A stretch of 37,912 nucleotides of DNA from a virus, in IMG/VR virus record IMGVR_UViG_3300043424_000020, positions 1 to 37,912 of that record; one strand, given 5' to 3'. The notes under the pieces were generated by a model. It did no database searches. It was not told where the DNA came from and worked only from the letters and a program-made list of their open reading frames with translations. This document shows positions 1 to 37,912 of the stretch, one piece after another. Position 1 is the first letter of the stretch; each line of letters opens with the position of its first letter. Position numbers and translations under genes: made by a program.

Positions 1-12
1 GGCGGGGCGGCA

Positions 13-36
13 TCACGAACCCCGTGAAATTTTTTT
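13..36 (+). terminator. Weak candidate terminator at left end
   Basis: A short perfect stem (TCACG at 13-17 and CGTGA at 23-27, five-base loop) is followed by a run of seven T (30-36). It would stop plus-strand transcripts entering from the left, which makes sense only if the map is circular. The stem is short, so the call is weak. The neighbouring A/T run also stands out in a GC-rich genome. Confidence 0.3.
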
Positions 37-48
37 CAAAAAGTAAAA

Positions 49-61
49 ACCCAGCGGGTCA
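49..61 (+). repeat. Degenerate copy of the right-end dyad repeat
   Basis: ACCCAGCGGGTCA differs by one base from ACCCAGTGGGTCA, the reverse-orientation form of the repeat clustered at 37.4-37.9 kb. Its presence at the extreme left end, just before the packaging genes, suggests that both ends belong to one repeat-bearing intergenic region. Confidence 0.5.
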
Positions 62-72
62 CTACTTCCTTG

Positions 73-102
73 TTGCACAATTTCCTTAAGTTCCGGTACA
101 CT
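73..102 (+). promoter_or_regulatory. Candidate late promoter before terS
   Basis: TTGCAC (73-78) and TACACT (97-102) are separated by 18 bases, a loose sigma70-like pair. TACACT also occurs as the proposed -10 at 31236-31241 on the minus strand. A start near 109 would leave almost no leader before the terS ATG at 113, and no Shine-Dalgarno site is seen there. The promoter or the terS start may therefore be wrong. Confidence 0.3.
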
Positions 103-112
103 GTGGCCCACT

Positions 113-676
113 ATGGAACAAGCATTCGCTCCATCCGTAGGCACGGTTGTCACCGGTGAAAGTGCACTCCCAAACTGGCTGTCGTGCCCGGACCCGCCAA
201 CACCTCGCCCCACGAAGGCTGCGAGAGAGTTGCTGCACATCGAATACGAGCAGATATTCGAGCGGGTGATCGAGGACATCTATCGGGGTCGATCCCTGCA
301 GTCGCTCATCGAAGGTGATCCAAGGGTCATCTCGTATGAGGACTTCCTGCGCTGGGTCAAGCGTGACCCGCAGCGCCATGAGCGGTTCAAGGAAGCGCAG
401 GAGATGCGCACGGAGTTCTTGGCCGGGGAGATCCTTGAGATTGCCGATGGTGTTGAGTCGGTTGACCCCACCTCGAACGACACGGTAAACCGGGACAAGT
501 TGCGCATCGACACGCGCAAGTGGCTCATGGGAGCGCACAACAAGAAGCGTTACGGTGAGACCAAGCAGATTGAACTCGGGGGCACGATCTCGATCACTGA
601 AGCGCTGGCGCAGGCCCAGGCCCGGGTGATCGAGGGTGAGGTCATCGACGTAACCCCTCGACTGGAGAACGACTGA
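113..676 (+). CDS. Terminase small subunit (Sf6/P22-type)
   Basis: This 187-residue protein is predicted to recognise the packaging site and load the motor. The central part (about residues 35-150) looks like Sf6-type small terminases: a helical N-terminal DNA-binding region, then RHERFKEAQEMRTEFLAGEI and an RKWLMGAHNKKRYGE segment typical of the family. The C-terminus is acidic and helical. The stop overlaps the large-subunit start by one base (TGATG at 674-678), which supports coupled translation. No good Shine-Dalgarno site precedes the ATG, and the first 30 or so residues look unconserved, so the exact start is uncertain. Confidence 0.82.
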   Translation: MEQAFAPSVGTVVTGESALPNWLSCPDPPTPRPTKAARELLHIEYEQIFERVIEDIYRGRSLQSLIEGDPRVISYEDFLRWVKRDPQRHERFKEAQEMRTEFLAGEILEIADGVESVDPTSNDTVNRDKLRIDTRKWLMGAHNKKRYGETKQIELGGTISITEALAQAQARVIEGEVIDVTPRLEND

Positions 677-2217
677 TGCAGAAGATGCGCTACTCGCCGG
701 AGGAGGAGCAGCTTCTGATGTCGCAGCTTTGGAGTCCGTCCATCAAGGACGATCCGGAGACGTTCGTGCTGTTCGCGTTCCCGTGGGGGCAGAAGAACAC
801 GCCGTTGGAGCACTTCAAGGGGCCACGGGCGTGGCAGCGCAGGACGCTGCGCCGGATACGGGACTTCATCAAGGAGAACCGAGGGCGGCTGACTCAGCAG
901 GAGTTGATCGAGGCGCTGCGCAGGGCCGTGTCGTCGGGCCGGGGCGTGGGGAAGAGCGCACTGGTTAGCTGGTTGATCCTGTGGATGCTGAGCACGCGGA
1001 TAGGCAGTTCGGTCATCGTCAGTGCCAACTCGGAGAACCAGTTGCGCAAGGTCACCTGGGGCGAGTTGACCAAGTGGGTCACGATGGCCATCAACGCCCA
1101 CTGGTGGGAGCCCACGGCCACCAGCCTGAACCCCGCTGCGTGGTTGACTGAACTTGTCGAACGGGATCTGAAGAAGGGCACTCGGTACTGGGGCGCTGAG
1201 GGGAAGCTGTGGTCGGAGGAGAACCCTGACGCCTATGCCGGTGTGCACAACATGGACGGCATGATGGTGATCTTCGACGAGGCCAGCGGCATTCCGGACT
1301 CGATCTGGAGCGTGGCGGCGGGCTTCTTCACGGAGAACATCCTCGACCGGTACTGGTTCGCGTTCTCCAACGGACGGCGCAACACCGGGTACTTCTACGA
1401 GTCGGTGGACGGCAACAAGCGGGACTTCTGGGAGAGCGAGAAGATCGACGCCCGCACAGTCGAGGGCACCGACAAGAGCATCTACCAGCAGATCATCGAG
1501 GAGTACGGCGAGGACTCCGACGAGGCCCGGGTCGAGGTCTACGGTGACTTTCCCAAGAGCGGCCAAGACCAGTTCATCGCGCCGCATCTGGTGGACGACG
1601 CCATGAAGCGGGAACAGTGGAAAGACATGACCGCGCCAGTCGTCATCGGCGTGGACCCAGCCCGGGGCGGCATGGACAGCACCGTGATTGTCGTGCGCCG
1701 TGGACGCGACATCGTGTCAATCAAGCGGTTCCGAGGCGACGACACCATGACCACAGTCGGACACGTCATCGACGCCATCGAGGAGTACCGGCCAGCACTG
1801 ACCGTCATCGACGAGGGCGGGCTCGGCTACGGAATACTTGACAGGTTGACCGAGCAGAAGTACAAAGTGCGCGGGGTGAACTTCGGCTGGAAGGCCAAGA
1901 ACCCCGTGATGTGGGGCAACAAACGCGCCGAGATCTGGGGAGCCATGCGCGACTGGCTCAAATCGGCCAGTTTGCCGCAGGACAGGCTTCTCAAGGCCGA
2001 CTTGACCGGCCCGATGAAGAAGCCCAACTCGGCGGGCACCATATTTTTGGAGGGCAAGAAGGAAATGAAAGCCCGTGGCCTAGCCTCACCCGACGCAGCA
2101 GACGCGATTGCGGTGACGTTTGCATTTCCTGTTGCTCATCGAGAGTATGTTGACCGCCCGCGTACCATTACAATGCGCGACCGAGGCATGATGTCTGCCA
2201 GTTGGATGGGCGCGTAA
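676..2217 (+). CDS. Terminase large subunit (ATPase and nuclease)
   Basis: This is the packaging motor that pumps DNA into the prohead and cuts it by the headful mechanism. In the N-terminal ATPase, Walker A is SGRGVGKS (residues 87-94) and Walker B is MVIFDE, with D201 and catalytic E202. A coupling motif AFSNGRRNTG follows near 229. In the C-terminal RNase H-like nuclease, the expected acidic residues are D327 (GVDPARGG), D379 (VIDEGG) and D473 or D476 (SPDAADA). At 513 residues it matches the P22/Sf6 class (about 470-500). It overlaps terS by one base and the next gene by one base. Confidence 0.95.
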   Translation: MQKMRYSPEEEQLLMSQLWSPSIKDDPETFVLFAFPWGQKNTPLEHFKGPRAWQRRTLRRIRDFIKENRGRLTQQELIEALRRAVSSGRGVGKSALVSWLILWMLSTRIGSSVIVSANSENQLRKVTWGELTKWVTMAINAHWWEPTATSLNPAAWLTELVERDLKKGTRYWGAEGKLWSEENPDAYAGVHNMDGMMVIFDEASGIPDSIWSVAAGFFTENILDRYWFAFSNGRRNTGYFYESVDGNKRDFWESEKIDARTVEGTDKSIYQQIIEEYGEDSDEARVEVYGDFPKSGQDQFIAPHLVDDAMKREQWKDMTAPVVIGVDPARGGMDSTVIVVRRGRDIVSIKRFRGDDTMTTVGHVIDAIEEYRPALTVIDEGGLGYGILDRLTEQKYKVRGVNFGWKAKNPVMWGNKRAEIWGAMRDWLKSASLPQDRLLKADLTGPMKKPNSAGTIFLEGKKEMKARGLASPDAADAIAVTFAFPVAHREYVDRPRTITMRDRGMMSASWMGA

Positions 2218-2477
2218 TGACCAAAAAATCCGTGTCTTTGAGCGTTGGCCGGGGCGAGAAGCGTCCTACCAGCCAAGGCGCGGGTTTGACGGCCAAGGGG
2301 CGCGAGAAGTACAACCGCGAGACGGGCTCCAACCTTAAGGCGCCAGCCCCGAACCCCAAGACCGAGGCTGACAAGGGCCGCAAGGCGTCCTTTTGTGGGC
2401 GTATGCAAGGGGTCGTTGACAAGGCCAAAGGCCCTGCAGAACGCGCCAAGGCGGCGCTCAAACGGTGGAAGTGCTGA
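2217..2477 (+). CDS. Small basic DUF6321-like phage protein
   Basis: This 86-residue lysine-rich protein has the segment GLTAKGREKYNRETGSNLKA followed by PNPKTEADKGRKASFCGRM and a terminal LKRWKC. That is the pattern of the phage family I know as DUF6321. The function is unknown. The ATG at 2217 overlaps the terminase TAA (TAATG), so it is probably translated by coupling. Together with the next two very small basic proteins it forms a cluster between terminase and portal, where a DNA-binding or head-maturation helper role would fit, but that is only inference. Confidence 0.75.
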   Translation: MTKKSVSLSVGRGEKRPTSQGAGLTAKGREKYNRETGSNLKAPAPNPKTEADKGRKASFCGRMQGVVDKAKGPAERAKAALKRWKC

Positions 2478-2479
2478 TC

Positions 2480-2635
2480 ATGGCTACAAAACCCGGTCTC
2501 TATGCCAACATCGCAGCTAAACGCGAGCGAATTGCTGCTGGCAGCGGCGAAAAAATGCGCAAACCGGGCACAACAGGTGCTCCGACGGCCAAAGCCTTCA
2601 AAGAGTCCGCCAAGACGGCGAAAAAGGGCAAGTAA
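2480..2635 (+). CDS. 51-residue basic phage protein, unknown function
   Basis: The product starts MATKPGLYANIAAKRERIAA and carries KMRKPG and GAPTAKAFKESAKTAKKGK, a pattern I recognise from many environmental phage genomes beside portal genes. No function is established. It lies two bases after the preceding stop and two bases before the next start. Its codon use and lysine-rich composition match its neighbours. It is probably a nucleic-acid-associated small protein, inferred from charge only. Confidence 0.7.
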   Translation: MATKPGLYANIAAKRERIAAGSGEKMRKPGTTGAPTAKAFKESAKTAKKGK

Positions 2636-2637
2636 CC

Positions 2638-2802
2638 ATGCCACTCGTCAAATCAGCGTCTCCAGCGGCCTTTCGCAAGAACGTAAAGGCCGAAATGGCG
2701 GCTGGAAAGCCCCAAAAACAGGCCGTGGCCATTGCGTACAGCACCCAGCGTGCTGCGCAGGCCAAATCAGGCTCAAAACCCGCGCCAAAGGGCAAGAAGT
2801 AA
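2638..2802 (+). CDS. 54-residue basic phage protein (DUF6496-like)
   Basis: The core KNVKAEMAAGKPQKQAVAIA is the 'GKPQKQAVAIAxS' signature of small phage proteins that resemble DUF6496. The tail is rich in Lys, Pro and Ala. The function is unknown. It sits between another tiny basic protein and the portal gene with two- and one-base gaps, so these three genes look like one translationally linked set. Family assignment is by remembered motif, not by search. Confidence 0.65.
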   Translation: MPLVKSASPAAFRKNVKAEMAAGKPQKQAVAIAYSTQRAAQAKSGSKPAPKGKK

Positions 2803-2803
2803 C

Positions 2804-4975
2804 ATGGCTGATTACACCGGCATCACATCGGCTGCTGCCGTGGCCAACGGCGGCGGCGCCAAGAACAAGTCTGACGCGGACGTCCTCACCACCGCCCGCC
2901 AGCGGCTGAATCAGGCCATTTCTGCCTACAGTGAAAGCCGGGAAGACGAAATTGACGACCTGCGGTTTTACGCAGGCAGCCCGGACAACCACTGGCAGTG
3001 GCCAGCGGACGTTCTGGCCACCCGTGGCGCGGTGCAGGGGCAGACGATCAACGCTCGGCCATGCCTGACCATCAACAAGCTGCCGCAGCACGTTCATCAG
3101 GTCACCAACGACCAGCGGCAGAACCGCCCCAGCGGCAAGGTGATCCCTGCTGACGACAAGGCTGACGTCGAGGTTGCGGAGATCTTTGACGGCGTGGTGC
3201 GGCACATCGAGTACATCAGCGACGCCGACGTTGCCTACGACACCGCTTGCGAGAACCAAGTGGCGTTTGGCGAGGGCTACATCCGCTTGCTGACCGAGTA
3301 TTGCGACGACGATACGTTCAATCAGGACATCAAGATCGGACGGGTGCGCAACTCGTTCTCGGTCTACATGGACCCGCTGATCCAAGATCCGTGCGGCTCA
3401 GACGCCAAGTGGTGCTTTATCACCGAGGACATCACCCGCGAAGAGTACCACCGGCTGTACCCAAACGCCTCGCCGGCCAACACGCTGATGAGCCTGGGCG
3501 TGGGTGACCAGTCGCTGAGCCAGTGGCTCAACGAGAACACGATCCGCATCGCCGAGTATTTCTACGTCGATTACGACCGTGCCACGCTGAACCTGTATCC
3601 GGGCAACCAGACGGCGTTTGCCGGTACGCCCGAGGACAAGCAACTCAAGGCGATGTTCGGCAAGCCGCTGCGCTCGCGCCAGGCTGATCGCAAGAAGATC
3701 AAGTGGTGCAAGATCAACGGCTACGAGATCCTCGAAGAGCAAGAATGGGCCGGCAAGTACATCCCCGTGGTGCGGGTGGTCGGCAACGAGTACGAGGTTG
3801 ACGGTCGGCTGTACGTCTCCGGGCTGGTGCGCAACGCCAAGGACGCCCAGCGGATGTACAACTACTGGACGAGTCAAGAGGCCGAGATGCTGGCGCTGGC
3901 TCCGAAGGCACCGTTCATCGGCTACGGCGGTCAGTTTGAAGGGTATGAGATGCAGTGGAAGACTGCCAATACCCAGAACTGGCCGTACCTTGAGGTCAAC
4001 CCTGACGTGACTGACGGCTCGGGCAGCGTGCTGCCCCTGCCGCAGCGTGCCATGCCGCCGATGGCTCAGACGGGCCTGATTCAGGCCAAGATGGGGGCCG
4101 CAGAGGACATCAAGGGCACCACGGGCCAGTACAACGCCTCGCTGGGGCTGGAAGGCAACGAGCGCTCAGGCAAGGCCATTCTGGCCCGCCAGCGCGAGGG
4201 CGACACCGGGACGTACCACTATGTTGATAATCTGGCTCGGGCTGTGCGTCATGTTACTCGCCAACTGGTGGATCTGATCCCCAAGATCTACGACACCGAG
4301 CGGATCGCCCGCATCATTGGCGAAGACGGCGAGTCGAGCATGGTCAAGATGAACCCCATGCAGCCAGAGCCGGTGCGCAAGATCGTCAACGAGCAGGGCA
4401 TCGTGATCGACAAGATCTACAACCCCAGCGTCGGCAAGTACGACGTGGTGGTTGTGACGGGTCCGGGCTACGCGACCAAGCGTCAAGAGGCGCTGGAAGC
4501 AATGGCTCAACTGCTGCAGACCAACCCGCAACTGTGGGCCGTGGCTGGCGATCTGTTTGTCAAGAACATGGACTGGCCTGGTGCTCAGGAGCTTGCCAAG
4601 CGGTTTGCCAAGACCATTGACCCGAAGATCATGGGCGACTCGGACGAAGACCCGGCGTTGCAAGCAGCCAACCAGCAGATCCAAACGATGGCGCAGGAAA
4701 TGCAGCAGATGGCTGGTATGCTTCAGCGTGTCAATCAGTCGATGGAAGCCCAGAAGCTGGACATTGACAAGTTCAAGGCCGAAACAGACGCTGAAGTCAA
4801 GGCTTACGAGGCCGAGACGCGGCGGCTGCAGGCCGTGGCAAACGGAATGCAACCTGAGCAGGTGCAGGAGGTCGTGATGCAGACGCTACGCGACGTAATG
4901 ACGGTCGGTGACATGGTGGTCAACCAGCGTGCGGCTGAGATGCCTGCGATGCCGATGGAAGGGCAGATCCAATGA
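2804..4975 (+). CDS. Portal protein (P22 gp1-like)
   Basis: This is the dodecameric portal through which DNA enters and leaves the head, and it docks the terminase and the tail. At 723 residues it is almost exactly the P22 portal length. Typical features are an N-terminal RQRLNQAISAYSESREDEIDDLRFYAG region, the stretch AEIFDGVVRHIEYISDAD, then GEGYIRLLTEY and VYMDPLIQDPCGSDAKW. The last 120 residues are Gln-rich and coiled, as in the P22 barrel. ATG at 2804 was chosen over upstream in-frame starts because the upstream codons overlap the preceding small gene. The stop overlaps the next start (ATGA). Confidence 0.93.
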   Translation: MADYTGITSAAAVANGGGAKNKSDADVLTTARQRLNQAISAYSESREDEIDDLRFYAGSPDNHWQWPADVLATRGAVQGQTINARPCLTINKLPQHVHQVTNDQRQNRPSGKVIPADDKADVEVAEIFDGVVRHIEYISDADVAYDTACENQVAFGEGYIRLLTEYCDDDTFNQDIKIGRVRNSFSVYMDPLIQDPCGSDAKWCFITEDITREEYHRLYPNASPANTLMSLGVGDQSLSQWLNENTIRIAEYFYVDYDRATLNLYPGNQTAFAGTPEDKQLKAMFGKPLRSRQADRKKIKWCKINGYEILEEQEWAGKYIPVVRVVGNEYEVDGRLYVSGLVRNAKDAQRMYNYWTSQEAEMLALAPKAPFIGYGGQFEGYEMQWKTANTQNWPYLEVNPDVTDGSGSVLPLPQRAMPPMAQTGLIQAKMGAAEDIKGTTGQYNASLGLEGNERSGKAILARQREGDTGTYHYVDNLARAVRHVTRQLVDLIPKIYDTERIARIIGEDGESSMVKMNPMQPEPVRKIVNEQGIVIDKIYNPSVGKYDVVVVTGPGYATKRQEALEAMAQLLQTNPQLWAVAGDLFVKNMDWPGAQELAKRFAKTIDPKIMGDSDEDPALQAANQQIQTMAQEMQQMAGMLQRVNQSMEAQKLDIDKFKAETDAEVKAYEAETRRLQAVANGMQPEQVQEVVMQTLRDVMTVGDMVVNQRAAEMPAMPMEGQIQ

Positions 4976-5334
4976 GTTGCGCTGACTTTGTAGGCACGCT
5001 GTTTCTGGCCCGTGATGTGGCCCACAGCGTCCATCTGAACACCCGGTCGTTTGCCAAGCATTCGGCGCTCAATGAGTTTTACGACGGCATCATTGACTTG
5101 GCCGACAAGTTTGCCGAGGCGTATCAAGGTCGGCACGGGCTGATCGGCCCGATTACCTTGATGAGTGCCAAGAAAACGGGCAACATCATTGAGTTTCTCG
5201 AAGACTCGTTGGCCGAAGTCGAAAAGATGCGCTACGAGTGCTGCAAGAAAGACGACACGCCGATTCAGAACATCATCGACGAGATCGTCGGGCAGTATTT
5301 GTCCACGTTGTACAAATTGAAGTTCCTCGCTTAA
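4972..5334 (+). CDS. Helical phage protein, DUF5856/ferritin-like
   Basis: This 120-residue, largely helical protein contains LFLARDVAHSVHLNTRSFAKH, LNEFYDGIIDLADKFAEAYQG and a C-terminal helix ending LSTLYKLKFLA. The pattern agrees with the phage family I know as DUF5856, which has a four-helix, Dps/ferritin-like look. Whether it binds metal or DNA cannot be told from sequence. Its start overlaps the portal stop (ATGA at 4972-4975). The position directly after the portal suggests packaging or head-completion use, but this is inference. Confidence 0.6.
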   Translation: MSCADFVGTLFLARDVAHSVHLNTRSFAKHSALNEFYDGIIDLADKFAEAYQGRHGLIGPITLMSAKKTGNIIEFLEDSLAEVEKMRYECCKKDDTPIQNIIDEIVGQYLSTLYKLKFLA

Positions 5335-5343
5335 GGACACATC

Positions 5344-5619
5344 ATGGGACTGAAATCCACCACCGTTTGCCTGGGTTACCAGCAGATCACTTCACTGTCT
5401 GCGGCCACGGCGCTGACGGTGCCTGACGGCGCTACGTTGGCCGTCATCATTCCTGAGTCGCAGGCTGTGCGCTGGCGCGATGATGGCACCAACCCTACCA
5501 GCGCGGTGGGTATGCCTGTGGCTATTGCCACGGTGTTGAGTTACGACGGCGACCTGAAGCGCATCCGGTTCATTGAGCAGGCTGCCAGCGCCAAGCTGAA
5601 CGTGAGTTACTACGCATGA
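5344..5619 (+). CDS. Small beta-rich structural protein, unknown
   Basis: This 91-residue protein contains YQQITSLSAATALTVPDGAT, then VIIPESQAVRWRDDGTNPT and GMPVAIATVLSYDGD, and ends IRFIEQAASAKLNVSYYA. I recognise the pattern from many podo- and siphovirus structural regions, and it looks like a single beta-sandwich domain, perhaps a decoration or fibre-attachment protein. The Shine-Dalgarno AAGGACA precedes the ATG, and the stop overlaps the next start (ATGA). Confidence 0.6.
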   Translation: MGLKSTTVCLGYQQITSLSAATALTVPDGATLAVIIPESQAVRWRDDGTNPTSAVGMPVAIATVLSYDGDLKRIRFIEQAASAKLNVSYYA

Positions 5620-5882
5620 TCACCATCCGCACCTCACCGGCCTACGTCAACCGAGTCCGTCAGGATTGGACGGCCAATGGTGGGGTGTATGGCGATGGCG
5701 GCATCTCTGCAGTGGTGCCGGCAAATGATCCGTTTGCGCAGCTAGGTCCGACGTTGGACTTGGTTTTTGCGGGTGTTCCAACAAATCTGTTGGCCACTGC
5801 TACGGTCGATGATTACTCGTTAAGCCTTGGCTTCACGACAGAAACCTATCAAACTGCGGTTCAGTACGCTGTTTGGGAGTAA
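5616..5882 (+). CDS. Small hypothetical structural protein
   Basis: This 88-residue protein has no family I can name. It begins MITIRTSPAYVNRVRQDW, is rich in small and hydroxyl residues, and shows alternating hydrophobicity that suggests beta strands. It overlaps the previous gene by four bases and is followed within four bases by the long spike gene. It is therefore probably an accessory of the adhesin block rather than of the portal. Confidence 0.55.
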   Translation: MITIRTSPAYVNRVRQDWTANGGVYGDGGISAVVPANDPFAQLGPTLDLVFAGVPTNLLATATVDDYSLSLGFTTETYQTAVQYAVWE

Positions 5883-5885
5883 GAA

Positions 5886-7310
5886 ATGGCCCTCGTATCT
5901 AAAGCCTTTGGCGACATCATCACCTTCACCCGAGCCAGCGGAGCCACGTGGACCAATGCGGCGGGCAATCTAGTGGGCGTGGACTTCAGTGCCACAAGCA
6001 ACACGATTGGCACAGGAAGCAAGACGTTTACGCTGAGCGCTACGGCAGGGGTGAATCGCTCTTGGGCCAGTGGCGACTCTGTGCTGATCAGCGACCAGAG
6101 CAACAGCGCCAACAACATGACCGGGACGGTGACAAGCTACACAGCGGCTACGCAGACGCTGGTGGTAAATGTCACCTCAACGGGCGGCTCTGGGACAATT
6201 GCGTCCTGGCGCGTGGGCAGCCTGATGCCCCGCTTCGACTACGACCCCGTGACGCTAGCCGCTAAGGGCTTGCTGATCGAGGAGCAGCGGGTTAATTTGC
6301 TGACGTACAGCGAGGATTTCAGTAATGCTGCGTGGACAAAAACAAACGCATCTGTTACGTCTAACGCAACAGTAGCACCTGATGGTGCAACAACGGCAGA
6401 TAAATTGGTTGAAGATGCAACCACTAACTTTCATCGTGTTCAGCAAACAGTCACCGCAACAAATGCCACGCACACTTACTCTGTTTATCTAAAGGCAGGT
6501 GAACGTACATCTGGAGCACTGCAAATATATGACGGCGTGGCCCTTGCTACTCGGGCGCTTGCGTATTTTGATTTGACAGCAGGGACGGTTTCTTTAACTA
6601 CAACAGGAACCGCCTCTATTCAAAATGCAGGAAACGGTTGGTATCGTTGCTCGGTTGTTACATCTGTTGCGCTTTCTGCGGGCAGCGCGCTTGCTTGGAT
6701 CTATCCCACAATAGGTACAAACCAAACTTACACCGGCGACGGCACCTCCGGCATCTTCATCTGGGGCGCTCAACTAGAAGCCGGAGCCTTTGCCACCTCC
6801 TACATCCCCACGGTAGCTTCGCAAGTAACGCGCACTCCTGATCAAGCGTCGGTGAATACGCTGAGCCCTTGGTACAACGCGACTGAGGGGACGCTGTATG
6901 CGGAGGGCTTAGTTGCTTCTACAACCATTCCGACTAGCAGAATTCTTGCCGAAATAAGTGACGGCACTTCCAGCAATAGAACACAGCTATTCAACGCAAG
7001 CGGTGTAGCTACGTTAACTATGTTTGTTGCGTCTGGAGGCGTAACGCAGGTAGCTAGCCTAAACAGTGGCGCTATATCTGCAAATACAGTTTTTAAGTTT
7101 GCTGGCGCGTATAAAGCCAGCGATTTTGCTGCCTCCGGTAACGGCGCTAGCCCAACAACACAGGCTTCTGGTTTGGTTCCTGTAGGGCCGACCAATATGC
7201 GAATTGGTATGCGTTTTAACGACACGTTCCAAATCAACGGCCACCTCCGCCGCATCACCTACTACCCGCGCCGACTCAGCAACGCTGAACTCCAAGCTAT
7301 CACCGCCTGA
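5886..7310 (+). CDS. Head spike or tail fibre-like adhesin
   Basis: This 474-residue protein begins FGDIITFTRASGATWTNAAG and has RFDYDPVTLAAKGLLIEEQR near residue 120, then a sugar-binding-like beta domain (VNLLTYSEDFSNAAW) and the hallmark IWGAQLEAGAFATSYIPT near residue 295. The C-terminal third resembles a concanavalin/LamG-type lectin domain. This domain chain is common in phage head spikes and fibres and is predicted to bind host surface glycans. Parts of the gene (about 6300-6720 and 6900-7200) are clearly more AT-rich than neighbouring genes, which suggests imported modules. Confidence 0.75.
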   Translation: MALVSKAFGDIITFTRASGATWTNAAGNLVGVDFSATSNTIGTGSKTFTLSATAGVNRSWASGDSVLISDQSNSANNMTGTVTSYTAATQTLVVNVTSTGGSGTIASWRVGSLMPRFDYDPVTLAAKGLLIEEQRVNLLTYSEDFSNAAWTKTNASVTSNATVAPDGATTADKLVEDATTNFHRVQQTVTATNATHTYSVYLKAGERTSGALQIYDGVALATRALAYFDLTAGTVSLTTTGTASIQNAGNGWYRCSVVTSVALSAGSALAWIYPTIGTNQTYTGDGTSGIFIWGAQLEAGAFATSYIPTVASQVTRTPDQASVNTLSPWYNATEGTLYAEGLVASTTIPTSRILAEISDGTSSNRTQLFNASGVATLTMFVASGGVTQVASLNSGAISANTVFKFAGAYKASDFAASGNGASPTTQASGLVPVGPTNMRIGMRFNDTFQINGHLRRITYYPRRLSNAELQAITA

Positions 7311-7321
7311 TAGGAGCCACC

Positions 7322-7609
7322 ATGTTCAATGACTACATGCTTGTTTTTGCTGATGAGGCGGAAGCCTTTTCAGCCCTGTACGACTCAAGCACCGATGGTG
7401 AAGGCAACGTGACGCTGACGCCGAAGTTCACCGCCATCGACATGATCGGCACGATCTACGAGCCTGCGCCTGATCCGGTGCCAAAGGATTACGTTCCTGT
7501 GCCGTATCCGGGCTTCTACGCCAACGTGCGCAACATTGGTGCAGCGCCTGAGTTGGATGCGTTTGTGGTGTCCCCTCCCCCAACAGTTCCCCTCCGCGTG
7601 TGGGCCTAA
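7322..7609 (+). CDS. Small hypothetical protein after spike gene
   Basis: This 95-residue protein has an N-terminal MFNDYMLVFADEAEAFSALY segment and a C-terminal YPGFYANVRNIGAAPELDAF followed by a short proline-rich tail. It resembles the small proteins often found directly downstream of phage fibre or spike genes, for which no function is established. The Shine-Dalgarno AGGAG precedes the ATG. A fibre-accessory role is inferred from position only. Confidence 0.6.
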   Translation: MFNDYMLVFADEAEAFSALYDSSTDGEGNVTLTPKFTAIDMIGTIYEPAPDPVPKDYVPVPYPGFYANVRNIGAAPELDAFVVSPPPTVPLRVWA

Positions 7610-7612
7610 ATC

Positions 7613-8212
7613 ATGGCAAACCAAAAAGTCTCCGATTTGCCGTCGCTCAATGGAGCAGACGTAGCCGCAGCGGATCTTTTGTACATCATCGATTCGTCTG
7701 CCGGTGTTGCAGGGTCAAAGAAAATATCAGTTGGTGAGTACCAGCTAGCGCCATATGCCGCTGGGTCGGCTAACAGCATCGGCTACCTGAACGGCTCCAA
7801 AGCTCTGTCGTTTACGTCAACTTTTGTGTTTGACGGCACAAATTTGGGTGTTGGAGTGGCTAGCCCTGCGGCCAATTTTGACTTAGGTGGCGACTACCGC
7901 GAGAAGGTGAACACCGCCAACACCGGCACCGCGTACACCATCAACCTGTCAGACGGCACGATTCAGATTCTGACGCTGACCGGCAACTGCACTTTCACAT
8001 TCCCCACGGCGACCGCTGGCAAGTCGTTCATGATTCTGCTGAAGCAAGACGCTACGGGTAGCCGCACGGTGACTTGGCCCGCAAGCGTAAAGTGGCCTAG
8101 CAGCACCGCGCCAACAATTACCAGCACTGCAAGCAGGTTGGACAAGTACGTTTTTACTGCTGACGGCACCAACTGGTACGGTAGCGCAGGCGGTTACAAC
8201 TACACGGTGTAA
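7613..8212 (+). CDS. Fibre-like structural protein
   Basis: This 199-residue protein has an N-terminal segment KVSDLPSLNGADVAAADLLY, typical of trimeric phage fibre attachment regions. The beta-rich C-terminal domain contains GNCTFTFPTATAGKSFMILL and TVTWPASVKWPSS and ends YVFTADGTNWYGSAGG. Similar C-terminal domains recur in environmental phage fibres. It starts three bases after the preceding stop. Its C-terminal style (TNW near the end) is shared with the protein at 11639-11995, hinting at a common fold. Confidence 0.65.
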   Translation: MANQKVSDLPSLNGADVAAADLLYIIDSSAGVAGSKKISVGEYQLAPYAAGSANSIGYLNGSKALSFTSTFVFDGTNLGVGVASPAANFDLGGDYREKVNTANTGTAYTINLSDGTIQILTLTGNCTFTFPTATAGKSFMILLKQDATGSRTVTWPASVKWPSSTAPTITSTASRLDKYVFTADGTNWYGSAGGYNYTV

Positions 8213-8215
8213 CGC

Positions 8216-9076
8216 ATGTTTAGTTCAAACACTGCGGGCTTAGTGGCTGCTGGGCAGCAGGCTTACACAACGGCGGGCACGTTTAGCTTTGTTGTCCCCG
8301 CCGGGGTAATAAGTGCTTGCGTTGTTTGTGTTGGGGGCGGCGAGGGTGGCGGAGCAAGATACGGCGGTGATGGCGGCAATCTCAGATACGTCAACGACAT
8401 AGTTGTAGCGCCTGGGGAAACGCTTGACGTTGTTGTAGGGGCCGGAGGTGCTGGCACAGACAACACTGGTTCTACCGCTGGCAACAACGGCGGCGATTCA
8501 TCCCTAAAACGTGGCGGCACAACATTGTGTTTGGCGTCTGGCGGCGCAAGCGCCACAGTCGATGTTGGCACTGGCGGCGATGGTGGCAATGGCGGTTCTG
8601 GCCGCGCCGTTACTGGCACTTACGGTACGGTCTACAACGGCGGCGGTGGCGGCGGTGCCGGTGGTTACTCGGGCAACGGTGGGGCTGGCGGTTCTACCTC
8701 ATCGCCTACTGCGGGGGCGGGGGGCGCGGGCGGAGGCGGCGGGTGTGATACATCTCCTGCGGGTGACAACACCACTCTAGGATATTCGTTTGGCGACGAT
8801 GGCTCAGGTGGCGGCGGCGTCGGTATTTTGGGTGAAGGCGCCAGCGGAGCCGCAGGCACTAACTCTCTCGCCCCTACTGGTGGCGGCGGCGGATCAGGGG
8901 GCACCTCTGGTGGTGGAACCGGCGCGGCAGGTGTTTACGGCGGCGGCGGCGGCGGCGGGCGCACTGCGACCAATTCCGCTTATGACTCTAGTGGTAACGA
9001 CGGCTCCGTAGGCGCTGTTCGAGTTATCTGGGGCAATGGCCGCGCCTTCCCGTCAACAAACACCGCAGACGTTTGA
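8216..9076 (+). CDS. Glycine-rich adhesin
   Basis: This 286-residue protein begins with a short hydrophobic beta segment (TFSFVVPAGVISACVVCVGG) and then has long glycine runs interrupted by Ser, Thr and Asp. It ends VRVIWGNGRAFPSTNTADV, a C-terminal signature of glycine-rich phage tail proteins (glycine-rich domain families). By analogy to known glycine-rich phage adhesins, polyglycine sheets may display loops that contact the host. No coupled chaperone gene is obvious next to it. Confidence 0.7.
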   Translation: MFSSNTAGLVAAGQQAYTTAGTFSFVVPAGVISACVVCVGGGEGGGARYGGDGGNLRYVNDIVVAPGETLDVVVGAGGAGTDNTGSTAGNNGGDSSLKRGGTTLCLASGGASATVDVGTGGDGGNGGSGRAVTGTYGTVYNGGGGGGAGGYSGNGGAGGSTSSPTAGAGGAGGGGGCDTSPAGDNTTLGYSFGDDGSGGGGVGILGEGASGAAGTNSLAPTGGGGGSGGTSGGGTGAAGVYGGGGGGGRTATNSAYDSSGNDGSVGAVRVIWGNGRAFPSTNTADV

Positions 9077-9082
9077 ACATAC

Positions 9083-9112
9083 TTGCTACCGTTTCTTTAA
9101 CGGTGGTACTAT
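9083..9112 (+). promoter_or_regulatory. Candidate promoter before scaffold and coat genes
   Basis: TTGCTA (9083-9088) and TACTAT (9107-9112) lie 18 bases apart, a four-of-six match to each sigma70 box, in a 78-base gap before the scaffold gene. A perfect dyad, ACCGTT (9088-9093) and AACGGT (9099-9104), fills the spacer and could act as an operator or a weak hairpin. A local promoter here would boost scaffold and coat protein. Confidence 0.45.
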
Positions 9113-9154
9113 TAAGCGTACTGGCCCGATGACCAGGTTTATCAAGGCCCACAC

Positions 9155-9931
9155 ATGAGCCAAGAAGTCGCAGCGGAGATCGACACCGCACCAGCCGCAC
9201 CGGAACCCACGGCAGTTACGGAAGCGAGTCCTGTTGAACAACAGGGTACTGAGCCGGAAGTCGAACAACAGGCGAAGACGTTTACTCAAGAAGAGTTGGA
9301 CGCCATCGTCAAGAAACGGCTTGATAGAGAGCAGCGTAAGTGGGAGCGTCAACGGGCACAGCAGCCCGTGGTTGAGCAGCCGAGGCAACTACCGCCTGCC
9401 GAGCAGTTTGAATCAACTGAAGCCTATGCGGAAGCGTTGGCAGTTCAGAAGGCCGAACAGCTACTGGCACAGCGAGAGGCGCAGAAGCAGCACACCGAAC
9501 TGCTGGAGGCCTATCACGACCGTGAAGAACAGGCTAGGGACAAGTATGACGACTTCGAGCAAGTCGCCTACAACCCCAAGCTGCCGATCACGACCGTTAT
9601 GGCTGACACCATCCGCGCATCTGATATTGGCCCCGACGTAGCGTACTACCTCGGCACCAACGTCAAGGAAACGGAACGTATCGCTCGCTTACCGCCCATC
9701 CTGCAAGCCAAAGAGATTGGGAAGATCGAGGCCAAGTTGGCCGACAATCCGCCCGTCAAACGAACCACGTCCGCGCCAGCACCGATCACACCTGTCACCG
9801 CACGCAGCGGCAACAACCCGTCATACGACACGACTGACCCGCGTTCTATCAAGAACATGAGCACGTCGGAGTGGATTGAAGCCGAACGAGCACGACAGAT
9901 GCGAAAAATGCAAGCGCAAATGACCCGCTAA
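9155..9931 (+). CDS. Scaffolding protein
   Basis: This 258-residue acidic, strongly helical protein is Gln/Glu-rich, with a low-complexity N-terminus (residues 1-45). A coiled segment contains TQEELDAIVKKRLDREQRKW, a signature seen in phage scaffolds and head-assembly proteins. It ends MRKMQAQMTR with a basic C-terminal helix, as in P22-type scaffolds that bind coat protein through a C-terminal basic helix-turn-helix. Position directly before the coat gene matches P22 gene 8. P22 scaffold is 303 residues, so this one is shorter. Confidence 0.8.
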   Translation: MSQEVAAEIDTAPAAPEPTAVTEASPVEQQGTEPEVEQQAKTFTQEELDAIVKKRLDREQRKWERQRAQQPVVEQPRQLPPAEQFESTEAYAEALAVQKAEQLLAQREAQKQHTELLEAYHDREEQARDKYDDFEQVAYNPKLPITTVMADTIRASDIGPDVAYYLGTNVKETERIARLPPILQAKEIGKIEAKLADNPPVKRTTSAPAPITPVTARSGNNPSYDTTDPRSIKNMSTSEWIEAERARQMRKMQAQMTR

Positions 9932-9949
9932 AACTGAAAGGAGCCCGCT

Positions 9950-11152
9950 GTGGCCAACAGTATTCTGACCATTGACATGATCACCAGGAAGGCCCTGGAG
10001 ATCTTGGAAAACAACCTGGTGCTCACGCGCAATGTGAACCGCCAGTACGATGACAGCTTCGCTGTCGAAGGGGCCAAGATTGGCTCTACGCTGCGTATCC
10101 GCCTGCCGGACCGCGCTCTGGTGACTGACGGTGCCGCTCTGCAAGTGCAGGACGACAACGAGCAGTTCACGACCCTGACGGTCGCCTCGCAGAAGCACAT
10201 CGGCGTGAACTTCACGTCTGCCGAACTGACGATGCAGTTGGACGACTTCGCAGATCGTGTGCTGAAGCCTCGTATCAGCCAGTTGGCCGCCAGCATCGAC
10301 GCTGACGTTGCCAACGCCTTCCGCACCATCGGTAACTCCGTGGGCACTCCCGGCACCACGCCGGCTACTTCGCTGGTTCTGTTGCAAGCGCAGCAGAAGC
10401 TCAACGAGAACGCCGCTGTGATGTCGCCCCGCTACGCTACCGTCAACCCGGCTGCCAACGCTGGTCTGGTGGAAGGTATGAAGGGCCTGTTCAACCCGAC
10501 TGACACTGTGTCCAAGCAGTTCAAGAACGGCATGATGGGCACCGGCGTGCTGGGCTTCGACGAGATCAACATGTCTCAGTCGATCAAGCAGTTCACGACT
10601 GGCACTCGCGGCGCTACCGGCAACACCACCTCTGCGGCGGTTACCGCTGAAGGCGCGACTTCCATCGCGCTGACTGTGGCGTCTGGCGCTACGATCAAGG
10701 CTGGTGACGTGTTCACCGTGGCTGACTGCTTTGCGGTGAACCCGCAGACCCGTGAGTCCACCGGCTCGCTGTTCCAGTTCGTCGTGCTGTCTGACGTCAC
10801 TGCCAGCGGCACCGCTGTCACCGTGACCGTGGCTCCGATGTACTCGTCCAACCACGCTCTGGCTACCGTGAACAGCCTGCCTGGCAACAGCAAGGCTGTG
10901 GTGTTCGTGGGCGCTGCGTCTACGCAGTACGCTCAGAACCTGGTCTACCACAAGGACGCCATCACGTTCGCCACCGCCGACCTGCTCCTGCCGCAAGGTG
11001 TGGACATGGCCAGCCGCGCCGTTCACAATGGCATCAGCCTGCGCGTCGTGCGTCAGTACGACATCAACAACGACCGCATGCCTTGCCGGATCGACGTGCT
11101 GTACGGCTACAGCACCATTCGTCCGCAGATGGCTTGCCGTCTCTGGGGCTGA
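9950..11152 (+). CDS. Major capsid protein (P22 coat-like)
   Basis: This 400-residue HK97-fold coat protein of the P22 gp5 type has an N-terminal arm NSILTIDMITRKALEILENN, the motif GSTLRIRLPDRALV, and a long helix segment DFADRVLKPRISQLAASIDA. A beta-rich insertion at about residues 215-320 would correspond to the P22 insertion domain. The end, DVLYGYSTIRPQMACRLWG, is typical. The start is GTG, fixed by AAAGGAG six bases upstream. Codon use is the most polished in the window, consistent with very high expression. A stable hairpin follows the stop. Confidence 0.93.
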   Translation: MANSILTIDMITRKALEILENNLVLTRNVNRQYDDSFAVEGAKIGSTLRIRLPDRALVTDGAALQVQDDNEQFTTLTVASQKHIGVNFTSAELTMQLDDFADRVLKPRISQLAASIDADVANAFRTIGNSVGTPGTTPATSLVLLQAQQKLNENAAVMSPRYATVNPAANAGLVEGMKGLFNPTDTVSKQFKNGMMGTGVLGFDEINMSQSIKQFTTGTRGATGNTTSAAVTAEGATSIALTVASGATIKAGDVFTVADCFAVNPQTRESTGSLFQFVVLSDVTASGTAVTVTVAPMYSSNHALATVNSLPGNSKAVVFVGAASTQYAQNLVYHKDAITFATADLLLPQGVDMASRAVHNGISLRVVRQYDINNDRMPCRIDVLYGYSTIRPQMACRLWG

Positions 11153-11159
11153 TGAGAAT

Positions 11160-11175
11160 GGGGGCTACGGCCCCC
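11160..11175 (+). terminator. UACG-tetraloop hairpin after coat gene
   Basis: GGGGGC (11160-11165) and GCCCCC (11170-11175) pair perfectly around TACG, a UNCG-class tetraloop, seven bases after the coat stop. It is not followed by a T run, so it is better viewed as a 3'-end stabiliser or partial terminator than as a classical intrinsic terminator. Confidence 0.6.
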
Positions 11176-11210
11176 AGTCTTACAACTGAACACTGAAAGG
11201 AATCTATATC

Positions 11211-11624
11211 ATGGCACTCCCTAATGGCGCTGGCGGCTATCAAGTCGGCGACGGCAACGTCAATGACCCGCTGATCGACGCAATTGCTGAACCGGTTACG
11301 GCTACTACCACGACCACTTTCACCGCCGCTCAGATTCTGAACGGCCTGATTCTGGTCAACAGTGGTATCACCGCTAACGTGGCGTACACGCTGCCGACGG
11401 TGGCTGATCTGGAAGCTGTGCTGATCAACTCAGACAAGGTGGGCACCTCGTTCACTTTCCGTCTGGTCAATCTCGGCACGTCTTCGGGCACCGCCACGAT
11501 CACCACTAACACGGGCTGGACGATCACCGGTTCGCTGACTATGGTCGTCCCCGTGACGACCGGCGCGATGCTGGTTGCTCGTAAGAGCGCTGCCGGCGCT
11601 TGGACCCTGTACCGCGTAGCCTAA
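11211..11624 (+). CDS. Candidate head decoration protein, beta-rich
   Basis: This 137-residue protein has many Thr, Val and Gly and a strong beta-strand pattern (LILVNSGITANVAYTLPTV, then SFTFRLVNLGTSSGTATITT). It lies directly after the coat gene behind a stable hairpin and has a strong Shine-Dalgarno (GAAAGG). Location, composition and likely high expression suggest a capsid decoration protein, but I recognise no characterised family. It resembles the next protein in strand pattern and ending (aromatic residue then V-A or V-M-A-S), suggesting an old duplication. Confidence 0.55.
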   Translation: MALPNGAGGYQVGDGNVNDPLIDAIAEPVTATTTTTFTAAQILNGLILVNSGITANVAYTLPTVADLEAVLINSDKVGTSFTFRLVNLGTSSGTATITTNTGWTITGSLTMVVPVTTGAMLVARKSAAGAWTLYRVA

Positions 11625-11638
11625 GCTAGGAGAACACC

Positions 11639-11995
11639 ATGCCGAATACCAAAGCTGTCGGCGTGGCGTTTTCCGACCCGGCGATTTCGACGTTCTTCCT
11701 CAACGCTCCCGTCACCAAGACGGCAGGCTTCACGCTGGGCGGTGAGGAGAACTTCGTTATCTGCAACGGGGCTTCGGCCAACGTCACGGTCACTCTGCCA
11801 AGCGGCGCCGAGAACATCGGTCGCGTGGTAGTTATCAAAAACCTGTCGGGCACTTACACGGTCATCTCGGCGTCGTCTAACGTCAAACCCGCCAACTCTG
11901 GCACCGCAGGCACGGCGATCCTCGCCGCGACTGCTGGCGCTTGGGCGATGCTGGTTTGCGAAGACGGCACGAACTGGGTCGTAATGGCGTCCTAA
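11639..11995 (+). CDS. Second candidate decoration protein, beta-rich
   Basis: This 118-residue protein contains NFVICNGASANVTVTLPSGA, VVVIKNLSGTYTVISASSNV and the end LVCEDGTNWVVMAS. It is a small beta domain of a type often found in phage structural regions. The Shine-Dalgarno AGGAG precedes the ATG. Five bases after its stop begins another stable hairpin, mirroring the arrangement after the coat gene. Function as decoration or fibre subunit is inferred from context. Confidence 0.55.
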   Translation: MPNTKAVGVAFSDPAISTFFLNAPVTKTAGFTLGGEENFVICNGASANVTVTLPSGAENIGRVVVIKNLSGTYTVISASSNVKPANSGTAGTAILAATAGAWAMLVCEDGTNWVVMAS

Positions 11996-11999
11996 TCCA

Positions 12000-12019
12000 A
12001 AGGGGGCTTCGGCCCCCTT
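12000..12019 (+). terminator. UUCG-tetraloop hairpin
   Basis: AAGGGGGC (12000-12007) and GCCCCCTT (12012-12019) form a perfect 8-bp stem with a TTCG loop, five bases after the stop at 11995. CTTCC follows, so the U content is modest. It may terminate some transcripts and protect the 3' end of the coat and decoration mRNA. Confidence 0.65.
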
Positions 12020-12024
12020 CTTCC

Positions 12025-12228
12025 ATGCCCATCATTTACATGCGACACCCCATCCACGGCGCCAAGGTGGCGACGATAGAGATGGAAGCGGAATACGACG
12101 AGCGTAACGGATGGGAGCGGTATACTCCGGGGCAAGACGCTGATGTCGAACCCGCGCTTGCGGTCAACGCTTTGACCGAGCGCACTCGCCGCCGTAGGGA
12201 GGTTGTCAATGTCCACCACAGCGGGTGA
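12025..12228 (+). CDS. Small conserved phage protein, unknown function
   Basis: This 67-residue protein begins MPIIYMRHPIHGAKVATIEM and continues EAEYDERNGWERYTP, a motif I recognise from small proteins next to gp4-like tail genes in many podoviruses. No function is established. The ATG at 12025 lies just after a hairpin, and the hairpin's descending arm (GCCCCCTTCTTCC) leaves no clear Shine-Dalgarno, so translation may depend on structure. The 3' end overlaps the next gene by 20 bases. Confidence 0.65.
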   Translation: MPIIYMRHPIHGAKVATIEMEAEYDERNGWERYTPGQDADVEPALAVNALTERTRRRREVVNVHHSG

Positions 12229-12922
12229 TCAGATCAACCGCGCCCTGCGTCTGCTGGGCGTTTTGGCAGAGGGCGAGACCTCTTCTGCTGCCGTCATGCA
12301 GGACTCGCTGACGGCGTTGAACCAAATGATCGAGTCGTGGAATACCGAGCGCTTGTCGGTGTTTTCGACGCAAGATCAAGTGTTCAATTGGCCGACCAGC
12401 ACGGTCAGCCGCACGCTGGGGCCAACAGGCGACTTCGTGGGCAATCGGCCCATTTTGCTGGACGACGCGACGTATTTTCGCGATCCCGGCACGAATGTCA
12501 GCTTCGGCATCAAGCTGATCAACCAGCAGCAGTACGACGGCATCGCGGTCAAGACCGTGACGTCAACGTACCCGCAGGTGCTGTGGGTCAACATGACCTA
12601 CCCCAACATCGAGATGTACATCTACCCGGTGCCTACGCGGCTGCTGGAGTGGCACTTCATCTCGGTCGAGGAGTTGACGCAGCCGGCCACGCTGTCCACG
12701 GTGTTGTCGTTTCCCCCAGGCTACCTGCGGGCGTTCGTCTACAACTTGGCGATGGAGATCGCGCCTGAGTTTGGTGTCGAGCCCCCGCCTCAGGTGGTGC
12801 GGATCGCCATGACGTCCAAGCGCAACTTGAAGCGCATCAACAACCCAGACGACGTGATGAGCCTGCCGTACTCAATTGTGGCGACGCGCCAGCGCTTCAA
12901 CGTGTACGCCGGGAACTACTAA
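12209..12922 (+). CDS. P22 gp4-like head completion/tail accessory protein
   Basis: This 237-residue protein carries the family opening (DQINRALRLLGVLAEGETSS, then ALTALNQM-like helix and SWNTERLSVFS) and the later LRAFVYNLAMEIAPEFG helix with RNLKRIN. P22 gp4 (166 residues) binds under the portal, seals packaged DNA and has peptidoglycan hydrolase activity; whether that holds here is unknown. ATG at 12209 is fixed by GGGAGG six bases upstream. It is followed at once by a gp10-like gene, as in P22. Confidence 0.85.
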   Translation: MSTTAGDQINRALRLLGVLAEGETSSAAVMQDSLTALNQMIESWNTERLSVFSTQDQVFNWPTSTVSRTLGPTGDFVGNRPILLDDATYFRDPGTNVSFGIKLINQQQYDGIAVKTVTSTYPQVLWVNMTYPNIEMYIYPVPTRLLEWHFISVEELTQPATLSTVLSFPPGYLRAFVYNLAMEIAPEFGVEPPPQVVRIAMTSKRNLKRINNPDDVMSLPYSIVATRQRFNVYAGNY

Positions 12923-12925
12923 ACC

Positions 12926-14443
12926 GTGAAAACGCCGATCCTCGGTTCCAGCTATGTGGCCCGCAGCGTCAACGCTGCGGACGCTCGCATGGTGAACCTG
13001 TTTCCGGAAATCGTGCCCGAGGGCGGCAAGGAAGCGGCGTTCCTGCAGCGGTGCGCGGGTTTGCGTGCTGTTGTTACGGTAGGGCAGGGGCCGATTCGCG
13101 GGCTGTGGCCATTTGGCGACTATCTGTACGTTGCGTCTGGCGGCGAGATGTACCGCGTCAGCAGCAACAACGATGTGTTGTTTTTGGGCTACATCAACGG
13201 CAGCGGCCCGGTCAGCATGGTGGACAACGGAGAGCAGTTGTTCATCGCTTGCAACCCCAGCGCGTTCATCTACAACGCTCTTACGGGAACCTTTGGTCAA
13301 ATCACAGATCCGGACTTTCCCGGCGCTGTGACGGTAGGCTACCTTGACGGCTACTTCGTTTTCAACCAGCCTGACAGCCAACGGTTTTGGGTGACGTCGC
13401 TTAATGACGGTACGCAGATTGACCCGCTGGACTTTGCCAGCGCGGAGGGCAACCCTGACAACGTAATAGCGCTGAACGTCAACCACCGCGAGGTGTGGCT
13501 GTTTGGCACCAGCACGATTGAGGTTTGGTACAACGCGGGGTTGGCTGACTTTCCGCTTGCGCGTATCCAAGGCGCGTTCATGGAAGTCGGCTGTCTGGCA
13601 CCTTACAGCGTCGCCAAGCTCGACAACTCAGTGTTTTGGCTGGGCGCTGACGCTCGCGGTAACGGCATCGTCTACCGCAACAATGGCTACAACGCCATGC
13701 GTATCAGCACGCACGCAATCGAGTGGCAGATCCAGCAATACAACGTCTTGAATGACGCGATTGGCTACTCGTACCAGCAAGACGGCCATTCGTACTATGT
13801 GCTGACGTTTCCTGCTGCCAACGCAACTTGGTGCTATGACGTTAGCACCAACGCATGGCATGAGCGAGCGGGCTGGAATGGCGTAAAGTTTGTGCGGCAC
13901 CGCAGCAATTGCCAAGCCAATTTCAACGGTCAGGTCGTTGTCGGCGATTGGGTAAACGGCTTGATCTATGCGTTTGACCCCGAGGTTTACAGCGACAACG
14001 ACGAGGTGCAGCGGTGGCTGCGGTCGTGGCGGGCGCTGCCGCCTGGCCAAAACAACCTGCGCCGCACGGCGCAACACACGCTGCAACTTGATTGCGAGTC
14101 GGGGGTCGGTAACGCCAGCGTGTCTGAGTTTTTGCTGTTGACCGAAGGCGGTGACTTTCTCTTGACCGAGAGTGACGACTTTATTCTTGCGGGCGACGCT
14201 GGGGGTTTGTTTTCCTCCGATCCGCAAGTAATGTTGCGTTGGAGCGACGACGGCGGCCACACTTGGTCAAATGAGCACTGGGCCAAGATGGGCAAGATCG
14301 GCGAATACGGGCACCGCGTGTTCTGGCGCCGGTTGGGTATGACGCTCAAGCTGCGCGACCGTGTGTACGAGTTGAGCGGCACGGACCCCGTGAAGATCGC
14401 CATCATGGGGGCTGAAGTGCTGATGTCCCCGACCCGCGCCTGA
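12926..14443 (+). CDS. P22 gp10-like packaged DNA stabilization/tail hub protein
   Basis: This 505-residue protein (P22 gp10 is 472) starts at GTG 12926, three bases after the gp4-like stop. Family features are the opening GSSYVARSVNAADARMVNLF, repeated beta-propeller-like blades, the central EVWYNAGLADFPLARIQGAF, and the C-terminal MLRWSDDGGHTWSNEHWAKM with GKIGEYGHRVFWRRLG. It is expected to form the tail hub below gp4. Between residues about 396 and 425 it carries an insert with tandem LLTE-type repeats, discussed separately. Confidence 0.9.
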   Translation: MKTPILGSSYVARSVNAADARMVNLFPEIVPEGGKEAAFLQRCAGLRAVVTVGQGPIRGLWPFGDYLYVASGGEMYRVSSNNDVLFLGYINGSGPVSMVDNGEQLFIACNPSAFIYNALTGTFGQITDPDFPGAVTVGYLDGYFVFNQPDSQRFWVTSLNDGTQIDPLDFASAEGNPDNVIALNVNHREVWLFGTSTIEVWYNAGLADFPLARIQGAFMEVGCLAPYSVAKLDNSVFWLGADARGNGIVYRNNGYNAMRISTHAIEWQIQQYNVLNDAIGYSYQQDGHSYYVLTFPAANATWCYDVSTNAWHERAGWNGVKFVRHRSNCQANFNGQVVVGDWVNGLIYAFDPEVYSDNDEVQRWLRSWRALPPGQNNLRRTAQHTLQLDCESGVGNASVSEFLLLTEGGDFLLTESDDFILAGDAGGLFSSDPQVMLRWSDDGGHTWSNEHWAKMGKIGEYGHRVFWRRLGMTLKLRDRVYELSGTDPVKIAIMGAEVLMSPTRA

Positions 14444-14444
14444 T

Positions 14445-15413
14445 ATGCAACTCGCCCCTCGCGTACCGGCATCACGCGACCCGCTGGTAGATGCAGGGTC
14501 GTTGACCACCCGCGCCTGGTTCCGTTTCTTTGAGTTGCTGCAGACGTCTATTGAGGATGCTGCACTGCGTCAATACACTGTTGTGCAGAACAGCACCGGG
14601 GCTACGATGGCCAAGGGCACGGTGGTGGGGTTCGCAGGCGTGGGCTCCAACAACGTGCTGTCGGTCGCGCCTTACCTTGCCGACGGCAGCACGCCAACGC
14701 TGTACATCCTTGGCGTCTTGGCAGAAGAGTTGCCCGACAGCGGGTCCACGGGTCTGTGCTGCGTATGGGGTGAGGTCAGCAACATCGACACCAGCGCGTT
14801 CAACGTCGGCGACATCTTGTACGCCAGCCCCACAGTGGCGGGGGCGTTTACCAACGTCAAGCCGACCGCGCCTAACAACGTGGTTCCTGTTGCCGCAGTG
14901 CTGACCAAAAGCGCGACGGCAGGCGTCGTGTTTGTTCGCCCCACAATTGAGCAGCAAAGTTATTACGGCGAATTTACGCGCACCAGCAATTTGAGCGCGG
15001 CGGTCCCTAACACGGCGTACTCGATTGCGCTGACAAACACCGAAATCTCTGAAGGTGTGGTGTTGCAAGGCAGCCCGACGTCGCAAGTCAAAGTGCCGCA
15101 GTCGGGCCTGTATCAGTTTTCTGCGCGGTTCCAGTTATCGTCAACAAGCGCGTCGTCAAAGAACGCGAGGTTCTGGTATCGCCAGAACGGGACCACAAAT
15201 ATTTCCAACAGCACGGCCATCGTGTCGGTTGACGCAAACGGCGGCTACGCAACAATATCAGTGTCGGAAGTCATTTCGTTGGCGGCTAACGACTACATTG
15301 AGCTAATGTGGGCGGTAAGTGATGTGACGCTTTCGTTGTCGGCTGTGGCAGCGACGGCCTATGCTCCTTCAGCCGCATCCGTGTGGTTGTCGGTCACTCA
15401 GGTTCAACAGTAA
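14445..15413 (+). CDS. Tail fibre-like protein with C1q-like C-terminus
   Basis: This 322-residue protein starts with RDPLVDAGSLTTRAWFRFFE, the short segment many podovirus fibres use near their attachment end. A middle domain (about residues 40-165) contains SGATMAKGTVVGF, LGVLAEELPDSGSTGLCCVW and VGDILYASPTVAGAF. The last 130 residues look like a jelly-roll C1q/TNF-type trimer domain (VPQSGLYQFSARFQLSS, ANDYIELMWAVSD). It occupies the position of the P22 needle gene but shows no needle-like coiled-coil. A receptor-binding or needle-replacement role is inferred. Confidence 0.65.
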   Translation: MQLAPRVPASRDPLVDAGSLTTRAWFRFFELLQTSIEDAALRQYTVVQNSTGATMAKGTVVGFAGVGSNNVLSVAPYLADGSTPTLYILGVLAEELPDSGSTGLCCVWGEVSNIDTSAFNVGDILYASPTVAGAFTNVKPTAPNNVVPVAAVLTKSATAGVVFVRPTIEQQSYYGEFTRTSNLSAAVPNTAYSIALTNTEISEGVVLQGSPTSQVKVPQSGLYQFSARFQLSSTSASSKNARFWYRQNGTTNISNSTAIVSVDANGGYATISVSEVISLAANDYIELMWAVSDVTLSLSAVAATAYAPSAASVWLSVTQVQQ

Positions 15414-15422
15414 GAGGGCAGC

Positions 15423-16622
15423 ATGGCCATCAGCCTTTCCTTGTACGCGGGCGCAGGCGCTCAGTTCTTCGACAACAACGGTGTGCCGCTCAACGGTGGG
15501 TTGATCTACACCTATGACGCTGGCACAACCACGCCCGCGACGACCTACACCAGTTCGTCAGGGGGCATTAACAACACGAACCCCATCGTGCTGGATAGCG
15601 CAGGCCGCACACCCGCGCAGATCTGGCTGACCGCAGGTGCGTCGTACAAGTTCATCCTGCAGACGTCTACGGGCGTGTTGATCAAGACGGACGACAACAT
15701 CTACGCCTCGTATGAACTGACGCGCGAGGTGGGCATAACAGTTGGCCAAGGCGGCAACTCTATTGCCACCAATGTGGCGGTCGGCAACACGGCGCTGGAC
15801 TCCAACACGACGGGCACCAACAACACGGCAGTAGGGTATGACACGCTGACGGCCAACACTGACGGCATTCAAAACTCGGCGTTCGGCGCTGGGGCGTTGG
15901 ACGCCAACACGGGCGGCGACTACAACACGGCGGTGGGTTACAGCGCCCTGACGACCGCGACAACCGCCAACTACAATACCGGCATCGGCTACAGGGCGCT
16001 GAACGCCGCGTTGACGGGCTCAGGCAACACGGGCGTAGGCAGTGACGCGCTGCTGTCCGCCACGGGTAACAACAACACCGCTGTTGGTTACCAAGCGGCA
16101 GACTCGTACACCGGCAACGACATCGTTGCGGTTGGCGCTGGGGCGTTGTCCACCGCGACAACCGGAGCGCAAAACGTAGCTGTTGGTAAAGACGCCTTGT
16201 CGTCTATCTCCACGGGTGCCAACAGCGTGGCCGTCGGGTCTAATGCGCTGCTGCTGGCTACAGGGTCGAACAACACCGCCCTTGGTTATCAAGCTGGCAA
16301 CGCGCTGACCACGGGGTCCAACAATACGATCATTGGTTACGACGCCGATGTGTCGTCGGCCACGGTCAGCAACGAGGTGACGCTTGGCAATTCCAGCGTC
16401 ACGTCGTTTCGCATTCCCGGCCTGACGCTGACGTTCAGCGTCAAGTATTTCAATCACGGCACGCTGACGGTGGCTACACTGCCAACTGCGGCTACCGCAG
16501 GCGCTGGCGCTCGGGCTTTCGTGACGGACGCCACCGCGACGACGTTTGCATCGATTGTGGCCGGCGGCGGGGCGAACAATGTCCCGGTGTACAGCGACGG
16601 CACTAACTGGCGTATTGGGTGA
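15423..16622 (+). CDS. Tailspike-like protein with YadA-like repeat shaft
   Basis: This 399-residue protein has three parts. Residues 1-105 (FFDNNGVPLNGGLIYTYDAG, then NPIVLDSAGR and YKFILQTSTGVLI) resemble the head-binding domain at the N-terminus of P22-type tailspikes. Residues about 116-330 are 13 imperfect repeats of the type NxAVGxxAL, as in YadA-like trimeric autotransporter heads. The C-terminus (residues 345-399) contains VATLPTAATAGAGARAFVTD and ends PVYSDGTNWRIG, a common phage fibre tip. No enzymatic domain is visible, so it is probably a binding spike rather than a depolymerase. Confidence 0.78.
   Translation: MAISLSLYAGAGAQFFDNNGVPLNGGLIYTYDAGTTTPATTYTSSSGGINNTNPIVLDSAGRTPAQIWLTAGASYKFILQTSTGVLIKTDDNIYASYELTREVGITVGQGGNSIATNVAVGNTALDSNTTGTNNTAVGYDTLTANTDGIQNSAFGAGALDANTGGDYNTAVGYSALTTATTANYNTGIGYRALNAALTGSGNTGVGSDALLSATGNNNTAVGYQAADSYTGNDIVAVGAGALSTATTGAQNVAVGKDALSSISTGANSVAVGSNALLLATGSNNTALGYQAGNALTTGSNNTIIGYDADVSSATVSNEVTLGNSSVTSFRIPGLTLTFSVKYFNHGTLTVATLPTAATAGAGARAFVTDATATTFASIVAGGGANNVPVYSDGTNWRIG
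15768..16412 (+). repeat. 13 tandem YadA-like coding repeats
   Basis: The reading frame repeats a 14-17 residue unit centred on N-x-A-V-G (variants AFG, GIG, GVG, ALG, IIG, TLG), followed by a small residue, A-L and a Thr/Gly-rich turn. The DNA units have diverged enough not to be exact copies, so the array is old rather than a recent expansion. Confidence 0.75.
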
Positions 16623-16630
16623 GGTGAATC

Positions 16631-18103
16631 ATGGCTGTCAACAATCTTGCAAAAGCAAACACGGCGGCGCCCGGATTTAATCCCGCCAATGCTGAACCCA
16701 TCTACGAGTTGATGGGCCAGACAGAACAAAACGCAGGTACGCCTACGCTTGTGGGTTATCGTGTCAGCACGCCATTGGGAAATGGATTATTCCGTAACGA
16801 TATTTACGACGTCAGCGGTAATTTTCAGCGTACCACCACGTCCAGCGGCAAGGAAGACTACGGCGTTCCTGACCTGTTGAAATTGGCCGCTACCGCCGTA
16901 GGCGCCAATGCGCTAGGCGCTGGGCTGGGACAAGCCAGCGCGTTTGGCCCTAGCGTGGGGGCAGGAACAGGAGCGGGTGCTGGTGCTAGCTCCGCTGGTG
17001 CCGGTGCTGCGGCAGCAGGCGCAGCACCGGCAACCACGCAACTGACCCCCGCAGCGCTGGAAGCCGCCATCGGCACGCCAGGCTATGGTTACAACGCTGC
17101 TGCCGCTGCGTCAGGCATCACACCGTCTGCTGGCTTTGCGGGCATGTCAGCGGCTGAGTTTGGCATGAGCGGCGCACAGACCGCTGCATACGACGCGGCA
17201 ATTGCTGCGGGGGCTGCCCCTGGGGCTGCGCTGCAAGCGGCCAACGCAGCCCCCGGCATCGGGGCTCCGCAAGCGCTGACGTCCGCCGCCACATCCGCAG
17301 CGGCAAACGCTGCCGGACAGAGCGCCGGGAAAGCAATCGATCCCTACAGTTTCATCATCCCCGCTGCCGCGTCTTTGATCGGCGGTGTGACTTCTGCCAA
17401 CGCCGCCAAGTCGGCTGCGCAAACGTCAGCCGAGGCCGCGAATCGTGCAGCGGAACTGCAGCGACAGTCGCAGCAAGATGCGTTGGCGTTGCAAAAGAGG
17501 ATGTACGAGGAAGGCGTCGCTCGTCAACAGCCTTGGTATCAAGCAGGCGTTAACGCGCTTGCTCAGATACAGGGGCGTACAGATGCGATGCCCGCAGCGT
17601 TTCAGTTCCGGCCTGAGCAGTTGACGACCGACCCCGGCTATGGGTTTCGTTTGAGCGAAGGCTTAAAGGCGTTGGAGCGCAGCGCGGCGGCGCGTGGTGG
17701 GCTGCTCAGTGGCGGCACGGGCAAGGCGCTGACGCGCTACGGCCAAGAGATGGCATCTCAGGAATTTGGCAACGCCTACAACCGTGGGTTGACTGAGTAC
17801 AACGCGCTGCGTCAGCGGGAGGCCGAGGGTTACAACCGTCTGGCTGGGATTGCAGGTGTGGGCGGCACGACGGCGCAGCAGTTGTCGGCGGCGGGGCAAC
17901 AGTACGGCCAGCAGGCCAGCAACTTGTTGTCTGGCACGGCCACCAACATCGGCAACATCATGATGAACCAAGGCCAGACAGGCGCCAACGCGCTGCTGGC
18001 GCAGGGCAGCGCGTACCAGCGCACTGCGGGTGACATCGCCAGCCTGTACGCTAGGATGTACGGGCCGCAGCCGACGTATATGCTGCCGGGTGGCGGTGGT
18101 TAA
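16631..18103 (+). CDS. DNA ejection/transfer protein (P22 gp7-like position)
   Basis: This 490-residue Ala/Gly-rich protein has an N-terminal domain, a long low-complexity Ala-rich middle (residues about 85-240) and a conserved C-terminal half. The half contains QQPWYQAGVNALAQIQG, FRPEQLTTDPGYGFRLSEGL, KALERSAAARGGLLSGGTGK and YNRLAGIAGVGGTTAQQL. The C-terminal half matches what is usually annotated as a phage DNA transfer protein. Such proteins ride in the head and are injected with the DNA to cross the envelope. The following two genes complete a three-gene ejection set as in P22 (gp7, gp20, gp16). Confidence 0.78.
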   Translation: MAVNNLAKANTAAPGFNPANAEPIYELMGQTEQNAGTPTLVGYRVSTPLGNGLFRNDIYDVSGNFQRTTTSSGKEDYGVPDLLKLAATAVGANALGAGLGQASAFGPSVGAGTGAGAGASSAGAGAAAAGAAPATTQLTPAALEAAIGTPGYGYNAAAAASGITPSAGFAGMSAAEFGMSGAQTAAYDAAIAAGAAPGAALQAANAAPGIGAPQALTSAATSAAANAAGQSAGKAIDPYSFIIPAAASLIGGVTSANAAKSAAQTSAEAANRAAELQRQSQQDALALQKRMYEEGVARQQPWYQAGVNALAQIQGRTDAMPAAFQFRPEQLTTDPGYGFRLSEGLKALERSAAARGGLLSGGTGKALTRYGQEMASQEFGNAYNRGLTEYNALRQREAEGYNRLAGIAGVGGTTAQQLSAAGQQYGQQASNLLSGTATNIGNIMMNQGQTGANALLAQGSAYQRTAGDIASLYARMYGPQPTYMLPGGGG

Positions 18104-18112
18104 GGAGTAGAC

Positions 18113-19615
18113 ATGCCCGTCGATTTTGGAATCCTCGCGCAGACCCCGAGCATCGGGGCGCGGTACATGGAAGGGCTGCAGTTGGCTCAGGCTGACGCCG
18201 AGCGCAACATGCTGCGTCAGGCGCAGATGCAGCAGATGCAACTGGCACAGTCTCGGTTCAAGCAAGAGCAAGAAGACCGGGCGTTTCAGTTGGGGGAACG
18301 AAAGAAGCAAGCCGAGCGAGAAGCGCAGTTTCAAAGCGTGGCCAATCTGATCCGCGAGCAAGGTTTAGACCCTGACGACCCCAAAGTGTTGGGGCAATTT
18401 GCGGAAGCAGCGCTGAAAGCCCAGAACCCTGCACTCGTCTCGTTTGTCGGCCAGATGTCGGAACGCGCCGCCAAGCGTCGTGAATCTGCTGCGGTGCAGA
18501 AGCGCATCCAGACAGCGATGGGCGGCGTCGAAGGGCCGCCGGAGCCTGCGGCCAATGCGCTGGCGCCCGCGCCTGCCGTATCACCTGCGGTCAACGCTAT
18601 GCTGGCACCGCCGCCCGCCCAGCGCGAGTTGCTGGCCGGCACACCATTCGCTATCGGCATGGCACCACCGCTTGCTGCTGCACCTGTGTCTACACCTGCC
18701 GCGCCTGTTGCGCCGGCAGTGACCGACAGTGCCCGCAAGATTGCTGACCTTGAGCGCCGCCGCGATGCGCTGCTGTTGGGCGGCACGGAACGAGAACTGG
18801 CTGCAGCCAAGGTGCTCGAGGGGCAGATCGGCAAGCTGCAACCAAAACCGTTGACCGGCGATGCGGCGCTAATGCAAACCCTCGGGTTGCCGTTGACGCC
18901 AGAAGGCTACGCAAGATTGGCAAAAATGCGGCAACAGCCGGCACCGGTCACCAACGTAGCTGTCAGCACCGAAAATAAGTACGGTGCGCGGTTCGGTGGA
19001 TTGATCGCCGATCAGGATGCTGCCAAGTTGGCTGCCGCTGAAGGTGCTCCTCAAGCCGCAGCAACCGCTGACCGCGTGATGGACCTGATCTCGACTGGCA
19101 AGGTCATCACAGGCACTGGTGCGAACGTCCGGTTGCAGGTCGCCAAGGCACTTAACCTAGCCGGTGGCACTGACGCCGAGAAGATCAAGAACACCGAGGT
19201 GCTGATCTCCTCGCTGGCCGAGACAACGCTGGGCGCCATCAAGTCGTCCAACCTCGGCGCGGGTCAGGGCTTCACCAACGCCGACCGAGACTTCTTGGAG
19301 AAGGCCAAGGCTGGTCAGATCACCTACGACTCGAAGTCGCTCACGGAGTTGGCTCGTCTGTCTCGCCTCGCTGCCGAGAAGAGCGCCGAGGCTTGGAACA
19401 CTCGGGTCAAGCAGATCCCCGCCAGCGCCCTTCAAGGAACAGGCATCTCCACTGAGCCCATCGTGGTGCCCAAGCGTGGCCAACAAAGTGCTGCGGGCGC
19501 TGGTGCTATACCTGACGCAGCGATCCAATACTTGCGGGCCAATCCTGGGATGCGGGCTGAGTTTGATGCCAAATATGGTGCTGGCGCAGCGGCCCGTGTG
19601 CTTGGAGGCAAGTGA
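18113..19615 (+). CDS. Second ejection/internal virion-type protein
   Basis: This 500-residue protein begins with a strongly helical, Gln-rich segment (residues 12-80, with MQQMQLAQSRFKQEQEDRAF). A Pro/Ala-rich linker (about 140-205) follows, then a second helical region with KIADLERRRDALLLGGTERE. The central-to-late domain contains GLIADQDAAKLAAAEGA and SSNLGAGQGFTNADRDFLEK, and the end (AIQYLRANPGMRAEFDAKYG) is a motif frequent at the C-termini of phage internal proteins. Position suggests the gp20-like ejection protein. The stop overlaps the next start (TGATG). Confidence 0.7.
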   Translation: MPVDFGILAQTPSIGARYMEGLQLAQADAERNMLRQAQMQQMQLAQSRFKQEQEDRAFQLGERKKQAEREAQFQSVANLIREQGLDPDDPKVLGQFAEAALKAQNPALVSFVGQMSERAAKRRESAAVQKRIQTAMGGVEGPPEPAANALAPAPAVSPAVNAMLAPPPAQRELLAGTPFAIGMAPPLAAAPVSTPAAPVAPAVTDSARKIADLERRRDALLLGGTERELAAAKVLEGQIGKLQPKPLTGDAALMQTLGLPLTPEGYARLAKMRQQPAPVTNVAVSTENKYGARFGGLIADQDAAKLAAAEGAPQAAATADRVMDLISTGKVITGTGANVRLQVAKALNLAGGTDAEKIKNTEVLISSLAETTLGAIKSSNLGAGQGFTNADRDFLEKAKAGQITYDSKSLTELARLSRLAAEKSAEAWNTRVKQIPASALQGTGISTEPIVVPKRGQQSAAGAGAIPDAAIQYLRANPGMRAEFDAKYGAGAAARVLGGK

Positions 19616-21546
19616 TGGCAAAAAACCCGTTTGATCAATTCGACGCGCCTGCCGCCAATCCTTTTGATCGATTCGACCCGTCTGCGCCTACCGGCGGCAT
19701 CCCCGGGCCGCGCCGCAGCTACGGGCTAGCCGAGGTGCCTGTCGAGGCGGTCAAGAACCTACCCGGCAGCGCAGGCCAGTTCGTCGGCGGTGTCGTGCAG
19801 GCGGTGACCAGCCCGCTCCAGACTCTCACCAGCATCCTCGATGCCGGTGCCGGGGCGCTGCGCAACTCGCTGCCGCAGGGCGTGGTCAACTTTATCGACC
19901 GGTTCGACACCAATCCCCAGGCCACGCAACGCGCTGTCCAGACGGCCAATGCCATCGGTGGCATGTACAAGGAACGATACGGCAGCTACGAGGGCATCAA
20001 GCGCACGTTTGCCGAAGACCCCGTGGGAGCCGCTGCTGACCTGTCAACGCTGCTCACTGGCGGCGGGGCTGCTGCCTCCAAAGTCGGATTGACAAAGACC
20101 GGCGCAGCCTTGAGCACGGCTGGCGGTGGCATCAACCCCATGCGCCCGGTTGCGTCGCTCATCGAGCAGCCCGTCAAGCTGGCCGCCAAGGGTGTGGGTG
20201 CGGTCTACAACGCCCTCGACCCGAAGTCGGCGGCGTACCTGACTGCAGTGGAAGGTCGCGGCGCAGAGGTGCTCAACGCCCTGCGGCAACCGTCCGAGAT
20301 CGTCCCGGGCAGCCTGCCCACCGCCGCCCAGGCTGCGGCGCCCGCAGGAGCCACCCGGTTTTCGGCGATGGGTGCATCTGCTGCCAAGACCACACCGACC
20401 CCGTTCTATGAGCGGGCCGAGGCTCAGAAGGCTGCCCAGCTTGCTGCAGTGCAACAAGTCGGCAAGACTCCTGCAGAACTTGCAGCAGCAGAGGCCGCTC
20501 GTAGCGCCACGGCCAAGACCTTGTACGGCATTTCCGACAAGGCGATGGTGGCAGCAGACGACACGTTTGCCACGCTGCTGAACCGCCCCTCGATGGACAA
20601 GGTGATCTCCCGTGCTGCCGATCTGGCTGCGGAGAAGGGTCAGCCTTTCCAAATCGGCCAGAACCGTCCTGCCCAGGTTGTCCCGTCTGCAATCGTTGAC
20701 GAAGCAGGGCGTCCGCTGGGTCAGACCGTGATCCCGGGCGAGGTGGCGCAGTACCCGGGCAGCAGCCTTCATGCCATGAAGATGGCCTTCGACGACCTGA
20801 TCAAGAACCCGGAGCGGTTCGGGATCGGTGCCGCCGAGGTGGGTGCGATCAAGGGCACCCGGGCGCAGTTCCTCAACTGGGTTGAGGACAAGGCCCCGAT
20901 GTACCGAGTGGCGCGGGGAACCTTTGCCGCGCAAAGCAGACCAATCAATCAGATGCAGGTCGGCCAGTTCCTCGAAGGCAAACTTGTTCCTGCTCTGGGT
21001 GAGGAAACCGCCCGCCTGCGGGCCGCAGGGTACGCCGGCGCGTTGGAAAACGCCCCAGGCACCATCAAGCGGGCTACCGGTGAAGCCCGGTTCCAGAACC
21101 TGTCAGACGTGCTTACGCCGGATCAGATCAAGATCGTCGAGGATGTCCGCGCTGATCTGGCCCGTGCCCGTCAAACCGAGGCGCAGGCCACCGCCGCCCG
21201 TGGCGCTGGTCCTGACGTGAACCTGATGGGCACCGAGGTCATGGGCAACGTCCGCGCCCCGAACTTCATCAACAACGTGACCACGGTCGCCAATGATCTG
21301 CTGCGTCGGATGCAGGGCAAGCTGGATGAGAAGCTGGCCATCGAGTTGGCCGCTGAGATGCTCGATCCGGCAGCAGCCGCCAAGGCGCTGGAGAAGGCTA
21401 TGGCCCGTCAGGCCAAGGGTCAGAAGATGGCCGATCCTTTCAAGAAGACGGGCACTGCAGCGTCGAAAGTCTTGCGAACCCCTGCTGTTGTCAATATGCT
21501 TGCGCCGGCTGCGGAGGTTCAAAACTCGTTTGTGTCGGAGCAGTAA
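19615..21546 (+). CDS. Third ejection protein (P22 gp16-like position)
   Basis: This 643-residue protein (P22 gp16 is 609) starts at ATG 19615, with GGAGG six bases upstream and overlapping the previous TGA. The N-terminus has NPFDQFDAPAANPFDRFD, a duplicated NPFDxFD motif. Amphipathic, Ala-rich segments follow, consistent with a membrane-active injected protein (FVGGVVQAVTSPLQTLTSIL). Later come YRVARGTFAAQSRPINQMQV and long helices. No transglycosylase motif is evident. Role in ejection is inferred from gene order, composition and length. Confidence 0.7.
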   Translation: MAKNPFDQFDAPAANPFDRFDPSAPTGGIPGPRRSYGLAEVPVEAVKNLPGSAGQFVGGVVQAVTSPLQTLTSILDAGAGALRNSLPQGVVNFIDRFDTNPQATQRAVQTANAIGGMYKERYGSYEGIKRTFAEDPVGAAADLSTLLTGGGAAASKVGLTKTGAALSTAGGGINPMRPVASLIEQPVKLAAKGVGAVYNALDPKSAAYLTAVEGRGAEVLNALRQPSEIVPGSLPTAAQAAAPAGATRFSAMGASAAKTTPTPFYERAEAQKAAQLAAVQQVGKTPAELAAAEAARSATAKTLYGISDKAMVAADDTFATLLNRPSMDKVISRAADLAAEKGQPFQIGQNRPAQVVPSAIVDEAGRPLGQTVIPGEVAQYPGSSLHAMKMAFDDLIKNPERFGIGAAEVGAIKGTRAQFLNWVEDKAPMYRVARGTFAAQSRPINQMQVGQFLEGKLVPALGEETARLRAAGYAGALENAPGTIKRATGEARFQNLSDVLTPDQIKIVEDVRADLARARQTEAQATAARGAGPDVNLMGTEVMGNVRAPNFINNVTTVANDLLRRMQGKLDEKLAIELAAEMLDPAAAAKALEKAMARQAKGQKMADPFKKTGTAASKVLRTPAVVNMLAPAAEVQNSFVSEQ

Positions 21547-21765
21547 ATGGAGTTCCAGAGCGGTGAAATTGACCCGGTGAAGTATGGTGTTCTGTGGCAA
21601 AAAGTACAAGACATGGACAAGAAGGTGGACAAGATGGAACGCCAGCTTGAACAGCTTCTTGAACTGGCCAACAAGGGCAAAGGCGGTCTCTGGTTCGGCA
21701 TGGCCGTGGCGTCAGGCGTTTCCGGGTTCATGGGGTTCCTCGTGAGTCACTGGAAAGGAAGCTGA
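21547..21765 (+). CDS. Small coiled-coil and membrane protein (XhlA-like)
   Basis: The 72-residue product has a heptad-like coiled-coil (residues 15-42, KVQDMDKKVDKMERQLEQLL) followed by one hydrophobic span (about 48-66) and a short basic tail. This layout resembles XhlA/hemolysin-type lysis accessory proteins. The ATG follows directly on the previous stop. With the next three genes it forms a chain of small membrane proteins ending in the endolysin. Confidence 0.6.
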   Translation: MEFQSGEIDPVKYGVLWQKVQDMDKKVDKMERQLEQLLELANKGKGGLWFGMAVASGVSGFMGFLVSHWKGS

Positions 21766-21766
21766 C

Positions 21767-22117
21767 ATGATCGATGCGTACAACCTTGAGGAGCGTCGCA
21801 GGAATGCGATGACCGAGGATCACATCAAGCTGTTGATCGCGGAGATCACGTCGTCACTACTGAAGGATCAGAAGGTGCATCTGACCAGCTACGCGGACAA
21901 GCTGAAGGTCGGCCTTGATGAGAAGTATGCCGACAAGTACGCCCTTTTGGCTGAGCGCGTGAACAAGGCCGAGGCGCAGTCCGACCTCAACGCGCAGTCC
22001 ATCCAGCGTATTGACCGCAAGGTGGAAATGTGGGTCAATCGCGGCGTCGGCGTCTGGGCGCTGGCCATCACGCTGTTCGCGCTCTTTGAGTACGGCACCA
22101 AGTTCATGGGGCGCTAA
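21767..22117 (+). CDS. Lysis-cassette protein with C-terminal membrane span
   Basis: This 116-residue, mainly helical and charged protein ends with a single hydrophobic segment near residues 93-110 (GVWALAITLFALFEYG). It begins one base after the previous stop, and its own stop overlaps the next start (TAATG). I recognise no named family. The topology would suit a holin partner or an antiholin-type regulator, inferred from the cassette only. Confidence 0.55.
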   Translation: MIDAYNLEERRRNAMTEDHIKLLIAEITSSLLKDQKVHLTSYADKLKVGLDEKYADKYALLAERVNKAEAQSDLNAQSIQRIDRKVEMWVNRGVGVWALAITLFALFEYGTKFMGR

Positions 22118-22392
22118 TGACTTGGGCAGATACCCTCAAGGCCGTCATCCCTATCGTGGTGGCTGCGCTGGCGTGGTTGCTTGGGCAAGTGAACTCGTTT
22201 TCTGAGCGGCTGACCAAGATCGAAGGCAGTATGCCTGCGCTCATTACATCCACTGGCGTGCCAACTGACAGCCCCATCAGCGCCGAGCGCCGCGCCATTC
22301 TCAAAGAGCAGTTGATGTCTCACATCAACGAACTTCAGGTTAAGGTACGCCTGCTTGAAGAGCGTGAACGAATGGCGAAAGGAGCTAAGTAA
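22117..22392 (+). CDS. Lysis-cassette protein with N-terminal membrane span
   Basis: This 91-residue protein has a hydrophobic span at residues 9-24 (VIPIVVAALAWLLG) followed by a soluble, mostly helical tail that ends in a charged coil (LQVKVRLLEERERMAKGAK). The topology resembles an inner-membrane spanin (Rz-like) or an accessory holin. No outer-membrane Rz1-type lipoprotein with a lipobox is seen embedded or downstream, so the spanin reading is tentative. Both ends overlap neighbours by one base. Confidence 0.5.
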   Translation: MTWADTLKAVIPIVVAALAWLLGQVNSFSERLTKIEGSMPALITSTGVPTDSPISAERRAILKEQLMSHINELQVKVRLLEERERMAKGAK

Positions 22393-22859
22393 TGCTTGAG
22401 TCGTTGTTAGGCGGCGTTTTTGGCGGCCTGCTGCGCTTGGCGCCCGAGGTCTTCAAGATCTTCGACAAGAAGAACGAGCGGGCGCATGAACTGCGCATGC
22501 TGGAAGCCGAGATGGAGTTTGCCAAGGTGCGCGGCGAGATCGCCATGCGCCAAGCCGATGTGCAGCTCCAGTCAGCCGAACTGGACGCCATGACGCAGGC
22601 GTTCAGGGAGCAGTCAGAGACGGCCAAGAACGCTGGCTGGTTTGTCTCCGCCATCTCTGCGCTGGTGCGGCCCACGGTGACCTATTTGTTCTTGGCGCTG
22701 TACGCTGCGGTGAAGGTGGCAGCCTACCTGATCGCCATCGAGCAAGGTGGCAACTGGAAGGACGTGCTGACCTCCATGTGGGGCAGCGACGACTTGGCCG
22801 TGTTTAACATGATCATCAGCTTCTGGTTCGTCGGACGTGTCTACGAACGCAGTCGATGA
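22392..22859 (+). CDS. 3TM holin (GTA_holin_3TM-like)
   Basis: This 155-residue protein has a charged helical N-terminal half (AEMEFAKVRGEIAMRQADVQ) and hydrophobic segments at about 81-92, 95-116 and 134-150. The junction ALVRPTVTYLFLALYAAVK is typical of the 3TM holin family found in phages and gene transfer agents. It should form the membrane lesions that release the endolysin. The endolysin gene overlaps its 3' end by 23 bases in another frame. Confidence 0.75.
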   Translation: MLESLLGGVFGGLLRLAPEVFKIFDKKNERAHELRMLEAEMEFAKVRGEIAMRQADVQLQSAELDAMTQAFREQSETAKNAGWFVSAISALVRPTVTYLFLALYAAVKVAAYLIAIEQGGNWKDVLTSMWGSDDLAVFNMIISFWFVGRVYERSR

Positions 22860-23298
22860 GGCCGTCGAGGTCGCCGCCGCGCTGTGCCGACCGTTTGAGG
22901 GGCTAAGGCTTCAGCCGTACATCTGTCCGGCGGGCTACCCCACTATCGGCTACGGAACCGTCTGGAAGCCCGACGGCAGCAAGGTGACGATGGAACACCC
23001 GCCGATCAGCAAGGAGACCGCGGAGTCGTGGCTGGTGCATGAGTTGAGGCACAACTACATGGTCGGCGTTTTGCGCACCTCGCCTAGCCTTCTGGCGCGT
23101 CCCAAAGCCCTCGGCGCCATGACAGACTTTGCCTACAACCTTGGCGTGGCGCGTTACCGTTCCAGCACGCTGTGCAAGCGCGTCAACGCCCAAGACTGGG
23201 GCGGCGCCAAAGAGCAGTTGGCGCTGTGGGTGAGGGGCGGCGGGCGCGTGCTGCCGGGACTGGTCAAGCGCCGCGCCGCCGAGGCCGCGCTGCTCTAA
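22837..23298 (+). CDS. Endolysin, GH24 phage lysozyme
   Basis: This 153-residue muramidase has the catalytic pattern E-8-(D/C)-5-T. E21 lies in RPFEGLRLQPY, C30 takes the position usually held by Asp, and T36 starts TIGYG. Helical features AMTDFAYNLGVARYRSSTLC and LPGLVKRRAAEAAL are typical of the family. There is no signal peptide or SAR segment, so release should depend on the holin. The start is GTG 22837 inside the holin gene; no other in-frame start precedes E21. Confidence 0.88.
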   Translation: MSTNAVDEAVEVAAALCRPFEGLRLQPYICPAGYPTIGYGTVWKPDGSKVTMEHPPISKETAESWLVHELRHNYMVGVLRTSPSLLARPKALGAMTDFAYNLGVARYRSSTLCKRVNAQDWGGAKEQLALWVRGGGRVLPGLVKRRAAEAALL

Positions 23299-23301
23299 AG
23301 G

Positions 23302-23367
23302 CTAGGTCAAGGCCAGCCCCAGCGCTATCAGCAGCACCACCGCCACTGCCGCTACGACCAGTGGCAT
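23302..23367 (-). CDS. 21-residue hydrophobic peptide
   Basis: The reading frame starts with ATG at 23367, overlapping the TGA of the zinc-ribbon gene (TGATG). It encodes MPLVVAAVAVVLLIALGLAL plus one residue. It is a single membrane span with almost no soluble part. Translational coupling and the clean hydrophobic sequence argue that it is real, but its size keeps confidence moderate. It is the last gene of the leftward replication operon and stops three bases from the endolysin stop on the other strand. Confidence 0.5.
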   Translation of the reverse strand: MPLVVAAVAVVLLIALGLALT

Positions 23368-23573
23368 CAGACTGGTGCGCGAATCGTCTTCGCAGCCGAG
23401 TTCAGTGCAGCATTCAGCCGCTTGAGGGTATCGGCCTTGCTGGTCACAGCCACGGGGGATTCGCGTGTGCTGAAGCGGTGCTTGTTCGCGCATGTGTACC
23501 TCCTGTAGGTGTAACCTTTTCGCTGTCTGGTTTCTATAACTTCCACCCATGCATTGCAAGTAGGGCATTTCAT
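23367..23573 (-). CDS. NrdR-like zinc-ribbon protein
   Basis: This 68-residue protein has probable zinc ligands C3, C6, C28 and H32. The pattern CPTCN...VIETRQR...YRRYTCANKHRFSTRE closely follows the N-terminal zinc ribbon of NrdR, the bacterial repressor of ribonucleotide reductase genes. The ATP-cone domain of NrdR is absent. It may be a stand-alone DNA-binding zinc ribbon that targets host or phage promoters (inference). ATG 23573 is chosen because GGAGGG lies seven bases upstream; it overlaps the preceding stop (ATGA). Confidence 0.7.
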   Translation of the reverse strand: MKCPTCNAWVEVIETRQRKGYTYRRYTCANKHRFSTRESPVAVTSKADTLKRLNAALNSAAKTIRAPV

Positions 23574-23941
23574 GTACCCGCCCTCCACTGCGTCGCAAGG
23601 TTGAAGACGCTGTTGGTCAGTGCTCGAGCCTTGGCCCGGTGGTAGTGCAGCCGCTTGTTGGCAAGCGTGTCCGGCTTGGGCTTCTTGGCGTCAGACTTGT
23701 CACCCAGGGCGTAGACCGCCCGGGGGTACTTGCGGGCACCTTCGTGGTCGTAGACGTACCGCACGACATGGATACGCTTCAAACCCGACTTGGTGCGGTT
23801 ATTCAGTCGAGTGAGCACAGCGTGGGCGTCGTATCGACTGATGCGCAGGTGATCGGCCAACTCACTTGCAGTGACCTCACCAAAGTCGGCAATGGTGGCA
23901 AGGGCATCGACTACCAGATGCCCACGGTTGAGTGAACTCAA
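23570..23941 (-). CDS. Winged-helix-like DNA-binding phage protein
   Basis: This 123-residue basic protein has an N-terminal helix-turn-helix-like region (residues about 8-55: VVDALATIADFGEVTASELA, then HLRISRYDAHAVLTRLNN) and a basic C-terminal half with YPRAVYALGDKSDAKKPK. The family is common as an unnamed protein in beta-proteobacterial phages. The start is TTG 23941, overlapping the preceding TGA, with GGAGG seven bases upstream; no ATG or GTG is available near the conserved start. It is probably a transcription regulator, but the target is unknown. Confidence 0.65.
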   Translation of the reverse strand: MSSLNRGHLVVDALATIADFGEVTASELADHLRISRYDAHAVLTRLNNRTKSGLKRIHVVRYVYDHEGARKYPRAVYALGDKSDAKKPKPDTLANKRLHYHRAKARALTNSVFNLATQWRAGT

Positions 23942-24045
23942 AATGGTGCCTCCGGTAGCTTCTCGCGCTCCTTGCGCTCCAGTTCCTTGAGTTCCTTGGG
24001 CGTCAGTGGCACCGGGCCACCGGGAGGAGGGAAGGGCCAGATCAT
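23938..24045 (-). CDS. 35-residue proline- and charge-rich small protein
   Basis: This short frame starts at ATG 24045 (GGAGG upstream) and overlaps the stop of the preceding gene (ATGA). It encodes a proline-rich start (MIWPFPPPGGPVPL) followed by a charged helix (PKELKELERKEREKLPE). The overlaps at both ends and the good ribosome site support translation. Small proteins of this style occur in phage early operons. No function is known. Confidence 0.55.
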   Translation of the reverse strand: MIWPFPPPGGPVPLTPKELKELERKEREKLPEAPF

Positions 24046-24251
24046 TGCTGATCCTCCGTGGCCTTGTGCAGGTAGTTCGTCAGGCGCTTGATCTTCGACT
24101 CGTAATACTTGCACATGGAGTCAGCGTACTCACGGCTGCTCTGAGCCTCCAGCAGCCTGCGCTTGCCGTCCTCCAGCTCACGCAGCGCAAGTTGCTCGGC
24201 GCTTGGGGTTGTGTACACACTCTTCAGCCAGTCAATCGATTCACGGATCAT
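24042..24251 (-). CDS. Small coiled-coil phage protein, unknown function
   Basis: This 69-residue charged helical protein contains TPSAEQLALRELEDGKRRLL and EAQSSREYADSMCKYYESKI, a pattern recurring in phage early regions without known function. It lies behind a leader with AGGAG followed by TAACTGTA and the ATG, one of the recurring GTAACYGTAATG leader elements, and behind a GTGTATCAC site at 24283-24291. The stop overlaps the next start. Confidence 0.6.
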   Translation of the reverse strand: MIRESIDWLKSVYTTPSAEQLALRELEDGKRRLLEAQSSREYADSMCKYYESKIKRLTNYLHKATEDQQ

Positions 24252-24269
24252 TACAGTTACTCCTGCGGT

Positions 24270-24291
24270 TGGTGTGACACAAGTGTATCAC
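24270..24291 (-). promoter_or_regulatory. Candidate operator or internal promoter
   Basis: In the gap before the gene at 24251 the plus strand reads GTGTGACACAAGTGTATCAC, an imperfect inverted repeat. The minus strand contains GTGATACACT, identical to the -10 region proposed at 31236-31245 upstream of the ribbon-helix-helix gene. A shared binding site for that regulator is a reasonable guess. No convincing -35 is seen here. Confidence 0.4.
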
Positions 24292-24593
24292 ATTTCTTTG
24301 ACGAACACACCTTCTTTTGTGAGGTGCCCCTTGCGGTCCTTGATCTCGGTGTAGGCACCTCTGAGGCACGACACCAAATCGACATCGAGCACAGCGCACA
24401 CCATGATGAGCGTAACCACGATGTCCCCGATGGCGTCCTTGGCCTCGTCGAGGTTGTTCTTGTTCAGGGCGTCCAGCAGTTCCGTGGTTTCCTCCAGGGT
24501 CTTGATGGCCTGGGACATCGCGGTGGCGTTCTGCACGATGCCTCGGGCCTCGCCCCACTGAACAATCTTCATCTCGACTTCTGCGTAACTCAT
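24288..24593 (-). CDS. MazG-like nucleotide pyrophosphohydrolase
   Basis: This 101-residue all-helical protein has the MazG-type metal-binding pattern EETTE (E35, E36, E39) followed by E50xxD53 and D57 (LDEAKDAIGDIVV). Members hydrolyse NTPs or dNTPs, and in phages they are thought to adjust nucleotide pools or alarmone levels. ATG 24593 is favoured because AAAGGAG lies seven bases upstream, inside the end of the helicase gene. Active-site residues look complete. The exact substrate cannot be told. Confidence 0.8.
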   Translation of the reverse strand: MSYAEVEMKIVQWGEARGIVQNATAMSQAIKTLEETTELLDALNKNNLDEAKDAIGDIVVTLIMVCAVLDVDLVSCLRGAYTEIKDRKGHLTKEGVFVKEM

Positions 24594-24595
24594 GT

Positions 24596-26002
24596 TCAAA
24601 CTCCTTTGGATTGACGGTATTGCTTGACCGCATTGCGCAGCCCAGCTTGGGTTGTGGCCTTCTCATCAAGGGCCATTGCTTGCGCTTGGTCAAGGGTGCT
24701 CTGCATCAAGATGCGGTGACACATGACCGGGGCACCTTGGCCTTGGCGGCGCACGCGGGCGTTGAACTGCTCGTACAGGTCCAGCGACCAGTTGAGGCCG
24801 TACCACACGAGGATGTGGCCGTTCTTCTGCAGGCCGTCGATGCCGTGACCCATCGATGCCGGATGGCCGATCATCAGTTGGCAGTCGCCGGTCTTCCAGC
24901 GGTGCATGGCGTTGGTCAATGCAGACTCGCTCTTGCACTCGGTCAGGTTGATCGGGCGCAGGTCTTTGAACCGGGTCATGATGCGCTCGGCGTCACTGCG
25001 GTACGCATAGGCGCACAGGACCGGTGAGCCTTGGGCTTCATCGACGATCTCCTCCAGCGCATCCAGCTTCATGTCGTGCACGGGCTCCCACAGCGGCATC
25101 CCAGCGATGGGGTACATGGCACCGTTGGAGAACTGCAGGCACTTGTTGGTCAGCGCCGCTTGGTTGAACGCCTCGACCTCCTTGCCGCTGTCGAGCACCA
25201 TGAAGAACTCTTTCTCTAGCCGGTCGTACTTGGCCCGCAACTCGTCGGGCATCTCGATCTCGATGTTGTTGACGATCAGGTCCGGCAGCGGGTTGTAGTC
25301 CTCGGCTGACATCTCCAGCGTGATGTCCCCGATCAGCTTCTTGATGGTGTCCTCGGTGTCGTCGTAGGGCACCTCTTTGTACGGCCCCACCTTGCGGTAG
25401 AACCGGGTGCGGAAAGCCGTCTTGCTGGTGCCCAGGCGCTCACCCCTGTCCACTACGAGAAACTGACCGTGGAGATCCTTGTAGCCGTTGCTGGCCGGGG
25501 TGCCGGTCAGGCCCGTGGTCCATGTGAACTGGTCTGCGATCTTGCGGAACGCCTTGACCCGGTTCGTGGCGCTGTTCTTCATCTTGCTGATCTCGTCCCA
25601 CACGATGCCGTTGAAGGGCATCGGACGATTCTTCTTGACGAAGTAGGTCTGCAGCGTCTCAGCCAGCCAGCCCAGGTTCTCGTAGTTCACCATGTACACG
25701 TCGGCAGGGCGCAGCAGGGCGCGGGTGCGCTGGTCCTTGGTGCCCGCGACCATGCTGAACTTGAGGTGCTTGGTGTGCTCCCACTTCGTTGCCTCCTGCC
25801 GCCACACCAGCCGGATGACTCGGATCGGTGCGACGATGATCACGCCACGCAGGAAGCCGGTGCCCAGCAGGTGCGACAGACTGGTCAGCGTGATGACGGT
25901 CTTGCCCAGGCCCATGTCCAGCCACAGCATCGAGTGTGGGTGGGTGCACTGGAAGTTGACCGCCTTCTTCTGGTAGTCGTGGAGCAGGTCAGGTGTGAGC
26001 AT
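24596..26002 (-). CDS. SNF2-like superfamily 2 helicase
   Basis: This 468-residue helicase has a Q-motif-like start (LLHDYQKKAV), Walker A DMGLGKT (residues 29-35), a DEAH-box equivalent WDEISKMKN (D136, E137), motif III TGTPASN (166-172), motif V near 381-392 (PASMGHGIDG) and motif VI QFNARVRRQGQ (412-422). This compact SNF2-type helicase is a regular partner of VRR-NUC and DUF2800 nucleases in phage replication cassettes. It probably remodels forks or recombination intermediates. The start overlaps the VRR-NUC stop (TGATG). Confidence 0.9.
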   Translation of the reverse strand: MLTPDLLHDYQKKAVNFQCTHPHSMLWLDMGLGKTVITLTSLSHLLGTGFLRGVIIVAPIRVIRLVWRQEATKWEHTKHLKFSMVAGTKDQRTRALLRPADVYMVNYENLGWLAETLQTYFVKKNRPMPFNGIVWDEISKMKNSATNRVKAFRKIADQFTWTTGLTGTPASNGYKDLHGQFLVVDRGERLGTSKTAFRTRFYRKVGPYKEVPYDDTEDTIKKLIGDITLEMSAEDYNPLPDLIVNNIEIEMPDELRAKYDRLEKEFFMVLDSGKEVEAFNQAALTNKCLQFSNGAMYPIAGMPLWEPVHDMKLDALEEIVDEAQGSPVLCAYAYRSDAERIMTRFKDLRPINLTECKSESALTNAMHRWKTGDCQLMIGHPASMGHGIDGLQKNGHILVWYGLNWSLDLYEQFNARVRRQGQGAPVMCHRILMQSTLDQAQAMALDEKATTQAGLRNAVKQYRQSKGV

Positions 26003-26283
26003 CACATCCTCAGCATCTCGTCCACCATGCGCAGCCCAGCGTCCACGTTGTCGATGACGAACACGCTGACCTTGTGCTGCCGCAGGCGCAGATGCTCTCG
26101 CTCTTGGGCCGGCGTGGGCTTTTGACCCTCGCGCTTGAACTCGCAGAAGAACATGCGCCCGTTGGGCAGCACGAACAAGCGATCAGGCACCGCAGCGTGC
26201 GCGGGTGATGTGAACTTGTAGGCCAACAACCCGCGCTCACGGGCGTAGCCGCAGACCTTCGCCTCGATGTTCTTTTCAAGCAT
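26002..26283 (-). CDS. VRR-NUC nuclease
   Basis: This 93-residue stand-alone VRR-NUC domain of the PD-(D/E)XK superfamily has an N-terminal acidic helix (EKNIEAKVCGYARERG), PDRLFVL (D34), EFK (E48, K50) and Q60. Stand-alone phage versions act as structure-specific nucleases on branched DNA, probably together with the adjacent SNF2 helicase. The catalytic set looks intact. It starts one base downstream of the DUF3310 stop in transcription order. Confidence 0.88.
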   Translation of the reverse strand: MLEKNIEAKVCGYARERGLLAYKFTSPAHAAVPDRLFVLPNGRMFFCEFKREGQKPTPAQEREHLRLRQHKVSVFVIDNVDAGLRMVDEMLRM

Positions 26284-26284
26284 G

Positions 26285-26521
26285 TCAGTACCCGTGAGGT
26301 TTGATGCTGCCGGTGTTCAACTCGATCAGCTTCTCGATGTAGTGCCGAGCCTTGCGCAAGTCCTCGACACCTCCTTTGTCCTTCCATCGAGAGACGTACT
26401 TCACCACGTTGCCCTCGAAGTACCCGAGTTCATTCGCAGCGATGTAATCCCACGGTTGAATCGGTTGCTTCTTGTAGTGGTCGCCACCGTGCTGCACTTG
26501 GTTCACGCTAAAGCCAGACAT
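26285..26521 (-). CDS. DUF3310 protein
   Basis: This 78-residue protein shows the family hallmarks: HGGDHYKKQPIQPWDYIAAN, then GYFEGNVVKYVSRWKDKGG and EDLRKARHYIEKLIEL. DUF3310 proteins are frequent in phage replication cassettes and are sometimes annotated as nucleotide kinase-like, without firm evidence. The 5' end overlaps the polymerase gene by 19 bases, so translation is probably coupled. Confidence 0.85.
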   Translation of the reverse strand: MSGFSVNQVQHGGDHYKKQPIQPWDYIAANELGYFEGNVVKYVSRWKDKGGVEDLRKARHYIEKLIELNTGSIKPHGY

Positions 26522-28356
26522 AACTTCTCCACTTCTCGGATGTAGTAATCAAAGTCCACTGGCAACTTGCCAGCTTCACGGATGTCGCTGCATGGCTGAA
26601 CACCCCAGCCACTTTCGACGCCGATCTTTCGCCACTCGGTCTTGCCCTTCAGCGGAGGCATCCACTTGAACAGCCGACCACCGCCTTCTGCGATGTAGTA
26701 GCGCGTGATGTTCTGCAACTGCTGGGGCGGCTGACCGTCCCACTCGATGGCCAGATAGCTGCTGCGCGGCACCTTGGTGCGCAGCATGAAGTCCATGATG
26801 TCCGGCCACTGCTGCACGGTCTGTCGGATCGGGGCGCCCTCCACCAGCACCTTCTCGGCCACCTTGGGGATCACAAGACCGCCAGCGTTCTGGTGCCAGC
26901 CGGCCTTCCACTCGTAGGCACCCTTGCGCTTGGTGCTGCCATCGTTGAACACGCCGATGTAGTTGTTGACATCGCGGATCATCATGGCCTTGTAGACAGC
27001 CTCCTCAAGGTTCAGACCAGTGCGCTCCTGCCACGCCATGCGGGCCAGATCGACCATGATCTTGTGGCTGCGTGGCACCCGCACGGTCAGGCCATCGGTG
27101 TTGACTTGGATCAGGCGCAGCCCGGGGATCGTCAGCAGCCCTTCGGCCAGCAGGCACAGCAGCAGTTGCCCGTTGAGCGTGATGCTCATGGTGAACAACG
27201 GGTCGTAGAACACACTGAACTGGTTGTTGCTGTCGCCGTACACCCCGTTGAGCGCCAGCTTCAACATCGCGCTCTCAGCGGACTTCTTGGGGTACTGCTT
27301 GCGCTGCTCAAACAGGTGCTTGTAGATCGCCACGAAGTCCTTGCCCAGGTGCGCCGGGTGGAACCCGTTGGTGATGGCAAGGTTCGGGTAGTACGAGGTG
27401 ACATCGAGGTCCACGATGACGTGCTCGGCGTCTGACTCGATGACCTCAGACTCCACGGACCCGTGGATGCCACCCAGGCCGAAGACGAACGTGAAGCCGT
27501 TGATGGTGGCCGTCAGATCAGTGAAGACGCCCTTGGTCTCCGTGATCGACTGCTGCTTGAGCCAGCCCAGCACCCGACTGAACTCGGGGTCGTCGAACCT
27601 GATCCACGGCAGGATGGCGTCCTTGAGGTGGATCACCGGGCGCTTGGTCTGCCGGGGTGTGCGCCCCTTGTCGCCGTAGTCGTAGCAGGACACACCGGCC
27701 TCCTCCAACTTCATCACGAAGTAATCCTTGCCGATCTTCGTGTCGTTGTGGTTCATAAAGTCGCGGGCGTACTTGCGCGTCAACTCCTCGCGGAAGTGGA
27801 TCATGTCAAGGCTCTTGCGATAGAACTTCTTGGTCTGATCCACGTCGTGCTGGTTATATATCTTCAAAATCTCCACCTGCTCCCGAGTGAGAACAGACCC
27901 GACAGGGAACGGAAGATCTTGAATGCTGTCGGCCCGCATGTTGAACTCCAGCATCTTCAGGCTGGTGGCTCGGGCCTTGTTGTCGAAGTGGTGGATCTTG
28001 AACAGGTCGATCTGCGTGACGAACTGGTCAGACGGCTTGACGAGGTGCATCCACTTGTCGCCGTCTTCATCCTGCGACCCGATGATGGCCATCGCCTTCT
28101 TGTACAGCGTGGCGGCATCGCTGTGCCCCATGCGGATCAGCGTATGCAGGACGGGGTAGTCAAAGCCGAGGTTGTTGAACCCCACCATTCGCGCATTCGT
28201 TTCCTTGAGGAACTGGAGAAAAGCGACGATGTTGCGGCTGTCGTTGCGCCAGTCGCTGATCTCGAACAGCCAACGAAGCGGAGCCTGCGCATGCTCGACC
28301 GCCAACGTAAAGACGTTGGGGTAGGTCTCGATGTCGAACACATAGTCGTTACTCAT
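26503..28356 (-). CDS. Family B DNA polymerase (compact)
   Basis: This 617-residue replicative polymerase has exonuclease motifs Exo I DIETYPN (D8, E10), Exo II FNNLGFD (N61, D66) and Exo III YNQHD (Y167, D171), so proofreading looks intact. Polymerase motif A is DVTSYYP (D318), motif B KLALNGVYG (366-374) and motif C VNTDG (N419, D421). Motif C has Asn where DTD enzymes have the first Asp. It is short for family B, and I did not recognise TPR insertions of protein-primed enzymes. The leader carries AGGTAACCGTAATG. Confidence 0.92.
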   Translation of the reverse strand: MSNDYVFDIETYPNVFTLAVEHAQAPLRWLFEISDWRNDSRNIVAFLQFLKETNARMVGFNNLGFDYPVLHTLIRMGHSDAATLYKKAMAIIGSQDEDGDKWMHLVKPSDQFVTQIDLFKIHHFDNKARATSLKMLEFNMRADSIQDLPFPVGSVLTREQVEILKIYNQHDVDQTKKFYRKSLDMIHFREELTRKYARDFMNHNDTKIGKDYFVMKLEEAGVSCYDYGDKGRTPRQTKRPVIHLKDAILPWIRFDDPEFSRVLGWLKQQSITETKGVFTDLTATINGFTFVFGLGGIHGSVESEVIESDAEHVIVDLDVTSYYPNLAITNGFHPAHLGKDFVAIYKHLFEQRKQYPKKSAESAMLKLALNGVYGDSNNQFSVFYDPLFTMSITLNGQLLLCLLAEGLLTIPGLRLIQVNTDGLTVRVPRSHKIMVDLARMAWQERTGLNLEEAVYKAMMIRDVNNYIGVFNDGSTKRKGAYEWKAGWHQNAGGLVIPKVAEKVLVEGAPIRQTVQQWPDIMDFMLRTKVPRSSYLAIEWDGQPPQQLQNITRYYIAEGGGRLFKWMPPLKGKTEWRKIGVESGWGVQPCSDIREAGKLPVDFDYYIREVEKLCLALA

Positions 28357-28371
28357 TACGGTTACCTGAAC

Positions 28372-28387
28372 GGGGGCCGAAGCCCCC
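28372..28387 (-). terminator. UUCG-tetraloop hairpin after ssDNA-binding gene
   Basis: On the minus-strand RNA, GGGGGC-UUCG-GCCCCC forms directly after the stop of the ssDNA-binding gene (28395) and before the polymerase leader. No U run follows, so read-through into the polymerase is expected. It could raise upstream mRNA stability and set different yields of the two products. Confidence 0.6.
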
Positions 28388-28394
28388 GGGTTGA

Positions 28395-29057
28395 TTACTG
28401 ATGACCGGCCATAAACGGCGGCAGGCCCATCGGTGCAGCCGGTACGGCAGCGCCGAACATGCCAGCAGGAACACCAGCCACAGCCCCGAACAGGTTCGAT
28501 GCGTCCACGGCACCCTCACCGAACGGGGTGTCGTCACTGGCGAACTGCACGGCAATCAGGTCGCAACGGACGCCACGGCCATGCTTGTTCTCCTGCAGCC
28601 ACGGCTTGACGGCAGCGTTGACCCGGCAGCCGCCGTACATCTTGCGGGCAAGCTGCTGGTAGGCCATCGTGTTGGTCGGGTCGATGGGTGTGCCATCGGC
28701 TTGGATCATCTGCGGCTGCGAGTCGCGGCCTGCGGTGATGAACACATGACCGGCGTACCCGTCGTAGGGCTGGAAGGTCTTCTTGTTGATCTTCTCCTCG
28801 CCGCGACCGTAGCAGCGCAGCTTGCGGTCGTTCTGGATCATGCCCATGACGGTCTGGGCGTGCTCCTTCCACTTCTCCAGCGCCATCGCGCCGTAGCGCT
28901 GCATGAACTGGCCGAAGCTGGGGTGATCCTGCGGCATGATGAACTCGCAGTTGTACGAGATGCGCTCCTTGCCGGTCTGCTCATTGACCTGACGCTGGGG
29001 TTCAGCGAGGTGGGGGAAGGACAGACGGACGTTGGACAGGAAGATGATTTCGGACAT
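28395..29057 (-). CDS. Enc34-type ssDNA-binding protein (DUF2815)
   Basis: This 220-residue OB-fold protein has SNVRLSFPHLAEPQ at the start, YNCEFIMPQDHP, a central DGYAGHVFITAGRDSQPQM, then GCRVNAAVKPWLQENKHGRG and AVQFASDDTPFGEG. That order is the Enc34 ssDNA-binding family formerly called DUF2815. It coats single strands during replication. The tail after residue 185 is a flexible Ala/Gly/Met-rich stretch, less acidic than usual SSB tails. The Shine-Dalgarno AAAGG precedes a TAACTGTC spacer and ATG, one of the recurring leader elements. Confidence 0.88.
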   Translation of the reverse strand: MSEIIFLSNVRLSFPHLAEPQRQVNEQTGKERISYNCEFIMPQDHPSFGQFMQRYGAMALEKWKEHAQTVMGMIQNDRKLRCYGRGEEKINKKTFQPYDGYAGHVFITAGRDSQPQMIQADGTPIDPTNTMAYQQLARKMYGGCRVNAAVKPWLQENKHGRGVRCDLIAVQFASDDTPFGEGAVDASNLFGAVAGVPAGMFGAAVPAAPMGLPPFMAGHQ

Positions 29058-29076
29058 GACAGTTACCTTTCGATGA

Positions 29077-30390
29077 TTACGAGAGCCACGAGGGCAGGGA
29101 CTCGGCAGCGGGTGCTGCCGCTACTGCGCTGAACAGCGGCGCAGCATTGGTGATGACAGCAGGACGGCTGTCGGATTCGGGGACCACGGTGAGTTTGCCG
29201 GCCAGCTTGGCGACGTACTCCTGCTCCATGCGCTTCAACTGGCGGTCGGTGAGCGACACCTTGGTGCCGTCTCGCTTCTCCCAGGTCAGCTTCTCAGCCT
29301 TGGCCGGGGTGACCAGCTTCGTCTCATAGATGGCGGTCTTGGGGATGCCCATCTTGACCAGCTTCTCGGCCATCTCCTCCTCGGGCAGCGTCCAGGCACG
29401 GGAGCCGCGACCGTGCACCAGCTTGAGGCCGGGGATGGGATTGCCAGACTCCAGACGACGCAGGGCTTCCTTCTCCACACCTTCGAGGAGTTGGCGCATC
29501 AGCGGTGCGGCCTCCATGATTTGACGGATCTGCTGATCGTCCATCTGGGCCGGGTCTTTGTCGGCAGACTGTTGCGCGACGTCGAGCGTTTCAGTTACGA
29601 CGGGTTGGAACATGATTCCGACCTCCTTCATTACGTTACCTGCCAGCGCGGCGCAACCGCCCTTCGCCCTGCAGTATTTACATTGACTCTCGCCGGGGAC
29701 CAGCGGGGCTTGGGGGTTGTCCGTGGCAGACGCCTCGATCACAAGATCGCGGGCCACCTCGTCGAGCACCTGGGCCACCGGGTAGTCTACCGAGCGGATC
29801 GCTTTGCCACCCTTCAGCGCCAGCTTGGGCTGGATCACCGTCATGCGAACGGTCTTGAACGGGTACGGGTTGGGCCGTGCGATCTTGAGACTGGCAAGCA
29901 CACCAACGGCGTACTGCTCCATCTGCAGGATCGCGCTGTCCCACGCATCGTTCATGCCGTCCTTGTAGTCGATGATCTCCACGACCTCGTTCAGACGGTC
30001 GTGAAGCTGGGCATCGACGGTGCCGTCCAAGTCGTCACGGCTGACCAGCCACTGAGGGTTTACCCTCTCCTCTGACACGATCTGCGCCATGCCCAAGGAC
30101 TCAGCCTGCCGGGTCTTGAGGTAGTCGATGGCCACCTTGACCCGAGCAGCGCGGTCAGCGTCGATCACGAACTCACCATCGTCGTCCTTCATCTTGACGC
30201 CCACCATCGAGGTGGGGTCAGCGAGTCCGGCCTTGGTGCAGTGCTCCAGCACCGTGTGAGTGTGAGTACCGTCGATGGCCGCAGCACCGCTGCGCTCGTC
30301 GGGGTACTTGGCCTCCTCACGAATGCTACCCGGGCACAAGGCCCAGCGGTGCCGCTTCGAAGGTGACAGTTTGGCGTGAGCCGTGGTCAC
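29077..30390 (-). CDS. DUF2800 Cas4/RecB-like nuclease
   Basis: This 437-residue PD-(D/E)XK nuclease has core motifs GTHTHTVLEH (residues 41-50), GTVDAQ (D126), EIIDYK (D141, K143) and QMEQY (156-160). Four cysteines, C19, C237, C240 and C246 (CKYCRAKGGC), fit a Cas4/AddB-type iron-sulfur cluster. The C-terminal 190 residues form an extra region with helical features. The family is a standard element of phage recombination cassettes. GTG 30390 is preferred because GGAG lies six bases upstream; it overlaps the preceding stop (GTGA). Confidence 0.88.
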   Translation of the reverse strand: MTTAHAKLSPSKRHRWALCPGSIREEAKYPDERSGAAAIDGTHTHTVLEHCTKAGLADPTSMVGVKMKDDDGEFVIDADRAARVKVAIDYLKTRQAESLGMAQIVSEERVNPQWLVSRDDLDGTVDAQLHDRLNEVVEIIDYKDGMNDAWDSAILQMEQYAVGVLASLKIARPNPYPFKTVRMTVIQPKLALKGGKAIRSVDYPVAQVLDEVARDLVIEASATDNPQAPLVPGESQCKYCRAKGGCAALAGNVMKEVGIMFQPVVTETLDVAQQSADKDPAQMDDQQIRQIMEAAPLMRQLLEGVEKEALRRLESGNPIPGLKLVHGRGSRAWTLPEEEMAEKLVKMGIPKTAIYETKLVTPAKAEKLTWEKRDGTKVSLTDRQLKRMEQEYVAKLAGKLTVVPESDSRPAVITNAAPLFSAVAAAPAAESLPSWLS

Positions 30391-30611
30391 TCTTTTCTCC
30401 ACACGCGGGAGCCTTGCTGCAGGTTCCGCACGACGAACTTGCGCCCGGTTTCCTTGGCCACGCGACGAGCATGAGCCATCAGCGCCACGGCAGTGATGGG
30501 TGCGACAAACGAGTCCCCAACCTCAAGCTGACGCAGTTCCGGGTACTTCTCGGCGCGGGGCTTGTGTGCTGCGCGAGTGGGCAGCGGGACGTTCTTCTCG
30601 ATCTTGATCAT
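30387..30611 (-). CDS. Small basic phage protein, unknown function
   Basis: This 74-residue protein begins MIKIEKNVPLPTRAAHKPRA and continues LEVGDSFVAPITA and ARRVAKETGRKFVVRNLQQG. The pattern (KNVPLP near the start, MEVGDSF-like middle, basic end VWRKE) is widespread in phage early operons and has no established function. It may bind nucleic acid, given its charge. The stop overlaps the DUF2800 nuclease start. Confidence 0.7.
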   Translation of the reverse strand: MIKIEKNVPLPTRAAHKPRAEKYPELRQLEVGDSFVAPITAVALMAHARRVAKETGRKFVVRNLQQGSRVWRKE

Positions 30612-30613
30612 GA

Positions 30614-31018
30614 TCAGGCTCCCTTCAGTGTTTCAACGCCTTGGAACAGCGCACCGTAGTGCTCGGGCTTGACGTCGTTGATGTTCGCGTAGCCCAGGCC
30701 GGTCAGCACGTTCTGGATCTGGGCACCCTTCTGCGGACCCATCGCCTTGTAGGCACCCATGACGTAATCGATCAGACCCTTACCGTCAGAAAACGGTGCG
30801 CCGCTGGGCACAGGCGCTGCCACGGGCGCAGGAGCCACGAACGCCGGGGGTGCGGGCATCGTGGGCGTCACGGTGACCGGGGCGGGGACCGGAGGAACGG
30901 AGCCACCGGTGCTGACGATTGGTGGAGCCACCGGTGCGGCTACAGTTGACGATTCCAGCTTCGCAGTCAGCGCCAATACAGCCTGGGTCAGCGCGTCAAT
31001 CTTGGCTTCGAGGGACAT
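30614..31018 (-). CDS. Phage early protein with Pro/Ala linker, unknown
   Basis: The 134-residue product has an N-terminal helix (SLEAKIDALTQAVLALTAKL), a Pro/Ala/Val-rich linker (residues about 25-75) and a compact C-terminal domain (GKGLIDYVMGAYKAMGPQKG, then IQNVLTGLGYANINDVKPEH). This layout is a recurrent unnamed phage family located beside recombination genes. A recombination or SSB-partner role is only a guess. The ATG is supported by AAGGAG seven bases upstream, within the overlapping end of the regulator gene. Confidence 0.7.
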   Translation of the reverse strand: MSLEAKIDALTQAVLALTAKLESSTVAAPVAPPIVSTGGSVPPVPAPVTVTPTMPAPPAFVAPAPVAAPVPSGAPFSDGKGLIDYVMGAYKAMGPQKGAQIQNVLTGLGYANINDVKPEHYGALFQGVETLKGA

Positions 31019-31205
31019 AAAGTTTCTCCTTGGGATTACCGGTTACAGGGGGGTTGATGGTGACGCGATCTTCGACGAACGCATCGATGAGTTCACGCAA
31101 GACCTCGCTCGGTGTCCCGAACTTTCTGGCCTTGACGTGAAACCTTGTGCGCGTCTTGTCTGACACTCGGACAGTCAAGTACGCTGATTTGTTGATGGCG
31201 GGCAT
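30996..31205 (-). CDS. Ribbon-helix-helix regulator
   Basis: This 69-residue Arc/MetJ-type DNA-binding protein has a beta strand AYLTVRVSD (residues 8-16), helix RTRFHVKARKFG, the turn at G30-T31 and helix PSEVLRELIDAFVED. The first gene of the replication operon, it lies beside the divergent promoter region and so is well placed to autoregulate and to control the primase. The short leader has no strong Shine-Dalgarno. The 3' end overlaps the next gene by 23 bases. Confidence 0.75.
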   Translation of the reverse strand: MPAINKSAYLTVRVSDKTRTRFHVKARKFGTPSEVLRELIDAFVEDRVTINPPVTGNPKEKLYVPRSQD

Positions 31206-31230
31206 GACATGGAAAATTTCGCTGTCGATG

Positions 31231-31259
31231 TTGTCAGTGTATCACGGTCGTGCCACAAT
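31231..31259 (+). promoter_or_regulatory. Candidate promoter for leader peptide and primase
   Basis: TTGTCA (31231-31236, five of six) and CACAAT (31254-31259, four of six) are 17 bases apart on the plus strand. The region also holds the proposed minus-strand promoter, so the two polymerases would compete. Transcripts would contain the hairpin at 31283-31309. Confidence 0.45.
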
Positions 31260-31263
31260 GCAA
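31236..31263 (-). promoter_or_regulatory. Candidate promoter of the replication operon
   Basis: On the minus strand TTGCAT (31263-31258) and TACACT (31241-31236) are 16 bases apart, giving a leader of about 25 bases before the regulator gene. The -10 overlaps GTGATACACT, a ten-base word repeated near 24282-24291. It overlaps the plus-strand -35, a layout suited to mutual exclusion. Confidence 0.45.
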
Positions 31264-31273
31264 CACACGGCAC

Positions 31274-31309
31274 AAAGAAAAAGCCCCGGGGTCTTGTGAA
31301 CCCCGGGGC
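31274..31309 (-). terminator. Strong hairpin, terminator on minus strand
   Basis: GCCCCGGGGT (31283-31292) and ACCCCGGGGC (31300-31309) form a perfect 10-bp stem with a 7-base loop. Read leftward it is followed by TTTTTCTTT, a good intrinsic terminator that would stop antisense transcripts of the primase gene before the regulator. Read rightward it sits ten bases before the leader-peptide ribosome site and could modulate primase expression. Confidence 0.7.
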
Positions 31310-31333
31310 AGCTTCTGACGGAGGAGAAACGTG

Positions 31334-31375
31334 ATGACACTGGCAACTGCGATCACCAGCGAGAAAAGTATATGA
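31334..31375 (+). CDS. 13-residue leader peptide coupled to primase
   Basis: A very strong Shine-Dalgarno (GGAGGAG, 31320-31326) lies seven bases before ATG 31334. The 13-codon frame (MTLATAITSEKSI) ends with TGA overlapping the primase ATG (ATGA at 31372-31375). The primase start has no comparable ribosome site, so ribosomes probably enter here and reinitiate. The peptide itself may have no function. Confidence 0.55.
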   Translation: MTLATAITSEKSI

Positions 31376-33873
31376 CGGCACCACAGACCGTGCAACCACA
31401 TCCCGCGTCCATTGACGCATACATCCGACACGGCTGGAGCCTTGTGCCCATCCCAGCGGGCACCAAGGGGCCGCGTACCCCGGGCTGGAACCTCAGAGAG
31501 AACGCTCTCAAGAGTCAGGCCGATCTGCCGCAGGGCTACGGTATCGGGCTGGCCCATGCGTATAGCGGCACGATGGCGCTGGACATCGACAACTGGACCA
31601 TCACCACGAGTCTGCTGGCCGAGCAGAGCGTGGATCTGCAGGCGCTGTACGACGCACCCGATGCGGTGGTGATCAACTCGGGCAAGCCTGGGCGGGGCAA
31701 GCTGCTGTACGCGATGCCCTTCGGCGCTGCGCTGCCCTCGAAGAAGATTCTGCACAACGGAATCACCGCCTACGAACTGCGCTGCGCCACCGCATCTGGC
31801 CTGACTGTGCAGGACGTGCTGCCCCCGTCGATCCACCCTGAGACACGGCAGCCCTACCACTGGGCAGGCCACGGCCACTGGACGCGGCTGCCGGTGATCC
31901 CCCAGGCGCTGCTCGATGTGTGGCAGAAGTTATTGGATTTCGATAAGGTCCGTAATCTCCACATAGACGGCACGATTGACGCCTCATGGGAAGAGATCCG
32001 GCAGGCGCTGGACTGCGTGCCTGCTGACTGTGGTCGTGACGATTGGGTGTCCATCGGCATGGCGCTGCACTGGGCCGGCACCCAGACCAACCAGCTTGAA
32101 CAGGGTCTGCAACTGTGGAACGAGTGGAGCGCCACGGCGCAGGTCAAGTACCCCGGTGAGCGGGAGATCCTGACCCAGTGGATGTCGTTCAAGCCGGACA
32201 AGGCCACCTCGGTCAAGCTGGGCACCTTGTTCCACATCGCCAAGCAGCACGGGTGGCAGCGACCGTTGCCCGATGCGTCCGAGTTGTTCAGCAAGATCGA
32301 GATCCCGGTCATGGAGCCGTTGGACGTGCTCGATGGGCTGCGCCCGAAGCCGCCCGACATGGACATGAGTCTGTGGCCCGCCATCCTGCGCCAGCGGTCG
32401 CAGGAGATCTCAGAAAGCGTGGGCTGTGACCCTTTGGTCCCTTTGTTCGCTGGGTTGGCCGCTGTCTGCGGGGTGGTTGACGCCCGCATCCGACTCGAAC
32501 TGATGCCTGGGTTTCGTGTGCCGCCTGTGCTGTGGCTCATGACCCTCGGTGACCCAGCGGACAAGAAGTCACCCGGGTCGCGGCCCATGCTGTCGCCGCT
32601 GAAGAACATCGAGGCCGAGGACCGGCCACGGTACGGCAAGGAACTGCTCGACTGGGAGGGCAAGGAGGCAGCCTACGCCAGCGCCAAGAAGGCCTTTCTG
32701 GAGTTCAGCGCCAGCCCCGAGGCCATGCTGGGCGGTGACCAAGCGCCCACGGTGCCCGAGATGCCCCCGCAGCCCGTGCCGCTGAAGATCACGGTCAGCG
32801 ACATCACGAGCCAGAAGCTGGTGCGGCAAGCTGCTGATCGTCCGCGTGGCCTGCTGTGCCACCTCGACGAGATGAACTCGTGGGTGCGCAAGCTGACGGA
32901 CAAGACCAGCGGCGAGGATCGCTCGGCATGGGTTGTCAGCTACGAGTCAGAACACTACGAGATGGACCGGGTGGGCGCTGGCTCGATCTACTGCGAGAAC
33001 CTCGCGGTCTCGATCTACGGAAACATTCAGCCCCAAGTGTTCAGGCAAAACTTGACCTCTCTCGCAGCGGATGGCCTGTTGCAGCGGTTTATACCCGCTG
33101 TGCTGCGCGGGAGCAAGACGAAGCTGGGTCACCCTGTGCCCGAGTACATGACGAGTTCTGGGGCTTGGGAGAACACCCTGCGCCTGACCTACGCGCTGTC
33201 GCCCCAGACCTACCATCTGTCCACCGAGGCGTTTATTGCTTTCCGCGAGTTCCAGGCGTGGTACGAGGAGGCCAAGCAGGACGAGCGGGTGCTGGACAGT
33301 GGCACCGAGTACATGACGGCCTTCGGTAAGCTGGAGGGTCTTGCAGGGCGCTTGATCCTCATGTTCCACATCATCGAGGCACCGTTTGCCCCACAGGTGC
33401 AGGTCGATGTGGTGCACAGGGTTGTGAGCCTGATCAAGGGCTATGTGATCCCGGCGTACCGCTACGCCCTGGGTGAGGTGGGCGGGGCGATCACAAACGA
33501 CTTCGAGCAGTGGGTGATCGACTACATCATCCAGATCAGTGGCGATGTGCAGACCATCGACCTGCGCACCTTGAAGAAGTCAGCACGGCGTCCGTTGGAG
33601 GGCAAGACCGACTGGCAGAAGGATCAGGCGGTGATGGACGCCATGCTGGTGCTGGAGCAGGCCGGGTGGGCGGTGCAGGTGGAGAGTGAACTGCACAAGA
33701 AGCGCGTGACCTGGGCGATCAACCCGTCGCTGCCGGCCATGTTCAAGGCGTACCGCGAGAAGGTGATCAAGGCCAAGCAGCGCCACGCGGACTACATCTA
33801 CCGCCACGCCTACGAGAAGGGCTACGAGCGCAAGCTGGTCAAGGGGTATGACCCCGACACGATGGATGAATGA
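31372..33873 (+). CDS. Primase-helicase (Prim-Pol, PriCT, DUF3987)
   Basis: The 833-residue protein has a Prim-Pol-like N-terminal domain (residues 12-190, with GWSLVPIPAGTKGP, metal ligands in LDIDN at D71 and D73, and IHPETRQPYHW). A PriCT domain follows (about 205-295, CGRDDWVSIGMALHWAG and PGEREILTQWMSF), then a DUF3987 helicase-like region with Walker-A-like GDPADKKSPG (393-402) and Walker-B-like HLDE (497-500). It probably primes and unwinds at the phage fork. It is the only plus-strand gene in the right half and is flanked by its own promoter and terminator. Confidence 0.88.
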   Translation: MTAPQTVQPHPASIDAYIRHGWSLVPIPAGTKGPRTPGWNLRENALKSQADLPQGYGIGLAHAYSGTMALDIDNWTITTSLLAEQSVDLQALYDAPDAVVINSGKPGRGKLLYAMPFGAALPSKKILHNGITAYELRCATASGLTVQDVLPPSIHPETRQPYHWAGHGHWTRLPVIPQALLDVWQKLLDFDKVRNLHIDGTIDASWEEIRQALDCVPADCGRDDWVSIGMALHWAGTQTNQLEQGLQLWNEWSATAQVKYPGEREILTQWMSFKPDKATSVKLGTLFHIAKQHGWQRPLPDASELFSKIEIPVMEPLDVLDGLRPKPPDMDMSLWPAILRQRSQEISESVGCDPLVPLFAGLAAVCGVVDARIRLELMPGFRVPPVLWLMTLGDPADKKSPGSRPMLSPLKNIEAEDRPRYGKELLDWEGKEAAYASAKKAFLEFSASPEAMLGGDQAPTVPEMPPQPVPLKITVSDITSQKLVRQAADRPRGLLCHLDEMNSWVRKLTDKTSGEDRSAWVVSYESEHYEMDRVGAGSIYCENLAVSIYGNIQPQVFRQNLTSLAADGLLQRFIPAVLRGSKTKLGHPVPEYMTSSGAWENTLRLTYALSPQTYHLSTEAFIAFREFQAWYEEAKQDERVLDSGTEYMTAFGKLEGLAGRLILMFHIIEAPFAPQVQVDVVHRVVSLIKGYVIPAYRYALGEVGGAITNDFEQWVIDYIIQISGDVQTIDLRTLKKSARRPLEGKTDWQKDQAVMDAMLVLEQAGWAVQVESELHKKRVTWAINPSLPAMFKAYREKVIKAKQRHADYIYRHAYEKGYERKLVKGYDPDTMDE

Positions 33874-33875
33874 AG

Positions 33876-33900
33876 AAGGCCCGGGATCACCGGGCCTTTT
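33876..33900 (+). terminator. Strong intrinsic terminator after primase
   Basis: AAGGCCCGG (33876-33884) and CCGGGCCTT (33890-33898) form a perfect 9-bp stem, loop GATCA, followed by TT and GCTTC. It begins two bases after the primase stop and five bases from the stop of the convergent minus gene, so it may work in both directions. Confidence 0.8.
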
Positions 33901-33903
33901 GCT

Positions 33904-34107
33904 TCATGCTGCGCCTTGCAGCGGGACGCGGGAGGGGCAGCGTTCATCGAGTTCCCAGCGCCCGATCCAGACCTGTCGAGATGTGCTCGGGTGCACAGGG
34001 CTAACCTCGATGTTGCGGGTGCAGGTCTTGCACTCATCACGTCCTGAGCCTGCGCACCGGGCGAAGTCAGCCGGGGCGTATTTGTACAGGTTGCTGGCGG
34101 TGATCAT
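33904..34107 (-). CDS. Small cysteine-containing phage protein
   Basis: This 67-residue protein starts at ATG 34107, overlapping the preceding stop (ATGA). It contains KYAPADFARCAGSGRDECKT and CTRNIE, later WIGRWELDERCPSR. Cysteines are spaced C-x8-C-x2-C plus a late C, which could bind zinc, but the pattern is not a family I can name. It is the last gene of the rightmost leftward operon. Confidence 0.55.
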   Translation of the reverse strand: MITASNLYKYAPADFARCAGSGRDECKTCTRNIEVSPVHPSTSRQVWIGRWELDERCPSRVPLQGAA

Positions 34108-34511
34108 GCGTTTCGCTCCTTCAGCGCGGCCTCGATGGCGCGGGCTACAGTGCGGTAGTAGCTTCCAACCGTTTTGCACAGTTCCAGATGTATCGCCTTG
34201 ATCTCCTCCTCGCTCAACGAGCGCCACTCGCGGCGGGGTGGGTGGGTGAAGAGCAAGTGTTCGCCCTCTGGCAGTGAACCAATGCCATCGCACCAGTCCC
34301 AAAGCTCTGCGTGTTGGTCTCCATTCTTCTTGTGCCATGTGCGGATACACGCCACCGGCTCCTGCTCCGGCTGCTCCAGCGCGGCGCGGAGGGCGGCGAT
34401 GGCCTCGTTTATCTTCCCTGATTGCAAGCCACCGTGGTATGTGTGCCAATGGTCTTGCGCGACTCCCAACGCCTCCAGCGCCTGCTTGGCGGCTTCGCGT
34501 AGTGTGGTCAT
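34104..34511 (-). CDS. Conserved phage protein, unknown function
   Basis: This 135-residue protein has an N-terminal helical repeat-like part (LREAAKQALEALGVAQDHWH and INEAIAALRAALEQPEQEPV) and a C-terminal part with GEHLLFTHPPRREWRSLSEE. The ALRAALEQP-to-HPPRREW layout is very common in proteobacterial phages and is always unnamed in my memory. It may have little fixed structure in the middle. Overlaps by four bases at both ends support the frame. Confidence 0.7.
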   Translation of the reverse strand: MTTLREAAKQALEALGVAQDHWHTYHGGLQSGKINEAIAALRAALEQPEQEPVACIRTWHKKNGDQHAELWDWCDGIGSLPEGEHLLFTHPPRREWRSLSEEEIKAIHLELCKTVGSYYRTVARAIEAALKERNA

Positions 34512-34708
34512 TTCCAGTCATCCTTGCTCAGTTGAGCCTTGAGTCGCCTGATCTCGATCTGGAAGGCGTTGGCCTCACAGGATCGTTCGCAGTGTGGCAG
34601 GCCGGTGATGCGGGATTGTGCGATGGCCGTATCGAGGAGTTCACGCAATGCGCGAGATGGTGCAAACCCGTAGGTGTTGCACAGGTTTTGAAACTGTTCG
34701 TTCGTCAT
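34508..34708 (-). CDS. Small helical phage protein, unknown
   Basis: This 66-residue protein, MTNEQFQNLCNTYGFAPSRA followed by LRELLDTAIAQSRITGLPH, ends in a charged helix (FQIEIRRLKAQLSKDDWK). The Shine-Dalgarno AAAGGAC is well placed. The leader contains CTAACCGTTAG (minus strand, 34773-34763), a dyad related to the GTAACCGTAA elements of other leaders. Function unknown. Confidence 0.6.
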   Translation of the reverse strand: MTNEQFQNLCNTYGFAPSRALRELLDTAIAQSRITGLPHCERSCEANAFQIEIRRLKAQLSKDDWK

Positions 34709-34782
34709 GCTTGTCCTTTCTTGTCGGGTTGATGATTGGTTCGATGGCTTAAAACTAGAGGGCTAACGGTTAGTTCGGAGCC

Positions 34783-35082
34783 TTAGTCAGCCTTGGTCTT
34801 CGGTCGCCCCCGGGGCCGCTTAGGGGCAGCCGCCACGGGCTCGGGCGTCAGCGCATCGAGCATAGCGGGCGCCAGTGCCTCCAGCGTGCTCAGGACGTCC
34901 AACAGCCGCACGGCGGCGGCACTGGGTGCCCGGGTGCCCCCGGTCCATTTGCGCAGCGTGAAGACGGGCACCCCCAGCAAGCCGGCGGCGGCGGGTTCAT
35001 CGAGACCCCGGCGGGCAATGAACCCTGCGAGGGTTGCAGAAAAGCCCCCGGCGGGGGCACTGGGTGAGGGTTCAGGGTTCAT
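34783..35082 (-). CDS. HTH DNA-binding protein with AT-hook tail
   Basis: This 99-residue protein has an XRE-like helix-turn-helix (residues about 17-62: LAGFIARRGLDEPAAAGLLG, then VPVFTLRKWTGGTRAPS). A separate AT-hook-type tail, PKRPRGRPK (residues 87-95), could bind the minor groove of A/T runs. This suggests a small transcription regulator, perhaps of the early promoters or of the A/T-containing end region. It lies behind an intrinsic terminator (35106-35133), so its mRNA depends on read-through. Confidence 0.65.
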   Translation of the reverse strand: MNPEPSPSAPAGGFSATLAGFIARRGLDEPAAAGLLGVPVFTLRKWTGGTRAPSAAAVRLLDVLSTLEALAPAMLDALTPEPVAAAPKRPRGRPKTKAD

Positions 35083-35105
35083 GGCGGATTGATCCTTCAG
35101 GGGTC

Positions 35106-35133
35106 AAAAAAGCCCCCGGGGTGAGCCGGGGGC
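35106..35133 (-). terminator. Intrinsic terminator before HTH gene
   Basis: On the minus strand GCCCCCGG (35133-35126), a CTCACC loop and CCGGGGGC (35119-35112) are followed by six T (35111-35106). This is the most classical terminator in the window. It separates the operon upstream from the HTH gene, whose ATG lies 24 bases further on. Confidence 0.8.
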
Positions 35134-35145
35134 GGGTTGCAGGGG

Positions 35146-35232
35146 TCAGGGCTTGATCAGGGATGCGATGAAAAGCAAAAGGGCACGGAGGGCCGCGAAT
35201 GCCAGTGAGACGATCACGGATAGAGTGATCAT
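35146..35232 (-). CDS. 28-residue single-span membrane peptide
   Basis: ATG 35232 overlaps the TGA of the upstream gene (ATGA). The frame encodes MITLSVIVSLAFAALRALLL followed by FIASLIKP, one membrane span. It ends 13 bases before the stem of the terminator. Its coupling and its likeness to the peptides at 36700-36792 and 23302-23367 support it. Confidence 0.5.
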   Translation of the reverse strand: MITLSVIVSLAFAALRALLLFIASLIKP

Positions 35233-35432
35233 TCGATTGCGTCCCTGTAGTCGTCTTCCCATTTCCTGATCATGAGTTCATCCCTCAAGGACTCGTTTTC
35301 GGCGAGGGCCTCACCTAGTGCACGCTGCAGTTCATCGATGCGGGCGAATAGGTGCGCAGTGCCCGTGAACCCTTCAGAGTAGGCTAACCGTTCAGCATCG
35401 GGAGCGGGCATGGTCAAGAGATCCAGGGGCAT
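35229..35432 (-). CDS. Small coiled phage protein, unknown
   Basis: This 67-residue protein has an N-terminal segment MPLDLLTMPAPDAERLAYSE and a C-terminal charged coil (IDELQRALGEALAENESLRD, ending KWEDDYRDAIE). AAAGGA lies upstream of the ATG. No named family. It is three bases downstream of the preceding gene and overlaps the next tiny peptide by four bases. Confidence 0.55.
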   Translation of the reverse strand: MPLDLLTMPAPDAERLAYSEGFTGTAHLFARIDELQRALGEALAENESLRDELMIRKWEDDYRDAIE

Positions 35433-35435
35433 GGT

Positions 35436-36113
35436 TCATCCTTTCACAATGGGGATGATGCGACGTGCCTTCGCATCCGTTACCCGTGCCCGGGTGCCGT
35501 GCGCACGGAATCCAACGATGATGCTGCGATCAGCACGAGCGCAGAGCCCGCACGTTTCACACGTCACTTCATCGCGGGTTTGAGCCGGGCATACGATGAT
35601 GGTCCGCCCGCCCGGAGTGTAGGTTTTCTCGGGCGTGTCCATCGGCACGATTGCGCACACGGGCAACCCGGTTTCAGCCAGTGCGTCAGCTTCCCCCGCA
35701 TCGTCAGCGGATAGGTTAACGGTGAAGCCCCATCGGGTTGCGTGCTGCGCCCATTCGATGGCCTCAGCGCTTTTCTTGTGGGTGTAGGTGAAGCCCCGGC
35801 GCCCCCGGTTAGCCCATACGATGGCACCCAGTGCAACGGGGTCGACGGACTCACCCTCACCCGGCAGATCCCCCGCCACGTTCATGCGCCATAACTGACC
35901 CTCAGGCAGTGCGGCAATCGAACGGGTGAGATCCTCAAGGGTGCCCCCGCGTGCGGATACCTTGTCCCATGTCATGCGGGTGTAGTAATCCTCAGCGTAG
36001 CAGTCCGCCCGATAGTGTGCGCACGATGGCGGGCACGTCTCACGCTGAGAATAGGTTACGGGGATAGGTCCGGTTTTGCGATTCGATGATTCGAAGATGA
36101 AGTGATAACGCAT
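35436..36113 (-). CDS. Cysteine-rich radical-SAM-like phage protein (DUF7227-like)
   Basis: This 225-residue protein has an N-terminal cluster C27-x3-C31-x6-C38 (TCPPSCAHYRADCYAE) and a C-terminal set C175, C185, C188, C191 (CPAQTR, then CETCGLC). Between them lie beta-strand motifs WRMNVAGDLPGEG, GRRGFTYTHK and GFTVNLSADDAGEADALAET. The family resembles phage Gp37/Gp68-type proteins and is, I believe, called DUF7227 in databases. Two metal or Fe-S sites in a TIM-barrel-like fold are plausible. No reaction is known. The ATG overlaps the preceding TGA (TGATG). Confidence 0.65.
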   Translation of the reverse strand: MRYHFIFESSNRKTGPIPVTYSQRETCPPSCAHYRADCYAEDYYTRMTWDKVSARGGTLEDLTRSIAALPEGQLWRMNVAGDLPGEGESVDPVALGAIVWANRGRRGFTYTHKKSAEAIEWAQHATRWGFTVNLSADDAGEADALAETGLPVCAIVPMDTPEKTYTPGGRTIIVCPAQTRDEVTCETCGLCARADRSIIVGFRAHGTRARVTDAKARRIIPIVKG

Positions 36114-36358
36114 CACTTATCCCCCAGCATGGTCTTAAGTTCTCCCTTGATTCGGCGGGCATCCTCACCCCGCCACGTCCCCGCATTGGCGAGGAAATAT
36201 CGGGCAATCGAACGGGCATCATCGAACCCGTACCGGTCATTCAATCCATCGAGGTTGCGCATGGCATCGATGTAAGGCACGGCGCCAAAATAGGGTTTTT
36301 GCCAGTGGGTGCGAATGTCACGGGCAATCGATGCAAGGGTGCGGGGTGTAGCGTTCAT
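36113..36358 (-). CDS. Conserved small phage protein, unknown
   Basis: This 81-residue protein contains TLASIARDIRTHWQKPYFGA, VPYIDAMRNLDGLNDRYGFD and ARYFLANAGTWRGEDARRIK. The motif set (KPYFGAVPY, YG.D..RSI..YFL.NA..WRG) recurs in phages of diverse proteobacteria and actinobacteria, without known function. ATG 36358 is preferred over 36364 because GGGG of the upstream gene's end is then at normal distance. Confidence 0.7.
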   Translation of the reverse strand: MNATPRTLASIARDIRTHWQKPYFGAVPYIDAMRNLDGLNDRYGFDDARSIARYFLANAGTWRGEDARRIKGELKTMLGDK

Positions 36359-36360
36359 GA

Positions 36361-36669
36361 TCATGCCCCCTTGCGTGCGGACACGCGGACAGTGAAAAAG
36401 GGTGCACCCGTTGACGTGTGCGCGGTGATCAACTGGTGCGAGGGATTGAATCGTTCAGCGATGGTCTTCCAATCAATCACTGTCCGCCCTTCGCTGTAGG
36501 ACACAGCGGCACGGTGTAACGTGCCATCGATTGCTTTCTCACCCGATGCAATCAGGACGTCCTTCAAAGATGATTCCTCAGCGGTCAGGCGTGCGATCTC
36601 CGCCTTCACTTGTGCGAGACGGTCTACGGTTGCCGCGATCATGGTGCGGCTATCGGTTGCAGTGTTCAT
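36361..36669 (-). CDS. Conserved phage protein with coiled N-terminus
   Basis: This 102-residue protein has a coiled N-terminal half (MIAATVDRLAQVKAEIARLT, then AEESSLKDVLIASGEKAIDG) and a conserved C-terminal half with VIDWKTIAERFNPSHQLITA and VRVSARKGA. I recognise the family from Burkholderiales-type phages; function unknown. ATG 36669 is set by GAAGGA seven bases upstream, within the 31-base repeated leader. Confidence 0.68.
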   Translation of the reverse strand: MNTATDSRTMIAATVDRLAQVKAEIARLTAEESSLKDVLIASGEKAIDGTLHRAAVSYSEGRTVIDWKTIAERFNPSHQLITAHTSTGAPFFTVRVSARKGA

Positions 36670-36697
36670 GATGTGATCCTTCACGGTTACGGGTTAC
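36667..36697 (-). repeat. 31-base leader repeat, copy 1
   Basis: From the start codon outward (minus strand) the leader contains the ATG, the ribosome site GAAGGATCACATC and two GTAACC-type units. The same 31 bases occur exactly at 36790-36820. Together they carry the same ribosome site and upstream element in front of two different genes. Confidence 0.85.
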
Positions 36698-36699
36698 GG

Positions 36700-36792
36700 T
36701 TACAGGATGCCCCAAACGTGCAGGGCAATGGGGAGCACGAAACAGGCCGCGACAAGGGCGGCGGTGATCAATTCGAGTGTGAGTCTGCGCAT
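36700..36792 (-). CDS. 30-residue single-span membrane peptide
   Basis: ATG 36792 follows a perfect copy of the GAAGGATCACATC ribosome site used by the next gene. The frame encodes MRRLTLELITAALVAACFVL, then PIALHVWGIL: a basic start and one membrane span. It ends in a TAA that is part of the next gene's GTAACC leader element. The duplicated leader is good evidence for expression. Confidence 0.6.
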   Translation of the reverse strand: MRRLTLELITAALVAACFVLPIALHVWGIL

Positions 36793-36820
36793 GATGTGAT
36801 CCTTCACGGTTACGGGTTAC
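36790..36820 (-). repeat. 31-base leader repeat, copy 2
   Basis: Exact second copy of 36667-36697, in front of the 30-residue membrane peptide. A third, diverged copy (29 bases) lies at 37326-37354 before the first gene of the operon. Confidence 0.85.
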
Positions 36821-36825
36821 AAGGT

Positions 36826-36845
36826 GCCCGGGGTTGCCCCCGGGC
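36826..36845 (-). terminator. GCAA-tetraloop hairpin after 36853 gene
   Basis: Minus-strand RNA forms GCCCGGGG-GCAA-CCCCGGGC, a perfect 8-bp stem with a GNRA tetraloop, seven bases after the stop codon at 36853-36855. No U run follows, so it is probably a stabilising or processing structure between genes. Confidence 0.55.
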
Positions 36846-36852
36846 GGGTTGA

Positions 36853-37125
36853 TCAGGCTTCGATGGTCAGGCGGGGAGCGTGGAAATTGCCCTGAAAGGT
36901 CCACTCGGTCCCCGGCTTGAAGTAGCCGGGGACTTCACCCTCAAGGCACACGGCACGAGCGTATGCACACGAGCATGGACCTGCCAGAGTGATAAAGGAC
37001 TCGGCAGGAGTCCAATGCTGCGGGCGGTGAACTTGTGACTCCATCGCATCGTGCAGAACTTTGAACTTGCCGCCGTGCGCCAGCACGACGTCCCCGGCCT
37101 TCAGTTGGTGCGTGGACTTCAGCAT
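36853..37125 (-). CDS. Conserved small phage protein, unknown
   Basis: This 90-residue protein contains STHQLKAGDVVLAHGGKFKV near the start, AGPCSCAYARAVCLEGEVPG in the middle and a final YFKPGTEWTFQGNFHAPRLT. The KAGDVV...HGG..F start and PGYF.P...W.FQGN end recur in phage early operons. It probably forms a small beta barrel; function unknown. ATG 37125 is preferred over the in-frame GTG at 37134 because GGAG lies eight bases upstream of it. Confidence 0.68.
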   Translation of the reverse strand: MLKSTHQLKAGDVVLAHGGKFKVLHDAMESQVHRPQHWTPAESFITLAGPCSCAYARAVCLEGEVPGYFKPGTEWTFQGNFHAPRLTIEA

Positions 37126-37139
37126 AGTGGTCACTCCAA

Positions 37140-37328
37140 TCAGACGATGAAGTCAGGGTGAGACGTCACGCCGAAGATGGGCGCGTATTCGAGGAGTGCA
37201 CTGCGCGACTTGTTCGTGCGGGCGGCACGGATCAGGGCTGACAGTCCACGGGCGATCATGCCCGTGTCCGCACCCAGTGCACGGTACTGCGCCAGCTTGG
37301 TGACTTCGCGGATCTCTGACTTGTTCAT
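37140..37328 (-). CDS. Conserved small helical phage protein
   Basis: The 62-residue protein is the first gene of the rightmost leftward operon. It reads KSEIREVTKLAQYRALGADT, then GMIARGLSALIRAARTNKSR, ending VTSHPDFIV. The family occurs in many phage early regions with no assigned role. Its leader carries three GTAA-type units (37339-37354) and the ribosome site AAGGACCACATC, and a candidate promoter lies at 37382-37412. Confidence 0.65.
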   Translation of the reverse strand: MNKSEIREVTKLAQYRALGADTGMIARGLSALIRAARTNKSRSALLEYAPIFGVTSHPDFIV

Positions 37329-37338
37329 GATGTGGTCC

Positions 37339-37354
37339 TTACGGTTACTGTTAC
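37339..37354 (-). promoter_or_regulatory. Leader element of GTAAC units
   Basis: Minus strand: GTAACAGTAACCGTAA, three hexamer-spaced GTAA units just upstream of the ribosome site. Related elements precede the genes starting at 36792, 36669, 31018, 29057, 28356 and 24251. It could be a DNA operator or an RNA site for a translational regulator. Confidence 0.5.
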
Positions 37355-37381
37355 AGGGTGCCGCTTCGATGCGGTAGAGAG

Positions 37382-37412
37382 ATCATAACACGATGCGAAC
37401 CCAGTGGGTCAA
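37382..37412 (-). promoter_or_regulatory. Candidate early promoter with dyad-repeat operator
   Basis: On the minus strand TTGACC (37412-37407) and TATGAT (37387-37382), with TG one base upstream of the latter (extended -10), lie 19 bases apart. The spacing is long, but the extended -10 compensates. The -35 lies at the edge of and partly inside a dyad repeat (37399-37409), so a protein binding the repeats should affect this promoter. Confidence 0.6.
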
Positions 37413-37420
37413 GCACTTTT

Positions 37421-37470
37421 CGATGTAAGAATTGCGCTACCAGGGAGCACGGTTCTTACAGCGATGTAAG
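37421..37470. repeat. TGTAAG repeat cluster
   Basis: CGATGTAAG occurs at 37421-37429 and 37462-37470. TGTAAGAA (37424-37431) also pairs with TTCTTACA (37453-37460) as an inverted repeat 21 bases apart. This gives three TGTAAG sites in 50 bases directly upstream of the candidate early promoter. Confidence 0.5.
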
Positions 37471-37531
37471 GTTTCCGGGGGTGTTTTGAAACCCTGACCC
37501 ACTGGGATTACGGGTTTTCACATCATGAAAC

Positions 37532-37669
37532 CAGACGCTGACGATGACAAAAGTGCCTTTTGGTTCTAGGGGTCGGTTTTTGAAAAGCCAGAAAATAAGT
37601 ACCCTTTCGAAAATGCTCTATCTTGGGGGTCGCATGCGCGAAAGGCACACTTGGCATCGTCAGCGTCTG
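37532..37669. repeat. Large inverted repeat with 29-base arms
   Basis: 37532-37560 and 37641-37669 are reverse complements with 26 of 29 matches and no gaps; the outer 15 bases (CAGACGCTGACGATG) and inner 8 bases match perfectly. The 80-base interior is more A/T-rich than the flanks and holds no gene. The whole is embedded among the dyad repeats and could extrude as a cruciform or serve as part of an origin. Confidence 0.85.
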
Positions 37670-37870
37670 ACCCCCGATCCTGACCCACTGGGTGCACGGA
37701 TTCCCTGAAATTCCCCCGGATTCGTCCGGGCACCCTGACCCACTGGGTGCACCCCTCGAACCCCCATGAACCCCTGACCCACTGGGTGCAGTGACCCACT
37801 GGGTGCACGGTTGCGCACCCCTTCCCACTGGGTCAGCATGCCCCCGGGGTGCACCCACTGGGTCAGGGCA

Positions 37871-37884
37871 CCCGGCTAGCCGGG
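37871..37884. repeat. 14-bp perfect palindrome at right end
   Basis: CCCGGCTAGCCGGG lies between the last dyad repeat and a GC-rich end with duplicated GGGTGCCCGGG-like words. Such low-complexity GC sequence may be where assembly stopped. Confidence 0.5.
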
Positions 37885-37912
37885 GTCAGGGGTGCCCGGG
37901 GTGCCCGGGGGC

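Follow-up and report, generated by a model that had tools for sequence, protein, structure and literature searches.

The repeats that lie between the early genes and the small terminase gene (terS) of this phage are probably operators for its own 99-aa helix-turn-helix (HTH) regulator, which would use them in the switch from early to late transcription. The DNA analysed here is a stretch of 37,912 nucleotides (IMG/VR record IMGVR_UViG_3300043424_000020, referred to as the window), which by its gene content is a P22-like podovirus of an uncultured lineage. Its genes include those for a P22 portal and coat protein, an Sf6-type small terminase, PrimPol-DUF3987, a SNF2 helicase, an Enc34-type SSB, a DUF2800/RecB-type nuclease and a DNA polymerase. 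In the phage collection, DSL-LC05, for which the family 'Luchaoviridae' has been proposed (PMC10611076), is the sole relative whose DNA matches much of the genome; the searched passages of the DSL-LC05 paper mention neither the repeats nor a repressor.

The two ends of the window belong to a single, uninterrupted intergenic region. The near-identical contig L009, whose terS is 99.5% identical to that of the window, reads across the junction and contains there about 52 extra G-rich bases (GGCGCCGGCGGGTTC...GGGCGTT), and the relative DSL-LC05 is circular. The window is thus nearly, but not fully, closed, the contig being broken at a G-rich run. Since the contig ends form one region, terS (113-676) and the early block that starts at 37328 are divergent neighbours, and the ninth, degenerate repeat copy that the initial annotation had placed at the other end of the DNA is a real copy (49-59) which belongs to the same intergenic region and not to a far end. 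In relatives, the late promoter and the middle sites are separated by a conserved G-run (GGGGAGGGGGTAGGGCC), possibly a G-quadruplex, at about -147 from terS; it is missing from the window because the assembly breaks there. The region had been described as noncoding, and this holds: neither the open reading frame at 37523-37858 nor the hypothetical CDS annotated in DSL-LC05 (33492-33857) is likely to be a gene, as relatives have interruptions in these frames and neither strand is more open than the other. The features of the region and of the genes discussed below are as follows.

24-48, plus strand: conserved A-tract GTGAAATTTTTTTCAAAAAGTAAAA, abutting the late-side operator
49-59, unstranded: predicted operator copy 9, degenerate, ACCCAGCGGGT, late-promoter site
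73-102, plus strand: likely late promoter, weak -35 TTGCAC/TGCACA, -10 TACACT
113-676, plus strand: small terminase subunit (Sf6-type), first late gene (Pfam PF20901, 1.9e-20)
34783-35082, minus strand: HTH regulator (MqsA/HigA/XRE-like, 99 aa) of the early leftward block, predicted to bind the repeats
36678-36690, 36801-36813 and 37336-37348, reverse strand: reiterated early-gene leader
37140-37328, minus strand: first ORF of the leftward early block (from the ORF list and its position relative to the promoter)
37382-37412, minus strand: likely early promoter (from the sequence), TTGACC (37412-37407), extended -10 TGTTATGAT (37390-37382)
37399-37409, unstranded: predicted operator copy 1, inside or overlapping the early promoter
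37497-37507, unstranded: predicted operator copy 2, ACCCACTGGGA, upstream of the early promoter
37544-37562, plus strand: left arm of the inverted pair, RTGACAANNNGCCCTTTYG, ATGACAAAAGTGCCTTTTG
37563-37638, unstranded: AT-rich spacer of the inverted pair, origin unwinding element (candidate)
37639-37657, minus strand: right arm of the inverted pair, ATGCCAAGTGTGCCTTTCG, continuing into conserved GCGCGAAAGG
37683-37693, unstranded: predicted operator copy 3, middle cluster
37738-37748, unstranded: predicted operator copy 4, middle cluster
37777-37787, unstranded: predicted operator copy 5, middle cluster
37794-37804, unstranded: predicted operator copy 6, middle cluster
37823-37833, unstranded: predicted operator copy 7, TCCCACTGGGT
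37853-37863, unstranded: predicted operator copy 8, reverse flank orientation

Allowing at most one mismatch, ACCCA(N)TGGGT occurs nine times in the 696 bp of intergenic DNA and only twice in the other 37.2 kb of the window, at 1069 in terL and at 32173 in the primase gene. Shuffling the region 5,000 times gave a mean of 0.08 copies and a maximum of three, and ACCCANTGGGT is the commonest perfect 5-N-5 palindrome in the genome (six copies, compared to two for the runner-up). The eight cores that start between 37399 and 37853 span 465 bp; those at 37497 and 37823 have a single mismatch, and the GTGCA(C/G) extension is present in five copies, four of them forward and one reverse. Positions and counts of these cores and of the extension in five of them agree with the initial annotation. 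The palindromic unit ACCCACTGGGT is what we propose as the target of the HTH protein.

The relationship between the repeats and the HTH gene was followed in IMG/VR relatives, whose loci were gathered by terS, primase and HTH queries; the loci obtained with the HTH query were selected by HTH presence, while those obtained with the terS and primase queries are independent of it. Among the 92 non-redundant loci holding both the primase and terS with its upstream region, all 88 with an HTH gene have an array upstream of terS with at least three sites, and the four without it have none. Sites are likewise lacking in two HTH-less loci that were added later (L257 and L288, the latter more distant). 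In total, none of the seven HTH-less contigs identified, which represent two lineages and have kept PrimPol and the terminase, carries the array. On the primase tree, gain or loss of the HTH gene and of the sites coincide in both of two independent pairs; with two independent events, co-occurrence alone is statistically weak. In one 35.5-kb contig (L030) sites are present and the HTH gene was not found; as about 2 kb of the full length are lacking in this contig, the gene may be missing from the assembly. Two further comparisons are independent of absences of the HTH gene and the array. Compared with the window, the contigs L088 and L010 encode nearly the same PrimPol (99.4% identical), ribbon-helix-helix protein (RHH; 100%) and TerS (99.5%), but their HTH protein is only 48% identical, and the centres of their sites are mostly A/T instead of C/G. 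In a partial Mantel test with 85 genomes, motif distance was correlated with HTH distance (r=0.29, p=0.001) when PrimPol, TerS and local GC content were controlled. The co-variation between motif and HTH protein is real but modest.

The initial annotation had named three candidate binding proteins. Only for the HTH protein (34783-35082) do presence and divergence follow the motif; the other two are excluded by their distribution. The RHH (30996-31205) is unchanged in L088 despite the altered motif centre and is kept in genomes without sites. DUF7227 (35436-36116), which we took to be the zinc-ribbon protein meant there, is absent from many array-bearing genomes. In the HTH-less lineage of L257 and L147 we observed another repeat family upstream of terS (AAACATC / GATGTTT, e.g. 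AAACATCAAAATTCTGCCGATGTTT); these repeats surround the early promoter and occupy equivalent positions. The same lineage encodes an early protein of about 190 aa that by eye resembles a sliding clamp.

The HTH protein shows a weak profile match to the HTH domain of MqsA (3FMY, E 6e-4), and its AF2 model comprises five helices (pLDDT 87.7). The folds nearest to this model are HigA2 (the closest), MqsA, C proteins, P2 C and Aca10, with structural E-values against the PDB above 0.04; all of these are dimeric HTH DNA-binding proteins. MqsA and Pfam HTH family models did not match the protein of the window, and the homologue in L088 scored below the curated cut-offs (MqsA_antitoxin, 20.2 compared to 30; TIGR03830, 19.8 compared to 61.8), so we consider it MqsA/HigA-like and not a member of these families. 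No toxin family was recognised in the ORFs neighbouring the HTH gene, most of which are unannotated, and phi29 p4 was absent among the profile and fold matches. In the DSL-LC05 record the orthologue is labelled 'repressor protein C'.

An overlap between a site and the top-scoring sigma-70-like promoter of the early side (TTGACA/TAGAAT type) was observed in 75 of the 92 genomes, compared to about 19% expected by chance. In 49 genomes the site fills the spacer beside the -10 element, for example TTGACA-N5-ACCCAGTGGGT-TAGAAT in DSL-LC05, and in 11 genomes it covers the -35 side. The window belongs to the latter group (the site at 37399-37409 overlaps the likely -35 element TTGACC); its near-consensus early promoter is not the top sigma-70 match of the region and has a spacer of 19 between -35 and -10 as well as an extended -10 element. 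Matches to the -35 and -10 hexamers are 5.5 and 4.7 for the early promoter compared to 4.0 and 3.9 for the late promoter, a comparison which is biased towards the early side because the best promoter of each relative was picked among many positions. The conserved overlap strongly implies that the HTH protein represses the early promoter. Several early genes carry a reiterated leader right before their start codons (reverse strand GTAACCCGTAACCGTAAAGG; in contig L007 at 33988-34007, 34155-34174 and 34705-34724), which represents repeated ribosome-binding leaders.

On the late side of relatives, an A-tract (GTGAAAATTTTTTCAAAA) is followed by a single site (mostly ACCCAATGGGT), a weak promoter (-10 TACACT/TAGCAT) and terS. 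The distance from this site to the start of terS is 41-43, 51-54, 61-64, 71 or 81-85 bp and almost never in between (Rayleigh R=0.81 at 10.5 bp for 62 non-redundant spacers; none of 20,000 uniform draws was as high), and the spacing class has changed 26 times on the tree. Steps of one helical turn are expected if the protein, when bound, has to be oriented towards the promoter in one and the same way, either by same-face contact or by looping, and we infer that the HTH protein activates late transcription; the same phasing would also follow from repression of the late promoter from upstream. The predicted late -10 element stops about 10 bases before the ATG of terS in most relatives (97-113 in the window), and the 5' leader of the terS mRNA would therefore be very short or absent.

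A 19-bp sequence is present in two inverted copies in the stretch that separates the left sites from the middle cluster; their spacing is 95 bp start to start in the window and mostly 94-95 bp in relatives. When at least 12 of 16 matches were demanded in both arms (a looser control with 10 of 16 was uninformative, and thresholds were tightened), the arms were convergent in 67 of 112 regions, in the opposite orientation in none and direct in 20. The spacer has a mean AT content of 62% in relatives, compared to 47% for the region, and the pair is also present in HTH-less genomes. The PrimPol of phage NrS-1 has two recognition sequences on opposite strands, which are a proposed origin (PMC7102993). 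As the pair persists together with PrimPol and resembles this arrangement, it is a better candidate for an origin than the palindromes. The GC skew of the window is monotonic and gives no origin signal. The segment 37532-37669 folds strongly as a hairpin in the window (z -4.3, -5.3), but the middle bases of its arms hardly co-vary (arm-to-arm identity at variable positions 0.455, compared to 0.379 for shuffled pairs); since in relatives each arm represents a copy of one and the same element, in inverted orientation and with hardly co-varying middles, we prefer an inverted protein site over a structured RNA. An Rfam match of the hairpin to MIR168 is far below threshold (21.6 compared to 66 bits) and due to chance. 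An outward promoter function of the TTGTCA in the arms was likewise dismissed: the window contains one sigma-70-like match, and in the few relatives inspected by eye no -10 element is present at 17 bp.

Taken together, we infer from co-variation that the array comprises sites of one early protein, on the left, in the middle and on the right, between divergent early and late promoters. The palindrome ACCCR-N-YGGGT is a feature of the DNA itself, and the HTH protein, which would be produced from the leftward early block, is predicted to bind it as a dimer. Accumulating HTH protein would fill the site in the early promoter and thereby turn off this promoter and its own synthesis, as the conserved overlap suggests. 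On the late side it would sit beside the A-tract on a fixed helical face upstream of the weak terS promoter where, judging from the phasing, it most likely helps RNA polymerase to start late transcription, directly or via a loop with the middle sites. The middle cluster might render the switch cooperative and dose-sensitive. The array may be regarded as an exchangeable regulatory layer on an older core, which would consist of the inverted pair (RTGACAA-NNN-GCCCTTTYG), the G-run, the A-tract and the late promoter.

Several other explanations for the repeats are conceivable. The initial annotation had suggested sites of a replication initiator or a repressor, and the regulator half of this proposal gains support from the HTH protein tracking the motif; an initiator role is unsupported because PrimPol persists without the repeats. 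Iterons bound by PrimPol-DUF3987 or another initiator, with the cluster as replication origin, would account for clustered repeats beside AT-rich DNA within the main intergenic region of a phage that encodes a PrimPol-helicase, and for the conserved inverted pair inside the array. Yet genomes with a 72-74% identical PrimPol, with TerS and mostly with RHH have no copy at all, as do the L257 and L288 lineages; the L088 motif has changed next to a 99.4% identical PrimPol; motif variation is unrelated to PrimPol divergence when HTH distance is controlled (r=-0.04, p=0.8); and the repeats are tied to promoters, all of which makes iterons very unlikely. Even more improbable are packaging sites of the pac/cosB type bound by the small terminase. 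The repeats adjoin terS and the terminase is Sf6-type, but the motif has changed in L088 and L010 despite a 99.5% identical TerS, genomes without any copy encode a TerS that is still 72-78% identical, and the partial Mantel test of motif against TerS was not significant (p=0.24).

A lysogeny or immunity repressor with the array as its operators, comparable to P2 C or to the stoperators of mycobacteriophage L5, is suggested by the label of the DSL-LC05 orthologue, by the presence of P2 C among the similar folds and by the predicted operator within the early promoter. We consider this unlikely, if somewhat less so than iterons: the HTH gene lies inside the early block that it would silence and not in a separate maintenance unit, and the sites are limited to one intergenic region and not spread genome-wide like stoperators. 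No integrase was found among 10 near-complete genomes (a control was detected in 14 of 14), which would still be compatible with plasmid-like maintenance, and no relative of the primase was present in 84,980 bacterial and archaeal genomes; both findings are consistent with a lytic life style, without proving it. Closest to our preferred explanation is a protein that only represses, the early promoter by occlusion and the late promoter by looping, and that is removed by another factor for late gene expression. This possibility shares the identification of the operators and differs only at the late-promoter step; helical phasing fits looping as well as activation, and the middle sites are numerous. 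It is nevertheless clearly the less probable of the two, as the late promoter is weak, as expected of an activated promoter, and no anti-repressor was recognised in the early block, few of whose proteins have annotated families. More tentatively still, the HTH protein might control both transcription and replication, its binding shutting off early genes, starting late genes and gating origin firing. The array would then bracket a PrimPol-type origin made up of the RTGACAA-NNN-GCCCTTTYG pair around AT-rich DNA, and the regulator with its array would be exchangeable, since one HTH-less lineage has AAACATC / GATGTTT around the same core.

The proposed early-to-late switch provides a specific and testable account of gene control for a large lineage of uncultivated phages. 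Genome comparison can by itself match a regulator to its operators, here with the help of a near-isogenic natural experiment, and can tell an exchangeable switch layer apart from a core that is conserved and possibly a PrimPol origin. Furthermore, the spacing steps of whole helical turns represent an in vivo constraint that a few insertions would suffice to test.

The known system with the most similar layout is the early/late switch of Bacillus phage phi29 (promoters A2c, A2b and A3), in which inverted repeats between the early and the late promoters likewise provide several sites for one small early protein, p4. The p4 sites overlap -35 elements of early promoters, and p4 has a stabilising effect on RNA polymerase at a late promoter whose -35 element is poor (PMC3100819); overlap with early-promoter elements, a poor late -35 and the involvement of A-tracts recur in the phage described here. 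p4 has four sites of the form 5'-CTTTTT-15 bp-AAAATG and acts together with p6 on a linear protein-primed genome, whereas the protein proposed here is an unrelated XRE-type HTH protein with an 11-bp core in about 3-14 copies in a P22-like podovirus, where regulation is deduced from comparison of genomes. With regard to the inverted pair only, there is a likeness to NrS-1, likewise a PrimPol phage with two copies of a short sequence, one per strand; unlike in NrS-1, recognition of the pair is putative, and the PrimPol of the window has no detectable sequence match in the PDB. Among solved structures, the HTH domain of E. coli MqsA is the nearest in sequence and Vibrio HigA2 the nearest in fold. 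MqsA recognizes AACCT-N3-AGGTT, a palindromic target of similar geometry. In contrast to MqsA and HigA2, the phage protein is devoid of a zinc-binding N-terminal domain, no linked toxin was recognised, and an array in a phage early/late region takes the place of one or two sites. With P2 C, lambda CI and the L5 stoperator system it shares the combination of a phage HTH protein and several predicted operators, one of them in an early promoter; from a single operator region, lambda CI acts as both repressor and activator. It differs from these systems in that no integrase or prophage was seen, in that the sites are found in one intergenic region only, and in that the site at the late promoter shifts by whole helical turns.
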